A stretch of 64,000 nt of DNA, from the NCBI GenBank assembly GCA_903875445.1, contig CAIQWD010000005.1, forward strand, positions 1 through 64,000. Reading direction: 5' to 3'. This stretch comes from an uncultured delta proteobacterium (lineage in GTDB: Bacteria; Desulfobacterota; Desulfobulbia; Desulfobulbales; Desulfocapsaceae). The notes under the pieces are model-generated. The model was not told where the DNA came from and did not search any database. It worked only from the letters and a program-made list of their open reading frames with translations. Below, piece by piece: positions 1 to 64,000 of the stretch; the first letter of the stretch is position 1, and each line of letters starts with the position of its first letter. Both the position numbers and the translations under genes were made by a program.

Positions 1-86
1 AAATTCATCTCTTTGAGCAGATCAGCAATCAGATGGGAAAATAAAAAGGAGGGGAATGCAGGATTTCAGAAAAAAAGAGATGGCGC

Positions 87-132
87 AGGTGGCTCAGTTT
101 TCGTTAGCAGAGGTGGTTCAATTTTGATTAGC
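87..132. repeat. two 24-bp tandem units resembling the end of an IS21-family element
   Basis: Two copies of AGGTGG(C/T)TCA(G/A)TTTT..TTAGC start at 87 and 111, 24 bp apart. GGTGGCTCA(A/G)TTT-type repeats downstream of istB are typical of IS21-family ends (recalled family knowledge). The repeats stop exactly where the chemoreceptor reading frame becomes recognisable, which suggests an insertion that removed its 5' part. The transposase genes would lie left of the window. Moderate to low confidence. Confidence 0.4.
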
Positions 133-133
133 G

Positions 134-1444
134 TTGAAGGCCAAGGCGAAGGCAGGCGGCGGTTTTGTCGAATATGTTTGGCCAAAACCAGGCTCGGTAG
201 ATACCCCAAAACTCAGCTATGCGGAGATGATTCCGGGAACGGATATGTGGATTGGTACAGGTGTCTACCTGGACAATATCGCGGCGTATAAGGCCTCGAT
301 GGAAAAGGATATCAATGGCAGGGTTATGACCAACCTGACCGCGATGCTTCTCGTCGCCGGAACAATCTTTATCGGAATCATCACTTTATGTTTGTTCATT
401 GTCTTTGGGTTGGTGAAGGCATTGAAGTTAATGATCGGTAATTTTCGGGACATCGCCGAAGGCGAGGGGGATCTTACTAGGCGTATTACCATCGACTCGA
501 AAGATGAAATCGGCGAACTGGCCTCCTGGTTCAATATCTTTCTTGAAAAACTTCAGGGCATTATCAGATCGATTTCAAATAATACCGCATCGCTTGGCGA
601 GGAAGCCAGGAACCTGGCAGGTATCGCCTCACATCTTGCAAAAAATGCTCAAGATACCTCGGAGCGCTCCAATAACGTTGCCACCGCCGCCGAGGAGATG
701 AGCGCCAATCTCAACAACGTTGCCGCCGCCATGGAGGAATCGACCACCAATACCGGAATGGTTGCCAGCGCCGCTGAAGAGATGACTGCCACCATTAATG
801 AGATTGCCAGAAATTCGGCTGAGGCCAATGAGATCTCCGAAAAAGCGGTAAAGCAGGCGGAAGCAACCTCCATGCGGATGGCAAAACTCGGTGCGTCCGC
901 CGACGCCATCAGCAAGGTTACGGAAACCATTACGGAAATTTCCGAACAGACAAACCTTCTGGCACTGAATGCCACCATTGAAGCGGCCAGGGCCGGAGAA
1001 GCCGGCAAGGGCTTCGCCGTTGTCGCCAATGAAATCAAAGAACTTGCCAAACAGACCGCGATGGCCACCCTGGACATCAAGACAAAAATCGACGATGTGC
1101 AGCAAACCACTATCGGAACGGTACGGGATATCGAGGAAATCACGACCGTTATTAATAGCGTTAATGCCATAGTGGCGACAATAACCACGGCGGTGGGTGA
1201 GCAGTCGAAGGCCACCGAAGAGATTGCCATGAATATCAATCAAGCTGCCGACGGTCTCGGCGAGGTCAATGAGAACGTCAGCCAGATTTCCGTTGTCGCC
1301 TCGACCATCACCGCTGAGATTGCCCTTGTAAATTCGGCGTCCGGGGATGTCTCGGCCAGCAGTACCATGGTCGACACCAGCAGCGGCGACCTGCAGAAGC
1401 TTGCCCAGGAACTGCAAAAAGCGGTGGGCAGTTTCAAGATCTAG
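134..1444 (+). CDS. methyl-accepting chemotaxis protein, 5'-truncated
   Basis: Transmembrane chemoreceptor that would relay periplasmic ligand binding to CheA/CheW. What remains starts inside the ligand-binding Cache domain: [10 protein letters not shown] and [12 protein letters not shown] are its C-terminal end. One membrane helix follows (about residues 68-92), then a HAMP domain and a complete signalling domain with the conserved hairpin tip [13 protein letters not shown]. The N-terminal membrane helix and most of the sensor domain are missing. Upstream in this frame there are stops and IS21-like repeats, and the nominal TTG start at 134 is mid-domain. It is therefore probably a disrupted gene, although the cytoplasmic part is intact and could only act as a sensor-less fragment if expressed. 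A terminator follows at once. Confidence 0.85.
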
Positions 1445-1476
1445 TGGCTATTACTATATTAGTGAAAATCAAATGG

Positions 1477-1514
1477 ATGGCGGTATGTCAACTCATGCCG
1501 CCATTTCTTATTTC
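1477..1514. terminator. hairpin terminator between convergent genes
   Basis: ATGGCGGTATG (1477-1487) pairs with CATGCCGCCAT (1494-1504) over 11 bp with one G-T wobble and a 6-nt loop, followed by a T-rich run on the plus strand. It sits between the chemoreceptor stop and the convergent cycloligase stop. Confidence 0.6.
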
Positions 1515-2089
1515 CTACCGGAAATAACCCTCGTTTCGGTGACCACCAGATCGAGGATCTGGTCATGGGCGTTGAGGGGCGCCTTGTCGATTATTTGCAG
1601 ATCAAAGGCCAGCCCGATGCGCGTGGCTGCCGGGATCTTGGCAAGAAATCGGTCATAATAACCGCCACCGTAGCCGAACCTGCCCCCCCGTTCATCGAAA
1701 ACCGACCCCGGTAGAAGGATCGTCTCAATCTCTTCCGGGGCAATTTGGCTGGTGCGGCAGAGTTCCTCCTTCGGTTCGGGGATCATGCAGTAACCAGGTT
1801 GCAGATCTGCCGTCGGATTGGTGATACGGATGGCGTCAAGTCTTTTTTCTCGCACCCGAGTAATGGGTACGGCTATCGTTTTTCCCATATCGAGCAGTAT
1901 ATCAATGAGGTCAAAGGTAGCAACCTCACTCCGAAAACTGACGTATACAAAGATCGTTTGGCGATTTCGGATCTGCTCAAGGTTCAGCAAGGATTTTTGG
2001 ATAGCCTGCGATTTCACGGCAATCTCTTCACGGCTCAATTGATCGCGGGCGGCCAGAATATTTTTTCTTAAGGTAACGGCTTCAGTCAT
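1508..2089 (-). CDS. 5-formyltetrahydrofolate cyclo-ligase
   Basis: Cytoplasmic enzyme converting 5-formyl-THF plus ATP to 5,10-methenyl-THF, returning a dead-end folate to the one-carbon pool. About 193 aa, normal for the 5-FTHF cyclo-ligase family (YgfA/MTHFS). The diagnostic ATP/folate-binding motif GGRFGYGGGYYDRF is present, together with LLPGSVFDERG just before it. The start at 2089 (MTEAV) is preferred over the ATG two codons upstream, because a GGAG sits 8 nt before it and only 2 nt before the upstream ATG. It fits the folate genes elsewhere in the window (metF, folD, fhs, glyA) although it is not in an operon with them. Confidence 0.92.
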   Translation of the reverse strand: MTEAVTLRKNILAARDQLSREEIAVKSQAIQKSLLNLEQIRNRQTIFVYVSFRSEVATFDLIDILLDMGKTIAVPITRVREKRLDAIRITNPTADLQPGYCMIPEPKEELCRTSQIAPEEIETILLPGSVFDERGGRFGYGGGYYDRFLAKIPAATRIGLAFDLQIIDKAPLNAHDQILDLVVTETRVISGRK

Positions 2090-2113
2090 CTGCATTTCTC
2101 CATTGGTTACTTG

Positions 2114-3382
2114 TCATAAGCGTTGAATGATATATAGAAAAGTTGGCAATCGACTGAGAACTTTCAGCCGGTTAAACTCAAAGAGACGTGCCCGGGAAGG
2201 CTGATTGAAGGTTAAAGGAGAGAAGTAGATCGAGCCCTTGGGTTTGCTGTGCACCTGTTTTTCTCTTATCAATTCGAGAATTGCCGGATAATGATTGGCC
2301 GGCAAATCTTCATCCATGATGAAATTGGCCGTTACCTCGATCGATCCATAACGGTCGTTGATGTCCTGCATACGGGCAAAAGCCTCTTCAACTAATCCGG
2401 CCGAAATGGGTTTGCCGAGTTTGTCGAGGGTTTCCTGGTCGGCCGATTCGAGTCCGATATTGATATAGTACATCCCCGGCAGTTTTTCCAGGTCGATAAA
2501 TAATTGTTCCGGGGTGTTGACAAGTGAGGTTGCGGAGCCGAAGAGAAAGGTTTTATGTTCGGCTATATGGGATTGGGCAAAGCCAAACTCTCGGTAAGCC
2601 TCCTGGATACTGAAACAGATAAGATCACCACCCGCCTGTAAGGCATCGTGTTCCCCGAGAAAGAGAGCGTTGTAGTTGGGCAGATCCGCACCATAAAGGT
2701 TTTTCAGCTTACCGATTTGGTCGGCGATTTCCGCCGGTGTTTTAGTGCCGAAGGGGATGGCGTTTTTCACCTTACAGAATCGGCATTTATGAAGGCAACC
2801 CCGGGCAATGGTCAAAGGGATAAGATTGTAGTCCACATGGCGGGCATCCGGCGGAAGTACGGAAATCCGACCGCCGATGATTGCCTGCAGTTTTTTTGCC
2901 TTTTCCGCCAGACAGGCCGGAGTATTGGCCAGGGCATCCGTTAGGAAACGGCGAACGGCTTCCGGGGCATCGTCTGCATCGTCGGAAAGTTCGGTGAGTA
3001 TCCGGTGCCAGGAATTGATCAAGCCACTGATCGTCTTCTCGGAAAAGGGATGGCCTCCCAAAAGATTGTTTGAGGGATAGGCGAAATTTGGCAGGTAGTA
3101 CTCACCGATGGCCTCAAATACCCCGGTATAACCGCCGGTGGAGTAATACACCCAGTCGTTGCCCATGGTGCGTTTCAGCCATTCATGGGGGTGCCCCCAC
3201 TCTTCCCCCTTGCCTTTTGCCCGGATTATTTCACCACTGAGATTGAAGTGAAGAACAAAGCTGTTCGAGGTGACTTCCGTAAAGACCCCGCAGTGTATGG
3301 GAAAGCTCAGCTTCGAGTAGTTGGGGCTGCCTTTTTTCTCGAGGGCGATTTGACAGTTTTCGGCTAAAAAGGGGGCGTTCAT
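2114..3382 (-). CDS. radical SAM protein of unknown substrate
   Basis: B12-independent radical SAM architecture: the cluster-binding motif CLHKCRFC (CxxxCxxC) lies in the middle of the chain (about residue 200), followed by TIM-barrel-like segments (NALFLGEHDAL, YINIGLESADQETL, EVTANFIMDEDL). The N-terminal roughly 190 residues are not a family I recognise. The frame is open to a TTG at 3496; I chose the ATG at 3382 (MNAPFLAEN) because the upstream part reads like noncoding sequence, but no strong ribosome site decides it. No functional partner is adjacent: the gene ends 24 bp from the cycloligase start, so the two may be cotranscribed. Reaction unknown. Confidence 0.75.
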   Translation of the reverse strand: MNAPFLAENCQIALEKKGSPNYSKLSFPIHCGVFTEVTSNSFVLHFNLSGEIIRAKGKGEEWGHPHEWLKRTMGNDWVYYSTGGYTGVFEAIGEYYLPNFAYPSNNLLGGHPFSEKTISGLINSWHRILTELSDDADDAPEAVRRFLTDALANTPACLAEKAKKLQAIIGGRISVLPPDARHVDYNLIPLTIARGCLHKCRFCKVKNAIPFGTKTPAEIADQIGKLKNLYGADLPNYNALFLGEHDALQAGGDLICFSIQEAYREFGFAQSHIAEHKTFLFGSATSLVNTPEQLFIDLEKLPGMYYINIGLESADQETLDKLGKPISAGLVEEAFARMQDINDRYGSIEVTANFIMDEDLPANHYPAILELIREKQVHSKPKGSIYFSPLTFNQPSRARLFEFNRLKVLSRLPTFLYIIQRL

Positions 3383-3680
3383 CGGGATAGTGGAAATGGG
3401 TGTTGGGCTGTATTGTGGTAACTTCGGCGACCCCTTAATAAACAAGATCCGTGAGATTCGCTTTTGATACTTACAAGATAGTGCCGGGATTGTCAAATTT
3501 CATGGAAGGTGTTGAAAAACAATAAAAATTATTGGGTTGAGGTATAAGCAAAAAATAGCCACATTGTGGTATGTCGATTATATTCTGTTAATGAAGCCGT
3601 TGGATCTTTCAAGATGGAAGTCTTGGGAGAAACAAGGGAGGCTCAGGGTGACAGCACATATCGCTCCGACCGTTTGGTGA
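3383..3680. other. gene-free stretch between radical SAM gene and FDH remnant
   Basis: AT-rich around 3500-3600. It must hold the promoter of the minus-strand radical SAM gene; I see no convincing -35/-10 pair. The right part is probably further decayed formate dehydrogenase sequence but I cannot read protein in it. Confidence 0.3.
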
Positions 3681-3970
3681 ACGACGGGATCGGAATTTCT
3701 TTTCAAGGACAGCTTTAATCGACCGGGCGGCAAGGACCTGTTTACACCGGTGCCGTTCGTTTCCTCGAAAGAACTTTCGGATAAAGAATATCCATTTGTC
3801 TTGACAACCGGCTGGGAACTGTTCCACTATGCATCGTTCTACGGCAGGTGGTCTTTATCCCTTTCCATTATCGGGAAGCGGCGGCAAATCTTCTGGCCAG
3901 CGATGCCATGGATCCGATTTGCAAGATCATGGAAACCAAGGTCTGTGCGGTTAAACTTGAAAAACAATAG
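3681..3970 (+). pseudogene. formate dehydrogenase alpha subunit, C-terminal remnant
   Basis: Two pieces of the molybdopterin-dinucleotide-binding domain are readable in two frames. Frame one gives FNRPGGKDLFTPVPF then YPFVLTTGWELFHY (to about 3830). Another frame gives VVFIPFHYREAAANLL then DPICKIMETKVCAVKLEKQ, stop at 3968-3970. In intact FdhA these blocks are separated by roughly 50 residues, so an internal deletion with frameshift has occurred. The active-site region and everything upstream are absent. It is a dead gene fragment, informative because the next genes follow directly in the same orientation and one of them carries an in-frame UGA. Confidence 0.8.
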
Positions 3971-3980
3971 GTCTTTGATT

Positions 3981-4367
3981 ATGGGTGCTAGTATTGCAAT
4001 TCACGGGGTGAAGGTGACGATTGCCGATTGCGAGACGGTGATCGTCGTCCCGGAGATTGCCGTCAAAGAGGCCGGGTATATCAAGACCTATTCGTGCAAA
4101 GAGAGCGGCAATGCTAAACATGCCTTTCACGCGCTTGCGCAAATGGTATATTTTCAGTTTCAGGACGAAGAACTGGAGATCGTCGAGATCGACTCTCCTT
4201 TGACGATCAGTGACGGTCGAGAGCGTACAGAACTGGACAACGGGTTGGTGCTCTGCCGCGACCTTGCCGGGAAATTGCACGTCTTGGCGCATGCTCGACA
4301 AAATAGAAAAAAACTGCTTGAGGCGGCCTATCGGTACTGCACCAGGTGGGTTCGTCTCGATATATGA
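3981..4367 (+). CDS. conserved-looking protein of unknown function
   Basis: 128 aa, starting 10 bp after the formate dehydrogenase remnant and ending 22 bp before the DUF166 gene. Composition is that of a soluble protein with a plausible alternating strand pattern (VKVTIADCETVIVVPEI, VYFQFQDEELEIVEIDSP) and five cysteines that do not form an obvious metal motif. No signal peptide or membrane helix. I do not recognise the family. Its position suggests cotranscription with the DUF166 selenoprotein and formerly with formate dehydrogenase, so a role linked to either is possible but unproven. Confidence 0.55.
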   Translation: MGASIAIHGVKVTIADCETVIVVPEIAVKEAGYIKTYSCKESGNAKHAFHALAQMVYFQFQDEELEIVEIDSPLTISDGRERTELDNGLVLCRDLAGKLHVLAHARQNRKKLLEAAYRYCTRWVRLDI

Positions 4368-4389
4368 ACTCTCAGCAAAGGAAGCAGCA

Positions 4390-5046
4390 GTGAAAAATGG
4401 TGTTGTGAACGGCCGGCAACGGCTTATGGTTTTTCAGCAAAACGGCAGCGGTGAGCCGAAAATAGCCGGTCTGCGGAAGTATGGCGGCGAACTTTTCGAG
4501 CTTGAGGTCGTCAATATTGATGTGGCCCTGCCGACGATTCTAGATAATACTAGTGACTATTTGCCTGAGGATATCTCCTGTGACTTGGTCCTGGATTTTT
4601 TACGTCACAACGATCTGTCGGCGGATCTCGCCGCACTTTGTGCGCAAAAGGATATCCCGGTTATTGCCTCGGGGAAAAAGATAAGCTGCAAAGGCCTGGT
4701 CACCCCGCCCACCTGATGTGGTCTTCCAAGGCAGGTCGGCCTTGGTAACTATGGTGAGCATTTCGGGGCTCCGGAATTTACGGTTGCCATAAAGGATGGG
4801 AAGATTACTGAGGTACATGTCGTTCGTGGGGCACCCTGCGGGGCGACATGGGAGGCGGCAAGAAGGTTGATTGGCCATCCCGCCGAGGATGCCGTGCGGA
4901 AGATCGGTCTTGATACCCAGTTTTACTGCTCTGCAAATCCGGCTGGCTGGGATCCTATTTATGGCAAGAGTCCGGTCCATTTTGCCGGAAAGATCCATAG
5001 TAAGGAACTGCAGAAAGCGATCGAAAAGGTACTCTCAATACTTTAA
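4390..5046 (+). CDS. DUF166-family protein with in-frame UGA (candidate selenoprotein)
   Basis: 218 residues if UGA at 4714-4716 is read as selenocysteine (residue 109). Before the UGA the frame reads LVTPPT; after it, CGLPRQVGLGNYGEHFGAPE, then VHVVRGAPCGATWEAARRLI and QFYCSAN, open for 110 codons to TAA at 5044. The second half carries the DUF166 hallmarks as I recall them: a FGxPE block, a RGAPCGAT block and a downstream Cys. The UGA falls in the Thr-Cys-Cys-Gly-Leu-like motif of that family, where the first Cys would be replaced by Sec. Start GTG at 4390 is set by AAGGA 7 nt upstream. Biochemical function is unknown; archaeal members are sometimes mislabelled thymidylate synthase. The UGA is followed by a hairpin fitting a SECIS element. 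A terminator follows the TAA. Confidence 0.85.
4714..4746 (+). promoter_or_regulatory. candidate bacterial SECIS element after UGA
   Basis: UGA at 4714-4716, then 9 nt, then a perfect 7-bp stem CCAAGGC (4726-4732) / GCCTTGG (4739-4745) closing a 6-nt loop AGGTCG. The E. coli fdhF SECIS loop is AGGUCU and begins about 17 nt after its UGA; here it begins 16 nt after. Loop sequence, stem and spacing thus all agree with SelB recognition. Confidence 0.75.
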
Positions 5047-5050
5047 TAGG

Positions 5051-5085
5051 AGGCCAACGCCTAACGGCGATGGCCTTTTTCTTTA
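5051..5085 (+). terminator. Rho-independent terminator after the DUF166 gene
   Basis: AGGCC-AA-CGCC pairs with GGCG-AT-GGCCT around a short loop, followed by TTTTTCTTT. It lies 4 bp after the TAA and ends at the convergent rubrerythrin stop. Confidence 0.75.
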
Positions 5086-5658
5086 CCAATGCTTCTCAAG
5101 TATTGCAAAGTACCCTGGCGGTTTGACGCAGGCCGGGCACTTGTCCGGGGGGCTGGTGTCCTCATGCAGGTAGCCGCAGTTGAGGCATTTCCAGACCATC
5201 TTTTCCTGCCGTTTGAAAGCCCTACCGGAGGCGAGGCTTCCGGCCAGGGCGCGAAACATCAACTCGTGATGTGCCTCGGCGACGTTGATGGCGGTAAAGG
5301 TTTCTGCTGCTCTTGAAAAACCCTCTTCTTCGGCAATTTCCGCAAAAATCTTGTACATCTTGTCGTGAACAAAAAGTTCCAGGTCTGCTGCGGCAATAAG
5401 ATTGGTGCGGGTATCCTTAATCACTCCGGTCGGGAAGGTTCCGGTAATTTCCAACTCACCGCCGTTGAAAAATTTGAAAAACCGCAAGCCATGTTCATAT
5501 TCCTGTTCGGCGGTTTCGTCAAAAATCCTGGCAATTTCTATGAGATCTTCAACTCTCGCCTGTTCCGCAAAGAAGTTGTATCGGGTTCGAGCCTGAGCCT
5601 CCGCGGAAAAGGAGAGAAGCAGGTTGTGTGCGGTTCTGCTGCTACGAAACCCGACCAT
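5083..5658 (-). CDS. rubrerythrin
   Basis: Non-haem diiron peroxidase that reduces hydrogen peroxide with electrons from rubredoxin or ferredoxin in anaerobes. N-terminal ferritin-like four-helix domain with the iron ligands visible as Glu and ExxH motifs (SAEAQARTRYNFF, ETAEQEYEH, VAEAHHELMF), then a C-terminal rubredoxin-like domain with CLNCGY and CPAC. 191 aa, normal for the family. Start at 5658 (MVGFRSS) has GAGAGG upstream; earlier in-frame codons would overlap the ferredoxin gene. It lies 13 bp after the ferredoxin stop, so the pair is an operon, consistent with that ferredoxin being its electron donor. Confidence 0.93.
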   Translation of the reverse strand: MVGFRSSRTAHNLLLSFSAEAQARTRYNFFAEQARVEDLIEIARIFDETAEQEYEHGLRFFKFFNGGELEITGTFPTGVIKDTRTNLIAAADLELFVHDKMYKIFAEIAEEEGFSRAAETFTAINVAEAHHELMFRALAGSLASGRAFKRQEKMVWKCLNCGYLHEDTSPPDKCPACVKPPGYFAILEKHW

Positions 5659-5671
5659 GGTCTGCCTCTCG

Positions 5672-5863
5672 CTACTCTTCAATGGTGATGGCATTGGCAC
5701 CGCATTCAGCGGCTGCCTTCTGCACGATCCCTTCAAGATGTTTGGGAATCACGTCGAATTTGACGATTGACAGAAGTTGGTCTTCATCGTACTCAAATAC
5801 CTCGGGGCAGAGTTTGTTGCAATTTCTGTCGCCCATGCACTCCTTGGAAATCGTTGCTTTCAT
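5672..5863 (-). CDS. [4Fe-4S] ferredoxin with Asp in the second ligand position
   Basis: 63-aa single-cluster ferredoxin. The motif CMGDRNCNKLCP is C-x2-D-x2-C-x3-CP, the pattern of Pyrococcus furiosus ferredoxin in which Asp replaces the second Cys ligand. The distal Cys is in AAECGANAI. Such clusters are easily converted between [3Fe-4S] and [4Fe-4S] and have shifted potentials. ATG at 5863 has AGAGGAG upstream. First gene of an operon with rubrerythrin, so most likely an electron carrier in peroxide reduction. Confidence 0.9.
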   Translation of the reverse strand: MKATISKECMGDRNCNKLCPEVFEYDEDQLLSIVKFDVIPKHLEGIVQKAAAECGANAITIEE

Positions 5864-5934
5864 TGGTTTCTCCTCTTGTAGTTGAAAGGTGGAGTTAGTT
5901 ATTGTGAACGTTCGAAAAGGTTAGTTCCTTTCGC

Positions 5935-5982
5935 TCATTAATAATTTATGACATAACGTTGTAGTGATACTATAATTTATGA
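5935..5982. promoter_or_regulatory. candidate operator: repeated ATAATTTATGA upstream of ferredoxin-rubrerythrin
   Basis: TCATTAATAATTTATGA (5935-5951) is an imperfect 17-bp palindrome. Its right arm ATAATTTATGA recurs at 5972-5982, exactly 31 bp away, about three helical turns. AT-rich palindromes of this length are typical for Fur/PerR-family regulators, and rubrerythrins are common PerR targets; the regulator itself is not identified here. A TTGACG hexamer lies on the minus strand just beyond. Confidence 0.4.
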
Positions 5983-6105
5983 GTTTTCGTCAAGTGTTGG
6001 TTAAGGGGAAAGACAATGAAGAGCACCACAGCATGAGCCTCATTCAACATGCGGGTGGCTTCTACAGAAAATCAGTATGCATGCATACGAAGAGCGGGGG
6101 GTGGG

Positions 6106-6912
6106 ATGATGGCGGTTGCCAAAAATGCCATGGAGATCTTCAAGGTTCTTGAAAAGAGTAATTGTCGCGAATGCGGTGAAAAGACCTGCCTGGCCTTTGC
6201 CGGCGCAGTCTTTTGCGGGACTCGTCGAATCAACGAATGTCCGAGAGCAAACAGTGCGGTCTTGGCACAATTCACATCGACAAGTGATGAACGATCAAGC
6301 CAGGAAAATGACCTGGAAACATATATTGTCGAATTGAAAAAACAGGCGATGCAGGTGGATTTTGCGAAGACCGCCGCCCGCATTGGGGCACAGGTCCATG
6401 GCGAGATGCTGCAGGTGAAAATTCTTGGCAAACTGTTTGGTATCAGGAAAAATGGCAGTTTTTCAACGGATCTCCACCTGATTCCCTGGGTGGTCATACC
6501 TCTTCTCCACTACGTGTTGAACTGTAAGGGTGTGAAGGTCAGTGGACAATGGGTCTCCTATAGGGAGTTGCCCGGCGGTAAAGAAAAATATGCGCTTTTT
6601 AAAAAGCAGGGAGAAGATGTCCTACGACAGCTTGCCGACAGATATGCCGGTTTTTTTGATGATGTTTTGCATATGTTTGAAGGCAGAGCAGTGGAAAAAC
6701 AGTACGAGGCCGATGTCTCCGTCGTTCTTCAGCTTTTTCCACTGGTTCCCATCATGATCTGCTATTGGAAACCTGATGAAGGTTTGGCCTCAAGTCTCTA
6801 TATTTTTTTTGATAAAAGCGCCGGCGACAATATCGGTGCCGAATCGGCCTTTTCTCTCGGCACCGGGCTTGTGCAGATGCTCAAGAAGCTGGCTACCCAT
6901 CATGGCTTCTGA
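6106..6912 (+). CDS. DUF3786 protein with CFeSP-type iron-sulfur motif
   Basis: About 268 aa. The N-terminus has NCRECGEKTCLAFA followed 14 residues later by NECP, that is C-x2-C-x4-C-x16-C, the [4Fe-4S] motif seen at the start of the corrinoid iron-sulfur protein large subunit and related ASKHA activators. The remaining roughly 190 residues match the DUF3786 type (HLIPWVVIPLLHY, SYRELPGGKEK, the acidic LQLFPLVPIMICYWKPDEG). DUF3786 proteins occur in anaerobes with corrinoid-dependent one-carbon metabolism, but their reaction is not known to me. Start chosen at 6106 after a GGGGGGTGGG stretch; ATG 6109 is equally possible. Confidence 0.75.
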   Translation: MMAVAKNAMEIFKVLEKSNCRECGEKTCLAFAGAVFCGTRRINECPRANSAVLAQFTSTSDERSSQENDLETYIVELKKQAMQVDFAKTAARIGAQVHGEMLQVKILGKLFGIRKNGSFSTDLHLIPWVVIPLLHYVLNCKGVKVSGQWVSYRELPGGKEKYALFKKQGEDVLRQLADRYAGFFDDVLHMFEGRAVEKQYEADVSVVLQLFPLVPIMICYWKPDEGLASSLYIFFDKSAGDNIGAESAFSLGTGLVQMLKKLATHHGF

Positions 6913-7119
6913 GGGAATAAAAAGAGATATGGGTAAAAGCGCATCGGCCAGAAAAAAAAGCTATGATAACATCATATATCTATTATAATGCGACGCGATC
7001 GAATCCTTTACGATGCATTGTCTCATCCTATTGCTCTGATGTTTGCACACTTGAAGAGCTGATGACAGCTGAGTGACTGGCAATTTTCCATCAGGGCTAT
7101 TCTCATGGAGGTTTTTGCA

Positions 7120-10100
7120 GTGACCAGGATTACCCCACAGCAGGACAACAAGGACAGGATAGGTTCAGTACTCGTGGTTGGTTCAGGTATTGGAGGGATG
7201 CAGGCAGCTCTCGATCTTGCCAACAGTGGTCTGATGGTTCACATGATCAACGATGAGCCGTCTATCGGCGGGACGATGTCCAGGCTGGACAAGACCTTCC
7301 CTACCGGCGACTGTGCCATGTGTATGATTTCCCCACGCATGGTTGAGTCCAGTCGCCATCCCAATATCAAGATGCATACCATGTGCAGGGTCCTTAGGGT
7401 CTCCGGCGAGGAAGGAAACTTTACCGCTACCCTCGAACAGAAGGCCCGCTATGTCGATCCTGAACGTTGCACCGGATGCGGGGCCTGCGAACCTGAATGT
7501 CCAGTAAAAGTTGCCAACTTCTTTAATCAGGGACTGGATAAGAGAAAAGCCATCTATTCCTTGTTTCCCCAGGCGGTGCCGAATACCCGATCGATCGACT
7601 CGGTAAACTGTCTGTATCTTACCAAGAATGTCTGCCGCAAATGTGAAAAGGCCTGCGATGCCAAGGCCATCAATTTCGAGGATCGCGACAAACTGGTTGA
7701 GGTAAAGGTCGGTTCGATTGTTCTTACTCCCGGTCTAAAAACCTATCAACCTGAAATTCGCCAGGAACTCGGCTACGGTAAATATAAAAATATCGTCACC
7801 TCTCTCCAGTTCGAACGACTGCTTTCAGCCTCCGGACCCTGCAGCGGGACTGTTGCCCGACCCTCGGACGGCGGGCATCCCAAACGGCTGGCCTGGGTGC
7901 AGTGTGTCGGTTCGCGAAATGCTCATAACGCCAACCCCTGGTGTTCTTCGGTTTGCTGCATGTATGCCGCCAAGCAATCGATCATTGCCAAGGAGCACGA
8001 CAAGGAAGTGCAATCCACCGTTTTTTACATGGAACTTCGTGCCTTCGGTAAAGATTTCGACAAGTATATAGACAAAGCCAAAAGAGACGCCGGGGTAATT
8101 TACAAACGGGCAATGATCTCCGAGATTATCGAAGACCCGAAAACCGGCAATCTGCTTATTCACTCGGTTGGCGAAGACGGCAAGACGGTTCACGAAGAGT
8201 TTGATATGGTTATTCTTTCCATAGGCTTCGAACCACGCAGTGACGCCGCTGAGTTTTCCAAGATTTTTGCAATAGATACAGATACATACGGCTTTGCCAA
8301 GACGTCGAAGCTGAGGCCGGTTGAAACCTCAAGACCAGGTGTCTATGTTGCCGGCACCTACCAGGGTCCGAAGGATATTCCGGAAACGGTCATCCAGGGT
8401 AGCGGCGCTGCGGCTGAGGCCATGGCTCTCCTCGGCGATCGGCGTGGAACTGAAGTAACCAAGGTTATTCTCCCGGATGAACGGGATATTACCGGAGAAG
8501 AACCGAGGGTCGGTGTTATCGTTTGCCATTGCGGTACCAATATCGCCGGCACAGTGGATGTCAAGAGGGTAGCGGCAGCGGCATTAACTCAGCCGGGCGT
8601 TGCCCATGCCGAGACGATTATTTACGCCTGTGCTCCGGACGGACAACAGAAGATTCGCGATCTGATCAAAGAAAAGGGTTTGAACCGGGTTGTTGTGGCC
8701 TCCTGTACCCCACGAACCCACTCGCCGCTTTTTCAGGACACCATTCGTGAGGTCGGTCTCAATAAGTTTCTTTTTGAGTTGGCCGACATCCGCGAGCAGT
8801 GTTCCTGGTGCCATATGCACGATAACGAGAATGCCACCAGGAAGGCGATAGAAATCGTCAATATGATGGTTGCCAAAACCAAGCGGCTTTTGCCGGTAAC
8901 TTCTGCTTCCGTTGGGGTTACTCATGATGCGCTGATCATCGGCGGCGGGATTGCCGGCATGACTGCCGCCCTTTCGCTGGTGGATCAAGGGTACGGTGTG
9001 CATCTGATCGAGAGATCCGCAGCCCTTGGCGGTTTATTGACAAAGGTTCGAGCCAATCTCGAAGGAGACGATGTTCAGGCATTCCTCGCCGACACTATTA
9101 AGAAAGTAGAGAACAATCCGGCGATAACCGTCCATTTGGCGGCAACTGTTGATAAGGTCGATGGTTTTGTAGGGAATTTTGTTACCACACTTACAAACAA
9201 AGAGACCATAAGCCACGGGGCCATTCTCATAGCCGCGGGTGGGGCGGAATACAGCCCGGATGAATACGGCTACAGGGATTCGGATAAAATTATAACTCAG
9301 CGGGAACTCGAAACCCTGCTGGCCGAAAAGGGTCCGGACAATCAAAAGACCTACGTCATGATTCAGTGTGTCGGTTCTCGCGAAGAACCGAACAACTACT
9401 GTTCCCGTATCTGCTGCCAGGATGCCCTGAAAAACAGTATCGCCATTAAGGAAAAGGCTCCGAATGCGCAAGTCGTGGTCATCTACCGGGATATGCGGTC
9501 GTATGGCCTAAAGGAGGAGTATTACAGCAAGGCTCGAGATCTTGGCGTTCTTTTCTTCCTCTATACTCCGGATGACAAGCCACAGGTTGAACCAATGGGC
9601 GACAAGGTCAGGGTGACTCTTACGAGCAAAGTGCTCGGTCGGGAAATGGCCATTGATGCCGACCATGTGATTCTCTCTACCGGGCTCAGACCGCAACCCG
9701 ATGGTGATGAATTTGCTAAGAAATTCAAGCTCACCTGTAATATTGACGGGTTTCTTATGGAGGCCCATGTCAAGCTTCGACCTGTTGATTTCCCCAGTGA
9801 AGGTTATTTCCTGGCAGGCCTCGCGCATGCGCCCAAGAATCTTGAAGAAACAGTGAGCCAGGCCTTGGCCGCTGCCGGCCGAACCGGGGCATTGCTGTCG
9901 CACGACAGTCTTACCGTTTCCGGGGTCATTTCCAAGCACAATCGTGACATATGCATGTCATGCCTGGCATGTGTGAAGAAGTGTCCGTTTGGTGCGCCGT
10001 TTATCGATACAGACGGGCGCGTCAGCCATAATGAGGTGAAATGCACGGGCTGCGGTATTTGCGCCGGCGTGTGTCCCGCCAAGGCTTATCAGGTGAATTA

Positions 10101-10155
10101 TTTCCGTGACGATCAGCTGCTTGCCATGATCGATTCGGTTACCGAAATGCACTAA
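7120..10155 (+). CDS. tandem HdrA-like flavoprotein iron-sulfur subunit (fused HdrA-HdrA)
   Basis: 1011-aa cytoplasmic electron-transfer flavoprotein. First half: FAD-binding GSGIGG (about residue 22), CTGCGACEPECP cluster near 117-127 and CRKCEKAC near 172. Second half: the HdrA-type VCHCGTNIAG near 466, VVASCTPRTH, a second FAD motif GGGIAGM near 605, and two C-terminal ferredoxin clusters (CMSCLACVKKCP, CTGCGICAGVCP). This equals a QmoA/HdrA-like unit fused to a full HdrA. Start GTG at 7120 is preferred because GGAGG overlaps the upstream ATG and sits 8 nt before the GTG. With MvhD, MetV and MetF directly downstream it should pass electrons to or from methylene-THF reductase, possibly by flavin-based bifurcation (inference). 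Confidence 0.9.
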   Translation: MTRITPQQDNKDRIGSVLVVGSGIGGMQAALDLANSGLMVHMINDEPSIGGTMSRLDKTFPTGDCAMCMISPRMVESSRHPNIKMHTMCRVLRVSGEEGNFTATLEQKARYVDPERCTGCGACEPECPVKVANFFNQGLDKRKAIYSLFPQAVPNTRSIDSVNCLYLTKNVCRKCEKACDAKAINFEDRDKLVEVKVGSIVLTPGLKTYQPEIRQELGYGKYKNIVTSLQFERLLSASGPCSGTVARPSDGGHPKRLAWVQCVGSRNAHNANPWCSSVCCMYAAKQSIIAKEHDKEVQSTVFYMELRAFGKDFDKYIDKAKRDAGVIYKRAMISEIIEDPKTGNLLIHSVGEDGKTVHEEFDMVILSIGFEPRSDAAEFSKIFAIDTDTYGFAKTSKLRPVETSRPGVYVAGTYQGPKDIPETVIQGSGAAAEAMALLGDRRGTEVTKVILPDERDITGEEPRVGVIVCHCGTNIAGTVDVKRVAAAALTQPGVAHAETIIYACAPDGQQKIRDLIKEKGLNRVVVASCTPRTHSPLFQDTIREVGLNKFLFELADIREQCSWCHMHDNENATRKAIEIVNMMVAKTKRLLPVTSASVGVTHDALIIGGGIAGMTAALSLVDQGYGVHLIERSAALGGLLTKVRANLEGDDVQAFLADTIKKVENNPAITVHLAATVDKVDGFVGNFVTTLTNKETISHGAILIAAGGAEYSPDEYGYRDSDKIITQRELETLLAEKGPDNQKTYVMIQCVGSREEPNNYCSRICCQDALKNSIAIKEKAPNAQVVVIYRDMRSYGLKEEYYSKARDLGVLFFLYTPDDKPQVEPMGDKVRVTLTSKVLGREMAIDADHVILSTGLRPQPDGDEFAKKFKLTCNIDGFLMEAHVKLRPVDFPSEGYFLAGLAHAPKNLEETVSQALAAAGRTGALLSHDSLTVSGVISKHNRDICMSCLACVKKCPFGAPFIDTDGRVSHNEVKCTGCGICAGVCPAKAYQVNYFRDDQLLAMIDSVTEMH

Positions 10156-10233
10156 GAGAGTGCTTGAAAATAGAAATCAGAATTTGGGGAATACAATTAT
10201 TCAATAGGTCAAGTCAACAAGAAGGAAAGGATA

Positions 10234-10752
10234 ATGGCGATTGACGCAGAAAAAATTGAAGAACCGAAAAGTCCGGAAAAACCACAGGATGTTCCTGCCG
10301 ACTGGAAGGCTAACATCATCGCTTTTGCTTGTCATTACTGCGCTTTTGCAGCCGCTGACCTAGCCGGGGTGATGAGGCTATCATATCCATCCAATGTCAA
10401 GGTGATCCGCCTACCCTGTACGGGAAAACTTGATCACGTCTACATTTTACGTGCTTTTGAGCGGGGCATAGACGGCGTATTTGCCGCTGGCTGACTTGAG
10501 GGACAATGTCATTTCCTGGAAGGAAATTTAAATGCTGCTAAAAGAGTGAATAGAGTCAGAAACTTATTACATATGCTTGGGATTGATCCGGCTCGGCTCG
10601 AGTTCTTTAACCTCTCTGCAGCGCAGGGACCGAGGTGGGCCGAGATATGCACTGAATTTACCAAAAGGGTCAGTGCATTGGGGCCATCGCCCATATGGTT
10701 TGCTCTTCAAAAGAAAAAAGTGTCCACGGAGAATGAAAAACAGGCCGCCTGA
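10234..10752 (+). CDS. mvhD: MvhD/FlxD-type hydrogenase iron-sulfur subunit with in-frame UGA (selenoprotein)
   Basis: 172 residues when UGA at 10492-10494 (residue 87) is read as Sec. The frame reads VFAAG before the UGA and LEGQCHFLEGN after it; the MvhD family has GC..g.CHY..GN there, so Sec replaces the first Cys of that [2Fe-2S] ligand set. Upstream, FACHYCAFAAADLAG and RLPCTGKLDH supply the other Cys ligands; downstream, FFNLSAAQGPRWAEI and LGPSP complete the domain. Sec-containing VhuD/MvhD proteins are known from methanogens. Starts after AAGGAAAGGATA. It links HdrA to another redox partner; here the operon context (hdrA upstream, metV-metF downstream) points to methylene-THF reductase. 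Read naively it would look like two broken genes. Confidence 0.88.
10492..10527 (+). promoter_or_regulatory. candidate SECIS hairpin after the mvhD UGA
   Basis: ATTTCC (10511-10516) pairs with GGAAAT (10522-10527) around the loop TGGAA, starting 16 nt after the UGA. Stem and distance fit a bacterial SECIS and the loop carries G residues, but it matches the fdhF loop less well than the DUF166 element. Confidence 0.5.
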
Positions 10753-10801
10753 TATTCTTGCGGCGGAACTACCGTTTTACTGATGGAGGAGTGGAGAGGG
10801 T

Positions 10802-11464
10802 ATGATAATAGGACAGCAGAAACCGTTTGATGAAATATGGGAGATGGTCAAGGGCCATAAGCAGCTGACTGTATTCGGATGCAATACCTGTGTCGCCGTT
10901 TGTCACCAAGGCGGCAACAAAGAGGCTGAAATCCTTGCCTCCTTACTGCGCATGCGGGCAACGCAGGAAGGTATAGATATCGATATCAAGAACGGCGGCA
11001 TTGAAAGACAATGTGAGCACCCGTTTTTTGAATCGGCTAAGGACCTCCTTGGCGAGTCGGAGGCAGTCCTCAGCATGGCCTGCGGCATAGGGGTTCAGTT
11101 TGTTGCCGAAAAATATATGAGCACCCCGGTATATCCGGCACTGAACACCACTTTTCTCGGGGATGTGAAGACCGATTGGCATTTTACCGAAAAATGTCAG
11201 GCATGCGGCGACTGCATCCTCGGCATAACCGGTGGAGTGTGTCCAGTTAGCCGCTGCTGTAAGCGGCTTTTTAACGGCCCGTGCGGTGGCTCATCGAAGG
11301 GAAAATGTGAAATTTCCAAAGAACTTGACTGTGCCTGGCAGTTGGTTGTCGATCGACTGGAGGCTCTTGGCAAAATGGATGATTATGAGAAAATCGCCCC
11401 TATAAAAGACTGGTCGAAAGATCGTGCAGGTGGGCCTCGATCATTTAAATTGGAGGGCTTTTAA
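10802..11464 (+). CDS. metV: methylenetetrahydrofolate reductase small subunit MetV
   Basis: 220-aa zinc/iron-sulfur protein of the MTHFR C-terminal family. It carries FGCNTCVAVCHQGG at the N-terminus, MACGIGVQ in the middle and a Cys-rich C-terminus (CQACGDCILG, GGVCPVSRCCK, FNGPCGG, GKCEISKELDC). In acetogens MetV is required for MetF activity and bridges it to HdrABC-MvhD or Rnf-type partners. ATG at 10802 follows GGAGGAGTGGAGAGGGT. It sits 50 bp after mvhD and 2 bp before metF, so the order hdrA-mvhD-metV-metF is one operon. Confidence 0.92.
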   Translation: MIIGQQKPFDEIWEMVKGHKQLTVFGCNTCVAVCHQGGNKEAEILASLLRMRATQEGIDIDIKNGGIERQCEHPFFESAKDLLGESEAVLSMACGIGVQFVAEKYMSTPVYPALNTTFLGDVKTDWHFTEKCQACGDCILGITGGVCPVSRCCKRLFNGPCGGSSKGKCEISKELDCAWQLVVDRLEALGKMDDYEKIAPIKDWSKDRAGGPRSFKLEGF

Positions 11465-11466
11465 TC

Positions 11467-12399
11467 GTGGAAACGAAAACCAACAGCAAACTTGAGAAAA
11501 TCTTTAAAAGCGGAGTCATGGCGGTTACCAGTGAGTGCGGTCCGCCTCGTTCAAGTGATCCTGCCCATATCATTACCAAGGGCAATCTGATAAAAAATCA
11601 TGTCGATGCCATCAATATTACCGACAATCAGACTGCAGTTACCAGACTTTGCAGTCTGGCTGCCTGTATCCACCTGAAATTGCAGGGACTGGAGCCTGTC
11701 CTGCAGATGGTAGTGCGAGACAGAAATCGGATCGCTCTGCAGGCTGATATACTGGGTGCCGCATCTTTTGGCATCAACAATATGCTCTGCCTGTCCGGCG
11801 ATCACCAGAGCTTTGGTGATCACCCGAAGGCCCAGAATGTATTCGATCTTGATTCTATGCAGCTCATTCAAACCGTCCGGCATATGCGAGATGAAGGCAA
11901 GTTCCTTAGTGGTGAAGAGATCAAGGTGCCACCCAACCTCTTTGTTGGCGCCGCAGCCAACCCCTTTGCCGACCCCTTTAAGATCAGGGTGCCGCGTCTC
12001 GCCAAAAAAATCGCCGCCGGTGCTGAATTTATTCAGACCCAGTGTGTCTATAATCTCGATAAATTTGAGCTGTGGATGAAAGGTGTGGTGGAAAGAGGCC
12101 TGCATGAGCAGGTTTTCATCATGCCCGGTATTACCCCGATGCGATCGGTGGGTATGGCAAAATATATGGCCCGCGCCGTGCCCGGGATGGATGTCCCCGA
12201 AGAATTGATCAAACGATTGTCAGGCGTCCCCAAGGACAAGCAGGCAGAAGAAGGAATTACTATCGCTGTTGAATCTATTCAGCGGTTGAAAGAGTGCAAG
12301 GGTGTAAGTGGCTTTCACATCATGGCTATCGAATGGGAAGATAAGGTCCCTGAAATAGTTGAAAGATCTGGTTTGTATCCAAGGCCCGTTGTCGATTGA
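11467..12399 (+). CDS. metF: 5,10-methylenetetrahydrofolate reductase MetF
   Basis: Catalyses methylene-THF to methyl-THF (or the reverse), the redox step of the methyl branch of the reductive acetyl-CoA pathway. 310-aa TIM-barrel flavoprotein: TSECGPPR at the N-terminus, DAINITDNQ, ADILGAASFGINNMLCLSGD with the flavin-binding region, GAEFIQTQCVYNL and MPGITPMRS. GTG start at 11467 follows a GGAGG in the end of metV. Being paired with MetV and HdrA/MvhD, electrons probably come from or go to NADH/ferredoxin through the Hdr module rather than directly from NADH. Confidence 0.95.
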   Translation: METKTNSKLEKIFKSGVMAVTSECGPPRSSDPAHIITKGNLIKNHVDAINITDNQTAVTRLCSLAACIHLKLQGLEPVLQMVVRDRNRIALQADILGAASFGINNMLCLSGDHQSFGDHPKAQNVFDLDSMQLIQTVRHMRDEGKFLSGEEIKVPPNLFVGAAANPFADPFKIRVPRLAKKIAAGAEFIQTQCVYNLDKFELWMKGVVERGLHEQVFIMPGITPMRSVGMAKYMARAVPGMDVPEELIKRLSGVPKDKQAEEGITIAVESIQRLKECKGVSGFHIMAIEWEDKVPEIVERSGLYPRPVVD

Positions 12400-12430
12400 T
12401 GAAACGCCGCTGAGGCGGCAGAGGAATCGT

Positions 12431-12625
12431 ATGTGCCAGACAAGTGCATTGATGGAAAAAGACGGTGGTCAGGAGTTGCTGCTCGAAAATGTCACGAATC
12501 TTGAAGTCTTGAGCGACGGGTTACAGATAACCACCCTGTTTGAGGGAACAAAATCGTGGCCGGGGGTGGCGATTCGTCGCATCGATTTCTCTGCCGGCAA
12601 GGTGTATTTGTACCAGATGCAATAA
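12431..12625 (+). CDS. cooT: CooT-type nickel-binding protein
   Basis: 64-aa protein starting MCQTSA, the Cys2-containing N-terminus that forms the Ni(II) site in the CooT homodimer. The rest follows the family pattern (LLLENVTNLEV, then PGVAIRRIDFSAGKVYL, a small beta-barrel). CooT is linked to nickel insertion in carbon monoxide dehydrogenase. GAGGA lies 5 nt before the ATG. It is 31 bp after metF, so probably the same operon; nickel for CODH/acetyl-CoA synthase would explain the company. Confidence 0.85.
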   Translation: MCQTSALMEKDGGQELLLENVTNLEVLSDGLQITTLFEGTKSWPGVAIRRIDFSAGKVYLYQMQ

Positions 12626-12664
12626 CCTGGCTCGCATAACAGGCCGATTGAATTGGAGAAAGGA

Positions 12665-12919
12665 ATGGACAACGTAGAGAAGCTGCGGGTCATGTTGCAG
12701 CACTGGATAGAGCATAATAAAGGGCATATGGACGAGTTCGAGAAATGGCGTGGGACCATGAAGGATGAGGGTCATACCTCACTTGCGGACCACATTCATC
12801 GGACCGTTGAACTCATGGCCTCGGTGAATGTTGAGCTCGAAAAAACCCTCAAGGAGGCTGGTGGACCGAAGCACGATGACGACCACCATCACGATCATCA
12901 CGGTCACCATCACCATTAG
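12665..12919 (+). CDS. small helical protein with histidine-rich tail
   Basis: 84 aa. The body is helical (LRVMLQHWIEHNKGHMDEFEKW, then HIHRTVELMASVNVELEKTL read in two blocks) and the last 15 residues are almost all His/Asp (DDDHHHDHHGHHHH). The tail suggests binding or storage of nickel or zinc ions. ATG 12665 follows GGAGAAAGGA. It lies 39 bp after cooT in the same direction and before a strong terminator, so it closes the operon; a nickel-chaperone role beside CooT is a reasonable guess. No named family is certain. Confidence 0.75.
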   Translation: MDNVEKLRVMLQHWIEHNKGHMDEFEKWRGTMKDEGHTSLADHIHRTVELMASVNVELEKTLKEAGGPKHDDDHHHDHHGHHHH

Positions 12920-12970
12920 CCCCCGCCAGCGGATCGGCTGGCATAAAGGGTTTTTGGGGCAGATCCAAAG

Positions 12971-13015
12971 GAAAAGGCGGAAGAATCGACATCTCGATTA
13001 TTCCGCCTTTTTTGC
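12971..13015. terminator. strong bidirectional terminator
   Basis: AAAAGGCGGAA-GAATCGA pairs with TCGATT-A-TTCCGCCTTTT around a short CATC loop, with A-run on the left and T6 on the right, so it can terminate both the metF operon and convergent folD. Confidence 0.85.
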
Positions 13016-13045
13016 TTCTAAACTTGCCTGGGGCAGGGAAATACT

Positions 13046-13939
13046 TTACAGTCCGAGGCTTTTCTTGGCTGAGGTAAGGGTGTTTTTCATCAACATGGTG
13101 ATGGTCATCGGGCCGACACCACCTGGCACCGGGGTAATTTTGCCGGCGATTTCTTTTGCCTTCTCAAAATCGACATCGCCTTTGAGTATGGCCTTGCCGG
13201 TTTTTTCGTTAATACCGACACGATTGACACCAACATCGATTACTGTTGAACCGGGTTTGATCCATTCAGGTTTCACCAGATCCGGGACGCCGGCGGCGAC
13301 GATAAGAATGTCGGCCCTTCGGCAATGGGCAGCAAGATCCTTGGTGCGGGTGTGGACGATAGTTACGGTGCTGTTGGCGCCTCTACCCTTTTGGGCCATC
13401 ATGATGGCAATCGGTTTGCCGACGATATTCGAGCGACCGACAACAACCACTTCCGCCCCAGAGGTTTCGGTGCCGGAACGAACGATCAGTTCCTGAATAC
13501 CGGCAGGAGTACAGGGCAGGAAACGAACTTCATCGCCACCGATCATCAGGCGTCCGACGTTGACCGGATGGAAGGCATCGACATCTTTGTCAGGATTGAT
13601 GGCATTCAGAACCTTTTTGTCATCAATGTGTTTCGGTAACGGCAGCTGTACCAAAATACCATGGATGTCCGGATCGTTGTTGTATTTGTCGATCAGGGCC
13701 AAGAGATCGGCTTCGGAGATGGTTACCGGCTGATCGTCCTGGATTTCATGAAATCCGAGGCCGATGGCGGTTTTTACCTTCAGGGTGACATAGCTGATGG
13801 ATGCGGGGCTACTTCCGACGAGGATGGTTACCAGGCCGGGGACCTTGCCGGTTTTGGCTTTCATCGCTTCGACTTCCAGTTTCAGCTCGGCAAGAATTTC
13901 TTCTCTTATCTTGGTTCCACTAATAATCTCAGCAGTCAT
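13046..13939 (-). CDS. folD: bifunctional methylene-THF dehydrogenase / methenyl-THF cyclohydrolase FolD
   Basis: Interconverts methylene-, methenyl- and formyl-THF. 297 aa. Visible family motifs: YVTLKVKTA with the catalytic Lys region, VQLPLPKH, PDKDVDAFHPVNVG, the NADP-binding VVVGRSNIVGKPIA and the C-terminal ITPVPGGVGPMTITMLM. ATG at 13939 has AGGAG 10 nt upstream; a TTG three codons earlier has no usable spacing. It lies downstream of fhs on the same strand (about 100 bp), so fhs-folD is the second half of the methyl branch whose last step is encoded by the convergent metF operon. Confidence 0.97.
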   Translation of the reverse strand: MTAEIISGTKIREEILAELKLEVEAMKAKTGKVPGLVTILVGSSPASISYVTLKVKTAIGLGFHEIQDDQPVTISEADLLALIDKYNNDPDIHGILVQLPLPKHIDDKKVLNAINPDKDVDAFHPVNVGRLMIGGDEVRFLPCTPAGIQELIVRSGTETSGAEVVVVGRSNIVGKPIAIMMAQKGRGANSTVTIVHTRTKDLAAHCRRADILIVAAGVPDLVKPEWIKPGSTVIDVGVNRVGINEKTGKAILKGDVDFEKAKEIAGKITPVPGGVGPMTITMLMKNTLTSAKKSLGL

Positions 13940-14040
13940 AGGGCTCAAGCTCCTTTTCTAGATATTGGATACGTCAATTCATGCAAGGAAAAATGGGGCG
14001 GATGGCTCGGCCTCCCGCCCCTTGCCGTTATTATCAGTGT

Positions 14041-15816
14041 TTAGAATACACCCTCGACCTTGCCGGTTTCCAGGTTGACGTCAACACGCTTGAATGCCGG
14101 GTTGGAACTTGTTCCGGGCATAAGGCTGATTGCGCCTGCCACAGGCACGATAAAGCCGGCACCGCCATAGGTGAGAACCTCGCGGATGGTCAGGCGCCAG
14201 CCGGTGGGTACGCCCTTCAGCGACGGATTGTCGGAGAGCGACAAGTGGGTTTTTACCATGCACATGCCAAGGCCGGCGAGTTTCGGATCGGCCTGGATTT
14301 TGGCGATGGCCTTGTTGGCCTCGGCTGAATAATCGACACCGTCAGCGCCGTATACTTCTTTGGCGATCAGTTCAATTCTGTCCTTGATCGGCATATCAAG
14401 ACTATAAAGGAGTTTGAACTCGGACTTTTCTTCGCAGGCCTCGACAACGGTCTTGGCAAATTCGATGGCGCCGTCGCCGCCTTTTTCCCAATGCCTGGAC
14501 AGTGCCACGCGGGAGCCCTCTGCCTCACACAACTCACGAACCTTGGCAATTTCTGCATCGGTGTCGGTGTAGAAGGCGTTGATGCAGACAACCGAAGGAA
14601 TTCCAGCTTTACGGACGTTTCTGATATGATGAATGAGGTTGCCGCAGCCTTTGGCCACCCAGTCAACGTTTTCGGACTTATACTCGACCGGCATTGCCTT
14701 GCCGGGGACCGGAACGGGCGCGCCGCCGTGGCACTTAAGTGCCCGGATGGTGGCCACGATAACCACGCAGTTCGGAATGAGACCGGAGTAACGACACTTC
14801 AGATTCCAGAATTTCTCGAAACCGATATCGGCACCGAAGCCGGACTCGGTGACATGGTAATCGGCGAGTTTCAGACCAATACGGTCGGCGATAATGGAAC
14901 TTTGGCCGATGGCGATATTGGCAAACGGTCCGGCATGAACGATAACCGGCTGGCCTTCGAGGGTCTGCATGAGGGATGGATTGAGGGCATCGACCATCCA
15001 CGCGGTCATGGCTCCGGCAACCTGCAGGTCTTCGGTGGTGATTGCTTTGCCGGTCTTCGAGTAGGCAACAACGATCTTACCCATTCTTTCGCGCATGTCT
15101 TTCAGGTCGGTGGCCATGGCGAGGATAGCCATAACCTCTGAGGAGACGGCGATACCGAACTTCGATTTCATCATGAAGCCGTCGGTCTTGCCGTTAACTC
15201 CGTCAATACCGATAATGATGTTTCTAAGAGCCTGGCAGCAGAAATCCATAATCCAGCCCATAGCCACGTTGGTCGGGTCGATGTCGAGTCGCTTCATGCC
15301 GGAAAGTCTTTCCAGCTGCTCGTCATTGTAGTTTCTTTCATGCTGCATACGGGAGGTCAGGGCAACCATGGCCAGGTTGTGGGCGTTCATGATGGCATTG
15401 ATGTCGCCGGTGAAGCCGAGAGAGAAGGGAGTCAAAGGAATACACTGGGCAAGACCACCGCCGGCAGCTGATCCTTTGATGTTCATGGTCGGACCGCCGG
15501 AAGGCTGACGGATGGCAGCACAGACACTTTTGCCGATTTTGCCGAGACCCTGAACGAGACCCATGGATGAAGTCGATTTACCCTCGCCGAGTGGGGTCGG
15601 GGTGATTGCCGTGACGTCGATATATTTGCCGTTTGGCTTGTCTTTCAGACGCTTGAGTACCTTCTGGAAATCGATCTTGGCAATGTAGTGACCCTGGGGA
15701 AGCAGTTCTTCCTTGGTCAAGCCGAGCTTCTCACCGATCTCGTAGATCGTTAACATCGTTTTTTCTGCATCTTGCGCAATTTCCCAGTCCGCATGTTTGG
15801 TAGGATCTAAAACCAT
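14041..15816 (-). CDS. fhs: formate--tetrahydrofolate ligase
   Basis: ATP-dependent ligation of formate to THF giving 10-formyl-THF, the entry of formate into the methyl branch (or ATP-yielding release when run oxidatively). 591 aa. The P-loop [11 protein letters not shown] lies at residues 72-82; other conserved blocks are [53 protein letters not shown] and PGTSSNPA near the C-terminus. It is slightly longer than the usual 555-560 aa, mainly through an N-terminal extension. ATG preceded by AAAGGAG. Followed by folD. Confidence 0.97.
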
Positions 15817-16120
15817 GGTGCACTCCTTTGTTAGATTGGGGCTCGGTGTGAGCCAGTGAAAGAGTTACAGCGTCTCCAGTATATTTTGCAGCAGCACGAC
15901 AGCGGTCCTGCAGCCAATGAACAAGACTTAGACAGTTCAAATAAGTAAAAAAGGAAGGTTGGGAAAACCGGCTGATTCAACGCACTTAGGCGTATTTCCA
16001 AAACACTTCCGTTAACGATCTTCGCGGTGGCTTCTTGAAGCGATTCAAGAACAGGAAATTGGTACCATAAACAGCTTCGATTATCAATCGGTTTTAACGT
16101 CAGGGGATTTGAAAAAAAAT

Positions 16121-16231
16121 ATGAATACCAAGGAACAGCACAGGTGCTGGGAACTTCCCTGTATGGCGGTCAGAAGGGGAAGAAAGAACACTCCGATATT
16201 TATTAGTGCCAGTTGTGCATACTGTATTTGA
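16121..16231 (+). CDS. possible 36-aa Cys-rich peptide
   Basis: ATG at 16121, stop TGA at 16229. The peptide contains RCWELPC near the start and SCAYC near the end, two closely spaced Cys pairs that could bind a metal. The CWE..C start is reminiscent of small Cys-rich proteins common in Desulfobacterota. The ribosome site is weak and no neighbour supports it. Low confidence. Confidence 0.22.
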   Translation: MNTKEQHRCWELPCMAVRRGRKNTPIFISASCAYCI

Positions 16232-16448
16232 TTGTCTCAATTACAGATATTCTGGAGGTATGAAAACGTCAGGCAAGAGACGAGCTCGGCCGGGTCGACA
16301 ATTATTGAACGATTGTCAGGTTTCATGCGGTTTGGCGAGGTATTGTCGCAGGAGAAAAGTTGACTACGAAACTTTGCCGCATCACTCAAGAAACCTAGTT
16401 GCTGGCAAGGAGATGCGGAAAAGTCGCTGGTCGATGGTGGCATTTTCT

Positions 16449-16471
16449 CCGTTTTGCCAAGGGCAAAATGG
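16449..16471. other. 10-bp hairpin just beyond the acyl-CoA synthetase stop
   Basis: CCGTTTTGCC (16449-16458) pairs with GGCAAAATGG (16462-16471) with a 3-nt loop and one G-T wobble, 3 bp past the stop on the minus strand. No T-run follows on that strand, so it is more likely a 3'-end stabilising hairpin or a Rho-dependent end than a classical terminator. Confidence 0.5.
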
Positions 16472-16474
16472 CCA

Positions 16475-18925
16475 TTAGTCGATTTGTGCAAACCGTTGAT
16501 TGAGATTTTTGTTTTCTCCGATCATTGCCGGCACAGGAGGTCTCAGTCCGGGGCGGTATTTCAGTCGATTGTCGATATATTTGCCAAGCACGCCGATCGC
16601 GATATCGGCGGAGCGAAATACCGGCAGACCCTGGGTCTGAAAAGCTTCGGCCATACAGTCGTACAGTGTGCCGCTGTCGACAACGATGATCAGCGGCTTA
16701 GAGGATGTCGCGCCCAGTGTGGCGATCCCTGTAACGATCGAGTGTCCCAGGCCATTGCTCTCATCAGGTACCATCTCTTTCGGCAGGGTGTGGAGCATGG
16801 GGGTGAGCGGTACAATGGCTACCACGACAATATCGATGTTGCTGTCCTCAAGCAAGGTTCGAATGGCTTGCTCATACACATCCTCCGAGGCCATCGGCGT
16901 GATATCCAGAGGATTGTGGACGTCGGTAAGGGAAGCAAGACCAGCGGCGGCAAGGATGGTCTGCAGTCGCTTGCGGGTGCTCTTGCCGAGGGTGGCGATT
17001 TCCAACCGATAGTCGTCGCCGAGGAGATTGTCGGCGATACCGACCGCTTCGTATCCGGCATTGCTGATTGCCGCCAGGCGGTTGCCGGAGACCATCTTGT
17101 TGTGCAGTGTGCAGGAAAGTCTCAGCAAGCCTTCGAAGACATTGAATGTCTCGGCGACCATGGCACCGGCCTGGCCGATACACGATTCGCAGACCATATA
17201 GTCGCCGGCGATGGAGGCGGTGTGGCCGGAGAGGGCACTTTTGCCCTCGGGGGTGCGACCGGCTTTATAGAAGATGACTTCCTTGCCGCGGGCGATCGCC
17301 TCTCTGACGGCCCGAGCGAAACTCAGACCGTCGAGATCGGTGAACCCTTCCATATAGAAGGCCACGGTTTGCAAGTCGTTCAGGGTATTGAGGAAGTGGA
17401 GGAAATCGCCGGCGGTCAGATCGATCTGGTTGCCTATGGAGATGGCGTAGGCCGGGTCGAGAAAGTCCAGTTTGCTCATCCGCGTTATCATATAGGCGCC
17501 GCTCTGACTGACCAGGCCGAGGGTGCGGCGGTGGCTACCTCGATTTTTCGGTAGTTTCGAATCGGGGATAAATATTGCATCATAGCGACCCGGATGGGAG
17601 AGGATGCCCAGGCTGTTGGCCCCGAGAAAGATGGGTGCTTCCTGCGAGTTTCGGCGAGCGACAAGAATTTTCTCCTGAAGTTTATGCACTAGGTGCTGCT
17701 GGCCTTCCTGCTCGCCCAGGCCGCCCGAGATCAGCAGGACACTTTCGGCGAGACTCTGTTGCAGGATGACATCGATCATCTCCGGAACGCGGGAGGCGTC
17801 GACGGCGAGTATCAGTAAATCAAGTTTTTTCTTGATGGCGTCAAGACCTGCAAGGGTGGCGATACCGTCTATTTCTCTGGCCTCGGGGTGGATGAGAACA
17901 AGATCCTGTCGGGGAAAGCCGTTGGCCAGGATGTTTTCCAGGAGGATCCTGCCAAGATTCACTTTGCGTGCGGAAATGCCGACAATGCCGATCGTCGCCG
18001 GATGCAGCAGCCTGTCAATTTTGGCGATCGGCCGGGTCGGTTGCATCTGTCTGGTGGTGGAAAACCGGCAAAGGCCGTCGAGCGGCATCATCAGATAATT
18101 GCTGAAGGCAAAAGGGTTGACTTCGAGTTCTTCTATTATATAGGGGCTCGGGCCACCGGTCGGAGAAAAATAGCGGGCAACCTGGATGAGGGCGGAAAAG
18201 CATTCAAGCAGTTGGGCGTCGGTGACAATGCGTTTTTGGCCGCGGGTGAGGCCGGCCATCTTTTTGTAGGAGATGGTATTTTTGAATAGCTGAAAAAAGG
18301 CCTCGCCGTCAACCAGTTCAGCCGAGGCGGAAACAATCGCCTGGCCTTTGCGAAACCGGGCGGCAAAGAGTTCCGTGTCGCGACCTCCCAGGCCTGCGCT
18401 GATAATAGGCCCGAATTCCCTGGTGTTGCGCAGACTGACCAGCAGCTCGTTGCCGAATTCCTCGGAGTCGGGGTGCATATACTGGCAAAGGATATAGCCC
18501 TTGATATCGTCGGCGATGGCCTGTTGCAGTTCCGCCGGTGGCAAGTCGCGGTAGGAGGGAGGGGCCTGTTGCCGATTGCCGAGAATAATAGCGGCATAAT
18601 TCTCGGGAATTTCACAGCTCATCCGCCGCAGAGTGGAGAGTATCTCGTCGCTATTTTTTCCGACTATCCTTACGCCACCGACATCGCTTTTATGGAGAAT
18701 ATAGGGGGAGACAATCTTGATCACCAGCTTCTTGCCGGGCAGTTGGCGCAACATTCGGCTGGAAAAGCGAGTGTCTTTGTCAAGAAGAATGAATTGCGGC
18801 GGGGTTTCTCCGCCGGTCAGGCGAATAAACTCGTAGACTTCGTACTCGAAGAGATAGTTACGACCCAGCTGTTCTGCTTTCTGGAAAAGATCGCTTATGC
18901 CGGTAAAATCGATATGGGTTTGCAT
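16475..18925 (-). CDS. ADP-forming acyl-CoA (acetyl-CoA) synthetase, fused subunits
   Basis: Interconverts acyl-CoA + ADP + Pi and acid + CoA + ATP. 816 aa from ATG 18925. Order: N-terminal ATP-grasp (beta-type) domain (KLVIKIVSPYILHKSDVGGV, YIIEELEVNPFAFS), then a CoA-binding Rossmann domain starting LHPATIGIVGIS, then the succinyl-CoA-ligase-like domains with SQSGAYMITRM and the phosphohistidine loop SGHTASIAGDY. This is the beta-alpha order, reverse of the archaeal alpha-beta order. The substrate is probably acetate or a related short-chain acid, in keeping with the acetyl-CoA pathway genes nearby; the sequence alone does not fix it. The frame is open for 65 codons upstream, but that part is unlike the family. 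Confidence 0.88.
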   Translation of the reverse strand: MQTHIDFTGISDLFQKAEQLGRNYLFEYEVYEFIRLTGGETPPQFILLDKDTRFSSRMLRQLPGKKLVIKIVSPYILHKSDVGGVRIVGKNSDEILSTLRRMSCEIPENYAAIILGNRQQAPPSYRDLPPAELQQAIADDIKGYILCQYMHPDSEEFGNELLVSLRNTREFGPIISAGLGGRDTELFAARFRKGQAIVSASAELVDGEAFFQLFKNTISYKKMAGLTRGQKRIVTDAQLLECFSALIQVARYFSPTGGPSPYIIEELEVNPFAFSNYLMMPLDGLCRFSTTRQMQPTRPIAKIDRLLHPATIGIVGISARKVNLGRILLENILANGFPRQDLVLIHPEAREIDGIATLAGLDAIKKKLDLLILAVDASRVPEMIDVILQQSLAESVLLISGGLGEQEGQQHLVHKLQEKILVARRNSQEAPIFLGANSLGILSHPGRYDAIFIPDSKLPKNRGSHRRTLGLVSQSGAYMITRMSKLDFLDPAYAISIGNQIDLTAGDFLHFLNTLNDLQTVAFYMEGFTDLDGLSFARAVREAIARGKEVIFYKAGRTPEGKSALSGHTASIAGDYMVCESCIGQAGAMVAETFNVFEGLLRLSCTLHNKMVSGNRLAAISNAGYEAVGIADNLLGDDYRLEIATLGKSTRKRLQTILAAAGLASLTDVHNPLDITPMASEDVYEQAIRTLLEDSNIDIVVVAIVPLTPMLHTLPKEMVPDESNGLGHSIVTGIATLGATSSKPLIIVVDSGTLYDCMAEAFQTQGLPVFRSADIAIGVLGKYIDNRLKYRPGLRPPVPAMIGENKNLNQRFAQID

Positions 18926-19177
18926 AGCACTTGGTCCCGATGGGAAAAGGTGGCGAGAGTTGCTGCATTGTCCCCGATAACGGCCAGATTTGCCAATAGA
19001 AAAGTGAGGCACGGAGTTTTCACTAAGCGGGCGACAAAATTCTGCAAAATTCGTCAAGAATATGTGCAAATACACACATTGTAGTATTGTCTGTTTTGCC
19101 AAACCAACTACAATAAGCAAGATTGTCGATTATGGATTTTTGGCGGTGTTTATTAAAAGAAGCAGAAGAGGCGAGGC

Positions 19178-20884
19178 ATGGCAAAAAAAGTAGTCATTAT
19201 CGGCGCGGTAGCCCTTGGCCCGAAGGTAGCCTGCAGGTTGAGACGGCTTGATCCTCAGGTGGAAATCACTCTCATTGATCGGGACGACATCATTTCCTAC
19301 GGCGGATGCGGCATTCCCTATTACGTCGGGGGCGATATAAACGATATCGAGGATCTTTATAAAACGACCTCGCATGCCATCCGTGATCAGGCTTTTTTTG
19401 AGAATTGCAAAGGCATTAAAGTGCTTACCAGGGTCGAGGCAAGGGAAATCAATCGTCGGGAAAAGCAGGTTAAGATCTGCCACTTGGCGACCGGGGAAGA
19501 GGAACTTCTCGATTACGATAAACTGGTCTTGGCCACCGGTGCCCGCGCCGTTCGACCTCCTTTTCCCGGATCAGATCTGTCCAGGGTTTTTACCGTATCC
19601 GATCTGCACGATGCTAAAACCCTGAAAACCCTCATGTCCACCGGCAAGGTAGACAAGGCGGTGGTTGTCGGGGCGGGCGCCATTGGTCTTGAGATCACCG
19701 AGGCCCTGACCGATCTCTGGGGGATTGAAACGACACTGGTTGAGATGGAGGATCAGGTTCTTCCCACCCTACTCGGCAAATGTATCGCCAGGGTGGCGGC
19801 GGCCGAGCTGCAGCGGCACGGGGTGGAGCTGCTCCTTGAGGCCAAGGTTTTGGAGGTATCCGAAAACCAGGAAACCGGCAAGCTGGCAGTCAGAACCTCA
19901 AGAAAGTCGCTGGAGGTCGATATCGTCGTGCTTGCCGCGGGTGTCAGACCGAATACCGTTTTGGCCCGAGAAGCAGGCCTGGCCTTGGGGAGGTCAGGGG
20001 GAATCAGCGTTGACCAGCGGATGCGGACTAGCGACCCGGATATATATGCCGGTGGCGATTGTGTCGAGGTTCGCAATTTGATCAGCGGCGAGAATATGCT
20101 CATGGCCCTCGGTTCGCTTGCCAATCGGCAGGGACGGATCATTGCCACCAATATCAGCGGCGGCCAGAGTCACTTCAAGGGCACGGTCGGCACCTTCTGC
20201 TTAAAACTCTTTGAGTTAGGGATAAGCAAGGCCGGCCTAACCTATCGCCAGGCCAAGGAAACCGGTTTTGATCCGGTGTACGGGGTGGTCTCCCAGGCCG
20301 ATCATGCCCACTTTTACCCGAGTTCGGAACTCATCTATATTTCCCTTCTGGCCGATCGCAACTCCCGAAAAATACTTGGCATCGAAGCAGCCGGGAAAAA
20401 CGGCGATGCGGTGAAGTCGCGGGTCGATACCATCGCCGTGCTGCTTAGTCACGGTCTCAATGTCGACGAGGTGTGCAGCCTGGAGACCGGCTACGCGCCA
20501 CCCTTTGCCTCGGCGATGGATGTCATCAATAACGCCGGCAATGCCCTTGATAATATCCTGGTCGGTGGCAATCGGCCGATCGACGCCGCCGATTTTCTCA
20601 ACGAATTTGCCCATAAAACGACGCGGATCATAGATGTTCGGGGCGAGAAGGAGGCTGCGCCGTTCAAGGCCAAATACGGCGACAGGTGGCTGAATATTCC
20701 CCAGGACCAGTTGCGCCGCAGGTATACCGAGATTCCCGGCAACGAACAGTTTTTCCTGATCTGCGATACCGGCCCTCGGTCCTATGAGGCCCAGGTTTTC
20801 CTCAGTTCGAAGGGTGTTACCAATACCCGCAACATCCAGGGCGGCTTTGCGATGATCAAGGTTACCGACCCGACCTTCATTTAA
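19178..20884 (+). CDS. CoA-disulfide-reductase-like flavoprotein with C-terminal rhodanese domain
   Basis: 568 aa. Two-dinucleotide-binding flavoprotein: FAD motif near residue 7 (IIGAVALGPKVA, a variant of GxGxxG), the redox-active Cys in SYGGCGIPYYVGG (Cys about 43), a second nucleotide fold VVGAGAIGLE and the FAD-contact IYAGGDCVE. A rhodanese module occupies the last 100 residues with its active-site loop CDTGPRS. This arrangement is that of CoADR-Rhd / NAD(P)H sulfur reductases (Npsr), which reduce CoA disulfides, CoA persulfides or polysulfide. In a sulfur-metabolising anaerobe a persulfide or polysulfide reductase role is likely. AGAGGCG precedes the ATG. Transcribed divergently from the acyl-CoA synthetase. 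Confidence 0.9.
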   Translation: MAKKVVIIGAVALGPKVACRLRRLDPQVEITLIDRDDIISYGGCGIPYYVGGDINDIEDLYKTTSHAIRDQAFFENCKGIKVLTRVEAREINRREKQVKICHLATGEEELLDYDKLVLATGARAVRPPFPGSDLSRVFTVSDLHDAKTLKTLMSTGKVDKAVVVGAGAIGLEITEALTDLWGIETTLVEMEDQVLPTLLGKCIARVAAAELQRHGVELLLEAKVLEVSENQETGKLAVRTSRKSLEVDIVVLAAGVRPNTVLAREAGLALGRSGGISVDQRMRTSDPDIYAGGDCVEVRNLISGENMLMALGSLANRQGRIIATNISGGQSHFKGTVGTFCLKLFELGISKAGLTYRQAKETGFDPVYGVVSQADHAHFYPSSELIYISLLADRNSRKILGIEAAGKNGDAVKSRVDTIAVLLSHGLNVDEVCSLETGYAPPFASAMDVINNAGNALDNILVGGNRPIDAADFLNEFAHKTTRIIDVRGEKEAAPFKAKYGDRWLNIPQDQLRRRYTEIPGNEQFFLICDTGPRSYEAQVFLSSKGVTNTRNIQGGFAMIKVTDPTFI

Positions 20885-20933
20885 TAGGGATAATTGTTCG
20901 GAATTTTTGATACTTGAAGAAGTCGAGCGTCGG

Positions 20934-21383
20934 CTAATGAACCGGCGTTTCGACCGGTTTTTCGGCGACAACTGCCTGCTCATAATGGCATATCTCCCCG
21001 TCGAGGGTGATGATTGTCCAGTTGCCGTCGACATCACAGGCCTTGATAAGACACTCGACTGCAGGAAGGTTTTTTAAGGCCAGTTGGCAGGATTCATTGA
21101 TATTTTTGCCGGTGATGGAGGTGAATTGCCTGGTTGTCGCAAGGCGCTTGAATTCATTAATGGCCTTTTCAAAGATGACAATCCGTTCGAACTCTGCCGG
21201 ATCAATCGACCGAATCTCCTGGCGCAGGGTCTCGATCTCTGCCCTTTTGGCGGCGATGATAGCCACCGTCTTTTCCATTTCCGCCTGTTGATCCGAGGGC
21301 AGGGAAAAAAGAATCTGTTTGTGGATTTCGATATCGGCTTCGATGTAGTTTATCTTTTTCAGCAGATCTTGGACTTTCGACAT
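20934..21383 (-). CDS. coiled-coil protein of unknown function
   Basis: 149 aa, soluble, no signal peptide. Residues 1-85 are strongly helical and coiled-coil-like (repeating Ile/Leu/Lys/Glu pattern); the C-terminal half looks like a small alpha/beta domain ending in WTIITLDGEICHYEQAVVAEKP. I do not recognise the family. It is the last of four small minus-strand genes with short gaps (20934-22069) that look like one transcript. Confidence 0.6.
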   Translation of the reverse strand: MSKVQDLLKKINYIEADIEIHKQILFSLPSDQQAEMEKTVAIIAAKRAEIETLRQEIRSIDPAEFERIVIFEKAINEFKRLATTRQFTSITGKNINESCQLALKNLPAVECLIKACDVDGNWTIITLDGEICHYEQAVVAEKPVETPVH

Positions 21384-21430
21384 TATATTTTCCCGTGACA
21401 GATGGTGAACGTGGTTGGCTGTGCAGCGGC

Positions 21431-21631
21431 CTATTGTTTCTGCAGTCGGCGTGGCAGCTTTGCATGGTAGTTGTTCTTTAAAAAACTAAGAAAATCCCTG
21501 TTTGCGTCGAGACGGCCTTGCCGATAATGCTCCTCGGCGGCAGTTGTGCCGGGCGATTCGCCGTTTTTCAAAATTTCTGCCTGCCGCTCGGCAAGTACCT
21601 GGTAAAGATCAAGAAGATAACTGTAGGCCAT
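21431..21631 (-). CDS. small helical protein of unknown function
   Basis: 66 aa, all-helical prediction by eye (YLLDLYQVLAERQAEIL, QGRLDANRDFLSFLKNNY). Charged and soluble, basic C-terminus. Third of the four-gene minus-strand cluster, 14 bp after the preceding small gene. Family not recognised. Confidence 0.5.
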   Translation of the reverse strand: MAYSYLLDLYQVLAERQAEILKNGESPGTTAAEEHYRQGRLDANRDFLSFLKNNYHAKLPRRLQKQ

Positions 21632-21645
21632 GAGTGGATTTTTGC

Positions 21646-21831
21646 TTAATAGTAAACGAAGTTTTTAAGATCGATGTTTTCCTGAAGATACCGGCGAATC
21701 CACTGCAGTTCCTCCAGTTGCCCCCGGGCATGGGCGGCGGTGTCTTGATCGCCCAGCTTAATCGCTTGTTCTGCTTCAAGGATTTTGTCGCTGAGATACT
21801 TGTGGATCGCAACTGAATAATCGTTTGGCAT
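21646..21831 (-). CDS. small helical protein of unknown function
   Basis: 61 aa: VAIHKYLSDKILEAEQAI then QLEELQWIRRYLQENIDL suggest a helical hairpin. The start overlaps the end of the upstream gene by about 56 bp in another frame, which argues for translational coupling if both are real. Family not recognised. Confidence 0.5.
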   Translation of the reverse strand: MPNDYSVAIHKYLSDKILEAEQAIKLGDQDTAAHARGQLEELQWIRRYLQENIDLKNFVYY

Positions 21832-22069
21832 CGGACTCTTTTCCTTGCATTGCTGCCAGCTGTTTTATGTCGTCGAAGATGATATCGGCTCCGTCGTTTT
21901 TGTCAAGAACTGTATCTTTGGCCCGGTCAATGAAGCCGCAGGCTGCGGTGAAATTGTCAACGGTAATGCCTTGAATGGAAAAATCCTGCATATAGAAAAT
22001 CGGTATGAAGGATTCAAGATACTTTGCTTTGCTTCTGCAGTCTTTGCCGATAAGGAGGATTTTGGTCAT
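21776..22069 (-). CDS. unknown protein, first gene of a small cluster
   Basis: 97 aa beginning MTKILLIGKDCRSKAKYLES, which reads like the first strand and helix of a receiver- or Rossmann-like fold, but the protein is too short for a full domain and the C-terminal part (about 35 residues) overlaps the next gene. No family recognised. It opens the cluster running to 20934. Confidence 0.45.
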   Translation of the reverse strand: MTKILLIGKDCRSKAKYLESFIPIFYMQDFSIQGITVDNFTAACGFIDRAKDTVLDKNDGADIIFDDIKQLAAMQGKESDAKRLFSCDPQVSQRQNP

Positions 22070-22349
22070 GTTTATCCACTCAAAATGATTGATTTATATT
22101 TTGATTCACGTTTTGGCGAAAGTCTCGGGTTAAAAACCTAACTGTTGTCCTTGTAAAGATAGCATGCCTAGGATATTGTGACTGAATATTATTTCATTCC
22201 GGTCACATGGAAATGCTTGGAACAACGATTTTGTGATTAAAAATAGCAAAAAATTCGTGATTGAATTTATGGTTAAGGCAGATGAAATGGTTTTTTTGGG
22301 TGAAAAAGTCCCCAAAAAGCCAACGCGGCATATTAAATGATCGGTCGAT

Positions 22350-22904
22350 ATGAAGAAACTGATTGATATAATTTTTGTCCTTTCAGCCGTGTCTATCCCA
22401 TCATATGCCCTATCTCAGTCTGTAGACTCTGGAGTCGATGGGCTTGTTTCTTTGCTGAGAGACGTTGAGGCAGTCGAGTATAAAACGGATAGGCTGGTAA
22501 AGCCATTTACTTTGCCTGTGGCAAAAGGGGCAATAGCTATATTCTCCGTCGGCAATTTCGGTGGTGGAAACAATTGGATTCAATATATGGCAGTATTCGT
22601 AGACATGAATAAGGATGATATCGAAAAAAAAGACAATCACTACACTCTTATCGATTTCAGGACGGTCGGTGGCAAGTCTTGGCGGAAGATCAAATCTGTA
22701 GATGTAACATACTTAAAATCTAAATCAAAGTTAAGAACAACGCTACGGGCTATGGATAACGATTCAAATGAAGGCGTAAACGTTTTTTCCATTCCAGTAA
22801 CAGTCGCCTATGATGTCCAACCTGATGTGGGTCATCGGATACTTAAAGTATCTGAGAAGAAAAGCCGGAACGGAAAGTCTCAGCCTTTATATCACACAGA
22901 ATGA
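22350..22904 (+). CDS. secreted protein of unknown function
   Basis: 184 aa with a clear Sec signal peptide (MKKLIDIIFVLSAVSIPSYA, cleavage after ALS or nearby). The mature part is beta-rich with a NFGGGNNWIQYMAVFVDM segment; no family recognised. Base composition is clearly more AT-rich than the genes on either side. It begins 5 bp after a GATCGGT heptamer and is followed by an attC-like palindrome, so it may be the first of two mobile gene cassettes. Confidence 0.65.
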   Translation: MKKLIDIIFVLSAVSIPSYALSQSVDSGVDGLVSLLRDVEAVEYKTDRLVKPFTLPVAKGAIAIFSVGNFGGGNNWIQYMAVFVDMNKDDIEKKDNHYTLIDFRTVGGKSWRKIKSVDVTYLKSKSKLRTTLRAMDNDSNEGVNVFSIPVTVAYDVQPDVGHRILKVSEKKSRNGKSQPLYHTE

Positions 22905-22922
22905 AGAGAATGACAAATTAAA

Positions 22923-22985
22923 ACCGAACCATGCCATACACCCGATCGTGCAAACAGCGCACTCCGGGTAATGGCCACGTTAACT
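22923..22985 (+). repeat. attC-like imperfect palindrome 1
   Basis: 63 bp between two genes. ACCGAAC at 22923 and GTTAACT at 22979 lie at the outer positions; inside, GCCAT..CCCG pairs with CGGG..ATGGC with unpaired bases, as in folded attC sites. GTTAACT is not the complement of ACCGAAC but is the exact complement of AGTTAAC at the end of the following gene, as expected when each cassette carries its own core pair; GATCGGT before the preceding gene is one base off complementing ACCGAAC. Confidence 0.4.
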
Positions 22986-22994
22986 TCTAGAAAC

Positions 22995-23492
22995 ATGACT
23001 TACACAATCGATGACGTAAATCATCTATATCTAAGTATTGGAGAAGCCATTTGGAATCTTCAGCATTTAGAGAATGTCATGACAACATATAATGCACTTA
23101 GGATACTACAAAAAAAACGTGAAAAGAAAATCCTTTTTTCAGACGAACAAGCCTTTAAAATTTTAGAGAAACAAAGAAAATTAACACTTGGGCCTTTGAT
23201 CTCATCGGCTAAGGACAACCACACATTGTCTAAAGAATTAGAAGGAAGATTTGAGAATTTCCTGACTGAAAGAAATTGGTTGATCCATAAATGTGTGATT
23301 TCAGATTACCTATCGCTCAGAAATAAAGAATCAAAAGAAAAATTATTTTTAAGAATTACAGCTTTCATAGAAGATGCTGTATCTCTGAAAAGAGAACTTT
23401 ACAATCAGATGCAACGTTGGTTTGAAGGTAAAGGTTACGATTTAGAGAAAGCCTATGCTTTGGCTGATGAACTACTTGATAAATCAAAATAA
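22995..23492 (+). CDS. unknown protein, possible gene-cassette product
   Basis: 165 aa from ATG 22995, which lies 10 bp after the GTTAACT core (the typical cassette layout); the frame extends to 22971 but that would cross the core. Helical, very Lys/Glu-rich protein with no signal peptide (LHLYLSIGEAIWNLQHLENV-like start, ENFLTERNWLIHKCV in the middle), somewhat like the small helical proteins found in phage or cassette arrays. AT-rich. No family recognised. Confidence 0.65.
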   Translation: MTYTIDDVNHLYLSIGEAIWNLQHLENVMTTYNALRILQKKREKKILFSDEQAFKILEKQRKLTLGPLISSAKDNHTLSKELEGRFENFLTERNWLIHKCVISDYLSLRNKESKEKLFLRITAFIEDAVSLKRELYNQMQRWFEGKGYDLEKAYALADELLDKSK

Positions 23493-23493
23493 A

Positions 23494-23569
23494 AGTTAAC
23501 AAAACGTTCGAATGAACTCGGTGAAGCTCACCACTGAATTTACCGTTCAGCTTGAATGTCTCGCTAAAT
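23494..23569 (+). repeat. attC-like imperfect palindrome 2
   Basis: 76 bp starting 1 bp after the stop. AGTTAAC (23494-23500) at the left edge, GCTAAAT (23563-23569) at the right. The left arm continues AAAACGTTCGAATGAAC and the right arm GTTCAGCTTGAATGTC, complementary with two extrahelical bases and a few wobbles; the apex is a perfect hairpin GGTGA-agc-TCACC (23520-23532). Length, edge motifs and extrahelical bases are all as in integron attC sites; the right core is GCTAAAT rather than GTTRRRY, which weakens the case. Confidence 0.45.
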
Positions 23570-23621
23570 GCAACCACCCAACCAAAGGAGAAAGATTGCA
23601 AATGAAAAGGAAAATCACAAT

Positions 23622-24167
23622 ATGAACCATAAAATATTGAACGTTGCCTACGTTATTTGTCTGTTATCTATAACTTTTTCTCTAGCCGGCTGCAGTTTAG
23701 ATCAAATGAACTATCGGCGGAGTTATTCCGGTGATCCACTTTCCCGCAATGAGATCGCCATTGTTATGAAAACCAATGATTGCTATATTACTGCGCTGGA
23801 AGAAGAGGGGAAACAGCCTAAACAAACACCATTGTTCTTTGGAGATCTTGAGCTCCTTCCTGGGAAATACACGCTCTATATTCACTGGGGGAATACCAGT
23901 AATGGATATTCGACTACTACTGTAACAAGGGCGACCGAGCCTGTTCCTCTCCAAATTGTTGCTTATCCAGGCAGAGTCTATGTAATTTATCCGGAATTTC
24001 CCGAGCCTGGCAAGTGGCGACCGGTAATCATCGACAATGTCACCGAAAAGGACTTTGAATTGATAGCAAATAAGCAATTAAATTATCCGGTATGGAACCA
24101 TGTCGAAAAAATCTTGAAGGGTGAGCGTCGTGCAATCATGCAGACCGAAAAGGGTTATTGGGAGTAA
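23622..24167 (+). CDS. lipoprotein of unknown function
   Basis: 181 aa with an N-terminal lipoprotein signal: hydrophobic stretch ending SLAGC, so Cys about residue 22 would be lipidated. The mature part is beta-rich (ALEEEGKQPK, LLPGKYTLYIHWG, VYVIYPEFPEPG), resembling small outer-membrane-anchored carbohydrate or stress lipoproteins but not a family I can name. Start ATG 23622 chosen because it opens the signal peptide. The stop is 3 bp before the nitroreductase ATG, so the two are probably coupled. Confidence 0.7.
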   Translation: MNHKILNVAYVICLLSITFSLAGCSLDQMNYRRSYSGDPLSRNEIAIVMKTNDCYITALEEEGKQPKQTPLFFGDLELLPGKYTLYIHWGNTSNGYSTTTVTRATEPVPLQIVAYPGRVYVIYPEFPEPGKWRPVIIDNVTEKDFELIANKQLNYPVWNHVEKILKGERRAIMQTEKGYWE

Positions 24168-24170
24168 AGA

Positions 24171-24992
24171 ATGAATATGTTGAACATCGATCAAAAGAAA
24201 TGCAAGCAAGATGGTTTTTGTGCCGCCGACTGTCCCATGGGGATCATTCGGTTCGAAGGAAAAGGACGCTATCCGGAAATTTTGCCTGAAAGTGAGGCGA
24301 TGTGCATTCGCTGCGGCCACTGCGTGGCGGTCTGTCCGCACGGCGCTTTGGATCACGCAGAGGTGCCGCTTGCTGCATGCACGGTGATCGATAAGGCGCT
24401 CGTCCTCTCGACAGCCCAGGCTGAACAATTCCTACGTTCGCGCCGCTCGGTGCGGCGGTTCAAGGACAAACCGGTGGAGAAGGTCACCCTGCAGCACTTG
24501 ATCGAAAGCGCCCGCTATGCCCCGACGGCCGGCAACTCGCAACTGGTGGAGTGGTTGGTTATCAATGATCGGAAACTGTTGCATACCATCTCCGGTCAGG
24601 TGATCGACTGGATGCGGGTTTTACTGCAAGATCCGAAATCGCCCGTGGCGCCTTACTATCCCGCGTTGGTAAAAGCCTGGGAGGCCGGTGTCGATTCGGT
24701 TCTCCGTTCTGCCCCCTGTCTGGTGGTGGCTATGGCACCGGGGTCAATGCCTATCCGTATGGTCGATCTGACTCTGGCCCTCAGCTACCTGGAGTTGGCC
24801 GCGCCGCAATATGGACTGGGGACCTGTTGGGCCGGTCTGCTGCAAGGCGCGATGCTCGCCAACCCCTCTTTAAAAGAGGCAGTGGGTATTCCCCAGGATT
24901 ACTCCTTTCACTACCCGATGATGATCGGCTACGGCAAAGTGCGTTATTACCGGCTACCTGAGCGAAAGGAGCCAAAAATTCACTGGCGATAA
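24171..24992 (+). CDS. ferredoxin-domain nitroreductase
   Basis: 273 aa. N-terminal two-cluster ferredoxin region (CKQDGFCAADCP, then CIRCGHCVAVCPHGAL), followed by an FMN-dependent nitroreductase domain (RSRRSVRRFKDKPVE, ARYAPTAGNSQ, YGLGTCWAGLLQ, GYGKVRYYRLP). Fused ferredoxin-nitroreductases are common in anaerobes and are thought to reduce nitroaromatics, flavins or unsaturated substrates with ferredoxin electrons; the physiological substrate is unknown. Its ribosome site GGGAG lies inside the end of the upstream lipoprotein gene. Confidence 0.9.
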   Translation: MNMLNIDQKKCKQDGFCAADCPMGIIRFEGKGRYPEILPESEAMCIRCGHCVAVCPHGALDHAEVPLAACTVIDKALVLSTAQAEQFLRSRRSVRRFKDKPVEKVTLQHLIESARYAPTAGNSQLVEWLVINDRKLLHTISGQVIDWMRVLLQDPKSPVAPYYPALVKAWEAGVDSVLRSAPCLVVAMAPGSMPIRMVDLTLALSYLELAAPQYGLGTCWAGLLQGAMLANPSLKEAVGIPQDYSFHYPMMIGYGKVRYYRLPERKEPKIHWR

Positions 24993-24998
24993 CTCTCT

Positions 24999-25376
24999 TC
25001 AACTGTGTCCGTTGTCGATCGAATAGGCGAGGAGGTCTTCAAGCGAGACAAAATTCAAGGCGGATTCATGGGTTGCCGCCAGGTTGACAAGGGGAGCGAC
25101 GCCGTGTTCCAGGGCCTCCCGCCACCGTGCTGCGCAGAGACACCAGCGATCCCCCGGCTGGAGGCCGGCAAATCCAGACATGGGCATGGGAGTGGACAGG
25201 TCGTTGCCTTTGATTTTGGAAAACTTCAGGAAATCCTCGGTAACCTCGATGCAAACGCCGTGCACCCCATAGTCATCGGCGGTAACTCTGCAACTGCCTT
25301 CGCGGGTAAAGCCGGTCATCGGTTCAATACTGCACATCTCCAGCGGGGTGCCGAGAACGTTTCTATGTAAAGTCAT
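24999..25376 (-). CDS. DUF2237 family protein
   Basis: 125 aa. Matches the DUF2237 pattern: NVLGTPLEMCS near the start, GFTREGSC, then VCIEVTEDFLKFSK, GLQPGDRWCLCAARWREA and a C-terminal helix. Function unknown; usually a stand-alone cytoplasmic protein. ATG at 25376 with AAGGA 8-9 nt upstream. Convergent with the nitroreductase, 7 bp gap and no terminator visible. Confidence 0.85.
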   Translation of the reverse strand: MTLHRNVLGTPLEMCSIEPMTGFTREGSCRVTADDYGVHGVCIEVTEDFLKFSKIKGNDLSTPMPMSGFAGLQPGDRWCLCAARWREALEHGVAPLVNLAATHESALNFVSLEDLLAYSIDNGHS

Positions 25377-25407
25377 ACATTTTTTCCTTGTTCTTCATCA
25401 GCCATTA

Positions 25408-25944
25408 TTATTGCGCACGAGTCACTTCCACGTTTGTCTTATCCATCTTGAGAATCGAGCGCAGCAGCCGGTAGGTGAAACCCCAGAGATAATAGTCCTC
25501 GACCGGATAGGCCGGAAAAAGACGGCCGGGCAACAGCTCGACATTTTGGTGATGGTCGGGTATCTGAAAGTGCTCGGCGTCCAACCACACGGCACCCTGA
25601 ATTTCTTTAGGGTTAAGTTGCAGCGGCGGCGGTTCGGGGAGAGTGAAGAGAAAGGGTTGCACCCAGATCGGTTGGCTTAAAAGACGGCCTGCCGGTTCGA
25701 GGACCAGGCGTTGCTGCAATTGGTCAACATTCAGGAGGATGCCGGTCTCCTCGGCGGTTTCCCGGATACAGGTAGCCAGCAAATCCGTATCGGTCTTGTC
25801 TTTCCTGCCGCCGGGAAAGGAGAAATGGCCCGACCATGGATCGTCGGGGTGTGCTGCCCGTCGCAGAATAAGATACTTGTCCCGGGGGATGCGGCAGCGG
25901 ATAATGGCGACTGCCGCGGAGGCTGTTTGGGGGGCCATGAGCAT
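25408..25944 (-). CDS. NUDIX hydrolase, CoA-pyrophosphatase type
   Basis: 178 aa. The Nudix box is GGRKDKTDTD then RETAEETGI, a near-canonical Gx5Ex7REUxEExGU with Asp in place of the first Glu. The preceding HPDDPWSGHFSFPGG is the motif of the NudL/CoAse subgroup, which cleaves coenzyme A to 4'-phosphopantetheine and 3',5'-ADP. The C-terminal YYLWGFTYRLLRSIL is also typical of that subgroup. Start taken at ATG 25944 (MLMAPQ); ATG 25938 is possible. Cytoplasmic housekeeping enzyme. Confidence 0.88.
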   Translation of the reverse strand: MLMAPQTASAAVAIIRCRIPRDKYLILRRAAHPDDPWSGHFSFPGGRKDKTDTDLLATCIRETAEETGILLNVDQLQQRLVLEPAGRLLSQPIWVQPFLFTLPEPPPLQLNPKEIQGAVWLDAEHFQIPDHHQNVELLPGRLFPAYPVEDYYLWGFTYRLLRSILKMDKTNVEVTRAQ

Positions 25945-26158
25945 AATAGATCTCGTTCTCTTTCGGTTGCAGGGTAGCATCGTAGCATCAAGAATTGCTC
26001 TAAAATAAAGTACCTTCTTTTTCCGGAAAAGCAAGTTCCTGTTCGGTCGTCTGCAGAGCCTTGTACAGGCGATAGTAATTCCGGCAAGAGATGTTATAGT
26101 ATTTCCCCGGATTCTTGATAGTCAGGTATTGCGATAATATTTGGAGAGGAGCAAGAAC

Positions 26159-26377
26159 ATGAATCACGATGTAACCGTATTTCGACCCTACTCGTTTCGC
26201 GTCGGGCAAAAGATCCGCATTGAAGGATCGCGTCGCGGCGGCGATTGGCAGATTGCCGCTATCGGTGAGCACACTATCACCCTCAGGTGTCCGGTTTCCA
26301 AAAGAGAATTCGAATGGGCGGCGTTTTGCTATCTCGTCGAAGAGGAACACGATGCGGTTTGGCCGCAGAAGCATTAG
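26159..26377 (+). CDS. small protein of unknown function
   Basis: 72 aa, beta-rich: VGQKIRIEGSRRGGDWQIAAI resembles a single SH3- or KOW-like barrel, followed by HTITLRCPVSKREFEWAAF. No signal peptide. ATG 26159 follows GGAGAGGAG with 8-nt spacing. It ends 9 bp before the NRDE gene in the same direction, so likely cotranscribed. Family not certain. Confidence 0.6.
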   Translation: MNHDVTVFRPYSFRVGQKIRIEGSRRGGDWQIAAIGEHTITLRCPVSKREFEWAAFCYLVEEEHDAVWPQKH

Positions 26378-26386
26378 CGGTGCACC

Positions 26387-27160
26387 ATGTGTCTGTTATT
26401 TTTTTCCTATAAGACAACTCCCGGTTACCGTCTGGTGGTTGCTGCTAATCGCGATGAATTTCTCGCCCGGCCAACCGCCCGACTGGGTTATCTCGACAGG
26501 GAAAAGACCATCCTTGCCGGGCGCGATCTGCAGGGGGGCGGCACCTGGCTGGGTATTACCGCCGGCTTGCGCTTTGCCGCCATCACCAACTACCGGGAAT
26601 CAGCCGCCACCCGACCGGATGCCCCGTCCCGCGGCGAGATTCTCATGGACTACCTGACCGGAGAAATGGCGGCAGGAGAGTACATGCAGGCCTTAGTGAT
26701 GAAGGCGCCCGCTTATAACGGCTTTAATCTTATTCTCGGCGATGCTCGGGAATTATACTATTATTCCAATAAAATAAGCTCGCCACGTTTGCTTTCCCCC
26801 GGTTTTTACGGCCTTTCCAACCACCTGCTTGACACCCCCTGGCCGAAAGTCCAGCGGGGCAAGGAGCTGTTGCGTCCCCATATGGTAGAGACGGATCATG
26901 TCGATGCCTCGTCGTTATTCGGTTTCCTGGCCGACAGCCAACGGCCGCCGGATCACCAGCTTCCGGAAACCGGTGTCGGCCTTGCCTGGGAACGGTTGCT
27001 CGGCACCATTTTTATCGACGGTGCCAATTACGGGACGAGGTCTTCGGCGGTGATTACCGTAACGGATGCCGGGGCTATTGAGTTCACGGAAAAAACCTTG
27101 CACCGACAGAACGACAGGGAGACAAGATCGGAGCTGGTACGCCTGACCCTCAATGACTAA
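26387..27160 (+). CDS. NRDE (TANGO2-like) family protein
   Basis: 257 aa. Begins MCLLFF with the invariant N-terminal Cys2, followed by AANRDEFLARPTA, the motif that names the family, then GGTWLGI and RLNQ-like blocks NGFNLILGDARELYYYSN and YGLSNHLLDTPWPKV. Bacterial members are of uncertain function; the eukaryotic relative TANGO2 is linked to haem and lipid homeostasis. The fold is Ntn-hydrolase-like and the N-terminal Cys could be a nucleophile after Met removal. Confidence 0.9.
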   Translation: MCLLFFSYKTTPGYRLVVAANRDEFLARPTARLGYLDREKTILAGRDLQGGGTWLGITAGLRFAAITNYRESAATRPDAPSRGEILMDYLTGEMAAGEYMQALVMKAPAYNGFNLILGDARELYYYSNKISSPRLLSPGFYGLSNHLLDTPWPKVQRGKELLRPHMVETDHVDASSLFGFLADSQRPPDHQLPETGVGLAWERLLGTIFIDGANYGTRSSAVITVTDAGAIEFTEKTLHRQNDRETRSELVRLTLND

Positions 27161-27183
27161 CGTGGTGCAGGACTAGGCAAAAT

Positions 27184-27732
27184 TTATCTCTGAGGTGAGC
27201 TATCCAGCAACACGGGAGGAGTGGAGTCGGGGTTCAACAGGGCCGTGATTAGTTTGCCCGGATCGAAATACGCGACCAGCAGAGCCCTATTTTCGGCAAG
27301 CACCGGCACCGCTTTCTCGGCAATGCGTGCGGCCGAATCATAATAGCCATATTCCCGCTTAATATACACGCCGGCGGCCCGGACCAGGGCCTGCAGGGTC
27401 AGTTTCATTGCCCCCTGCGCCGTATACCAGGCGTGTTCCAGCACCTCGTGCACTTCAAAAAACAGGCCAAGATCCCAAAGTATCAAGCCGCGGTGGATAG
27501 GATCGGTGATGCCGGGAGAGATTACTGCAAGTGCTTTCTCGTATCGGCTGCTGCGGTCGTCGAGATATGTCCGGCAACACACGGCAAGAGGTTGTTGCCG
27601 GTATTTTTCCATAGTTTTTGCCAACTTATCGGCATTGCCGGTTTCGACGGCCACAGCCAAACCTTCCGACAGTTCGTTACGGAGATCGCGACTTAGCCGA
27701 TCTTCAAAGGGGTTGAAACTTTGTTCGTTCAT
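27184..27732 (-). CDS. DUF309 domain protein
   Basis: 182 aa. The middle carries the DUF309 signature: FFEVHEVLEHAWY, then LTLQALVRAAGVYIKREYGY and a GA-like YDSAARIAEKAV helix. The FFE.HE.LE motif may form a metal or active site; the function of the family is unknown. N-terminal 80 residues are additional and helical. Soluble. Convergent with the NRDE gene; upstream lies the RND transporter in the same direction at 30 bp, in reversed order (this gene is downstream of it). Confidence 0.85.
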   Translation of the reverse strand: MNEQSFNPFEDRLSRDLRNELSEGLAVAVETGNADKLAKTMEKYRQQPLAVCCRTYLDDRSSRYEKALAVISPGITDPIHRGLILWDLGLFFEVHEVLEHAWYTAQGAMKLTLQALVRAAGVYIKREYGYYDSAARIAEKAVPVLAENRALLVAYFDPGKLITALLNPDSTPPVLLDSSPQR

Positions 27733-27763
27733 GTGCTTTTCTTATCCTATGGTGGATTGTGCC

Positions 27764-30700
27764 TTACGCCTCTGCGGGTTTATGGTGTTCATGTTTCTTG
27801 ATGACGAAATAGAGCACTGGCACCGCCATGCGGCTGACCAGAAGCGAGGCTATTTCGCCAAACATCAGCGAGATGGCCAGGCCCTGGAAAATCGGGTCGG
27901 CCAAGATCACCGAGGCGCCGATCACAACCGCCAGCGCAGTCAGCAGCATAGGCCTGAAGCGGATAGCCCCGGCATCGACCACTGCCTTAGCAAGCGGCTG
28001 CCCCTCGCGGATGCGCTGTTCGATAAAGTCGACGAGAATGATCGAGTTACGAACCACGATGCCCGCCCCGGCCATAAAACCGATCATCGAGGTGGCGGTG
28101 AAAAAGGCCCCGAAGCCCCAGTGCGCCGGAAGGATGCCGATAAGTGAGAAGGGGATTGCGGCCATCACCACCAGAGGCGTAATATAGTTCTTAAACCAGC
28201 CGACCATGAGCATATAAATGAGCACCATCACCACGCAAAAGGCCAGGCCGAGGTCGCGGAAGACCTCAAGAGTGATATGCCACTCACCGTCCCATTTCAT
28301 AGCCGGTTCACCTTCCGCAAATGGTTGGTTGAGGTTATAGATTTCCATATGTTGCCGATTGCCGCCGAAATCGTGGCCATCGAGAGCCGCAAGTTTCTTG
28401 TTCATCTCGAAAATGGCATAGACCGGGCTTTCCACCACATCGGCCACGTCACCGGTGACATAGATGACCGGCTTGAGATTCTTGCGGTAGATGGGTTGTT
28501 CGACCTGCTGCTCGGAAACGTAGACCAGCTCCCGCAAGGGTACCAGGGAGGCTGTCGGATTGATCTCGGAGCGCAGAGAAATATTCAGGATCGATTCGAT
28601 CCTTGCCCGGGATTCGGGCGGCAGCTCAAGAACGATATCGACGCTTTCCTTGTCGGTCGGCTGGTGGTAGAGATCAAGCGAGTAGCCCTGCACGGCGATC
28701 TCGATGGCCCGGGTGATCTGTTTTTCCGAGATGCCGTTGAGCGCCGCTTTTTCCTTATCGACGGTGAATACCTGGCGGTTACGTTCCTCCTCCCGGAACC
28801 AATGGACGTCAACCACGCCGGTTGAGCCGGTGAGGATTTTTTTCACCTCCGTTGCCAATTTTACCCGGGCAGCGTCGGTCGGACCGTAGATCTCGGCGAC
28901 CAGGGTCTGCAGTACCGGCGGGCCGGGCGGCACCTCGGCCACAGCCACATTTGCCCCGTATTTGGCGGCGATTTGCGCGAGTGGCGGTCGGATCCTGGTG
29001 GCGATTTCATGGCTTTGTTGCTTGCGGGCGTGTTTCGGCAGGAGGTTGACCTGGATATCGGCGACGGTCGGGCCGCTGCGCATAAAGTAATGGCGGACCA
29101 AGCCGTTGAAATTGTAGGGCGAGGCGGTGCCGACATAGATCTGGTAATCGGTGACCGCCGGGTCTCGGCCGACCACGCCGGCCATTTCCAAGGTTACCCG
29201 GGCAGTCTGTTCGAGGGTGGAGCCCTCCGGCATATTAAGGATCACCTGGAATTCGCTTTTATTGTCAAAGGGCAGCATCTTCACCTTGACGAGACCTAAA
29301 TAAACCATCGAACAGGCAGCAAGCAGCATGGTGGTGATGACGGCAAAGAACAGCACCCGCCAGCCGCCGTGCGCCAGGAGCGGGTCCATAATTTTATGGT
29401 AGATGCGGGTGAACCAGTCGTTCGGGCCTGTATCGTCGCCGTTATGGCCGTGGCCGGATGCCGATTTTTTCAGGATATGCACCGCCGCCCAGGGGGTGAC
29501 GGTAAAGGCGATAATGAGGGAAAAGACCATCGCCGCCGAAGATCCGATGGGTATGGGTCGCATATAGGGGCCCATCAGCCCGCCGACGAAGGCCATCGGC
29601 AGGATGGCGGCGATAACCGCCCAGGTGGCGAGGATAGTCGGGTTGCCGACTTCGCCGACTGCCTCGATGGCCACTTGGGTTTTCGGCCGATTGCTGTTGC
29701 TCGGTAAACGCAGGTGGCGGACGATATTCTCAACCACCACAATGGCGTCGTCCACCAAAATACCGATGGAAAAGATCAGGGCGAAGAGGGTGATCCGGTT
29801 GAGGGTGTAGCCGTAAAGATAAAAGATCAGAAGGGTAAGAGCCAGGGTTGAGGGAATGGCCAGCATGACCACCAGCGATTCACGCCAGCCGAGGAAAAAG
29901 AGGATGAGCAGGGCAACTCCGAAGACGGCAATGCCCATATGCAGCAGCAGCTCGTTCGATTTGTCGGAGGCGGTGGCGCCATAGTCGCGGGTGACGCTGA
30001 CCTGAAGGTCGGCGGGGATCAGGCTGCCTTTCAGACCCTCGACTTTTTTTAGTACATCGCGTACCACCGACACCGCGTTGGCTCCCGGTCGTTTGGCGAT
30101 TGACAGGGTGACCGCCGCCTCTGGATCGTTGCCGGCACTATCGCCGTAGAGCACGTAGTCGGATGGTTCGGCGGGACCGTCGATGACCTCGGCAACTTCG
30201 TTCAGATACACCGGTTTGCCGCCGTAGACGCCGACGACAATGCGACCGATCTCTGCGGCGCTCTGAAGAAAGGTGCCGGTTTGCAGCTGCACCTCGCGGT
30301 TTAACGACTTGAGGCTGCCGGAGTGCGATTGGCTGTTCACCGCCTGAATTTTTGGGGCCAGATCGCTTACGGTCAAGTTGCGCGAGGCGAGCAACAGGGG
30401 ATCGAAGTGGATTGTCAACTGTCGTTTGTTGCCGCCGATGACCTTGGTCTCCGCCACCTCGTTGATATTTTTAATGGCGTCGTCGATCTGGGCGGCCATC
30501 CGCCGCAGAGTGTAGTGATCATAGCCCTTGCCGTGCAAGGTCAGGGCCATGATCGGCACGTCGTCGATGGTATGTGGCTTGATCAGCGGCATCTCTACGG
30601 AGTGGGGGATACGGTCGAAATTGGTGGCCAGTTTCTGGTTCAACCGGACGATCGAGGTCTCGAGATTTTCACCAACGTAGAAGCGCACCACCAGAAGGCT

Positions 30701-30997
30701 TTGGCCGGGCATGGAAGTCGAGTAAATATATTCGACTCCCGGAAGTTCGTAGAGCAGCTTTTCCATGGGGATGGTCATCCGTTCCTCGACCTCTTTCGGG
30801 GTCGCGCCGGGCATGGAGACCATCACGTCGATCATCGGCACCTTGATCTGCGGTTCTTCTTCCCTCGGCAAGAGAACGATCGCCAGAATCCCGAGAAGCA
30901 GAGAGGCAATGATGCCGAGTGGGGTCAGTTTAGAGTTAACGAAGGCCTGCGCCAAACGGCCGGCAAAACCAGTGGGATGGAGTGATGGCGTATGCAT
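27764..30997 (-). CDS. RND-family efflux transporter permease
   Basis: 1077-aa inner-membrane proton-driven pump of the AcrB superfamily. The N-terminal membrane helix is followed by the first porter domain ([33 protein letters not shown]), then the helix bundle with the proton-relay acidic pair in [15 protein letters not shown], and the repeated second half ending with [18 protein letters not shown]. It is closer to the HAE/uncharacterised transporter groups than to the metal-specific HME group, so substrate unknown. It works with the periplasmic adaptor encoded 39 bp upstream; no TolC-type channel is present in the window. Confidence 0.93.
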
Positions 30998-31036
30998 GGT
31001 TGGAAATTACCCTGTTGAGATGAAGAAAGGACCGAC

Positions 31037-32068
31037 CTACTGGACGGTAACGGGTTGGCCGTCCTGGAGGGTACCATTGCCGGTGATGGCCACCCATTCT
31101 CCCTCGGCAAGGCCGCTTAGGATTTCCAAGTATTGGTCGCTGCGGGCACCGGTGCGGACGAGACGCAGTCTGGCTTTGCCGTCATCGACGACAAAAACCC
31201 GCTCCATCTGCCCGAAGGGAACAAGCGCATCGGCAGGCACTGCCAGGGTTTCCGCATGCGCCATGGCGAGGGTGACCCGGGCGAACTGACCGGAACGAAG
31301 CTGCGGATTGTTGGGGATTCGCAGTTTGATCGGCGAGGTACGGGAAGACGGGTCGGCGACCGGCGAGACTTCCGCCACCGTACCTTCAAGCCCGAGGTTG
31401 ACGGACGGAATAAAAATCTTCAGCCGGTCTCCCTTGGTGATTTTCAGGATCATTGCCTCGGGGATGTCGGTCAGCACCTGCAGTTTGTTCTCTTCCTCGA
31501 TATGCAGGAGGGGTTTACCGGGGGTGGCAAGATCGCCGACGCTTACCAGTTTACGGGTGATGATTCCGGTAAAGGGAGCGGTAATTTTGGTAAAATCGAG
31601 CATTGTCAGGGTCGTCCGATAGGCAGCGTCGGTAATCCGCAGGGTATCTTCAAAAGATTTGACGGTTTCCGGGGTGGCGGCATTTTTTTTCAGGAGGTTT
31701 TCTTCCCGCGCCAGATTGCGTTTGGCCTGTTCAAGCTGGGCCTTGGCCTGTTGCACTTGGGCCGAAATTTCAGCGGCACTCAGTTCGGCGAGGAGGTCAC
31801 CGTGTTTCACCCGTGAGCCGAGATCGACGGGGAGGGTAATGATATTGCCGGTGATCTTGGCGGATATTTCCGCCTGTTCGACCGCCTGGACGGTGCCGAC
31901 CACCTCCACCTGATTGCCGGCTATTCGTTTTACCACCTTGCCTACTGTCACCGGGGTGGCGGCCAAAGATCGGGGCTTTTTCCCCTCGTTCACCTCGCCC
32001 TTGTCACAGCCGAGAAGCAGCACGAGGGCGGCAATGTTGATGATGGTAACGAGTTGTCTAACCTTCAT
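31037..32068 (-). CDS. RND efflux periplasmic adaptor subunit
   Basis: 343 aa. Lipoprotein-like N-terminus (hydrophobic stretch ending LLLGC), then the membrane-fusion-protein layout: lipoyl/barrel-sandwich half (VEVVGTVQAVEQAEISAKI), a coiled-coil hairpin (AQVQQAKAQLEQAKRNLARE), second lipoyl half (TKITAPFTGIITRK) and beta-barrel (GDRLKIFIPSVNLGLEG). Forms the bridge between the downstream permease and an outer-membrane channel. ATG after GGAG. First gene of the operon. Confidence 0.92.
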   Translation of the reverse strand: MKVRQLVTIINIAALVLLLGCDKGEVNEGKKPRSLAATPVTVGKVVKRIAGNQVEVVGTVQAVEQAEISAKITGNIITLPVDLGSRVKHGDLLAELSAAEISAQVQQAKAQLEQAKRNLAREENLLKKNAATPETVKSFEDTLRITDAAYRTTLTMLDFTKITAPFTGIITRKLVSVGDLATPGKPLLHIEEENKLQVLTDIPEAMILKITKGDRLKIFIPSVNLGLEGTVAEVSPVADPSSRTSPIKLRIPNNPQLRSGQFARVTLAMAHAETLAVPADALVPFGQMERVFVVDDGKARLRLVRTGARSDQYLEILSGLAEGEWVAITGNGTLQDGQPVTVQ

Positions 32069-32264
32069 TGGTAAATCTCCATGTCATCGTGAATTATCGG
32101 CAAAGACTTCGATTATCACAATTGGCGGTAAAATATTTTATTGGAACCTCTGGCGCTTTTGGAAACAACAGGCCTGCAAATAAAGTATTTAATCATATTC
32201 TTAAATAACTAATTCCTTCTCCCGCCGTTGTCAAAGGATAATGTTACGCGCCCGCTTTAAAATA

Positions 32265-33977
32265 TCAGGAGGGATCGGTTGTCAGTTTTTGCAGGAGGTT
32301 CTCAAGTTTTTTTATATCAACCGGTTTGGCCAAATAACTGGTCATGCCGGCAGCCAGACATTTTTCCTTGTCGCCGGCCATTGCATAGGCGGTAAGGGCA
32401 ATTATCGGAATAGTGTGGACGCGGCAGAATTTTGTTGAGGTTCTGATTATTTTTGTGGTTTCCAGGCCATCCATTTCCGGCATCTGCACGTCCATGAGAA
32501 CGATATCGAAATGATCGGAGAGAAGAAGATCAAGGGCCACATAGCCATTCTCGGCAATGGTCGTTCGGTGTCCGAGTTTAGTAAGAATTGCTTGAAGAAT
32601 CTGCTGGTTGATTTGTTCATCTTCAACTACCAGGGTGGCTAGACGGCGGTGCGGGCTGGTGAGGAGCGGGATGGGGACGGGCAGCAGGTCGGGCGCGATT
32701 TGCAGGGGTCCTCTCTCGGCGATCAGAGTGAAGGTTACCGTTGTTCCGCCTGCTTCATTGCGCTCCAACTGCACAGTGCCATGCATCTGCATGACCAGAA
32801 GTTTGACGATGCTGAGGCCCAATCCGGTGCCCTGGATCTTTTTTTGGAGCCGTGACTCGATCTGGGTAAAGGGCTCGAAAAGCTTATCGCCGATATCCCC
32901 GGGAACCCCGATCCCCGTATCGGCTATGGTACATTCCAGCATAACCCTGTCGGCCGCAAGGGTGTTCATAAGACGCAGGTCGACACTGATGCTTCCTTGA
33001 TCGGTAAACTTAATGGCATTGCCCACCAGATTGTAAAGAATCTGGCGAATACGCATGTGATCGGCTATGAGGATCTCCGGCACCTCCGGGGCCACACCGT
33101 AGTGGAGTTTGACCCTCTGCGGGTTGATCGCCGTTTTGAAGGAGGCAATGAGGGTTTTGACCATGTCTCTGATCCTGAATTTCTCAGGGGTCATCTGCAG
33201 TTTTCCTGCCTCAATTTTCGAATAATCGAGGATATCGTTGATAATGGTCAGCAGGCTTTTCCCCGATTCCATGGCGGTTTTGACGTAGTCTTGCTGCTCG
33301 TCATCCAGCCCCGTCATTTTCAGGAGTTGCAGCATGCCGAGGACACCATTCATCGGTGTTCGCACCTCATGACTCATATGGGCAAGGAACTCCGATTTTG
33401 CTCTGCTGGCGGCAAAGGCCTGCTCCTTTGCCGCTTCAAGTTCGAGGATGTGTTTTTTCCTTTCGGTGATGTCGCGGGCGATGGCCATATACAGTTCCTT
33501 GCCGTCGATGGTCAGGCGGAGGGCACTGACCTCGACCGGCAGGAGGGTGCCGTCTTTTTTGACGTAGGTCGTCTCGAAGGTGGCGTTTCCCTCTCGGCTC
33601 AAGCGGATGACCAGTTGGCTGTTGTACTCAAAATCCTTGCCGTCGCTGATGTCGAAGGGAGTCATGGTCAGCAACTCTTCCCGGGTATAACCCAGCCGTT
33701 TGCAGGCGACATTGTTGACGTCGGAAAACAATCCATAATTGGGGCTGTTTCGGTCGAGGGAGATCACAAACATCGCATCGTTGGCATAATTAAATAGTTT
33801 GCGATATTTGTTGCGGCTGAGGACAAGTTCTTCTCTTTGCTGGCCGCAAAGGGAAAGGTCTTGACTGGTGGTGAGGACGGAACCGCTCTGCGCGGCAATG
33901 AATTTTTCGAGGTCGGAAACACGGCTTTGTGCTTCCAGCAGCTGGATTTGGAGTTCGGCAAGGTTTTTTGTGGACAT
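32265..33977 (-). CDS. PAS-domain hybrid sensor histidine kinase / response regulator
   Basis: 570 aa, no membrane helices, so a cytoplasmic sensor. Short coiled coil, PAS domain with PAC end (about residues 55-170, ending MAIARDITERKKH), HisKA with the phosphorylated His about 203 in MSHEVRTPMNG, HATPase with NLVGNAIKFTDQG and GTGLGLSIVK, then a C-terminal receiver (LVVEDEQINQQ, acceptor Asp in VLMDVQMPEMDG, conserved Lys in LAKPVD). The hybrid layout implies a phosphorelay to a separate HPt protein not found here. Start 33977 (MSTKN) or ATG 34034; neither has a strong ribosome site. Confidence 0.92.
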   Translation of the reverse strand: MSTKNLAELQIQLLEAQSRVSDLEKFIAAQSGSVLTTSQDLSLCGQQREELVLSRNKYRKLFNYANDAMFVISLDRNSPNYGLFSDVNNVACKRLGYTREELLTMTPFDISDGKDFEYNSQLVIRLSREGNATFETTYVKKDGTLLPVEVSALRLTIDGKELYMAIARDITERKKHILELEAAKEQAFAASRAKSEFLAHMSHEVRTPMNGVLGMLQLLKMTGLDDEQQDYVKTAMESGKSLLTIINDILDYSKIEAGKLQMTPEKFRIRDMVKTLIASFKTAINPQRVKLHYGVAPEVPEILIADHMRIRQILYNLVGNAIKFTDQGSISVDLRLMNTLAADRVMLECTIADTGIGVPGDIGDKLFEPFTQIESRLQKKIQGTGLGLSIVKLLVMQMHGTVQLERNEAGGTTVTFTLIAERGPLQIAPDLLPVPIPLLTSPHRRLATLVVEDEQINQQILQAILTKLGHRTTIAENGYVALDLLLSDHFDIVLMDVQMPEMDGLETTKIIRTSTKFCRVHTIPIIALTAYAMAGDKEKCLAAGMTSYLAKPVDIKKLENLLQKLTTDPS

Positions 33978-34131
33978 GGTCGGGTACAGGGCACGAGGCC
34001 TGGCGACAAAGGGTGGGAAGTGGGTCAGAGACATCCATATACATGCATGATGTTACTGATTTGTCGGCAAAGAGTCAAATCGAAATGAAAAAAGATTACC
34101 TTTCCTGCGTACTCTGGTATTTGTAAGATGG

Positions 34132-34173
34132 TTAGGGGTTAGGGGTTAGGGGTTAGGGGTTAGGGGTTAGGGG
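34132..34173. repeat. six tandem TTAGGGG heptamers (telomere-like, G-quadruplex-prone)
   Basis: Six perfect consecutive TTAGGGG units followed by a degenerate TGAGGAT, in the intergenic region between the divergent hybrid kinase and glycosyltransferase genes. The G4 runs spaced by TTA can form a G-quadruplex, and a 7-bp tandem array can change copy number by slippage. It ends 37 bp before the glycosyltransferase ATG. Confidence 0.95.
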
Positions 34174-34210
34174 TGAGGATTTTATATTATTTTAAGAGAT
34201 TAAAACAATT

Positions 34211-35443
34211 ATGCCGACGGTAAGCGTTATTATTCCCTGTTACAATCAGGGGCAATTCCTTGATGAGGCCGTTGATTCGGTTCTGGTGCAATCCTTTGCC
34301 GATTTTGAGATCATTATTGTCAATGATGGTTCTACCGACGATTTGACCAACAGGTTGCTGAAAACCTATGCCAAGGAGAAAACGCGGGTCATCGCCACCG
34401 CCAATATGGGCCTTGCAGCAGCAAGAAATAACGGCATTGCCGTGGCCTGCGGCAAATATATCCTGCCGCTAGACGCCGATGACCGGATTGGAACAAGCTA
34501 CCTGGAAAAGGCGGTGGCGATTCTCGATGCCGATTCGGAGGTGGGTATCGTCTACTGCAAGGCGCGACTTTTCGGGGCTGTCGAAACCGATTGGCTGTTG
34601 CCGGACTATTCGCTTGAGAGGATGTTGGTCGACAACCTCATTTTTTGTTCCGCCTTTTTTCGAAGAGACGATTGGCTAGACGCAGGAGGTTATGACCCCG
34701 GCATGGTCTACGGCTGGGAAGACTACGAATTTTGGTTGGGCCTTATCGAACGAGGTCGGAAAGTAGTGCGGCTTGAAGAGAACCTCTTTTGCTACCGGGT
34801 TGCCTCCGATTCCATGGTGCGAAGCAAGGAAAAATGGCAGAAAGTTGCCATGTTTCGGCGAATTTACGAGCGACATCAGCGGCTTTTTTCCGATAATATC
34901 GGTGTTTGGATCGAAACCATTGCCGATGCCCGCGACAAATATTACACCAGCCGTCTCTATGTCGATTGCGGCGGCGGGATCAGTGATCGGTCAAGTATCG
35001 GTAGGAAAATAGAGCTCGGAACGCGGCAGATTGTCTTTGATCTCAGCGGCTTCAGCGCTGTGACCGCAATTCGTTTTGATCCGGTCGACACCTGGGCGGT
35101 CGTGGAGATTTTCAGGATAACCGCAACCTCTAGGTCCGGTGCGAAGATCGAAGTGACGGCAATCGAATCAAATGCCCTCTATAAGCAGCAGGGGATGCTG
35201 CTTTTCGACACCCGCGATCCCCAGTGCTATTTTCCCGATCTCAACCGATCAGAGTTGGCGGATTTGGTCAAATTTACGGTTGAACTGCGGTTTCACGCCT
35301 TGGCTGAATTGGCCTTGGAGCATATTGTCCAGTATCAGAAGGCGGAACTGGGAGGCCGTGTTGCAGAGAGGTTGTCCAATAAGATTCGGCAGGTCGGCAG
35401 ATTGCTTTTAAAGTCCTTGACAGGTGCAGAGAAGAGGGCCTGA
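34211..35443 (+). CDS. family 2 glycosyltransferase
   Basis: 410 aa. N-terminal GT-A domain: SVIIPCYNQGQFLDEAVDSV, IVNDGSTDD, GLAAARNNGIAVA, the metal/UDP-sugar DxD in LPLDADDRIG and the acceptor-side GWEDYEFWLGLIERG. No membrane helix. The C-terminal roughly 150 residues (after about 250) are beta-rich (IELGTRQIVFDLSGFSA) and could be a carbohydrate-binding or second module. Likely adds sugars to a cell-surface glycan; no other glycan genes adjoin it. The TTAGGGG array upstream may influence its expression. Confidence 0.88.
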   Translation: MPTVSVIIPCYNQGQFLDEAVDSVLVQSFADFEIIIVNDGSTDDLTNRLLKTYAKEKTRVIATANMGLAAARNNGIAVACGKYILPLDADDRIGTSYLEKAVAILDADSEVGIVYCKARLFGAVETDWLLPDYSLERMLVDNLIFCSAFFRRDDWLDAGGYDPGMVYGWEDYEFWLGLIERGRKVVRLEENLFCYRVASDSMVRSKEKWQKVAMFRRIYERHQRLFSDNIGVWIETIADARDKYYTSRLYVDCGGGISDRSSIGRKIELGTRQIVFDLSGFSAVTAIRFDPVDTWAVVEIFRITATSRSGAKIEVTAIESNALYKQQGMLLFDTRDPQCYFPDLNRSELADLVKFTVELRFHALAELALEHIVQYQKAELGGRVAERLSNKIRQVGRLLLKSLTGAEKRA

Positions 35444-35481
35444 GCTTGGCCGGGACCCCTTCTCTGTAAAAAAATACAGTG

Positions 35482-36747
35482 CTATTTTGATTCGGGCTTG
35501 CAGAGGTGCTCAAGGCCCGGTGCCGGGAAATTACTGCAAAGTATCCTGATCTCTTCCGCAGTCTGTTGCAGGAACAGGTCATTGTCCGGATCGGCAATGA
35601 CCTTCTCGATGAAATCACTGACGAGAAGCATTTCTTTCTCCTTGAATCCCCTGGAGGTTAAGGCCGGCGTGCCGAGACGAATGCCGCTTGGATCGAAAGG
35701 CTTTCGCGTATCAAAGGGAATGGCGTTGTAATTGACAACGATGCCGGCCTTATCAAGAGCCTTGGCGGCCCTTTTCCCGGAGATGTTCTTATTGGTAAGA
35801 TTAACCAGCATCAGATGATTGTCGGTGCCGTTGGTGATGAGGGTGAAACCCTTGGCCATGAGACTCTGTGCAAGGGTCTTGGCGTTCCTGATTATCTGGC
35901 GGGCATATTCTTTAAAGGCCGCAGACGAGGCCTCCTTTAGAGCCACGGCAATTGCCGCCGTGGTATTGTCGTGCGGTCCACCCTGGATGCCGGGAAAAAC
36001 GGCCTTGTCGATGGCCTGGGCGTATTTTGCCTTGCAGAGAATCATGGCGCCGCGCGGTCCTCGGAGAGACTTATGGGTTGTGGTGGTAACCACATCGGCA
36101 TAAGGCACGGGGGAAGGATGAACGCCACCGGCTACCAGACCGGCAAAGTGTGCCATATCCACCATGAGGAGGGCTCCGACTTCATCGGCGATGGCTCTGA
36201 ACCTTGCAAAGTCAAGAATTCGCGGATAGGCGGAGTGCCCGGCGATGAGGATTTTCGGGCGTACGGCCAGAGTCTTTTCACGGATAGTATCATAATTGAG
36301 CAAGCCCGTCACCGCATCGAGTTCGTAGGCCTGGGCGTTGAAATATCTGCCGGAAATGGACACCTGGGCACCGTGGGTAAGATGGCCGCCATGGGGCAGG
36401 GCCATCCCGAGAATGGTGTCGCCGGGGTTGAGGAAGGCAAGATATACGGCAATGTTGGCGGGTGATCCTGAATATGGCTGGACATTGACATGCTCAGCCC
36501 CGAACAGGTCTTTGGCTCTCTGAACCGCCAGTTGTTCGACCTGATCGATAATCTGCTGCCCTTCATAATATCTCTTTCCGGCATATCCTTCGGAGTATTT
36601 ATTGGTGAGCACCGACCCGGTGGTTTGAAGAATCGCCAGTGAGACATAATTCTCGGAAGCGATCATGCGAATCTTGTCGGACTGGCGCTTTTCTTCCTGC
36701 TTCACCAGGGCATAGATTTCCGGATCGAGATCTTTGACATTTTCCAT
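35482..36747 (-). CDS. glyA: serine hydroxymethyltransferase
   Basis: PLP enzyme converting serine + THF to glycine + methylene-THF, feeding one-carbon units to folD/metF. 421 aa. Typical blocks: SENYVSLAILQTTGSVLTNK, EGYAGKRYYEG, VNVQPYSGSPANIAVY, MALPHGGHLTHG, MVDMAHFAGLVAGG and the PLP-lysine motif TTTTHKSLRGPRG. ATG preceded by AGGAG. Convergent with the glycosyltransferase. Confidence 0.97.
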   Translation of the reverse strand: MENVKDLDPEIYALVKQEEKRQSDKIRMIASENYVSLAILQTTGSVLTNKYSEGYAGKRYYEGQQIIDQVEQLAVQRAKDLFGAEHVNVQPYSGSPANIAVYLAFLNPGDTILGMALPHGGHLTHGAQVSISGRYFNAQAYELDAVTGLLNYDTIREKTLAVRPKILIAGHSAYPRILDFARFRAIADEVGALLMVDMAHFAGLVAGGVHPSPVPYADVVTTTTHKSLRGPRGAMILCKAKYAQAIDKAVFPGIQGGPHDNTTAAIAVALKEASSAAFKEYARQIIRNAKTLAQSLMAKGFTLITNGTDNHLMLVNLTNKNISGKRAAKALDKAGIVVNYNAIPFDTRKPFDPSGIRLGTPALTSRGFKEKEMLLVSDFIEKVIADPDNDLFLQQTAEEIRILCSNFPAPGLEHLCKPESK

Positions 36748-36935
36748 TTTTTCTCCTAGATCGCCTATATTGATTTCTTTAGAAAAACGCTACATGATTT
36801 CCGCGAAGATATTCAATGAGGCAAGAACTATAATAAAAACAGGCAGGGTTGAACAGCAGAAACTGCAAGAGGACGGAAAAGAACAACAGGTGGTGATTTT
36901 CGGGAGGAAGGTGCAATGCAAGGACGTACGGCGCC

Positions 36936-37757
36936 TCAGGACAGTTCGGGAAAATCGGTGAAAACCGCGGTTGCACCCATGGTGAAAAGTTCTTGCTGTC
37001 GTTCTTTGGAGTTTACCGTGTAGACATTGACCCCGAGGCCGGCCGCTCGCAGCTGCCTGATGAGTCGGGCATCGACAATGCTGTCGGAAGGATGATAGGC
37101 TGCAGCCCCGAGTGCTCGGAGATACTCTATGAGGTCGGGTGGATGGGAGTAATCTTGCAGAACGCCAAGGGAGATCTTCGGGGCAAAGGTTTTGGCTATC
37201 AGCAGATAGTCATGATTGAAAGAGGAGATCAGGACCCTGTCCTGTGATGCCGTTTTTTTCACCACATCAACAACAATTTCAGTCACCTGTTTATGCTGCT
37301 TTTTCCCTTTGTGATCTTTTATTTCGACATTTACCGGTAGTTTTCTGAGGGCTGGGTGCCAGAGGACCTCTTCCAAGGTCATGATTTTCTGGGAGACAAT
37401 TCTGCGGATTTCTTCGGGCGATAGCTTGTGGCCGGCTATGGTTGCAAAGGGATCGGCATCCAGAAACCATGAGCCGACATCGAGCGTTTTCAGCTGGAGG
37501 AGTGTCCAATCACTGACTTTCAAGGATTTGATGCCCAGTTGTCGATGCCGAGTTTTGGCATCGCTGGTTCTTTCCAGAGTAGCGTCATGAATGACAACCG
37601 GCACAAAATCCTTGCTCATTTGAACATCCAGCTCGATGAAATGACAACGGCCAATGCTGGCATGAAAGGCTGCAAAGGTGTTTTCGGGGTATTTTGTCCG
37701 GTAACCGCGGTGGGCGGCAATAAGTCGGATTGAGTTGAAATTATCAAAAAAGGTCAT
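36936..37757 (-). CDS. glycerophosphodiester phosphodiesterase
   Basis: 273 aa. Hydrolyses glycerophosphodiesters to glycerol-3-phosphate and alcohol. GDPD signature AAHRGYRTKYPENT with the catalytic His-Arg and Glu, followed by FIELDVQMSKDFVPVVIHD (metal ligands E, D and the second His). No signal peptide from ATG 37757, so cytoplasmic. Start chosen to begin just before the first barrel strand; earlier codons read as noncoding. Confidence 0.9.
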   Translation of the reverse strand: MTFFDNFNSIRLIAAHRGYRTKYPENTFAAFHASIGRCHFIELDVQMSKDFVPVVIHDATLERTSDAKTRHRQLGIKSLKVSDWTLLQLKTLDVGSWFLDADPFATIAGHKLSPEEIRRIVSQKIMTLEEVLWHPALRKLPVNVEIKDHKGKKQHKQVTEIVVDVVKKTASQDRVLISSFNHDYLLIAKTFAPKISLGVLQDYSHPPDLIEYLRALGAAAYHPSDSIVDARLIRQLRAAGLGVNVYTVNSKERQQELFTMGATAVFTDFPELS

Positions 37758-38154
37758 AGCAACCAGCCAAGTGGTGTTCTCAGTACTGCACTTCTCCGTG
37801 CGCAAAAGGTCTGCTTGAAAACAAATCCCTCAATATCGATCGTAAACCGGTTCTTGCAGTTTCTATGAATTCGCCGGATTTCGTCCGGTTACTATAAAGT
37901 CGGCTAGCAATTGTTGCAAGAAATAAGGCACTATCAGGCAAAAGGGTATTTCTCTATTGCAATGCCAGGGGAAATTTAATAACCTTTTTCGAATATTTAC
38001 AATCACACACCCTTGCAAGTGAAGTCTACCTTGCATTTTCCCGGTAATCTGGGTAAAAAATTGAGCCCCGGTAAACAGAAAAATCTATTTCTCCTGGCAA
38101 TGATTTCGCAATTGAGTCCCGTTTTTCGGAAATTATAGGAGTCCAATACTTGTT
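37758..38154. other. 397-bp divergent intergenic region
   Basis: Holds the starts of the GDPD gene and the beta-lactamase-like gene. A small hairpin CCGGA-tttcg-TCCGG lies near 37875. No RNA gene or convincing promoter pair recognised. Confidence 0.3.
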
Positions 38155-39840
38155 ATGCACTATTCAGACCTTTCACCCAGCAAATTTTCATTCGCCTTGT
38201 TTTTCCTCTCTGTCCTGATTTTCGCCTGTTTTGTCGAGGGTGCATGGGCGGCAAACAGGGAAACTTTTAATATTATTTATCTGCGTACCAAGGATTTTGA
38301 TAAGGTACTTGATTACAAAGAGGAGCTTGAAACTATTCTCGATGCACAGGTAAGAAAAAAACTGAAAATCGTCGGTTGGGGAAACGGTGATTATGCGGTG
38401 CTCTACGATGGCAATCTTTCCGCTCGAACAGTCTCTAAGACCTTGGTAAAACATGCGGAAATGCTCAGTAAGACCGGTTTTGACGAGCCCTATGCCTCAA
38501 AGGAACAAGACTTTCACACTCTCTACAATGTCAGTTACGGGATGGGACGAAATCTTGATTCCCTGAAAGAGACATATCAGATTCTCTATTCCTCTCTGGG
38601 GGAGGAGGTCAAGAGGGATTTGTTGATTGAAAAGACCGATTACGACAATTATCTTCTGGTCTATCGCCTGCGCGGCGACGAGGCCTCAACGACCGCAGTG
38701 GCAAAGAAACAGGCGGCCATCCTGCGAGCAAAGAAAATCTCCACGTCGATCACCAAGGAAAACAACAATGAGGTGGTTTACGGGGAATCCAGCCTGATAG
38801 ATGACGGAGATGCAGACAAACCGACATTCTGCAAGACCCCCGATTCTCAAGACGATTCTCGCGGTTTGCCGAAGGAAACCTCTCTGGTTGTGGTCAAAGC
38901 ACTCCAGCCGATTCCACAAAAAAATGACCTCTCTTTGACACCTAAGGTTGAGGAGCTGGTGCCCCTAAAGATTGACCCATCTCCAACCGTAAAGTCTGAG
39001 GTCACAGCTAATAACGCCAAGAATGCCCAGCCTGAACGTCTGGCAGTCGTTTCCTCGGAGAATACCAAGGTTCAGCGCACGATTACTGAATACATCGACA
39101 ATCTTCGGAGCAAGGGTGTCATTGATAGTGATGAATCGACAGGGTGGATGGTGTACGACTTGGAAAATGACCGAAATCTTGTGGGTATTAATGCCGATGT
39201 CGAATTTCAGGCGGCAAGCATGATAAAACCCTTTGTTGCCTTGGCCTTTTTTCATAAAGTCAAAGAGGGGAAGTTGCAATATGACGCGCAGAGCAGAAGA
39301 CAAGTGGAGGCGATGATCCAGAGAAGCAACAATTCGGCAACAAATTTTATAATGCGGAAGGCCGGTGGACCGGAACAGTGCATTGCCACCTTGAAGAAAT
39401 ATTACGGTCATATCTTTAAGAAAACAGACATCAAGGAATATATCCCTGCCGGTGGTCGCACCTATCTCAATGGTGCACCGCCTGCCGACTATGTCAGATT
39501 TCTTCGTTCGCTGTGGAACAAGGAACTGCCTTACGGCAAGGAGATTCGCCGGGTCATGTCCTTACCAAAACGGGATCGCCTCTACTATGGGACGACTATT
39601 CCCCGTGGTACCTTGGTGTACAATAAGACCGGTACGACCGCCCGTCTTTGCGGGGATATGGGAATTCTGGTGATGAAAACCCGGAAAGGCGACATTTATC
39701 CATACGCCATCGTCGGGATAATCGAGCGCCGCTCCAAGGCCTCCGATTATGGTCAGTGGATGGCTTCCCGCGGTCGGGTCATCCGCGATGTGTCTTCACT
39801 GGTTTACGAAAGCTTAAAAAAGGATCACCAACTTTTGTAA
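38155..39840 (+). CDS. class A beta-lactamase-like serine hydrolase, exported
   Basis: 561 aa. Signal peptide (hydrophobic segment ending VEGAWA, about residue 33), then a roughly 270-residue N-terminal region with two repeat-like blocks (LRTKDFDKVLDYKEELETIL, SYGMGRNLDSLKETYQIL) that may be SPOR-like, a low-complexity linker, and a C-terminal penicillin-interacting domain. That domain has SxxK in ASMIKPFVAL, an SDN-like SNN in RSNNSATN and KTG in YNKTGTT. It could be a beta-lactamase, but the long N-terminal part suggests a peptidoglycan-associated D,D-peptidase or transpeptidase-like enzyme. AGGAG is 12 nt before the ATG. Confidence 0.82.
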   Translation: MHYSDLSPSKFSFALFFLSVLIFACFVEGAWAANRETFNIIYLRTKDFDKVLDYKEELETILDAQVRKKLKIVGWGNGDYAVLYDGNLSARTVSKTLVKHAEMLSKTGFDEPYASKEQDFHTLYNVSYGMGRNLDSLKETYQILYSSLGEEVKRDLLIEKTDYDNYLLVYRLRGDEASTTAVAKKQAAILRAKKISTSITKENNNEVVYGESSLIDDGDADKPTFCKTPDSQDDSRGLPKETSLVVVKALQPIPQKNDLSLTPKVEELVPLKIDPSPTVKSEVTANNAKNAQPERLAVVSSENTKVQRTITEYIDNLRSKGVIDSDESTGWMVYDLENDRNLVGINADVEFQAASMIKPFVALAFFHKVKEGKLQYDAQSRRQVEAMIQRSNNSATNFIMRKAGGPEQCIATLKKYYGHIFKKTDIKEYIPAGGRTYLNGAPPADYVRFLRSLWNKELPYGKEIRRVMSLPKRDRLYYGTTIPRGTLVYNKTGTTARLCGDMGILVMKTRKGDIYPYAIVGIIERRSKASDYGQWMASRGRVIRDVSSLVYESLKKDHQLL

Positions 39841-39939
39841 ACATTGACGGGGAGCGTTTTCCCCACCGGGCCTTTTGTAGCTCTTCCGTTTTCCAAAAGT
39901 TGATCCGAGGACATCATGGAAACTGAAATGGAGAAGGGT

Positions 39940-40239
39940 ATGAACGTGATAATGGATCTATGCGTGGTTCCAATGGGTGTTGGAGTTTCCGTTTCGGAGT
40001 ATGTGGCGGCTTGTCAGGAGATTCTCGAAAGAGCTGGTTTAAAATATCAGCTGCACGCCTACGGCACCAATATTGAAGGCGAGTGGGATGACGTTATGTC
40101 GGCGGTGAAGACATGTCACGAAACGATTCATGCCATGGGTGCTCCACGAATCTCCACAACAATCAAATTGGGAACGAGGATTGATCGCACCCAGACCATG
40201 GAAGAAAAAGTTGCCAGCGTTGTTGCTAAACTTTTGTAA
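39940..40239 (+). CDS. MTH1187/YkoF-like thiamine-binding protein
   Basis: 99 aa ferredoxin-like fold protein of the MTH1187 (DUF77) family: DLCVVPMGVGVSVSEYVAAC at the start, YGTNIEGEWDDVMSAVK in the middle and RISTTIKLGTRID. These proteins bind thiamine or a related hydroxymethylpyrimidine moiety. Start 39940 is preferred over ATG 39916 because GGAGAAGGGT directly precedes it and the family begins there. No thiamine genes adjoin it. Confidence 0.85.
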   Translation: MNVIMDLCVVPMGVGVSVSEYVAACQEILERAGLKYQLHAYGTNIEGEWDDVMSAVKTCHETIHAMGAPRISTTIKLGTRIDRTQTMEEKVASVVAKLL

Positions 40240-40357
40240 TTATCCGACCGGACGGTTAACGACCACTGACTGGGATTGGATGAACGCATGATGCAGTGGT
40301 CGGCAATAGCCGAGCCTTGTTGCGAGGGTTGAGTTTGCTGGATGTTGCAACCGGACT

Positions 40358-41575
40358 TTAAGGGAGTTGCCCCCGAAGCTGAAGCTGCAATTTTTTCAAG
40401 GCTCCCTGTTCCAGTTGGTAAATGCTGCTGCGGGTCACCTGATATTCCTCACTGATAGCAAGAATTGACTGTTCCTTGCCCTGATAAGGGGAAAGACCGA
40501 AACGACGTTTGATGATATCTCCGGTTTTTGGGGAGAGAAGTTGATCGATGGTTTGCAAGAGAATGTGGCGTAGTTCAGCATTTTCACAGGCATCAACCGG
40601 AGAGGGTGCCCGAGATGAAAGTTCGGACAAGGTTGGTGCGACAAACTCTCCGCTCGGGCTTTGCTCTGCCGAGGTGGCGGTTTCAATGATATCTGAAAAT
40701 TTTTTAAGATTTTCAGCATCCTCGTCCTTCGTTGCCTTCGCATACCCCTCCACAGTGTTGGAGGATATCCTTACGAGCCGGCCATCAAGAGCCTGCCTCT
40801 GAATTTCCCTGAATACCCAGTGCGCGGCAAAGGTTGAAAACCGGACGCCGCTCGACGGGTGATAGCGATATGCGGCCCTGGCTATGCCCATTGCGCCGAT
40901 CTGTACGGCATCTTCGTAGGTTACCGACTGCCTGTATAGCCGGTTTGTTTGTGCAGCCAGTTTCTTTACCAGGCCGGTGGTGAGAAGCACGTAGATGTTT
41001 CTTAAGGTGTTGAGTTTTTCAACCACCGCAAGTAGATCCGAAAAATGGGGATCAAGAAAATCTCGCGCCCTTGATTGACTTATAATTCGGTTCCAAACCC
41101 TGGCTATTATCAAATGCTGGAAGGTTTTTCCCAAGGGGATCGAGGTGCCGACGGGTAATGAACTAAAGAGCAACAGGGCTTCCTGGCGTTCATTTTCCGC
41201 CGACGCAGCTGTTGTACCAAAAAAGATTTTTCGGTTTCTGAAAAGGTAGATATTTTGAATGACCGTTAAGACCGCTTGTCTGAATCTTGGTGCACCAAGC
41301 AGGAGTTCCGTAAAACGGTGCCGCTGCCGCAGCACTTCGCCGGCCAGTTCCTTTTCGTCGTTTACTGTCAGCATTGCGGTTTTCCGGCTTCGATAGGTGT
41401 TGCCGGTCAACCGACTGTTCTGGTCCAAGATTTTTCTTTCCAGGTCGGAACTCAGGATCAAGGCATGAGCACGAACTGCAAACGGCACGGTTGAGGGAGC
41501 CGCGGCGAGGAAGTCTATAATCTCCGGGGAGGTGCGGGCGCTGTGCAGTGCTGTTTGTGTTTGTCCAGGGTACAT
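40358..41575 (-). CDS. sigma-70 family RNA polymerase sigma factor
   Basis: 405 aa. Region 2 is clear (YEDAVQIGAMGIARAAYRY, then FSTFAAHWVFREIQRQ), as is region 4 with its helix-turn-helix (AISEEYQVTRSSIYQLEQGALKKL). Between them region 3 is short and replaced by an acidic linker. The roughly 190-residue N-terminal part is helical and not the primary sigma region 1.1, so this is an alternative (group 3-like) sigma with its own N-terminal extension. Targets unknown. Monocistronic. Confidence 0.85.
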   Translation of the reverse strand: MYPGQTQTALHSARTSPEIIDFLAAAPSTVPFAVRAHALILSSDLERKILDQNSRLTGNTYRSRKTAMLTVNDEKELAGEVLRQRHRFTELLLGAPRFRQAVLTVIQNIYLFRNRKIFFGTTAASAENERQEALLLFSSLPVGTSIPLGKTFQHLIIARVWNRIISQSRARDFLDPHFSDLLAVVEKLNTLRNIYVLLTTGLVKKLAAQTNRLYRQSVTYEDAVQIGAMGIARAAYRYHPSSGVRFSTFAAHWVFREIQRQALDGRLVRISSNTVEGYAKATKDEDAENLKKFSDIIETATSAEQSPSGEFVAPTLSELSSRAPSPVDACENAELRHILLQTIDQLLSPKTGDIIKRRFGLSPYQGKEQSILAISEEYQVTRSSIYQLEQGALKKLQLQLRGQLP

Positions 41576-41709
41576 CGCGGAAGAAGAAAGCCTCTGGTGC
41601 TGCTGTTTTAAAAAGGTTAAGAAACCATTTACAAAAGGATATCACAGAATTTTGACAACAGTAAATTGAAACATTTTGGACCAGGTGATTATTTTCAGCG
41701 AATTTGCCG

Positions 41710-42213
41710 TTAGTCCTTGCTCCTTTGGTCGCTCGAAGGGTGAACCATAGTTTTAAAGTAATTCTCCGGCAGAATTTCAAACTTTCCGATCACCTTATCG
41801 AGAAAGCGCATTATAACCGACAGTTCCTTTTCGTTGAAACCTGCAGACAATGCATCGTTGTAGACCGTCACGAAGGGTAAGGCCATCTGCCCCATCTCCT
41901 TTCCCCTGGCGGTAAGGAACAGTTGTGACGCCCGCTTGTCGGTCGGCGAAGGTACCTTGCAGAGCAGGTGATTTTTTTCCATTCTTTCAACTAAGGTGGT
42001 GATCGCCGATTTGTTTTGCAGAAGTTCGCGACTCAGATCAACCAGCAGGCAGCCATTATTTTCGAGAAGATAGAAGAGGGCAGCGATCTGGGTTGCCGTG
42101 CCGCCAACTTTTCCAAGCATTTCCCGGTCTACCCATTTCATCAGGGTACGCTGCGCCAAATTCAATCTGAAAAAGAGCTGAGGCGGGCTTTTTGATGGTT
42201 CTGGTGGTTCCAT
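41710..42213 (-). CDS. MarR family transcriptional regulator
   Basis: 167 aa winged-helix regulator: LFYLLENNGCLLVDLSRELL, KSAITTLVERMEKN as the recognition helix region and PSPTDKRASQLFLTARGKEM as the wing with the conserved D-R. Its ATG directly follows the TAA of the thioesterase gene, so the two are coupled. A palindrome overlaps the operon's -10 box, which suggests autoregulation; the effector may be an acyl-CoA or phenolic compound handled by the thioesterase (inference). Confidence 0.9.
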   Translation of the reverse strand: MEPPEPSKSPPQLFFRLNLAQRTLMKWVDREMLGKVGGTATQIAALFYLLENNGCLLVDLSRELLQNKSAITTLVERMEKNHLLCKVPSPTDKRASQLFLTARGKEMGQMALPFVTVYNDALSAGFNEKELSVIMRFLDKVIGKFEILPENYFKTMVHPSSDQRSKD

Positions 42214-42657
42214 TTATTTTTTGAGACCCACTTTGACGATAACTGTTGCCGAACAGACCTCCAACCCATCTTTATCCACTATGCTGACAGGAATATCCTT
42301 GTCGCCGGGATTTGTCCAGTCGATCCCGCGGCCATCGGCAATCCCCCGCAAGTCCGTTTTGGCTTTGGCGAGGTATTTAACGTTCATACCGACAGGTATC
42401 CACCTGCAGGTTTCGGGAATAGAGACGTCGGCCATCAGTCCGGCGGCAATCTCGGCAAGATTGCACATGGCAATGGCATGTACTGTTCCCAGATGATTGT
42501 GGACCTTCGTGGTATTCGGCATGGTGACTTCGGAATAACCGGGTTGAAGGTCGACGAACTGGGGTTCGATTGTTGCAAAATAGGGTACGATTTCACAAAT
42601 TTTTTGACTGAAAGCGGCATTGCCGATTTGCCTATAGAGATCAAACAGCTGACTCAT
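42214..42657 (-). CDS. hotdog-fold thioesterase-like protein (DUF4442)
   Basis: 147 aa. Hotdog pattern: VTMPNTTKVHNHLGTVHAIAMCNLAE with the His-Gly-Thr-containing helix, then WIPVGMNVKYLAKAKTDLRG. Matches the DUF4442/YiiD C-terminal group, likely an acyl-CoA thioesterase. ATG has AAGGAG 10 nt upstream. First gene of the operon with marR. Confidence 0.82.
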   Translation of the reverse strand: MSQLFDLYRQIGNAAFSQKICEIVPYFATIEPQFVDLQPGYSEVTMPNTTKVHNHLGTVHAIAMCNLAEIAAGLMADVSIPETCRWIPVGMNVKYLAKAKTDLRGIADGRGIDWTNPGDKDIPVSIVDKDGLEVCSATVIVKVGLKK

Positions 42658-42738
42658 GGCTTTTTCTCCTTGGGTTGAGATTTTTTGTGATTGGGAGAGT
42701 GTGACGGGATCACAGTCTCTCGGTAAGTAGTAATTAGT

Positions 42739-42779
42739 TTACATGTGTACCATATAGTGTCTATGGCTTGCCAGGTCAA
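42739..42779 (-). promoter_or_regulatory. promoter and candidate MarR operator of the thioesterase-marR operon
   Basis: On the minus strand TTGACC (42774-42779) and TATATG (42751-42756) are 17 bp apart, a good -35/-10 pair. CCATA...TATGG (42750-42766) is an inverted repeat overlapping the -10, and TTACATGTGTA lies next to it. The 42658-42991 gap otherwise shows nothing. Confidence 0.5.
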
Positions 42780-42991
42780 GTTTATTGCCGCAAGGAAAAA
42801 ATGAGCGTCGATAACAAGGCAATGATAAGCAAGAAAAAGCACCAATTGCTGCGGTATTACCAATTGATGGACACGATTATCAGGGAATAATGATTGGTTT
42901 TCGGGTAGAATACAAAATTTTGTTGATGAACGTATTTTTTGCCTCAAGAATCGTAAGTGAGGTGAGCCGGAAAAAATAACCGGAGAACGAT

Positions 42992-43375
42992 ATGGAGAAT
43001 GCTGTGATAATGACTGGGGTAGTGAATAAATGCCGACGAGAAAGGCTTCGACTCCACTATCTTGCCGCAGTTGAGTTGACAACGGCACACGGCAAGGTCG
43101 TCAGGGGAAATTTGCGGGATATCGGCATTGAAAGCATGTTTGCCAAAGTTGAAAAGAGGTCGGTGGGATTATTACTGCTCGGTGAAAATGTCGATGTAGC
43201 TTTGTCGGTCAGCCAAGGTAAAAGCAGATTGACCATCGGTTTTCCAGGTAAGGTGATCCGTGCTGATGATGAAGGCTTTGCTCTGATTTTCACTGAAAAA
43301 CTCAAATGGTGGCCGATTTTTTCAGTGTTCCCTATGAATGAGCAGTTTCTTTTCGATATTGTTGCCGATGCCTGA
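42992..43375 (+). CDS. PilZ-domain protein with degenerate motif
   Basis: 127 aa. RRERLRLHY matches the RxxxR half of the c-di-GMP site, but the second half reads RDIGIESM where D/NxSxxG is expected, so Ser and Gly positions differ and binding of c-di-GMP is uncertain. The rest follows the PilZ barrel (GENVDVALSV, GKVIRADDEGFALIF). GGAGAACGAT precedes the ATG. Stand-alone. Confidence 0.75.
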   Translation: MENAVIMTGVVNKCRRERLRLHYLAAVELTTAHGKVVRGNLRDIGIESMFAKVEKRSVGLLLLGENVDVALSVSQGKSRLTIGFPGKVIRADDEGFALIFTEKLKWWPIFSVFPMNEQFLFDIVADA

Positions 43376-43477
43376 TCACCATTTTTCACATTGACTTGAT
43401 CAAAGATGAGTATTAACAGTAGTATGTCTATATGGCATACGGGGCTTTAAACTGTCTGATTATCAAGGATAATGATT

Positions 43478-43693
43478 ATGGTGAAAATCAGCAAACCACA
43501 AAATGACCGGGTAAAATACTTCAAGTGCGAAGTATGTCTAAAGGATATTCCTATCGAGTATTATTTCACCGCAGGCGATTCAATAACCTGTAATGGTTGC
43601 AGTACCGAGTACGTCCTGCAGTCAAAAAGTCCGCTTGAACTGACCAGGCAGGCGACGGATTATTCAAAACTGGATTTTGATGAACCGTATTGA
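43478..43693 (+). CDS. small zinc-ribbon-like protein
   Basis: 71 aa with two CxxC pairs, CEVC and CNGC, 20 residues apart, that look like a zinc ribbon; acidic C-terminus. ATG 43478 is chosen over 43472 because AAGGA is 8 nt upstream. No family named; probably a cytoplasmic metal-binding or nucleic-acid-associated protein. Confidence 0.7.
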   Translation: MVKISKPQNDRVKYFKCEVCLKDIPIEYYFTAGDSITCNGCSTEYVLQSKSPLELTRQATDYSKLDFDEPY

Positions 43694-43714
43694 TATCGTC
43701 CCTGTGCACTGGTT

Positions 43715-45523
43715 TCAAATGGAGTCGTTGAAAAAGTCAAGAATTGCGGCTGCCAGCTCCGGGCCGATTCCCTTGACCTCCATGAGTTCCGAAAGAGTTG
43801 CCGCTTTGAGGCGCTTCAGGCTGCCCATGTGACGAAGCAGCTCTTGTTTTTTGGCGGTGCCGATACCGGGAATTTTATCGAGGTCGGAGGCGAGGGTCGA
43901 TGCGTTGCGTAATTTACGATGAAAGGTGATGCCGTAGCGGTGCGATTCATCGCGAATCCGCATGAGAAAGAGAAGAGCAGGGTTGTGCGACGGCAAGACG
44001 ATGGGGTTTTTTCTTCCCGGCCTGTAGAGTTTTTCTCCTTCATCCTGTCGCTCCTTGGCGATGCCAAGCCAATCAATACTCTCGGTGATACCAAGTTCAC
44101 CGGCGACCGCAAGAGCAATGCCCAGCTGTCCCTTGCCGCCGTCAACCAGAAAGAGATCGGGGAGGTTGCCCTCCTCCATGCCACGGCCTAGCCTCCTTTC
44201 CAGTACTTCCCGCATCATCGCATAATCGTTCGGGCCTTCAACCGTTTTAATCTTGTAATGCCGGAAATGAGCCTTGTCCGGTTCGCCCTGGTAAAAACTG
44301 ACGAGGGAGCCGATTGCCTGTTTGCCGCTGATATTAGAGATGTCGAGGCATTCTATGCGTGCCGGTTGACGGGCCAGATGGAGGATTTTTTGCAAGCTGT
44401 CCCCGAGATTTTCCCAGGATTTGCTCCTTTGTTCTTTTTCTTCGAAGGCCTGCAGGGCATTGGTGGTGGCCATGGCGACGAGTTGCAGGGAGTCGCCCCG
44501 TTGCGGGATCTTGACTTGAATACGCATCCCCGCACTGTCGCTCAGGTGCTCGGCGAGGAGATCGAAATCGTTCGGGGCAAAGGGCAGGAGGATTTCCCCG
44601 GGGATGAGGGTGTCGCTGTCGTAAAACTGGCCGAGTACCTGCGAAAGAATCGATTCGTCGTCGCCGTACGGATCGGCCAGGAAAAAGGTCCTGCTGCCGT
44701 TGATCAGGCCGTTTCTGATGAAGAGGATGGCGATCGTCACCGCCGCATCCTTTCTGGCGAAGCCAAAGACATCCTGATCCTTGTTGTGGCTGGCGGCAAT
44801 CACTTGTTTTTCGAGAGTCCGGGACAGGGCGGCAATCTGGTCTCTGAGGGTCGCCGCCTTCTCGAAGTCGAGGTTCTCCGAGGCCGCCTGCATCTGTTTT
44901 TCAAGGGTACCGATCAGGTCACGGTTGCGTCCTTCAAGGAGCATGAGGATTTTCTTGACGTGCTCCAGGTACAATCCCCGATCGGCTCCGCCGGCGCACG
45001 GGGCGAGACACCTGCCGATCTGCCGGTTGAGGCAGGGCCGGGGCCTTGGCTTTAGTTCACTCCCTTTGCAGCCCCGTAGCGGAAACAGGGCGGCGATAAG
45101 ACGCAGAGTGGCCCACATACTGCTGACCGACGAATAGGGGCCGAAATAACGGGCCTTATCCCGGGTCTTGCGGCGCGCCATGAAAACCCGCGGCCAATCT
45201 TCTTGCACGGTAACCTTGATGTAGGGATAATTCTTGTCATCGCGCAGGATGATATTGTACTTCGGCTTATATTTCTTGATGAGGGAGGCTTCAAGAATCA
45301 GAGCCTCTTTTTCGGTATTGGTGATAAGGGTCTCGACCTTGCGAACATGGTCGAGCATCACCGCCGTTTTACTGTGTGCAGTCCCGGAATAGTGGGCATA
45401 GGAAGAAAGCCGTTTGAACAGATCCTTGGCCTTGCCGACGTACAGCACTGAGGACTTGCCGTCCTGCATTAGATATACGCCGGGGGAATGCGGGGCCGAG
45501 GAGAGTGCCGATTCTGGAAACAT
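43715..45523 (-). CDS. uvrC: excinuclease ABC subunit UvrC
   Basis: 602 aa, full length. N-terminal GIY-YIG nuclease (GVYLMQDGKSSVLYVGKAKD), Cys-rich linker (CLNRQIGRCLAPCAG), UVR motif region around residue 210, RNase-H-like nuclease (ECLDISNISGKQAIGSLVSF, FLVDGGKGQLGIA) and tandem C-terminal HhH motifs (IPGIGTAKKQELL, VKGIGPELAAAI). Makes the dual incisions of nucleotide excision repair with UvrAB. No obvious ribosome site before the ATG. Confidence 0.97.
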   Translation of the reverse strand: MFPESALSSAPHSPGVYLMQDGKSSVLYVGKAKDLFKRLSSYAHYSGTAHSKTAVMLDHVRKVETLITNTEKEALILEASLIKKYKPKYNIILRDDKNYPYIKVTVQEDWPRVFMARRKTRDKARYFGPYSSVSSMWATLRLIAALFPLRGCKGSELKPRPRPCLNRQIGRCLAPCAGGADRGLYLEHVKKILMLLEGRNRDLIGTLEKQMQAASENLDFEKAATLRDQIAALSRTLEKQVIAASHNKDQDVFGFARKDAAVTIAILFIRNGLINGSRTFFLADPYGDDESILSQVLGQFYDSDTLIPGEILLPFAPNDFDLLAEHLSDSAGMRIQVKIPQRGDSLQLVAMATTNALQAFEEKEQRSKSWENLGDSLQKILHLARQPARIECLDISNISGKQAIGSLVSFYQGEPDKAHFRHYKIKTVEGPNDYAMMREVLERRLGRGMEEGNLPDLFLVDGGKGQLGIALAVAGELGITESIDWLGIAKERQDEGEKLYRPGRKNPIVLPSHNPALLFLMRIRDESHRYGITFHRKLRNASTLASDLDKIPGIGTAKKQELLRHMGSLKRLKAATLSELMEVKGIGPELAAAILDFFNDSI

Positions 45524-45696
45524 GATTTATAGATGAGCCTTTTTTGCAAAAGCCGCAAGTGGTTTGGATCCTGACGGATCAATATGAGCGGGGGACGCGG
45601 AAGAATTTATAATGCTGTGCTGGACATCCTGGAGACAAAAATTCCGTTTTAGAAATCCGTATTATAATGAAGTATCACAAACACACAGGGGTTTCA

Positions 45697-45858
45697 ATGA
45701 CGGTCGACAATATCAACGTGGAAGAAACAGTTAAGCGGGTTACCGAACTGATCGCCGCTGAGAAAGATCTCTCTCCGACACTCAAGGCGAGCCTTGAGTG
45801 CCGGTACTTTGAAACGCCGGTCGACTGCTGTGCTTTGAAGAGATTTTGCGCAAACTGA
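45697..45858 (+). CDS. small protein of unknown function
   Basis: 53 aa from ATG 45697 after AGGGG; the frame extends to 45667. Helical N-terminal half (VEETVKRVTELIAAEKDL) and Cys-rich C-terminus (LECRY, CCALKRFC). Not recognised. Modest confidence that it is expressed. Confidence 0.4.
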   Translation: MTVDNINVEETVKRVTELIAAEKDLSPTLKASLECRYFETPVDCCALKRFCAN

Positions 45859-45925
45859 ATTGAGTAACACCTCAAGATTGGGGAAAGGTTCCACCGCCTC
45901 AATTCATCCTGTATTGACGAAGGAG

Positions 45926-46435
45926 TTATTCGCCTCTAGCTTTCTTTTTCATCCACGGGAGTATACTGGAAAGTCCGTGGTTTGATGGGGAAACCCTGGC
46001 ATCATCAATAGTGAAGAAAAAACCCTGGGCGTTGTCATCTTCTTTCATTTCGGAGTTCCATAAATGCAGTGTGCCTTCGAAGCTTATTGTGTCATTGCTG
46101 TATTTCAGCGGTGGATCTGCAGCTGGTCTCCGGACGAACACAGCGCTGGTTGGGAGAGGGGGACTACAGAAAAAACAACCCCCAGGGGTGTCGACCAGTA
46201 CCAGTTGCGTGAATTTTTCTGCCTCATTATAGGGGACCATAAATCCTGAAATACGGACGCGTTGACCTTCAAGCTTCTTCAGTTCAGCTGGGAAAACTGG
46301 TGGCAAATCGTCGCTGTAGGTCGTCTTCGCCAAGAGTTCGAAGGCTAGTGTCCGGGGAACTTCAGCAGCCCTTGCACATAAGCTCAAAAAGCCGATAACG
46401 TTTACAAATATTAGGACGGTGATCAATTGCTTCAT
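45926..46435 (-). CDS. DUF3299 periplasmic protein
   Basis: 169 aa with signal peptide (cleavage after about ARA). LEGQRVRISGFMVPYNEAEKF and GGCFFCSPPLPTSAVFV are typical DUF3299 blocks; the C-F-F-C-S-P-P motif may bind metal. Such proteins are found with FtsX/LolD-type ABC transporters and metal genes, as here: it is the last gene of a four-gene operon (48851 to 45926), 10 bp after the permease stop. Confidence 0.85.
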   Translation of the reverse strand: MKQLITVLIFVNVIGFLSLCARAAEVPRTLAFELLAKTTYSDDLPPVFPAELKKLEGQRVRISGFMVPYNEAEKFTQLVLVDTPGGCFFCSPPLPTSAVFVRRPAADPPLKYSNDTISFEGTLHLWNSEMKEDDNAQGFFFTIDDARVSPSNHGLSSILPWMKKKARGE

Positions 46436-46444
46436 TTTTTCACT

Positions 46445-47698
46445 CTATGTTAATGAAAGATCGTTAACGGGTTCACGACGATAAGCCTGAACGGCGGGCA
46501 GTATTCCTGCCAATAAGCCGCCGATGGCCACAAGGCCGAGGGAAATGACTTCAATGCGGTCGGTCGTCCACGGTAAAAAACTGATACCGAGACTATCGCG
46601 AAAATACGGATTGGCCAAAGCCAGTCCTCCATGGCCGAGGAGCCAGCCTATTGCCAGGCCAAGCAAAGTGACCAATAAAGCTTCGAGCAAGACAAGTATG
46701 AAAATCTCACGGGGGTGCGCACCAAGGGCACGCAGTACAGCCAGATCACGACGCCGGCGCTCTGCTGCTTGATAGAGTGTGGCAGTAATACTCAAGGCGG
46801 ATACGATCACGACAAGAGCGGCCACCGCCAGCAACACCCGCTGCATCGGTCGAAGCACTTGTTGATAAAGTCTCAGCATTTCATTCACCGGGATGGCTGC
46901 CATCGCTTCAGTCTGTTTTTGAATCTCCTGGGATATCATGAGTCTCAGGCCGACGGTTTTAAGTCGTAATAAAACAGCAGTGACTTCAAGATCCTTCGTA
47001 GACAGAGCTGTGTTTGGTGCAACGCCCGCTATTTGACGATGCGTCTCCACCTCTTTGTCGTGAATCCGCCAGACGGACGGGAGGGTAATGTAAATCGCAT
47101 TGTCACTTGAACCCCCGCTCGGGACAAGAATGCCAACAACCTTGTAGGGGAATGCGCGATGTTCGGAAGAACCCGGTGTGACCACAAGCCCATGCGTGCC
47201 GACGAATGAGTCTCCTATTTTTAATCCAGTTTGTCTCGCCACTTGTGCCCCGACAACTGCCTCAAAATCATTTTGAAAAAAGGTGCCCTCGGCCAACTTG
47301 AAAAGAGGCTTTTTAGGGTCACGCCGATCCGCCAACGAAAAAAGGTTGCTATCTGTGCCAACAATTCGATAGCCGTGATAATTATCACCGAGGCCAAGGG
47401 GAATGGCACTGGCGATTCGTGCATCTTTTGTTAAGGTTTCAAAACGGGTATAAGGAATATTACCGGTGGGAATGTCCAAGTGATAGATGCTGCTGAGCAC
47501 GAGTTGTAACGGGCTGCCTTTAGCACCGACGACCAGATCGTACTGTCCTCCCTCACTCAAAAAACCCGTCTCGCTTTCACGCTGGAGCGTGAGTACAGTT
47601 ACGATCAGTGCCGCACCGAGCACAATGCCTGTGACAGTCAATACCGTAACAAATGCCCGCCCCCACAGATATCGCCATGCCATCCGCCACAAGCTCAT
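46445..47698 (-). CDS. ABC transporter permease, FtsX/MacB-like
   Basis: 417 aa. N-terminal helix (TVTGIVLGAALIVTVLTL), a large periplasmic domain (about 50-270) and three C-terminal helices with the FtsX core (ERRRRDLAVLRALGAHPREIF). This is the LolC/MacB architecture that couples ATP hydrolysis to movement of lipoproteins or periplasmic substrates rather than classical import. Start overlaps the stop of the ATPase gene (ATGA). Confidence 0.9.
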   Translation of the reverse strand: MSLWRMAWRYLWGRAFVTVLTVTGIVLGAALIVTVLTLQRESETGFLSEGGQYDLVVGAKGSPLQLVLSSIYHLDIPTGNIPYTRFETLTKDARIASAIPLGLGDNYHGYRIVGTDSNLFSLADRRDPKKPLFKLAEGTFFQNDFEAVVGAQVARQTGLKIGDSFVGTHGLVVTPGSSEHRAFPYKVVGILVPSGGSSDNAIYITLPSVWRIHDKEVETHRQIAGVAPNTALSTKDLEVTAVLLRLKTVGLRLMISQEIQKQTEAMAAIPVNEMLRLYQQVLRPMQRVLLAVAALVVIVSALSITATLYQAAERRRRDLAVLRALGAHPREIFILVLLEALLVTLLGLAIGWLLGHGGLALANPYFRDSLGISFLPWTTDRIEVISLGLVAIGGLLAGILPAVQAYRREPVNDLSLT

Positions 47699-48405
47699 GA
47701 TCTCACCTCCGTCGAGGCGAGATGCCCGACGAGATCATGACAATCTACCTGTCGTGGCAATTGCATGGCCAGATTAAGATCGTGCGTCACCATCAACAGA
47801 GCGCATTTCTCTTCCTGGCATACGTCGCGGATTAGCATGAAGACATCCGAGGCTGTGGCCGGATCAAGAGCGCCGGTCGGTTCGTCAGCCAGAAGCAGTG
47901 TCGGCTGATTGGCAATAGCTCGGGCGATGGCGACGCGTTGCCGCTCTCCCACCGACAAGTGTGCGGGCCGTGTATGTAAACGGCGCTGCAAGCCAACACG
48001 TTCGAGCAATCTTGCCGCCCGCTCCTTGTGTCTACCCTTCGAAGAGGTGCGCCCGAAACGCATGCCAATCATGACGTTTTCAAGCGCCGAAAAAGTGTCC
48101 AACAGGTTGAAAGTCTGGAAGATGAACCCCATCGTTCGTCCACGGAATGTATCAAGCTTAGAAGGAGAAAGCTGCCTCAGATCTGTGTCTTGCACACGAA
48201 TTTTTCCCGTATCTGGCTGACGTAATCCGGCCACGAGATTAAGGAGTGTCGATTTGCCGCAGCCACTCGGCCCGCATAGGGCGACGTGCTCCTCTTGTCC
48301 GACGCAGAAATCGGAAATCCGGAAGACGATATCCTCATTGCCTACTTTTCCAAGGCAGAGTCGGCAATCCTGCACTTCTACGGCGAATTGTGCTCTCGCT
48401 GTCAT
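47695..48405 (-). CDS. ABC transporter ATP-binding protein, LolD/MacB-like
   Basis: 236 aa: Walker A GPSGCGKST, Q-loop FQTFNLLDTF, signature LSVGERQRVAIARA, Walker B LLLADEPTGALD and His in VTHD. The insertion-free LolD type is known to pair with FtsX-like permeases. ATG after GGAG; start overlaps the upstream gene's stop (ATGA) and stop overlaps the permease start. Confidence 0.93.
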   Translation of the reverse strand: MTARAQFAVEVQDCRLCLGKVGNEDIVFRISDFCVGQEEHVALCGPSGCGKSTLLNLVAGLRQPDTGKIRVQDTDLRQLSPSKLDTFRGRTMGFIFQTFNLLDTFSALENVMIGMRFGRTSSKGRHKERAARLLERVGLQRRLHTRPAHLSVGERQRVAIARAIANQPTLLLADEPTGALDPATASDVFMLIRDVCQEEKCALLMVTHDLNLAMQLPRQVDCHDLVGHLASTEVRS

Positions 48406-48851
48406 TGTCGTTTCTCCTGAGTTGCTTTGTCCTCATGTTCATCGTTTTCATGAACGTGTGGCATTCCCGAGGCTTCCATTAAATTTTCGACAACAGGATG
48501 AACGCCCGCAAGAATCGCCACTACATCGGTATCGGCCATAATGTCAGTATCAGATAGAACCTCGGAAAGGTTTCTGAGATCGGCTTGAAGGACCTTGACT
48601 TGTTCCGGGGACTTGGCACCTGCAGGAACCGGCTCGGCAGCAACAGTGGTCATCGCAGCCTTGACTGCCTTAATCAATCCTCGCAACCCGGAAACATCTT
48701 TTGAATCGGATAAGGCTTCACAACGTTCGGCGAGATCATCGAGTTTTTTCAGGGAATCCCATGTGACCACCGTCTCAGCGTATGTGGCGAGGGCGAGAGA
48801 AACGTGCAGTAAGGCACAAATCAAAAAAGAACGGCATATTTTTCCAGGCAT
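48402..48851 (-). CDS. periplasmic helical protein, His-rich tail, first gene of the ABC operon
   Basis: 149 aa with signal peptide (ALATYAE). Helical body (LDDLAERCEALSDSKDV, LRGLIKAVKAAM) and a C-terminal MPHVHENDEHEDK with several His/Glu that could bind zinc. No family recognised. It heads the operon with lolD-like, ftsX-like and DUF3299 genes, so it is probably the periplasmic partner of that transporter. A long AT-rich palindrome lies 58 bp upstream. Confidence 0.75.
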   Translation of the reverse strand: MPGKICRSFLICALLHVSLALATYAETVVTWDSLKKLDDLAERCEALSDSKDVSGLRGLIKAVKAAMTTVAAEPVPAGAKSPEQVKVLQADLRNLSEVLSDTDIMADTDVVAILAGVHPVVENLMEASGMPHVHENDEHEDKATQEKRQ

Positions 48852-48908
48852 TTTATTTTTTCCTAAACAAAGGTTTTGTAATTGTAATGTCGTTTCGAGT
48901 GATACAAA

Positions 48909-48950
48909 ATAGGTTGTAACATATTATTATATATACTATTTATAACCTAT
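48909..48950. promoter_or_regulatory. 11-bp-arm palindrome upstream of the LolD/FtsX operon (candidate Zur-type operator)
   Basis: ATAGGTTGTAA (48909-48919) and TTATAACCTAT (48940-48950) match as inverted repeats at 10 of 11 positions around a 20-bp AT-only spacer. It lies just upstream of the operon whose proteins carry His-rich and Cys motifs. A metal regulator of the Fur/Zur type is a good candidate but unproven. Confidence 0.45.
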
Positions 48951-49048
48951 ATCCGGCACAGGCCTGGGCGAAAAAAGAATATCGCCTTGGAAAGAATAAT
49001 GATATGAAGCCAGTGAAACGACGCAGAATGGGATGAGCTGGGAATTAT

Positions 49049-49477
49049 TTAAATCAGAGGAGGTGCACGCGGTTGGATGGAAGATTTGAAGGAGGAAAGC
49101 AACGTGTTGTGTTGCCAGGGAGATGCTATAACAAATACTGCCACCTGCAAAGGATACGCCGCTTGCCCTGGTAGAGAAAAATGCTTGCCCAGCGTTTGCA
49201 GTGCCTGGCAAATTGGGCAGTGATCGGGAGCATGGCCATGGCTGCCCCACAAATTTGTGTCAGCAGAGCCAAAAGGTTTGATCGGGTGGGCGATATGGCT
49301 ATGATCACAGGCACTATCATGGCAAACACCAAGAGAATGGTGGTGATGCGGGCAAGAGGAAAAATGCATTACCTGGAACACAGGGGCTATGGCCAGTAAC
49401 ACCACCGCCACAAGGCTGAATGCAGACCCCCAAAGAAGCCGATTTCTCCCAGTTGCCAATCGTTGATTGATCTTCAT
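49049..49477 (-). CDS. DUF2946-like small membrane protein with His/Cys (CPIC) motif, copy 1
   Basis: 142 aa. Signal/membrane segment (LLWGSAFSLVAVVLLAIAPVF), then SSCPHHHHSLG, CDHSHIAHP and DHCPICQALQTL: the layout of DUF2946 (small exported metal-associated proteins often next to copper or zinc genes). The full-length copy has a further C-terminal segment of about 45 residues that the second copy (54064) lost by a stop. Start ATG 49477 (GTG 49486 possible). It lies in a duplicated block that also contains a znuB tail. Confidence 0.72.
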   Translation of the reverse strand: MKINQRLATGRNRLLWGSAFSLVAVVLLAIAPVFQVMHFSSCPHHHHSLGVCHDSACDHSHIAHPIKPFGSADTNLWGSHGHAPDHCPICQALQTLGKHFSLPGQAAYPLQVAVFVIASPWQHNTLLSSFKSSIQPRAPPLI

Positions 49478-49556
49478 CAGGCCCACAGTAATTTACGGCA
49501 TCCTCATCGTCAAGGAAGTTTTAAAGGATGACCTTCGATGAAAGGCCTGTTGCCAG
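49172..49556. repeat. duplicated segment, copy 1
   Basis: Nearly identical to 54052-54430 with scattered substitutions and a 3-bp difference in a His codon run. It covers most of the CPIC gene, its upstream sequence and a remnant of a znuB 3' end (GLSSKVIL-stop, 49517-49556 on the minus strand) where copy 2 has the intact znuB end (GLSSKVLL-stop). Confidence 0.9.
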
Positions 49557-50206
49557 GATGCGATGATAATACTTTCGGTGTCGAGTTAAAGCCGGCGCGA
49601 AAATCGGTGTTTAAAAGAAGAAGAAGTCTTTTTACTCCGGTCACTTTGTCCAACATCTACTGTTGTTATGACAGGTAGATACCTGTTTTTCCGTTGTCAT
49701 TTCTTACATAATTTAACTAAGTCTTCCATTTTTCCTTCCAAGGAATTCCAGTTTAATTTATTGATATTCCGTATTTTTATATTTCTATTTCTTGGCACAG
49801 TATTCTCGTTGTCCAAAGAGAAATATGGTAATATTACCACGAATATTTTATTCGTAACACTATTGTCGTTGACAAAAGGCTGGGAACATCGTAATGGTAA
49901 CACACGTTTGAAAATCGTAACATCAGCGACGGGCCCGCAAGCACCCCAGAACGAGGTTGTCGATTTTCAAATCAGCACCCACACTTTCTGCCATATCAAA
50001 AAACTCCAAACCAAGGCTGCTCGGGGGTGTCGAGCAGCCTGTTTATTATTTTTCTATCGACTCTTATTGGTGTTCTGGGAGCTTCATCGAGGGCCTTGAT
50101 CTCGAACCTTACAACCACTTCCAGCGCCGTAAAAAACTTAAGAAAGCAAGCTACGATCATAATATTGCCTAGCTATAATTACCAGCCAAAAGGAGAATGT
50201 CTGAAA
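49557..50206. other. gene-free region with plus-strand terminator at 50015-50055
   Basis: AT-rich, no convincing gene. GGCTGCTCG (50015-50023) pairs perfectly with CGAGCAGCC (50031-50039), followed by TGTTTATTATTTTTC: a good Rho-independent terminator for plus-strand transcription, though no gene is seen before it. A TATAAT at 50174-50179 may belong to the promoter of the next gene. Confidence 0.55.
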
Positions 50207-50989
50207 ATGAAACATATTATTTGTTGCATATCCACTTTCACTTTTCTGGCTGCAGGGACAAGTTTTGCTGCGCACCCTCTTGTCAGTGATGATGCTGGCA
50301 CCCTTGGCCAAGGAACAATACAGGTTGAACTGAATGGCGACATCGGAACCGACAAAGAATCACATATCGGAGAAACCACAAAAACCAAATCTTCACAGAT
50401 GGCATCGACGATAGGATTCGGATTATCCGACAAGATTGATGTTGTTTTTGGTTATACCCACCCATGGGGCGAAGTAGATGTGGACGACGTTACATTCAAA
50501 GATCATGGTTCTTCGGACTTCAGCCTGAATATGAAATGGCAGGTTTACGAACAAGATGGTTTTAGCGCCGCCTTGAAACCACAAATCGGTTATTCATATG
50601 CCTTAGAGGTTCCCGATAACGACTACACCGTATCTTATGGGGCAACCATGATCCTTTCCAAGGAGGTTGAGCCATTCGCCTTCTACTTCAATATTGGCTA
50701 CACGTATAACGATTATAATCTGGAGGCAGTTAGGAAGACAGACAGAAGCGGCCTTTGGAATGTCTCTCTTGCAACCACCTACGAAGTAATTAAGGACTTG
50801 AAAATCGTTGCCGACTTTGGGGCAAGAACCAACGAAGACAAGGATGTCGATGAGATGCCGGTGTTTGGTCTGGCCGGCATAATCTATTCCATCAATAAAA
50901 ATTGTGATCTGAGCGCAGGGCTTAAACTCGGCCTTACAACGCCTGAGACCGACATCACCGGGACCACTGGTTTGACACTAAAATTTTAA
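50207..50989 (+). CDS. outer-membrane beta-barrel protein
   Basis: 260 aa with signal peptide (MKHIICCISTFTFLAAGTSFA). The mature part is alternating amphipathic strands (IGFGLSDKIDVVFGYTHPWG, FSAALKPQIGYSYALE, FAFYFNIGYTYNDYNL) ending in an aromatic C-terminal residue (LTLKF), as in outer-membrane barrels of the transporter/meta-pathway type. It is 24 bp upstream of the CbiM gene in the same direction, so a passage for Co/Ni chelates across the outer membrane is likely (inference). Start set at 50207, where the signal peptide begins. Confidence 0.78.
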   Translation: MKHIICCISTFTFLAAGTSFAAHPLVSDDAGTLGQGTIQVELNGDIGTDKESHIGETTKTKSSQMASTIGFGLSDKIDVVFGYTHPWGEVDVDDVTFKDHGSSDFSLNMKWQVYEQDGFSAALKPQIGYSYALEVPDNDYTVSYGATMILSKEVEPFAFYFNIGYTYNDYNLEAVRKTDRSGLWNVSLATTYEVIKDLKIVADFGARTNEDKDVDEMPVFGLAGIIYSINKNCDLSAGLKLGLTTPETDITGTTGLTLKF

Positions 50990-51013
50990 ACCCCATAAAA
51001 GGAGAACACAATC

Positions 51014-52093
51014 ATGCATATGGCAGACGCACTCTTATCACCGGCAGTTGGTGGAACTATGTGGGCAGCAACAGCGGGAATGATAGCCTATTGCTCCAAA
51101 AAAGTTCGTGAGGAGATGGATGACAAAAAAATTCCTTTGATGGGGGTGCTTGGGGCATTTATCTTTGCATCGCAAATGATCAATTTCAGTATTCCTGCAA
51201 CCGGTTCCAGCGGACACCTTGGTGGCGGAATGATACTTGCAATCTTATTGGGGCCATATGCAGCATTTCTGACCATTGCGTCGGTTCTTGTTGTCCAGGC
51301 TCTCTTCTTTGCCGATGGCGGGCTTTTGGCATTGGGATGCAACATTTTCAACCTCGGGTTTTTCCCGGCATTCATCGTATATCCTTTTATCTACAAAAAG
51401 ATTGTCGGCAGCAACGCCTCCCAAGGAAAGATAACTGTAGCGGCAATCATCTCAGCTATAATCAGTCTTCAACTGGGAGCGTTCGGCGTAGTATTGGAAA
51501 CAACAACGTCCGGTATTTCTTCTCTTCCATTTTCCACCTTCTTAACCATCATGCAGCCAATCCACCTGGGAATCGGGATTGTCGAAGGGTTGGTCACCGC
51601 AATGGTAATCAATTTTATTTACAAAGCCAGACCAGAAATCGTTCTAAATACCCAGATTTCTGAATCCACACCGGGCGTGTCTATACGAAGTCTTGTGGCT
51701 GCGTTGCTCGCTGTTGCACTTCTGACCGGTGGAGTTATCTCATGGTTCGCTTGTAAAGACCCGGATGGGCTTGAATGGTCGATCAAAAAAGTAACCGGTA
51801 AGGAAGAGGTCGAAGCAACGCCTATTGGGATACATGCCGCCTTGGCCGAACTTCAAGAACGTCTCTCCTTTATGCCGGATTATTCCTTCAGAGAAGCTGA
51901 TGCAATAAAGAAAAATGAGGCGATAATTATGGATGAGTCCTCACACGGGGCAGCGGCAATTACCAAAAAAGAGGAAGAAGGGAATAAATTGGGGAAAAGT
52001 GTCGCAGGAATAGTCGGCGGAATAATGACCCTTATTCTAGCCTTGGCAATTGGCACAGTCCTTAAGAAATTTGCGACTACACAGGCACATTAG
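51014..52093 (+). CDS. cbiM: ECF-type cobalt/nickel transporter CbiM (with CbiN/NikN-like part)
   Basis: 359 aa. Starts MHMADALLSP, the metal-binding N-terminus (His2) of CbiM/NikM; seven or so membrane helices follow. The C-terminal part carries PDGLEWSIKKV, the PDGLE motif of CbiN/NikN, so both substrate-specific parts are fused. The energising CbiQ/CbiO components are not in the window and may be shared or elsewhere. Supplies cobalt for corrinoids or nickel for CODH. Good GGAG ribosome site. Confidence 0.92.
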   Translation: MHMADALLSPAVGGTMWAATAGMIAYCSKKVREEMDDKKIPLMGVLGAFIFASQMINFSIPATGSSGHLGGGMILAILLGPYAAFLTIASVLVVQALFFADGGLLALGCNIFNLGFFPAFIVYPFIYKKIVGSNASQGKITVAAIISAIISLQLGAFGVVLETTTSGISSLPFSTFLTIMQPIHLGIGIVEGLVTAMVINFIYKARPEIVLNTQISESTPGVSIRSLVAALLAVALLTGGVISWFACKDPDGLEWSIKKVTGKEEVEATPIGIHAALAELQERLSFMPDYSFREADAIKKNEAIIMDESSHGAAAITKKEEEGNKLGKSVAGIVGGIMTLILALAIGTVLKKFATTQAH

Positions 52094-52110
52094 CCTGTGC
52101 CTGTGTAGTC
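52075..52110. other. perfect 15-bp inverted repeat over the cbiM stop codon
   Basis: GACTACACAGGCACA (52075-52089), loop TTAGCC, TGTGCCTGTGTAGTC (52096-52110). The TAG stop sits at the start of the loop. No T-run follows, so it is probably a 3'-end stabilising or termination hairpin shared by convergent genes. Confidence 0.8.
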
Positions 52111-52163
52111 GAGTAGCGGCTCCATTGTAGTTGCTTCTGTGAACCGCCTGGGGCGGTATATTT

Positions 52164-52595
52164 TCACTTTTTTCGTACAACAGCTGTCACAGCAATAGCT
52201 TCCCGATTATCGAATTGTAATTGCAATTTGATTTTATCACCAGCCTGGAGGTTGCGCTTGGGGTTCATTAGCATGAGGTGATAGCCGCCAGGTTCGAGTA
52301 TGACATTTTCTCCGCTCTTGATTTGCAGGCCGGATTGCTTCGCCATATGCGACATCCCTTCATGGGTTTCGGTCCGATGTATCATGACCATTTCAAAATC
52401 GGCGCTTGCGGCCGATTCCAACTGTATCGTGTGTTTGGAGTTGTTGATGATCTCCATATAGGCGGCAAGCATTTGAGTGTTTGGCGGCGCCTCCCGGATC
52501 CATGGATTGGTAACCGAAATTTCGCTGGCCTTGGTGTTGATAGGAGTAAGCAAGAACAAAAAGAGCACGAAAAGAATCTTAACCGGTTGTTTCAT
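52164..52595 (-). CDS. periplasmic copper chaperone PCu(A)C
   Basis: 143 aa with signal peptide. The Cu(I) site motif is visible: MVMIHRTETHEGMSHM and later GGYHLMLM, i.e. H-Mx10-M-x21-H-x-M. Delivers copper to the CuA site of cytochrome oxidase or related cuproproteins, usually together with Sco. ATG 52595 follows GGAG with 7-nt spacing, just after the sco stop. Last gene of the long minus-strand run. Confidence 0.9.
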   Translation of the reverse strand: MKQPVKILFVLFLFLLTPINTKASEISVTNPWIREAPPNTQMLAAYMEIINNSKHTIQLESAASADFEMVMIHRTETHEGMSHMAKQSGLQIKSGENVILEPGGYHLMLMNPKRNLQAGDKIKLQLQFDNREAIAVTAVVRKK

Positions 52596-52597
52596 CG

Positions 52598-53275
52598 TCA
52601 ATCTCCATAATAGGCATGTAGTTTTTGAAAGACTTTAAGAACTTCATCAGCATTAATCGGAGGCGTCAAAGTCGCCACCAACTCTCCCCGTGGTGTGATA
52701 AACAGCACGCCTGAATAATGTGTCACCGCATAGTTATCCATGGAAGGTTTGTGCAAGACGTCGCGTATGAAAATGCCTTGAGGATCCTCATAGATATAGA
52801 ACAATTGGAGTCCGGTCACCAGATTGTGTATTTCTTCCGGTGTTCCTGTGATTCCTAAAAAATCTTTGTTAAAGTATCCGACATATTCTCCGAGTTCTTC
52901 AGGTGTATCCCGAAACGGATCGACACTGAGAAACATGAATCGGGGAGCCTTAATTTTGGAGGACGGGCGATCAAATTGTTTAAAGAGAACCGACATTTCA
53001 TGTAATGTCGTAGGACAAACATCAGGGCAGTAGGTATATCCGATTACGGCAAGAGTCCAGTTGCCCATGAGCCTATCATTGTTGAAAATTTGCCCTCGTT
53101 GGTCAGCCAGGATGAACGGTGGAATCGTGACGGGAGGTAAGAGGCACCTCGTTCCGGGCACATCTATGTTCAAGGTAGGTTTTTTTAAGACAAAAATAGC
53201 AGAGGCTACCACGAGTAAGCCAACCATCCCGAAAAAGCCAGCTCTAATCCACATCTTTGGAACGGAAATTCCCAT
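52598..53275 (-). CDS. SCO1/SenC family copper-delivery thioredoxin
   Basis: 225 aa, N-terminal membrane anchor, thioredoxin fold with the copper-binding CPDVC and the later His in VTHYSGVLFI. Acts in CuA assembly or copper homeostasis. Operon with PCu(A)C downstream and the DOMON protein upstream. An unexpected pair in an otherwise anaerobic-looking genome; a membrane-bound oxidase or N2O reductase elsewhere may need it. Confidence 0.92.
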   Translation of the reverse strand: MGISVPKMWIRAGFFGMVGLLVVASAIFVLKKPTLNIDVPGTRCLLPPVTIPPFILADQRGQIFNNDRLMGNWTLAVIGYTYCPDVCPTTLHEMSVLFKQFDRPSSKIKAPRFMFLSVDPFRDTPEELGEYVGYFNKDFLGITGTPEEIHNLVTGLQLFYIYEDPQGIFIRDVLHKPSMDNYAVTHYSGVLFITPRGELVATLTPPINADEVLKVFQKLHAYYGD

Positions 53276-53299
53276 GCAGCCCTCAGTCTTCCTGATCGG

Positions 53300-53842
53300 T
53301 CAATTACATTTCCCAGTCGAAAGATTTATATTGATGCTTGTCCTGAATTTGTGTTTCAGTTTGGATGTGTCATGATTAAGCCCATAAGCGAGGAGCACTA
53401 CAGTTTCGCCGGTCGGATCAATCCTGCCACCTATAGTGTCTTTCGAAGCAAGCGGAATTGTGAACTCAATGGTTGTCGTTCCACCTTTTTCCTCTCCTCC
53501 TACAAGCGTAATATCACTTTTTCCACCAAGCTTTTCAACCCTCTCATGTTTTATTTCTCCGGTGCCGAATTCGTCCGAGATGATTGTGTTCCCGTCTTTC
53601 ACATATCCAAGGACAAATTTTGCATCTTTCATCTCTTTGCTGGGATTGAAGCCGATCCCTAACCAGCCCGTGGTCGGGGCTGTGAGCTTAATGCGAAGCT
53701 CAGGCCCGTCCACCTTCCATGCAAATTCCATCTCTTGTACTTTTATTTCATAATCATAAATCATTGCATGCACAGTCGGGCACCACATCAATACCATACA
53801 TGAAACAGCCAACACAACTTGCTTTGTTTTTGTAAAAATCAT
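53300..53842 (-). CDS. DOMON domain protein, exported
   Basis: 180 aa with signal peptide (VLAVSCMVLMWCPTVHA). The mature part has the DOMON pattern (WKVDGPELRIKLTAPTTGWLGIGFN, AKFVLGYVKDGNT, VVLLAYGLNHD). DOMON domains bind haem or sugars in the periplasm, often in electron transfer. ATG 53842 with AAGGAG 8 nt upstream. 24 bp before sco. Confidence 0.88.
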   Translation of the reverse strand: MIFTKTKQVVLAVSCMVLMWCPTVHAMIYDYEIKVQEMEFAWKVDGPELRIKLTAPTTGWLGIGFNPSKEMKDAKFVLGYVKDGNTIISDEFGTGEIKHERVEKLGGKSDITLVGGEEKGGTTTIEFTIPLASKDTIGGRIDPTGETVVLLAYGLNHDTSKLKHKFRTSININLSTGKCN

Positions 53843-54051
53843 CCTGTTCTCCTTGGAAGAGAGGGTCTCACTATTATTGTTGTGTCGTGCATATAATAGG
53901 ATGCAGCCTTGGAAACCATCGATTAATGGCGTCAATTGGGAAGGCCAGCACAAGGGATGTCAGTGGCAGAACAGAAATGTACCAAAAATGGCGATGAAAA
54001 GTGTACCACCTCCCCCGGCTGACTATCTTCTCGAAAGAGGAGGTGGCGGCC

Positions 54052-54430
54052 AGGAGAAAAATGCTAACCCAGCGTTTGCAGTGCCTGGCAGATTGGGCAG
54101 TGATCGGGAGCATGGTCATGGCTGCTGCACAAATTTGTTTCAGCAGAGCCAAAAGGTTTGATTGGGTTGGCTATATGGCTATGATTACAGGCACTATCAT
54201 GGCAAACACCAAGAGAATGGTGGTGCGGGCAAGAGGAAAAATGCATTACCTGGAACACAGGGGCTATGGCCAGTAACACCACCGCCACAAGGCTGAATGC
54301 AGACCCCCAAAGAAGCCGATTCCTCCCAGTTGCCAATCGTCGATTGATCTTCATCAGGCCCACAGTAATTTACGGTATCCTCATCGTCAAGGAAGTTTTA
54401 AAGGAGGACCTTCGATGAAAGGCCTGCTAT
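54052..54430. repeat. duplicated segment, copy 2
   Basis: Second copy of the block described at 49172-49556; here it is continuous with an intact znuB gene, so this looks like the ancestral arrangement. Confidence 0.9.
54064..54354 (-). CDS. DUF2946-like CPIC protein, copy 2, shortened
   Basis: 96 aa, almost identical to residues 1-96 of copy 1 (His run one shorter). A G-G-C-A-A-G to G-G-T-T-A-G change introduces a TAG after ALQTLG, removing the C-terminal hydrophobic part present in copy 1. It may still be functional, since the CPIC motif is kept. 35 bp downstream of the znuB stop. Confidence 0.65.
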   Translation of the reverse strand: MKINRRLATGRNRLLWGSAFSLVAVVLLAIAPVFQVMHFSSCPHHHSLGVCHDSACNHSHIANPIKPFGSAETNLCSSHDHAPDHCPICQALQTLG

Positions 54431-55270
54431 CCAGGCCATCGCATACGTTATCCCGAGAAAAACTACATCGGTAGGCCCGACCGGCAGATCATACTGATAT
54501 GCAATCCAAAAACCGATGAATGCACTCACCCCGCCAATCAACGAAGCAAAGAGGGTGAACTGGATCATGGTCTGGGCGAACCGGTGCGCAATAAGCGCTG
54601 GAATAAGTAGGAATCCAAACGTGATGAGAGGTCCGACGCTGAGTACCGAAACCGAGACCGTCAGACCAATCAGGATATACAGCATCACATCCCAAAAAAT
54701 GACATTCTTCCGAAGAATAAGGGCCATCTCTCGATCGAACGAGACCAGGATCAACTCTTTCTGGAAAAGCAGCAGTACCACAAGGACAAAAGCAAGCATT
54801 GCGATCGTCAACACCAGATCGAAATTGGAGATGGTAATGACCTCTCCTTTCAACATATCGAGCCAGCCGACCTCGCCGTAAGGGTTTTTTGCCAGAAGTA
54901 AAATGCCCGCTGCGGCAGCCACGACATAGGCGGTCCCGAGGCGGCCTTCGGGCTGCCCACGGCCTCGTCGCTCCATGAATGCAAGCGATAAAATTGCAGC
55001 CAAAGAGAAGACAATCGAACCGGCAAAGGCAAGTGTATGGGCCGTCTGTGAGCCATGATCAGTTAAATGGAAGCCGAACCATAAGGGAAGTGACAGAGCG
55101 AAAGCAACTCCCGTTGAGGAAATCTGGGGCAAGGCCACGCCCATGAATACAAGACGACGTATGATGAGAAACACCCCGACCAACGGGCAGGCAAAGCCTA
55201 TGAGTACACTGGCATAGACTGAATTGCGGAGCAGAAAGGTGGGTGAGAGAATTTGCAGAAGTGTCTCCAT
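54398..55270 (-). CDS. metal ABC transporter permease (ZnuB-type), system 2
   Basis: 290 aa, eight or nine membrane helices of the ABC-3 family (SVLIGFACPLVGVFLIIRRLVFMG, GPLITFGFLLIPALIAHRFA). Imports zinc or manganese with the ATPase and binding protein directly upstream; start 1 bp after the ATPase stop. Part of the minus-strand run. Confidence 0.92.
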   Translation of the reverse strand: METLLQILSPTFLLRNSVYASVLIGFACPLVGVFLIIRRLVFMGVALPQISSTGVAFALSLPLWFGFHLTDHGSQTAHTLAFAGSIVFSLAAILSLAFMERRGRGQPEGRLGTAYVVAAAAGILLLAKNPYGEVGWLDMLKGEVITISNFDLVLTIAMLAFVLVVLLLFQKELILVSFDREMALILRKNVIFWDVMLYILIGLTVSVSVLSVGPLITFGFLLIPALIAHRFAQTMIQFTLFASLIGGVSAFIGFWIAYQYDLPVGPTDVVFLGITYAMAWIAGLSSKVLL

Positions 55271-55271
55271 A

Positions 55272-55985
55272 TCAGTTCATTTCCCCCTCAAGCATTTTCT
55301 TCAGGTGTTCGGCTGTAAGCAGTTTTTGTGCTGGACCTTGGTACACTTTTCCGGCATGCAACCAGATTACTTGCTCTGCGTGACGGTGTGCTGCAGCGAA
55401 GTCGTGGGTGATAAGCAGGACAGTCATTTTCCTCTCCTTATGCAACTGCGAAATGAATTCCATTATTGCCAGGGTTGCAGCATGATCAACCCCGGCGGTC
55501 GGTTCATCAAGGAGCAAGATGTCGGGACGGGTAGTCAGGGCTCGGGCGATGAGGACGCGCTGTTTCTGGCCACCTGAGAGTTCGGAAAATCGTCGGTGAT
55601 AAAACTCTTCCGCTCCCGTCGCCTGAAGGCATTCGCGGGTAAAAGTCCGTTCTGCTTGCGGCACAAAACGGCCTGGACGCACACGACCGAAGGAGCCCAT
55701 CAGGGCAACCTCGAATCCCGTCAACAGATAAACAGGATCAAACCGGGATGTTTGAGGAACGTAGCCGAAGATCGGAGTCACACCTGACGATGCGGCCTCA
55801 ATACGGCCCGTTATCGGCGGAAGCAGGCCGAGAATGGTCTTCAGAAGCGTTGTTTTACCCGAACCGTTGGCCCCGAGAACTGCGGTGAAACTGGACCTGT
55901 CGATAGAGACGGATATCCCCGACAACACTTCCCGGCCTGCATATCCAATGCCTACGTTATCTAATTTTATAAGGCTATTATGCAT
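55272..55985 (-). CDS. metal ABC transporter ATP-binding protein (ZnuC-type), system 2
   Basis: 237 aa: Walker [11 protein letters not shown]-loop [11 protein letters not shown], signature [14 protein letters not shown], Walker [13 protein letters not shown], His in [13 protein letters not shown] 55985 ([10 protein letters not shown]) is where the family begins. The frame extends to ATG 56027, with an AAGGAGG only 2 nt before that ATG; between the two lies a perfect 13-bp hairpin, so translation may be controlled by folding. Confidence 0.9.
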
Positions 55986-55995
55986 AGGTTGTTGC

Positions 55996-56029
55996 GTATG
56001 TTCGCCCGGAGTTATGCGGGCGAACATAC
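55996..56029 (-). promoter_or_regulatory. perfect 13-bp hairpin between ribosome site and znuC2 start
   Basis: GTATGTTCGCCCG (55996-56008), 8-nt loop, CGGGCGAACATAC (56017-56029). In the mRNA it sits between AAGGAGG and the likely ATG at 55985, 10 nt from the ATG. When folded it would bring the ribosome site near the ATG; when melted the upstream ATG 56027 could be used. A regulatory or stabilising role is inferred. Confidence 0.6.
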
Positions 56030-56039
56030 CCTCCTTTCA

Positions 56040-56972
56040 TTATTTTCTCGCTTGTGCGGCAGCGGCTAAGGTCTGAACGGTATAATCCATCATCTCGATG
56101 TATGTTTTGGTATGAGGTACACCACCGGGCATGATAGGCAAGGTTACCATCGTTGCGCCGGTTTGTTCAGCTATGCGTTGTGGAACCTTCTCGGGGAATT
56201 GAGGCTCACGCACGACGATGGAGACATGTTGTGCCTGCATGGCAGCAACCAATTCCTCGATGTGGCGTGGCGTAGGGTCAATACCCGGTCTCAATTCGAT
56301 CGTGCCGAAGTATTCCAAACCAAAACGTTTGGCAAAGTAGGGCCAATGTTCATGATACGACACAAATTTCAACCCCCTGAGCGGTTTCATTTCCTCCTCC
56401 CAGCGGGCTATCTTCGCATTGAGCTTGGCAAGATAGGCGTTGCGGTTTTCTGTGAATTCCGCTTTATGTTGCGGAGCAAAGTCCACCAGGGCCTTATAGA
56501 TATTGTCGACAGCGGTCTTTGTCAGCACCGGATCGAGGGTATAGTGCGGGTTGCCGTAGGGATGGACATCTCCCTCGGAATGATCGGTTGACTTGGGCAC
56601 ATCGAGTGGGATGACTCCCTCAGAGCAGTCGATATAGCCTGCCCGGCCGTGTTGGATTCGCGGATTTTTGCTGGCCTCCAACAAAGCAGGCAGGAATGCG
56701 TGTTCGCAGTCAAACCCTATCAGGATCATCAAGTCCGCCCGGTTCATAATTGGGACGAAACTCGGTTTCATCGGCACGCCATGGGTATCTTCGACACCCG
56801 TTGCCAGGCTGTGGACATCGACCAGGTCTCCGCCCACTTCCCGTGCAAAGTCGGCAAGGTCCGTGAGTGTCGTGACAACCTGGATTTTTGATGCGTAAGC
56901 AGGGAATGCGCTGATGCAAGAGAGCGCGATCAGAAAGAGTGTCAGGGGTAAACGAAAATGTTTCGATTTCAT
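56040..56972 (-). CDS. metal ABC transporter substrate-binding protein (ZnuA-like), system 2
   Basis: 310 aa with signal peptide (LTLFLIALSCISAFPAYA). Cluster A-1/ZnuA fold: VTTLTDLADFAREVGGD, EDTHGVPMKPSF with metal His, DVHPYGNPHYTLDP with second His region, and KFVSYHEHWPYFAKRFG. The metal is probably zinc or manganese. ATG 56972 after GGAGGAATTCCACT. Lies between a porin gene and znuC2, so one complete importer follows an outer-membrane channel. Confidence 0.92.
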   Translation of the reverse strand: MKSKHFRLPLTLFLIALSCISAFPAYASKIQVVTTLTDLADFAREVGGDLVDVHSLATGVEDTHGVPMKPSFVPIMNRADLMILIGFDCEHAFLPALLEASKNPRIQHGRAGYIDCSEGVIPLDVPKSTDHSEGDVHPYGNPHYTLDPVLTKTAVDNIYKALVDFAPQHKAEFTENRNAYLAKLNAKIARWEEEMKPLRGLKFVSYHEHWPYFAKRFGLEYFGTIELRPGIDPTPRHIEELVAAMQAQHVSIVVREPQFPEKVPQRIAEQTGATMVTLPIMPGGVPHTKTYIEMMDYTVQTLAAAAQARK

Positions 56973-56995
56973 AGTGGAATTCCTCCGTTCCATAT

Positions 56996-58414
56996 TCAGC
57001 GTTCTTGCCAGCCATGAGAATGTGAGCCGATGATCCAACTCCATTGCAGGTAAACCGCACTGTCCGGCTCCAAACCCGACAGGGAGTTATGATCGGTATA
57101 GGTATATTGCAGGCGCAGTTGATTCCAGTGACTGAGAGCCCATGTAAGATAGGGAGAATACTCGTAGCTCTTTGCACTGCTGTTCTGGGCATCTTCCGCA
57201 AAACCGTAGAGGAACCCGGCTGACCACTGACGATGGAACTTGTAGGTTAAATACGAGTACATACCAAGAGACCCGACAGAACTATTGGGCAAAGAATTAC
57301 CGGATACATCAGTCTTATCATATTGGTTATCGCTGTAGAGCACCTCAGTTCCCCAGATGATGCTTTCGAATTGATTATTCCGGAGCGGCTTATAGCTGAG
57401 TGTCATGTCGGCTCCGACCAGACGACGTTCGCGTTCTGTAAACGTATTGCCGTTTACCAGAGGGAAAGAAGGATTCAACACACCTGGAGAAGCCCACTGG
57501 CCTTGTGCTTCCGGATTCCAGAGCCCGGAAACCCCAGGCTCAAAAGATATATCAGGCGTCAGATCAAAAGATGAAGACAATCGTCCCCAGTAATTCCATC
57601 CACCGACGTTACGAAAATCGCCGACATCATTCGGTGGGTTGTCCCCTCCGAATTGGTTGCCGACTCCCATTGTGAGACTGACATAATGATCAAGAGGGGC
57701 CAGCCAATTGACTTGCACACCATCCGTCCTCGATTCGCCTCCTATGTATTGATTAAGCACAAGCGGACGATTGACAAACGGAAGCTCGTGATCGTGAATG
57801 TACGATAACCTGCCGAACTCTCCGAAAAATCTTCCTGCTTTTGCAGTCAGATTCCAGGGCAGCGATTCGGTTTGCAGTGCGGCTTCTTCGATATTAAACG
57901 TCGATTCTCCGGTGGCCGCATCCGCTGATGCATTGGCTACCAGATAGGCCTTTGCGAACGGGTCAACAGAGGCGGCGACGTTCAGTTCGACCGAGCGCTG
58001 GAACACATCAAAACCGCCCGGACGGTCACTTCCTGTTTTTAAGGCGCCTTTGTCTCTATAGGAGAAGACCGTCTCGCCCACGATGCCTATGGCTGGATTA
58101 AATTCACTCGGCAAGGTCTTTTTCTGCGCGTTGGCGATCTGGTCTACCTTTTCGTCCAGTTTTTGGACCTGTTGTTCAACCTGCTTTGCCGTTGCCGGCT
58201 GTGAAGCCGCTGCATCTGCTGATACGGCTGCTTGAGGTGCTTTGATGTCAGCCAGCAAGTCTTGGATCAACTTTTGTTGCTTATTGATGGTTTGTTCTTG
58301 TTTCTTAATGGTTTTTTCCAGGGCATTTACCCGGTCCTCCAATGTTTCTGCCAGTCCATTCGCTGGAATGCAGGAGCAAAGAAAGAGGAGGGTAAGCGGA
58401 ACCATGATTCTCAT
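56996..58414 (-). CDS. outer-membrane porin-like protein with N-terminal coiled coil
   Basis: 472 aa. Signal peptide (VPLTLLFLCSCIPANGLA), then a heptad coiled coil (LEDRVNALEKTIKKQEQTI) as in porins that anchor to peptidoglycan, then a barrel rich in aromatic-girdled strands ending in SWIIGSHSHGWQER. Resembles the zinc-regulated outer-membrane porins found in Znu operons (family knowledge). ATG 58414 follows GGTGAGG; a GTG four codons earlier is possible. Placed between two sets of zinc-importer genes, so the likely cargo is zinc or a zinc chelate. Confidence 0.82.
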   Translation of the reverse strand: MRIMVPLTLLFLCSCIPANGLAETLEDRVNALEKTIKKQEQTINKQQKLIQDLLADIKAPQAAVSADAAASQPATAKQVEQQVQKLDEKVDQIANAQKKTLPSEFNPAIGIVGETVFSYRDKGALKTGSDRPGGFDVFQRSVELNVAASVDPFAKAYLVANASADAATGESTFNIEEAALQTESLPWNLTAKAGRFFGEFGRLSYIHDHELPFVNRPLVLNQYIGGESRTDGVQVNWLAPLDHYVSLTMGVGNQFGGDNPPNDVGDFRNVGGWNYWGRLSSSFDLTPDISFEPGVSGLWNPEAQGQWASPGVLNPSFPLVNGNTFTERERRLVGADMTLSYKPLRNNQFESIIWGTEVLYSDNQYDKTDVSGNSLPNSSVGSLGMYSYLTYKFHRQWSAGFLYGFAEDAQNSSAKSYEYSPYLTWALSHWNQLRLQYTYTDHNSLSGLEPDSAVYLQWSWIIGSHSHGWQER

Positions 58415-58507
58415 GATAAACCTCACCTGTTAACTTTTGAAAATTCGGATGCGGGAGCGAGTTTTATTTACAGGCAAGCTCCGAGTTGGTTGTCGTTTAC
58501 GATGAGA

Positions 58508-58780
58508 TTAAATAGGAGGAGCCCGGCCGGGCAGGAAAACAACGTGTATGGGAGTATAGCGTGATGAAACAAAAGGTGTTTCTTGAATGATGTTTGACAG
58601 CGATAGTCCTGCAAGGGAGAAAAAACTGAAACCCGCCGCTGAGTGGTGAAGCGCCGCTATACAGATAGGGCAATCGTCATGCTCATCACCATCATCGTGA
58701 TGATGACAGACTTCTACCAAGGTGGACAGGGCAAAAAGGAATAATAAAATGAAGGTTAATCTCTTCATTGCCTGAACCAT
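58508..58780 (-). CDS. small exported His/Cys-rich (CPIC) protein
   Basis: 90 aa. Membrane/signal segment (LTFILLFLFALSTLVEV) followed by CHHHDDGDEHDDCPICIAALHH, a dense metal-binding stretch with the same CPIC core as the two DUF2946-like copies. ATG 58780 has GGAG 7 nt upstream. Between the ZnuA1 gene and the porin gene; a periplasmic metal-holding function is likely. Confidence 0.72.
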   Translation of the reverse strand: MVQAMKRLTFILLFLFALSTLVEVCHHHDDGDEHDDCPICIAALHHSAAGFSFFSLAGLSLSNIIQETPFVSSRYTPIHVVFLPGRAPPI

Positions 58781-58829
58781 GGTATTTCTCCGGTATTTCA
58801 TCGACATCAGAAGGAAGCTGAATGCATAA

Positions 58830-59729
58830 TCATTTTCTCATCGCAGCTACGATCTTGGTGACGTTATTTTTAAACATATCGATATATGTCGGAGCCGGGC
58901 CATCGGGTTTTGACAGCGCATCCGAATAGAGTTCTCCTCCGACCGTCACCCCGCTTTCCTTGGCGATTTGCTCGATCATCCGCGGATCGGAGATATTTTC
59001 GACAAAGACCGCCGTGATCTTTTCTTTTCTGATCTGTCGGATCAGTTTCTTGACCTCACCGGCCGAAGGCTCACTCTCGGTGCTGAAGCCCATCGGTGAG
59101 AGAATTTCTATCTCATAGGCGCCTCCGAGATAGCCGAATGCGTCATGGGAGGTGATCATCCGCCGCTTTTCTTTGGGGATGGCCGAGAATTCCGATTTGA
59201 CCCAGGTGTTGAGATCGATGAGTTTCTTGGTGTAGGCCTCGGCAAGCGTTGCATAGGTTGTTGCCCCTTCCGGATCGATGGAGATCAGTGCCTTGGCGAT
59301 AGTGTCCACATAGAGCCTGCCGTCGTTGATATCCTGCCAGGCATGAGGATCGGCGACCTCCTGATGGCCTTTACCTTCCTCCTTCATTTTCCGCGGTTTG
59401 ATGCCCGTCGTTGCCACTACCACCGTTCCCTTATAGCCGGAGGCCTTAATCAGACGATCCATCCAACCTTCAAGCCCGAGGCCGTTGACCACAACGAGGT
59501 CGGCCTTGCTGACGGACATGGCGGTCGCCGGTGTCGGCTCATAGGCATGGGCATCGACATTGGCTCCGGCCAGGGTGGTCACATCAACCCTGTCGCCGCC
59601 GATATTCTTGACCATATCGCCGATAATGCTGATGCTGGCGACGACCTTGACGGTTTTTTCCGCCCTGGCCGTGCCGCCCACCACGAGAAGAGCGCAAAAA
59701 ACAACGAGTATTCGTGTTACCGTGGACAT
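58830..59729 (-). CDS. metal ABC transporter substrate-binding protein (ZnuA-type), system 1
   Basis: 299 aa with signal peptide. ZnuA/TroA pattern: KVVASISIIGDMVKNIGGD, VDAHAYEPTPA (first metal His), EVADPHAWQD (second His), ITSHDAFGYLGGAY (third) and the C-terminal GELYSDALS with metal Asp. It lacks the long His loop of Gram-negative ZnuA, keeping only a short charged stretch, so Zn or Mn specificity is not certain. 21 bp after the permease stop. Confidence 0.93.
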   Translation of the reverse strand: MSTVTRILVVFCALLVVGGTARAEKTVKVVASISIIGDMVKNIGGDRVDVTTLAGANVDAHAYEPTPATAMSVSKADLVVVNGLGLEGWMDRLIKASGYKGTVVVATTGIKPRKMKEEGKGHQEVADPHAWQDINDGRLYVDTIAKALISIDPEGATTYATLAEAYTKKLIDLNTWVKSEFSAIPKEKRRMITSHDAFGYLGGAYEIEILSPMGFSTESEPSAGEVKKLIRQIRKEKITAVFVENISDPRMIEQIAKESGVTVGGELYSDALSKPDGPAPTYIDMFKNNVTKIVAAMRK

Positions 59730-59750
59730 AGAATTCTCCTTTAGTTAGGT

Positions 59751-60626
59751 TTACCCTGCAAGATGGCCGCCTGCCTTGTGGCGACTGTAAAGACTGCCGT
59801 GTTTTCCGAAAACCACCGAAAACACATAGCAGATCCCGGCAATGAGAATGATGGAGGGGCCGGAGGGGAAATTCATATAAAATGACAATAACAGCCCTGA
59901 ATAACTGGATATCATGGCAATTATCGCCGCTGCAAGGGACGCCGACCAGAATTGCTTTGCCCAGAAATTGGCGGCTGCAGCGGGCAGCATCAACATGCCG
60001 ACCGCCATCAAGGTGCCAAGGGCGGTAAAACCGGCGACAAGGTTGAGGACGACAAGGGCGAGAAAGATAAAGTGCATGGTCGCGCCGTGCCCGCCGACCG
60101 ACCGCAGGAAGCCGGGATCGAAACACTCGACGATCAGGGGCCGGTAAATAAGGGCCATGGTGAAGATGGTGATAGTGGCGATGGAGGCGACCAGAATCAA
60201 GGCCGGATCGTCGACGGCGAGAATAGTACCGAAGAGCACATGGATGAGGTCAACGCTGGTGCCGCGCATGGAGATGATCAGGACACCTGCGGCCAGCGAA
60301 ATAAGGTACAGGGCGGCAAAACTGGCGTCTTCGCGGAGAGCAGTGACCCGCGCTACCGCCCCGGCCAAGAGGGCAACGGCCAAGCCGATAATAATCCCGC
60401 CGATGGTCATTGCATATAAAGAAAGGCCGGAGACGAGAAAACCAAGCGCCGCGCCGGGAAGGACGGCATGGGAAAGGGCATCACCCATCAGGCTCATGCG
60501 CCTGAGGACGAGCAGCATTCCGACCGGAGCGCAGCCGAGGGCAAGGGCCAGGCAGGCCACCAGGGCATGGCGCATAAAGATGAATTCGGAAAAAGGAGAG
60601 AGAAAAAAGTCGACAAAATGGTTCAT
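59751..60626 (-). CDS. metal ABC transporter permease (ZnuB-type), system 1
   Basis: 291 aa, eight to nine membrane helices of the ABC-3 family (RRMSLMGDALSHAVLPGAALG; AVGMLMLPAAAANFWAKQ). Start overlaps the ATPase stop by 4 bp. Works with znuC1 and znuA1. Confidence 0.93.
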   Translation of the reverse strand: MNHFVDFFLSPFSEFIFMRHALVACLALALGCAPVGMLLVLRRMSLMGDALSHAVLPGAALGFLVSGLSLYAMTIGGIIIGLAVALLAGAVARVTALREDASFAALYLISLAAGVLIISMRGTSVDLIHVLFGTILAVDDPALILVASIATITIFTMALIYRPLIVECFDPGFLRSVGGHGATMHFIFLALVVLNLVAGFTALGTLMAVGMLMLPAAAANFWAKQFWSASLAAAIIAMISSYSGLLLSFYMNFPSGPSIILIAGICYVFSVVFGKHGSLYSRHKAGGHLAG

Positions 60627-61363
60627 GCCGCATTCTCCTCGCAGACTGCCGCCGACTCGTCCCAGGCCTCCGACATCCTGCGGGAGAGCAACAGGTTGGC
60701 TTCAGTCAGGACCTGATCGGTTGCACCCCATCCGACCAGATCACGGGCAAGCAGCAGGGTCTGGGGGAAATAGGCCCGCACCTGATCAAAATCGTGCAGC
60801 ACCGCAATGATCGTCCGATTCTCGATGTGCCAGCGCTGGATTACTGCAAAAAGATCAAGCGTCGTTTGCGCATCGATTGAGGTGAAAGGCTCGTCAAGGA
60901 CAACGACAGGAGAGTCCCGCAGAAGCATCCGGGCAAACATAACCCGCTGAAACTGACCGCCGGAGAGATTGCTGATGGCCCTTGCTTCAAAGCCCTCAAG
61001 GCCGACGGTGGTAAGAGCCTGTTCGACCCTTTGCCAGAGATCGCGCTTCATGCCGCCGAAGATGCCGATGTCGCGCCAAAGCCCGAGGATTACGATATCG
61101 AGGACGGTGATCGGAAAGCTCCGGTCGATCTCCAGCATCTGCGGCAGGTAGGCGATCTGGCTGGTCTTCAGGCCACCCCTGTCAATACTGCCACCGAGTG
61201 GACGCAGAATGCCGGTGATCCCTTTCAGCAGGGTGCTTTTTCCCGAGCCGTTCGGACCAATTACTGCGGTCATCGATCCGGGCTCGAAGACCCCGGACAG
61301 ATGGTGGACGGCAGGATGCCTTTCGTAGCCGAGGGTGAGGTTGTTCAGGGTAATTGCATGCAT
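60623..61363 (-). CDS. metal ABC transporter ATP-binding protein (ZnuC-type), system 1
   Basis: 246 aa: Walker A GPNGSGKST, Q-loop YLPQMLEIDRSF, signature LSGGQFQRVMFARM, Walker B VVVLDEPFTSID, His in LHDFDQVRAYFP. ATG 61363 (MHAITLNN) begins the family domain; the longer open frame upstream covers the preceding small gene in another frame and is not used. Confidence 0.92.
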   Translation of the reverse strand: MHAITLNNLTLGYERHPAVHHLSGVFEPGSMTAVIGPNGSGKSTLLKGITGILRPLGGSIDRGGLKTSQIAYLPQMLEIDRSFPITVLDIVILGLWRDIGIFGGMKRDLWQRVEQALTTVGLEGFEARAISNLSGGQFQRVMFARMLLRDSPVVVLDEPFTSIDAQTTLDLFAVIQRWHIENRTIIAVLHDFDQVRAYFPQTLLLARDLVGWGATDQVLTEANLLLSRRMSEAWDESAAVCEENAA

Positions 61364-61377
61364 CTTTATCCCGATAA

Positions 61378-61527
61378 TTACCAGCCGAGCGCCCAGGCGA
61401 CGGCAAGCCAGAGAAATGCCGAGGCGCCGGCGGCCCAAAAGAGACGGGCTCCCACACTCCAGCCGAGCGGAGATAAGGAATGGCCTCCATTGGGGTGGAA
61501 TATTGCGGGGTTCAACCACTTCGTCAT
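61378..61527 (-). CDS. 49-aa membrane peptide heading the zinc operon
   Basis: ATG 61527 follows GAGGATGCA. N-terminal half MTKWLNPAIFHPNGGHSLS, then one membrane helix (LFWAAGASAFLWLAVAWAL). 14 bp before znuC1. Small transmembrane proteins often head zinc or cobalt importer operons and may assist the permease. Function inferred from position only. Confidence 0.55.
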   Translation of the reverse strand: MTKWLNPAIFHPNGGHSLSPLGWSVGARLFWAAGASAFLWLAVAWALGW

Positions 61528-61538
61528 TGCATCCTCTA

Positions 61539-61562
61539 ATTGAAAAATGTTATCGTTTTCAT
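61539..61562. promoter_or_regulatory. candidate Zur box between the zinc operon and the Fur-family gene
   Basis: GAAAAATGTTATCGTTTTCATG contains the imperfect palindrome ATGTTATCGTTTTCAT, similar in style to Zur operators (TGTTAT...). It lies 12 bp upstream of the operon's first ATG and within the shared intergenic region with the Zur-like gene. Confidence 0.4.
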
Positions 61563-61709
61563 GTAATCTATCTGAGTCCGAATAATAATTATTTTGCAAT
61601 ATAATCTTGGCTATCTATGAGACATGTCGATCCTTTTCAAAAGTAATTGTGTCTTTGACAGGGATTCCGGAAATCTTTGCGAACAGACCAAGGCTATCAT
61701 TATTGATAA

Positions 61710-62150
61710 ATGTTGTCAACTATGAATACTATCGATGCCTTACCGAAGGCAGAGCTTCGACAGCAGTTTAACAAAACAGGTCTGCGTTTCACTCCGCAAC
61801 GCGAGGCGGTATGGCGACTTTTTGAAAGTGATCCGGCTGGCTTTACCATCGCCCAGGTCACGGCGGTGCTGGCGCCGCAAAAAATCGGTCAGGCAACCGT
61901 CTATCGGACGATCAGGGCGTTGCAGGACTTGGGGTATTTGAAATGGGTCCATGATCGAAGTGGCGAGCACAGGTTTGTTGCGTCACGACCGGGACATTCG
62001 CATATGCTGGTCTGCAGATTGTGCTCGAAGGCCGTGGAGTGCAGCGACTGCGATCTTTCGGTCCTGGAGAAGCTGATTGCCAGCCAGACAGGCTTTGCCG
62101 TCGAAGGGCATCATCTTGAGTTCTTCGGACTCTGTCCCGAGTGTTCATGA
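61710..62150 (+). CDS. Fur-family metal regulator, Zur-like
   Basis: 146 aa. Winged-helix half: FTPQREAVWRLFESDPAGFTI, TVYRTIRALQDLGYL with recognition helix; dimer half with RFVASRPGHSHML and two zinc-structural CxxC pairs (CRLCSKAVECSDC, CPEC at the C-terminus). Divergent from the two-importer zinc operon, so it is most likely the zinc sensor controlling it; Fur or PerR cannot be excluded from sequence alone. Start ATG 61710 or 61722. Its 3' end overlaps the convergent nicO-like gene by 6 bp. Confidence 0.88.
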   Translation: MLSTMNTIDALPKAELRQQFNKTGLRFTPQREAVWRLFESDPAGFTIAQVTAVLAPQKIGQATVYRTIRALQDLGYLKWVHDRSGEHRFVASRPGHSHMLVCRLCSKAVECSDCDLSVLEKLIASQTGFAVEGHHLEFFGLCPECS

Positions 62151-63569
62151 AAGGTTAAAAGTCAAGATGCCGGCCTGGAGCAGGGCATTAAGGCCGATGG
62201 CCACACCAAGCACCATGATGATACCGGCGGTGAAAACCGGAAGACGTCTGATCCAGACCACAGCGGAAGTAAACCGTTCAATATGCCGGGAAGCAGTCAC
62301 CGTCAATACGCCGATGAGAATGAGCACGGTAGCGAGTCCCAGGCTGAAACTGAGGATGATCAGAAGGCCGGTGACTATACGATTGACGGCTATGGCGAAC
62401 AGCAGGATGACAATGGCAGTAGGGCAGGGAACAAGCCCACTCGCCACCCCCAGGGAGAAAATCTCTTGCAGCGTATGACCATGGGTCTCTCCGGGCTGGT
62501 GGGTATGGTTATTATGGTGATGGGTGTGATGGTGGTGACTTGCAGAAAGAGCCGCTCTGGCCAAGAGAAAATAGCCGGTCAAAAATATCAGAGCCCCGGA
62601 AGCTACCCCGAGCCACGGGATAAAGTCCCGGGAGAGAGTATAGCGGGACAAGGTCAGAGCCAGGAGACCAAGGATAATAACCGAGAAGATATGGGTCACC
62701 GTGACGATAAGGCCCAACCTCACCGCATCGATGCTTCGCCCCTGTGAACCCACCAGGTATGCTGCCACCATGGCTTTGCCGTGGCCGGGGCTTAAGCCGT
62801 GAAAGGCCCCCAGGATAAAGGCGGTGACAAGACCGAACAGATAGAGGCCGAGGGACCCCGACGAGTCGCGAAGCAGGGATCTGAGGGTATCGGTCTCCGT
62901 ATTTGTGGTCTCTTGGTTCTTCATCGCCCCGACCGGAGGTCCAGCTCCCGGCAAAGAGGTGTCGGCTGCCGCAAGCTGCGAACCGGGAGCAGGCTGTTTT
63001 GGGCTGGAAACCTCCCATAACAGTTCACGTCCTTCATCGGCAAGAGCCACGGGACCGGTATCCCCCAGGATGGTCACAAAATAGCTGAGCTGGTTCAGCT
63101 CGCTCGCTCGAAAATTGTTGTCTTGCATCCTGAACAACCCCTCCGGCGGCTTTCCATCCTTATTCAGAGAGACACGCCAGACAAATTGGCTGTTCAAGCC
63201 ATTTTTAAAATCTCCTGCATCCTCCAAGGTCAATTTTCTGTCCATCTCCTCGATCGTCAGTTTTGTTGTCCCCAATCTACAGATGATATTCGGGAGCAGC
63301 AGATGATTGACGCGATCAAGAAATTGGATCCTTTCCTCTTCGTCAAGAACTCCGTTAAAATTCTTGTCCGGATGCAGGGTCAGCACTACTTCCGGTCCGA
63401 AGTGGGTGTTGTATTCAATGAGAATGGCGTTGGAAAGATTGGAGACTACGGTTTTCTGTAATACCCCGCCCAGAGGATGAGCAGCTATCGGTACAGTGGA
63501 GCCGCCGATCAAGGCAAGGACCAGAAGGAATGCCGCCGGAAAGGCGTTGTGGTATTTCAAAGTCGTCAT
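62145..63569 (-). CDS. NicO-family nickel/cobalt transporter
   Basis: 474 aa. A long periplasmic N-terminal domain after a signal/anchor (AHPLGGVLQKTVV...LVNHLLLPN), then a six-helix NicO/RcnA-type domain: FILGAFHGLSPGHGKAMVAAYL (His/Asp-type motif), then a His-rich cytoplasmic loop SASHHHHTHHHNNHTHQPG and SGLVPCPTAIVILLFA. RcnA-type members export Ni/Co; others import. The big periplasmic domain is typical for those fused to DUF1007-like ligand domains. Sits between zur and a B12 riboswitch. Confidence 0.88.
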   Translation of the reverse strand: MTTLKYHNAFPAAFLLVLALIGGSTVPIAAHPLGGVLQKTVVSNLSNAILIEYNTHFGPEVVLTLHPDKNFNGVLDEEERIQFLDRVNHLLLPNIICRLGTTKLTIEEMDRKLTLEDAGDFKNGLNSQFVWRVSLNKDGKPPEGLFRMQDNNFRASELNQLSYFVTILGDTGPVALADEGRELLWEVSSPKQPAPGSQLAAADTSLPGAGPPVGAMKNQETTNTETDTLRSLLRDSSGSLGLYLFGLVTAFILGAFHGLSPGHGKAMVAAYLVGSQGRSIDAVRLGLIVTVTHIFSVIILGLLALTLSRYTLSRDFIPWLGVASGALIFLTGYFLLARAALSASHHHHTHHHNNHTHQPGETHGHTLQEIFSLGVASGLVPCPTAIVILLFAIAVNRIVTGLLIILSFSLGLATVLILIGVLTVTASRHIERFTSAVVWIRRLPVFTAGIIMVLGVAIGLNALLQAGILTFNLS

Positions 63570-63704
63570 CCTCTTTCCTCAAGATAAAAAAAATCCGTCT
63601 TGAAATCGCCCTGCGTCTGAAAATTACCGCCGTAGGGCGTCTTGTCTTCCTGTCATTATTCATGTTTGCGAAAGAAAAGGCAATTTACTTTTGCACCCGA
63701 CTCG

Positions 63705-63918
63705 GTTAGTATCGGCACCGCAGTATAAATAGCTTCCGGGTGCCGCCGCCTTAAAGGCGCGGGGGTGAAAAGGGAATACGGTGCAAATCCGTAACGTTGG
63801 GCCAGCGCTGTAAGCGGGGACGATGACTGTTTGATGACCACTGTTTCGGTAGTTTTGGAACGGGAAGGTGCAGTCGGAGGGTGAGCCGCAAGTCAGAAGA
63901 CCTGCCGGGGAGAATAAA
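63705..63918 (+). ncRNA. cobalamin (AdoCbl) riboswitch
   Basis: All landmarks are in order: GGTGCCGCCGCC...GGGGGTGAAAAGGGAA near 63741-63774, ACGGTGCAAATCCG (63778-63791), GCGCTGTAAGC, then GGGTGAGCCGCAAGTCAG and the B12 box AAGTCAGAAGACCTGCC (63890-63906). It lies on the plus strand at the right edge, so the regulated gene is outside the window (candidates: cobalt or corrinoid transport). Closely linked to NicO, CbiM and CooT. Confidence 0.93.
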
Positions 63919-63935
63919 GACTTTCTTGTCCATAT

Positions 63936-63978
63936 AAGTCCGTGTTGCGGCGTACGCCGTGACACGGACTTTTTTTAT
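63936..63978 (+). terminator. riboswitch expression-platform terminator
   Basis: AAGTCCGTGT (63936-63945) pairs with ACACGGACTT (63962-63971), with an inner CGGCG/CGCCG hairpin and T8 tail. Following the B12 box at 30 bp it is the off-state terminator controlled by cobalamin. Confidence 0.88.
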
Positions 63979-64000
63979 TGCCCGCCCGACAGGAATCATC

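Follow-up and report, generated by a model that had tools for sequence, protein, structure and literature searches.

A probable selenocysteine-containing DUF166-family protein, DfsP, from an uncultured Desulfocapsaceae bacterium and its possible connection with the Wood-Ljungdahl pathway

Codon comparison among related genes, a conserved SECIS-like hairpin, the pattern of selection on the two sides of an in-frame TGA and the presence of the selenocysteine machinery in the genome all support the original prediction that a DUF166-family gene in the window (the whole stretch of 64,000 nucleotides that was analysed) is a probable selenoprotein gene. We conclude that this gene, dfsP, very probably encodes a genuine selenocysteine (Sec)-containing DUF166 protein, and we put the probability that the recoding and the assignment to the DfsP family are both correct at about 0.9. 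The recoding of the UGA at 4714-4716 as selenocysteine, taken as a separate claim and judged from sequence comparison, appears close to certain.

The family itself has been catalogued before. The NCBIfam model NF041372 is named "DUF166 family (seleno)protein DfsP", which means that the family had already been curated as Sec-containing, and two reviews, of 2022 (PMC9312934) and of 2026 (PMC13188914), have entries for a DUF166 domain (pfam02593 / NF041372) selenoprotein with one Sec, which both credit to Zhang and Gladyshev 2007, according to the reviews a study of an Olavius algarvensis symbiont; these entries state no function. Because the model and both reviews already hold the family, the selenoprotein as such is not a discovery, the window gene merely adds to its known members, and the suggestion that a Sec-containing DUF166 protein might be undescribed was wrong. 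The window gene matches the DfsP model over its full length without a difference among the features tested, and the Olavius algarvensis selenoprotein, as entered in the reviews, has the same domain and likewise one Sec; an Olavius algarvensis Delta 3 record among the relatives (L120), unlike the window gene with its TGA, has Cys. In the literature searched, DUF166 as a whole word occurs in selenoprotein reviews only; the matches listed for DfsP as a whole word concern a skin tumour or further meanings of the same abbreviation. Literature searches, partly of the best-ranked matches only, returned no paper tying DUF166 to CODH/ACS, and a term search of the text of a paper on the Wood-Ljungdahl pathway in Desulfobacterota (PMC12827605) found none of DUF, selenocysteine, hypothetical protein or uncharacterized. 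The setting of DUF166 genes near CODH/ACS and Wood-Ljungdahl genes, described below, was not found in the literature searched.

The gene is split by a single in-frame TGA whose frame and position are as originally described, with TPPT before it and CGLPRQVGL after it, so that the read-through product runs ...TPPT-U-CGLPRQVGL... over 218 residues (Table 1). The TGA is separated from the TAA at 5044-5046 by 109 codons (4717-5043), one fewer than the 110 that had been counted. The terminator proposed behind the TAA was recovered as a strong hairpin running into a T run, and a simple terminator scan did not list this hairpin. Both halves of the gene belong to one family, as had been claimed: PF02593 (DUF166) matches the joined protein with 148.2 bits over residues 14-212 (gathering cut-off 24.4 bits), and NF041372 with 333.1 bits over 203/203 model positions (equivalog cut-off 200 bits; 326.8 bits in the genome search), each match running through the TGA. 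PF02593 also matches all 37 members of our homologue set A1. A comparison of positions 3950-5100 with plasmids gave no match.

Table 1. Coordinates of dfsP, its sequence elements and its neighbours in the window
Feature	Coordinates	Strand	Basis or remark
Molybdopterin-oxidoreductase remnant, C-terminal end, in two frames	3687..3964	+	second piece PF01568 23.9 bits, below cut-off
Small uncharacterised gene, 128 aa	3981..4367	+	directly upstream of dfsP, 22-nt gap
dfsP, probable DUF166-family selenoprotein gene	4390..5046	+	218 residues with Sec109, TAA stop; GTG start inferred
In-frame TGA, probably Sec109, adjoining invariant Cys110	4714..4716	+	codon comparison, 109 distinct genes
SECIS-like hairpin	4726..4745	+	stem 4726-4732 with 4739-4745; loop AGGTCG 4733-4738; 9 nt after TGA
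Probable dfsP terminator, hairpin into T run	5048..5079	+	-20.3 kcal/mol, z -4.91
DUF3786 protein with N-terminal Fe-S domain like AcsC/CdhE gamma subunit	6097..6912	+	DUF3786 and FeS via homologue L050
HdrA-type electron-transfer protein	7105..10155	+	NF040770 936.6 bits, below cut-off 1100
MvhD/VhuD-like gene with in-frame TGA 10492-10494	10234..10752	+	NF045873 136 bits, below cut-off 215
MetV-like (PF12225) and MetF-like genes	10802..12399	+	methylene-tetrahydrofolate reductase, Wood-Ljungdahl methyl branch
Genes similar to L083 FolD and Fhs	13049..15684	-	tblastn 370 and 712 bits; methyl branch

With respect to the recoding, a profile search of 389 relatives with NF041372 gave matches in 154 (140 above the cut-off), and 54 of the 150 matches listed contain one internal TGA, the other 96 none. 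From 150 loci with a usable match we obtained 109 distinct genes, that is, genes that differ within the 500 bases surrounding the codon, in which the Sec position is occupied by TGA (77 genes), TGC (22), TGT (9) or TTC (1); a TGA or Cys codon is thus present in 108 of the 109, and the Phe (TTC) belongs to the distant L083. The original prediction had placed the TGA on the first Cys of a Cys-Cys motif, and Cys at the aligned codon in 31 of the 109 distinct homologues bears this out. The reading of the DUF166 gene as a selenoprotein gene stands, and none of the three refutations proposed with it (no aligned Cys, no Sec machinery, a sequencing error) applies. A sequencing error at 4714 is very unlikely, since the codon is likewise TGA in 76 further distinct genes. 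The genome encodes selA (627.5 bits), selB (349.9 bits), selD and tRNA-Sec (selC; 72 bits, anticodon tca). There are two selD genes (G000:C113:107288-108211 and G000:C28:125645-126574), with one internal TGA apiece. Selection downstream of the TGA is strong. In comparisons with four close TGA relatives, dN/dS is 0.027-0.070 on the 3′ side of the TGA versus 0.116-0.182 on the 5′ side (a fifth, L044, yields no value owing to saturated dS); two Cys relatives give 0.068-0.102 after the codon and 0.082-0.154 before it. That dfsP is a pseudogene or carries an erroneous TGA, only a 108-residue N-terminal piece being made, might be suspected from the single stop that splits the frame and from the broken oxidoreductase remnant at 3687-3964, which indicates that decay occurs next door, but the shared TGA and Cys codons, the lower dN/dS after the TGA and the Sec machinery of the genome make this extremely improbable.

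The hairpin consists, as originally claimed, of a 7-bp stem and the loop AGGTCG and starts 9 nt past the TGA. Its stated likeness to the element of Escherichia coli fdhF (NC_000913.3) holds for the loop, which is AGGTCT in fdhF, but not for an identical distance, the loop starting 16 nt after the stop codon here and 17 nt after it in fdhF; the stem of the window differs in sequence from that of fdhF and is an uninterrupted 7 bp. The fdhF loop, AGGTCT, is itself present in 20 of the 77 related TGA genes. Taken singly, the hairpin of the window goes only weakly beyond codon constraint and does not amount to strong evidence: folding of 4708-4760 gives a z-score of -1.57, a stability equalled by 17 of 200 shuffles, and all seven pairs arise in 6.8% of random synonymous codon draws for the window peptide, whose sequence already determines much of the stem. 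Rfam gave no SECIS family match at the hairpin, and the scan of 4690-4800 returned chance-level matches only. The weight of the evidence comes from the comparison across genes. Among the 77 TGA genes, seven stem pairs are formed in 52, six in 19 and five in 6, with a mean of 6.60 pairs as against 6.04 (maximum 6.22) when the 3′ partners are shuffled, and loop positions 2-3 are GG in 77/77; in the Cys genes, by contrast, this GG is found in 3/31 and at least six stem pairs in 4/31, all four of them among the 12 closest to the window. The hairpin is kept in TGA genes and is weaker or absent in most Cys genes. Accommodating these observations, the UGA at 4714-4716 would be read as selenocysteine by SelB and tRNA-Sec with help from the hairpin at 4726-4745, yielding full-length DfsP.

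On a tree of the 109 genes, made quickly with the Sec column removed and with 44 of its 105 inner branches weak, the Sec/Cys label changes at least 11 times, four of these changes being forced by starred branches, compared with 27.3 changes for shuffled labels. Such repeated exchange makes the DUF166 family a convenient object for studying what Sec adds to a protein. One Cys (TGT) gene, L023 (G059), retains a full 7-pair SECIS-like stem and sits among Sec genes, and it likely represents a recent Sec-to-Cys change.

The neighbours of dfsP in the window offer hints as to its function (Table 1). The 128-aa gene immediately upstream, for which there was no Pfam or NCBIfam match, probably forms one operon with dfsP; its homologue directly precedes DUF166 in 33/77 Sec genes, 5/12 close Cys genes and 0/19 distant Cys genes, and its product is a candidate partner protein of DfsP. 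The oxidoreductase remnant before it, presumably of the formate dehydrogenase alpha type, has a whole molybdopterin-oxidoreductase gene as its counterpart at the corresponding place in six relatives (L050, L053, L054, L055, L059 and L062). On the downstream side, the PF12225 gene is one that we take to be MetV-like, and the L083 proteins matched by the minus-strand genes are presumably FolD and Fhs. The MvhD/VhuD-like gene, 5 kb downstream between the HdrA and MetV-like genes, is by its in-frame TGA a probable second selenoprotein gene. These neighbours suggest that DfsP serves the one-carbon and acetate-making pathway. Our preferred but tentative proposal, held at rather less than even odds, is that DfsP assists the Wood-Ljungdahl pathway as an accessory factor in the assembly, repair or protection of the metal clusters of CODH/ACS. 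The selenol/thiol pair Sec109-Cys110, together with other Cys and His residues, would bind or reduce a metal or an iron-sulphur unit in the service of CODH/ACS assembly, repair or protection, and Sec would give this pair a higher reactivity than Cys does.

This proposal draws on loci in which DUF166 is found together with CODH/ACS genes. The gene order is cdhD-cdhA-DUF166-cdhB-cdhC in L083 (G300), with the gamma subunit in the same run and a distant DUF166 (72.8 bits to NF041372; the adjoining cdhA scores 1060.7 bits), and DUF166-cdhB-cdhC in L238 (G263). In L234 (G318) a cdhC-cdhD-gamma cluster is followed by a MinD/CbiA-type ATPase gene, which we take to be CooC-like, overlapping DUF166, and in L239, L240, L241 and L243 the order on one strand is cdhC-acsC-acsE-cooC-like and then a gene for an unknown protein and DUF166. 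Among six genomes with the distant form, DUF166 and cdhC lie on one contig within 8 kb in three (L083, L238, L234) and on separate contigs in the other three; a seventh genome has no PF02593 match. Of 69 DUF166-acsB gene pairs, namely those with both coordinates among the matches listed, the two genes are on one contig in 27 and within 40 kb of each other in 21 (15/34 Sec and 6/35 Cys). In the subset used for comparison with control genes, DUF166 is within 40 kb of acsB in 12/26, or 10/23 when three genomes absent from the control lists are left out, versus 0/25 for TSCPD and 3/26 for NifU_N. In three genomes of other families, G096, G099 and G100, the distance between acsB and a NifU_N gene is 14-20 kb. 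The association with CODH/ACS and Wood-Ljungdahl genes provides a testable lead on the function of DUF166.

The wider neighbourhood, surveyed in 40 loci and the window, points in more than one direction. In Sec-type loci, NuoF-like, NuoG-like and molybdopterin-oxidoreductase genes, which presumably make up a formate-dehydrogenase-type set, and the 128-aa gene are often found upstream of DUF166, and rubrerythrin, DUF3786+FeS and HdrA genes often downstream. Within 9 kb of DUF166, a distance that not all loci span (64 of the 77 Sec loci have at least 8 kb of total flank), formate-dehydrogenase-type genes occur in 20/77 Sec, 6/12 close Cys and 1/19 distant Cys loci, CODH/ACS-type genes in 12/77, 0/12 and 1/19, respectively, and Hdr/Met genes in 18/77 Sec and 5/12 close Cys loci. 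Since formate-dehydrogenase-type genes are the commoner ones at this range, DfsP may conceivably have a role in electron transfer, as a redox partner or thiol-disulphide protein of an electron chain of formate dehydrogenase, HdrA, MvhD and MetF. The placement of many Sec-type DUF166 genes after NuoF-like and molybdopterin-oxidoreductase genes and before HdrA, the frequency of Hdr/Met genes nearby and the Sec-Cys pair, a common redox motif, all fit such a role. However, the window keeps dfsP though the body of the molybdopterin oxidoreductase has been lost at this place, and the loci described above (L083, L234, L238, L239, L240, L241 and L243) have DUF166 with CODH/ACS genes instead. We consider such a redox role, in a chain of formate dehydrogenase, Hdr and MetF, to be possible but somewhat unlikely, ranking close behind the assembly or repair factor.

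A general role of DUF166 apart from the Wood-Ljungdahl pathway, with the neighbourhood inherited or due to chance, is similarly doubtful. The distant Cys-type genes mostly stand by other genes, several of them adjoining unrelated ones such as that of an iron-type alcohol dehydrogenase, and the single CODH/ACS-type neighbour among the 19 agrees with a general role. Across genomes, CdhC (PF03598) is present in 285/389, with a match in 135 of the 154 genomes that have DUF166 and in 150 of the 235 that do not; the counts are therefore 135 with both, 19 with DUF166 alone, 150 with CdhC alone and 85 with neither (odds ratio 4.0, Fisher p 1e-7, uncorrected for kinship, and the counts are not independent because the genomes are related). 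The 19 DUF166 genomes without a CdhC match likewise favour a general role and, with the 150 that have CdhC alone, count against the proposed CODH/ACS factor, in favour of which is the higher frequency of CdhC among DUF166 genomes. Also in its favour, Methanocaldococcus jannaschii and Methanosarcina acetivorans, of 14 control genomes, match both PF02593 and CdhC; Bacillus subtilis matches PF02593 as well, and two of the three PF02593 matches are above the cut-off. Against a general role stands the fact that DUF166 lies close to acsB or cdhC in two clearly distinct sequence types of locus. A further such pairing may exist in Methanococcus maripaludis, if COG1810 is, as we take it to be, DUF166. 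A table in PMC1852104 assigns MMP0976 to COG1810 and MMP0984 to CO_dh and places the two genes' products among proteins confined to methanogens and A. fulgidus.

As for the protein itself, an AlphaFold2 model from 37 sequences (pLDDT 92.2, pTM 0.87) predicts an N-terminal half with a Rossmann-like fold, a C-terminal domain, and Sec109-Cys110 at the junction of the two. The invariant residues of the aligned set include C110, R146, C150 and H197, and conservation reaches 90% or more at C109 (Sec in the window), C180 and H203. No relative was found by sequence among solved structures, and Foldseek gave no match to the whole model at E <= 0.001. VIA matched the N-terminal half to commonplace Rossmann and receiver folds (Z 7-8), from which for that reason no function was drawn, and the matches listed contain no thioredoxin-type protein. 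For the C-terminal domain (residues 111-218; pLDDT 88.3 when modelled alone), Foldseek places IscU/SufU chains at 12 of its top 15 positions, several of which go to one human protein (best E 0.38, TM 0.53), and VIA aligns it with IscU at Z up to 7.8 (rmsd 2.8, 90 residues aligned), a level that common arrangements also reach; CO-dehydrogenase/xanthine-oxidase-type medium chains reach Z up to 8.7. The C-terminal half of the DfsP model superposes on about 90 residues of the IscU / NifU N-terminal scaffold, from which DfsP differs by its additional Rossmann-like N-terminal half. The comparison by hhalign with PF01592 (NifU_N) gave a probability below 1%, the template alignment having little diversity (Neff 1.6), and PF01592 is absent from the 19 families matched by the 37 members at E up to 5. 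The IscU likeness of the modelled fold is not significant and serves as a lead only. A kinship with TSCPD (PF12637) was considered and rejected (13.8 bits, E 0.073, below the cut-off of 22.8; matched by 2/37 members at E up to 5; hhalign negative).

Returning to the proposal of a CODH/ACS assembly or repair factor, one could extend it from DfsP to DUF166 proteins generally, which would then be the missing factor of this kind, combining IscU-like and Rossmann-like domains with a Sec-Cys pair and additional Cys/His ligands that handle Fe-S, Ni or persulphide, and accompanied by a CooC-like ATPase and CODH/ACS genes in bacteria and also, to judge by locus numbers, in a methanogen. We regard this extension as speculative and rather unlikely. 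Elsewhere in the window, at 63721-63923, there is a cobalamin riboswitch (97 bits).
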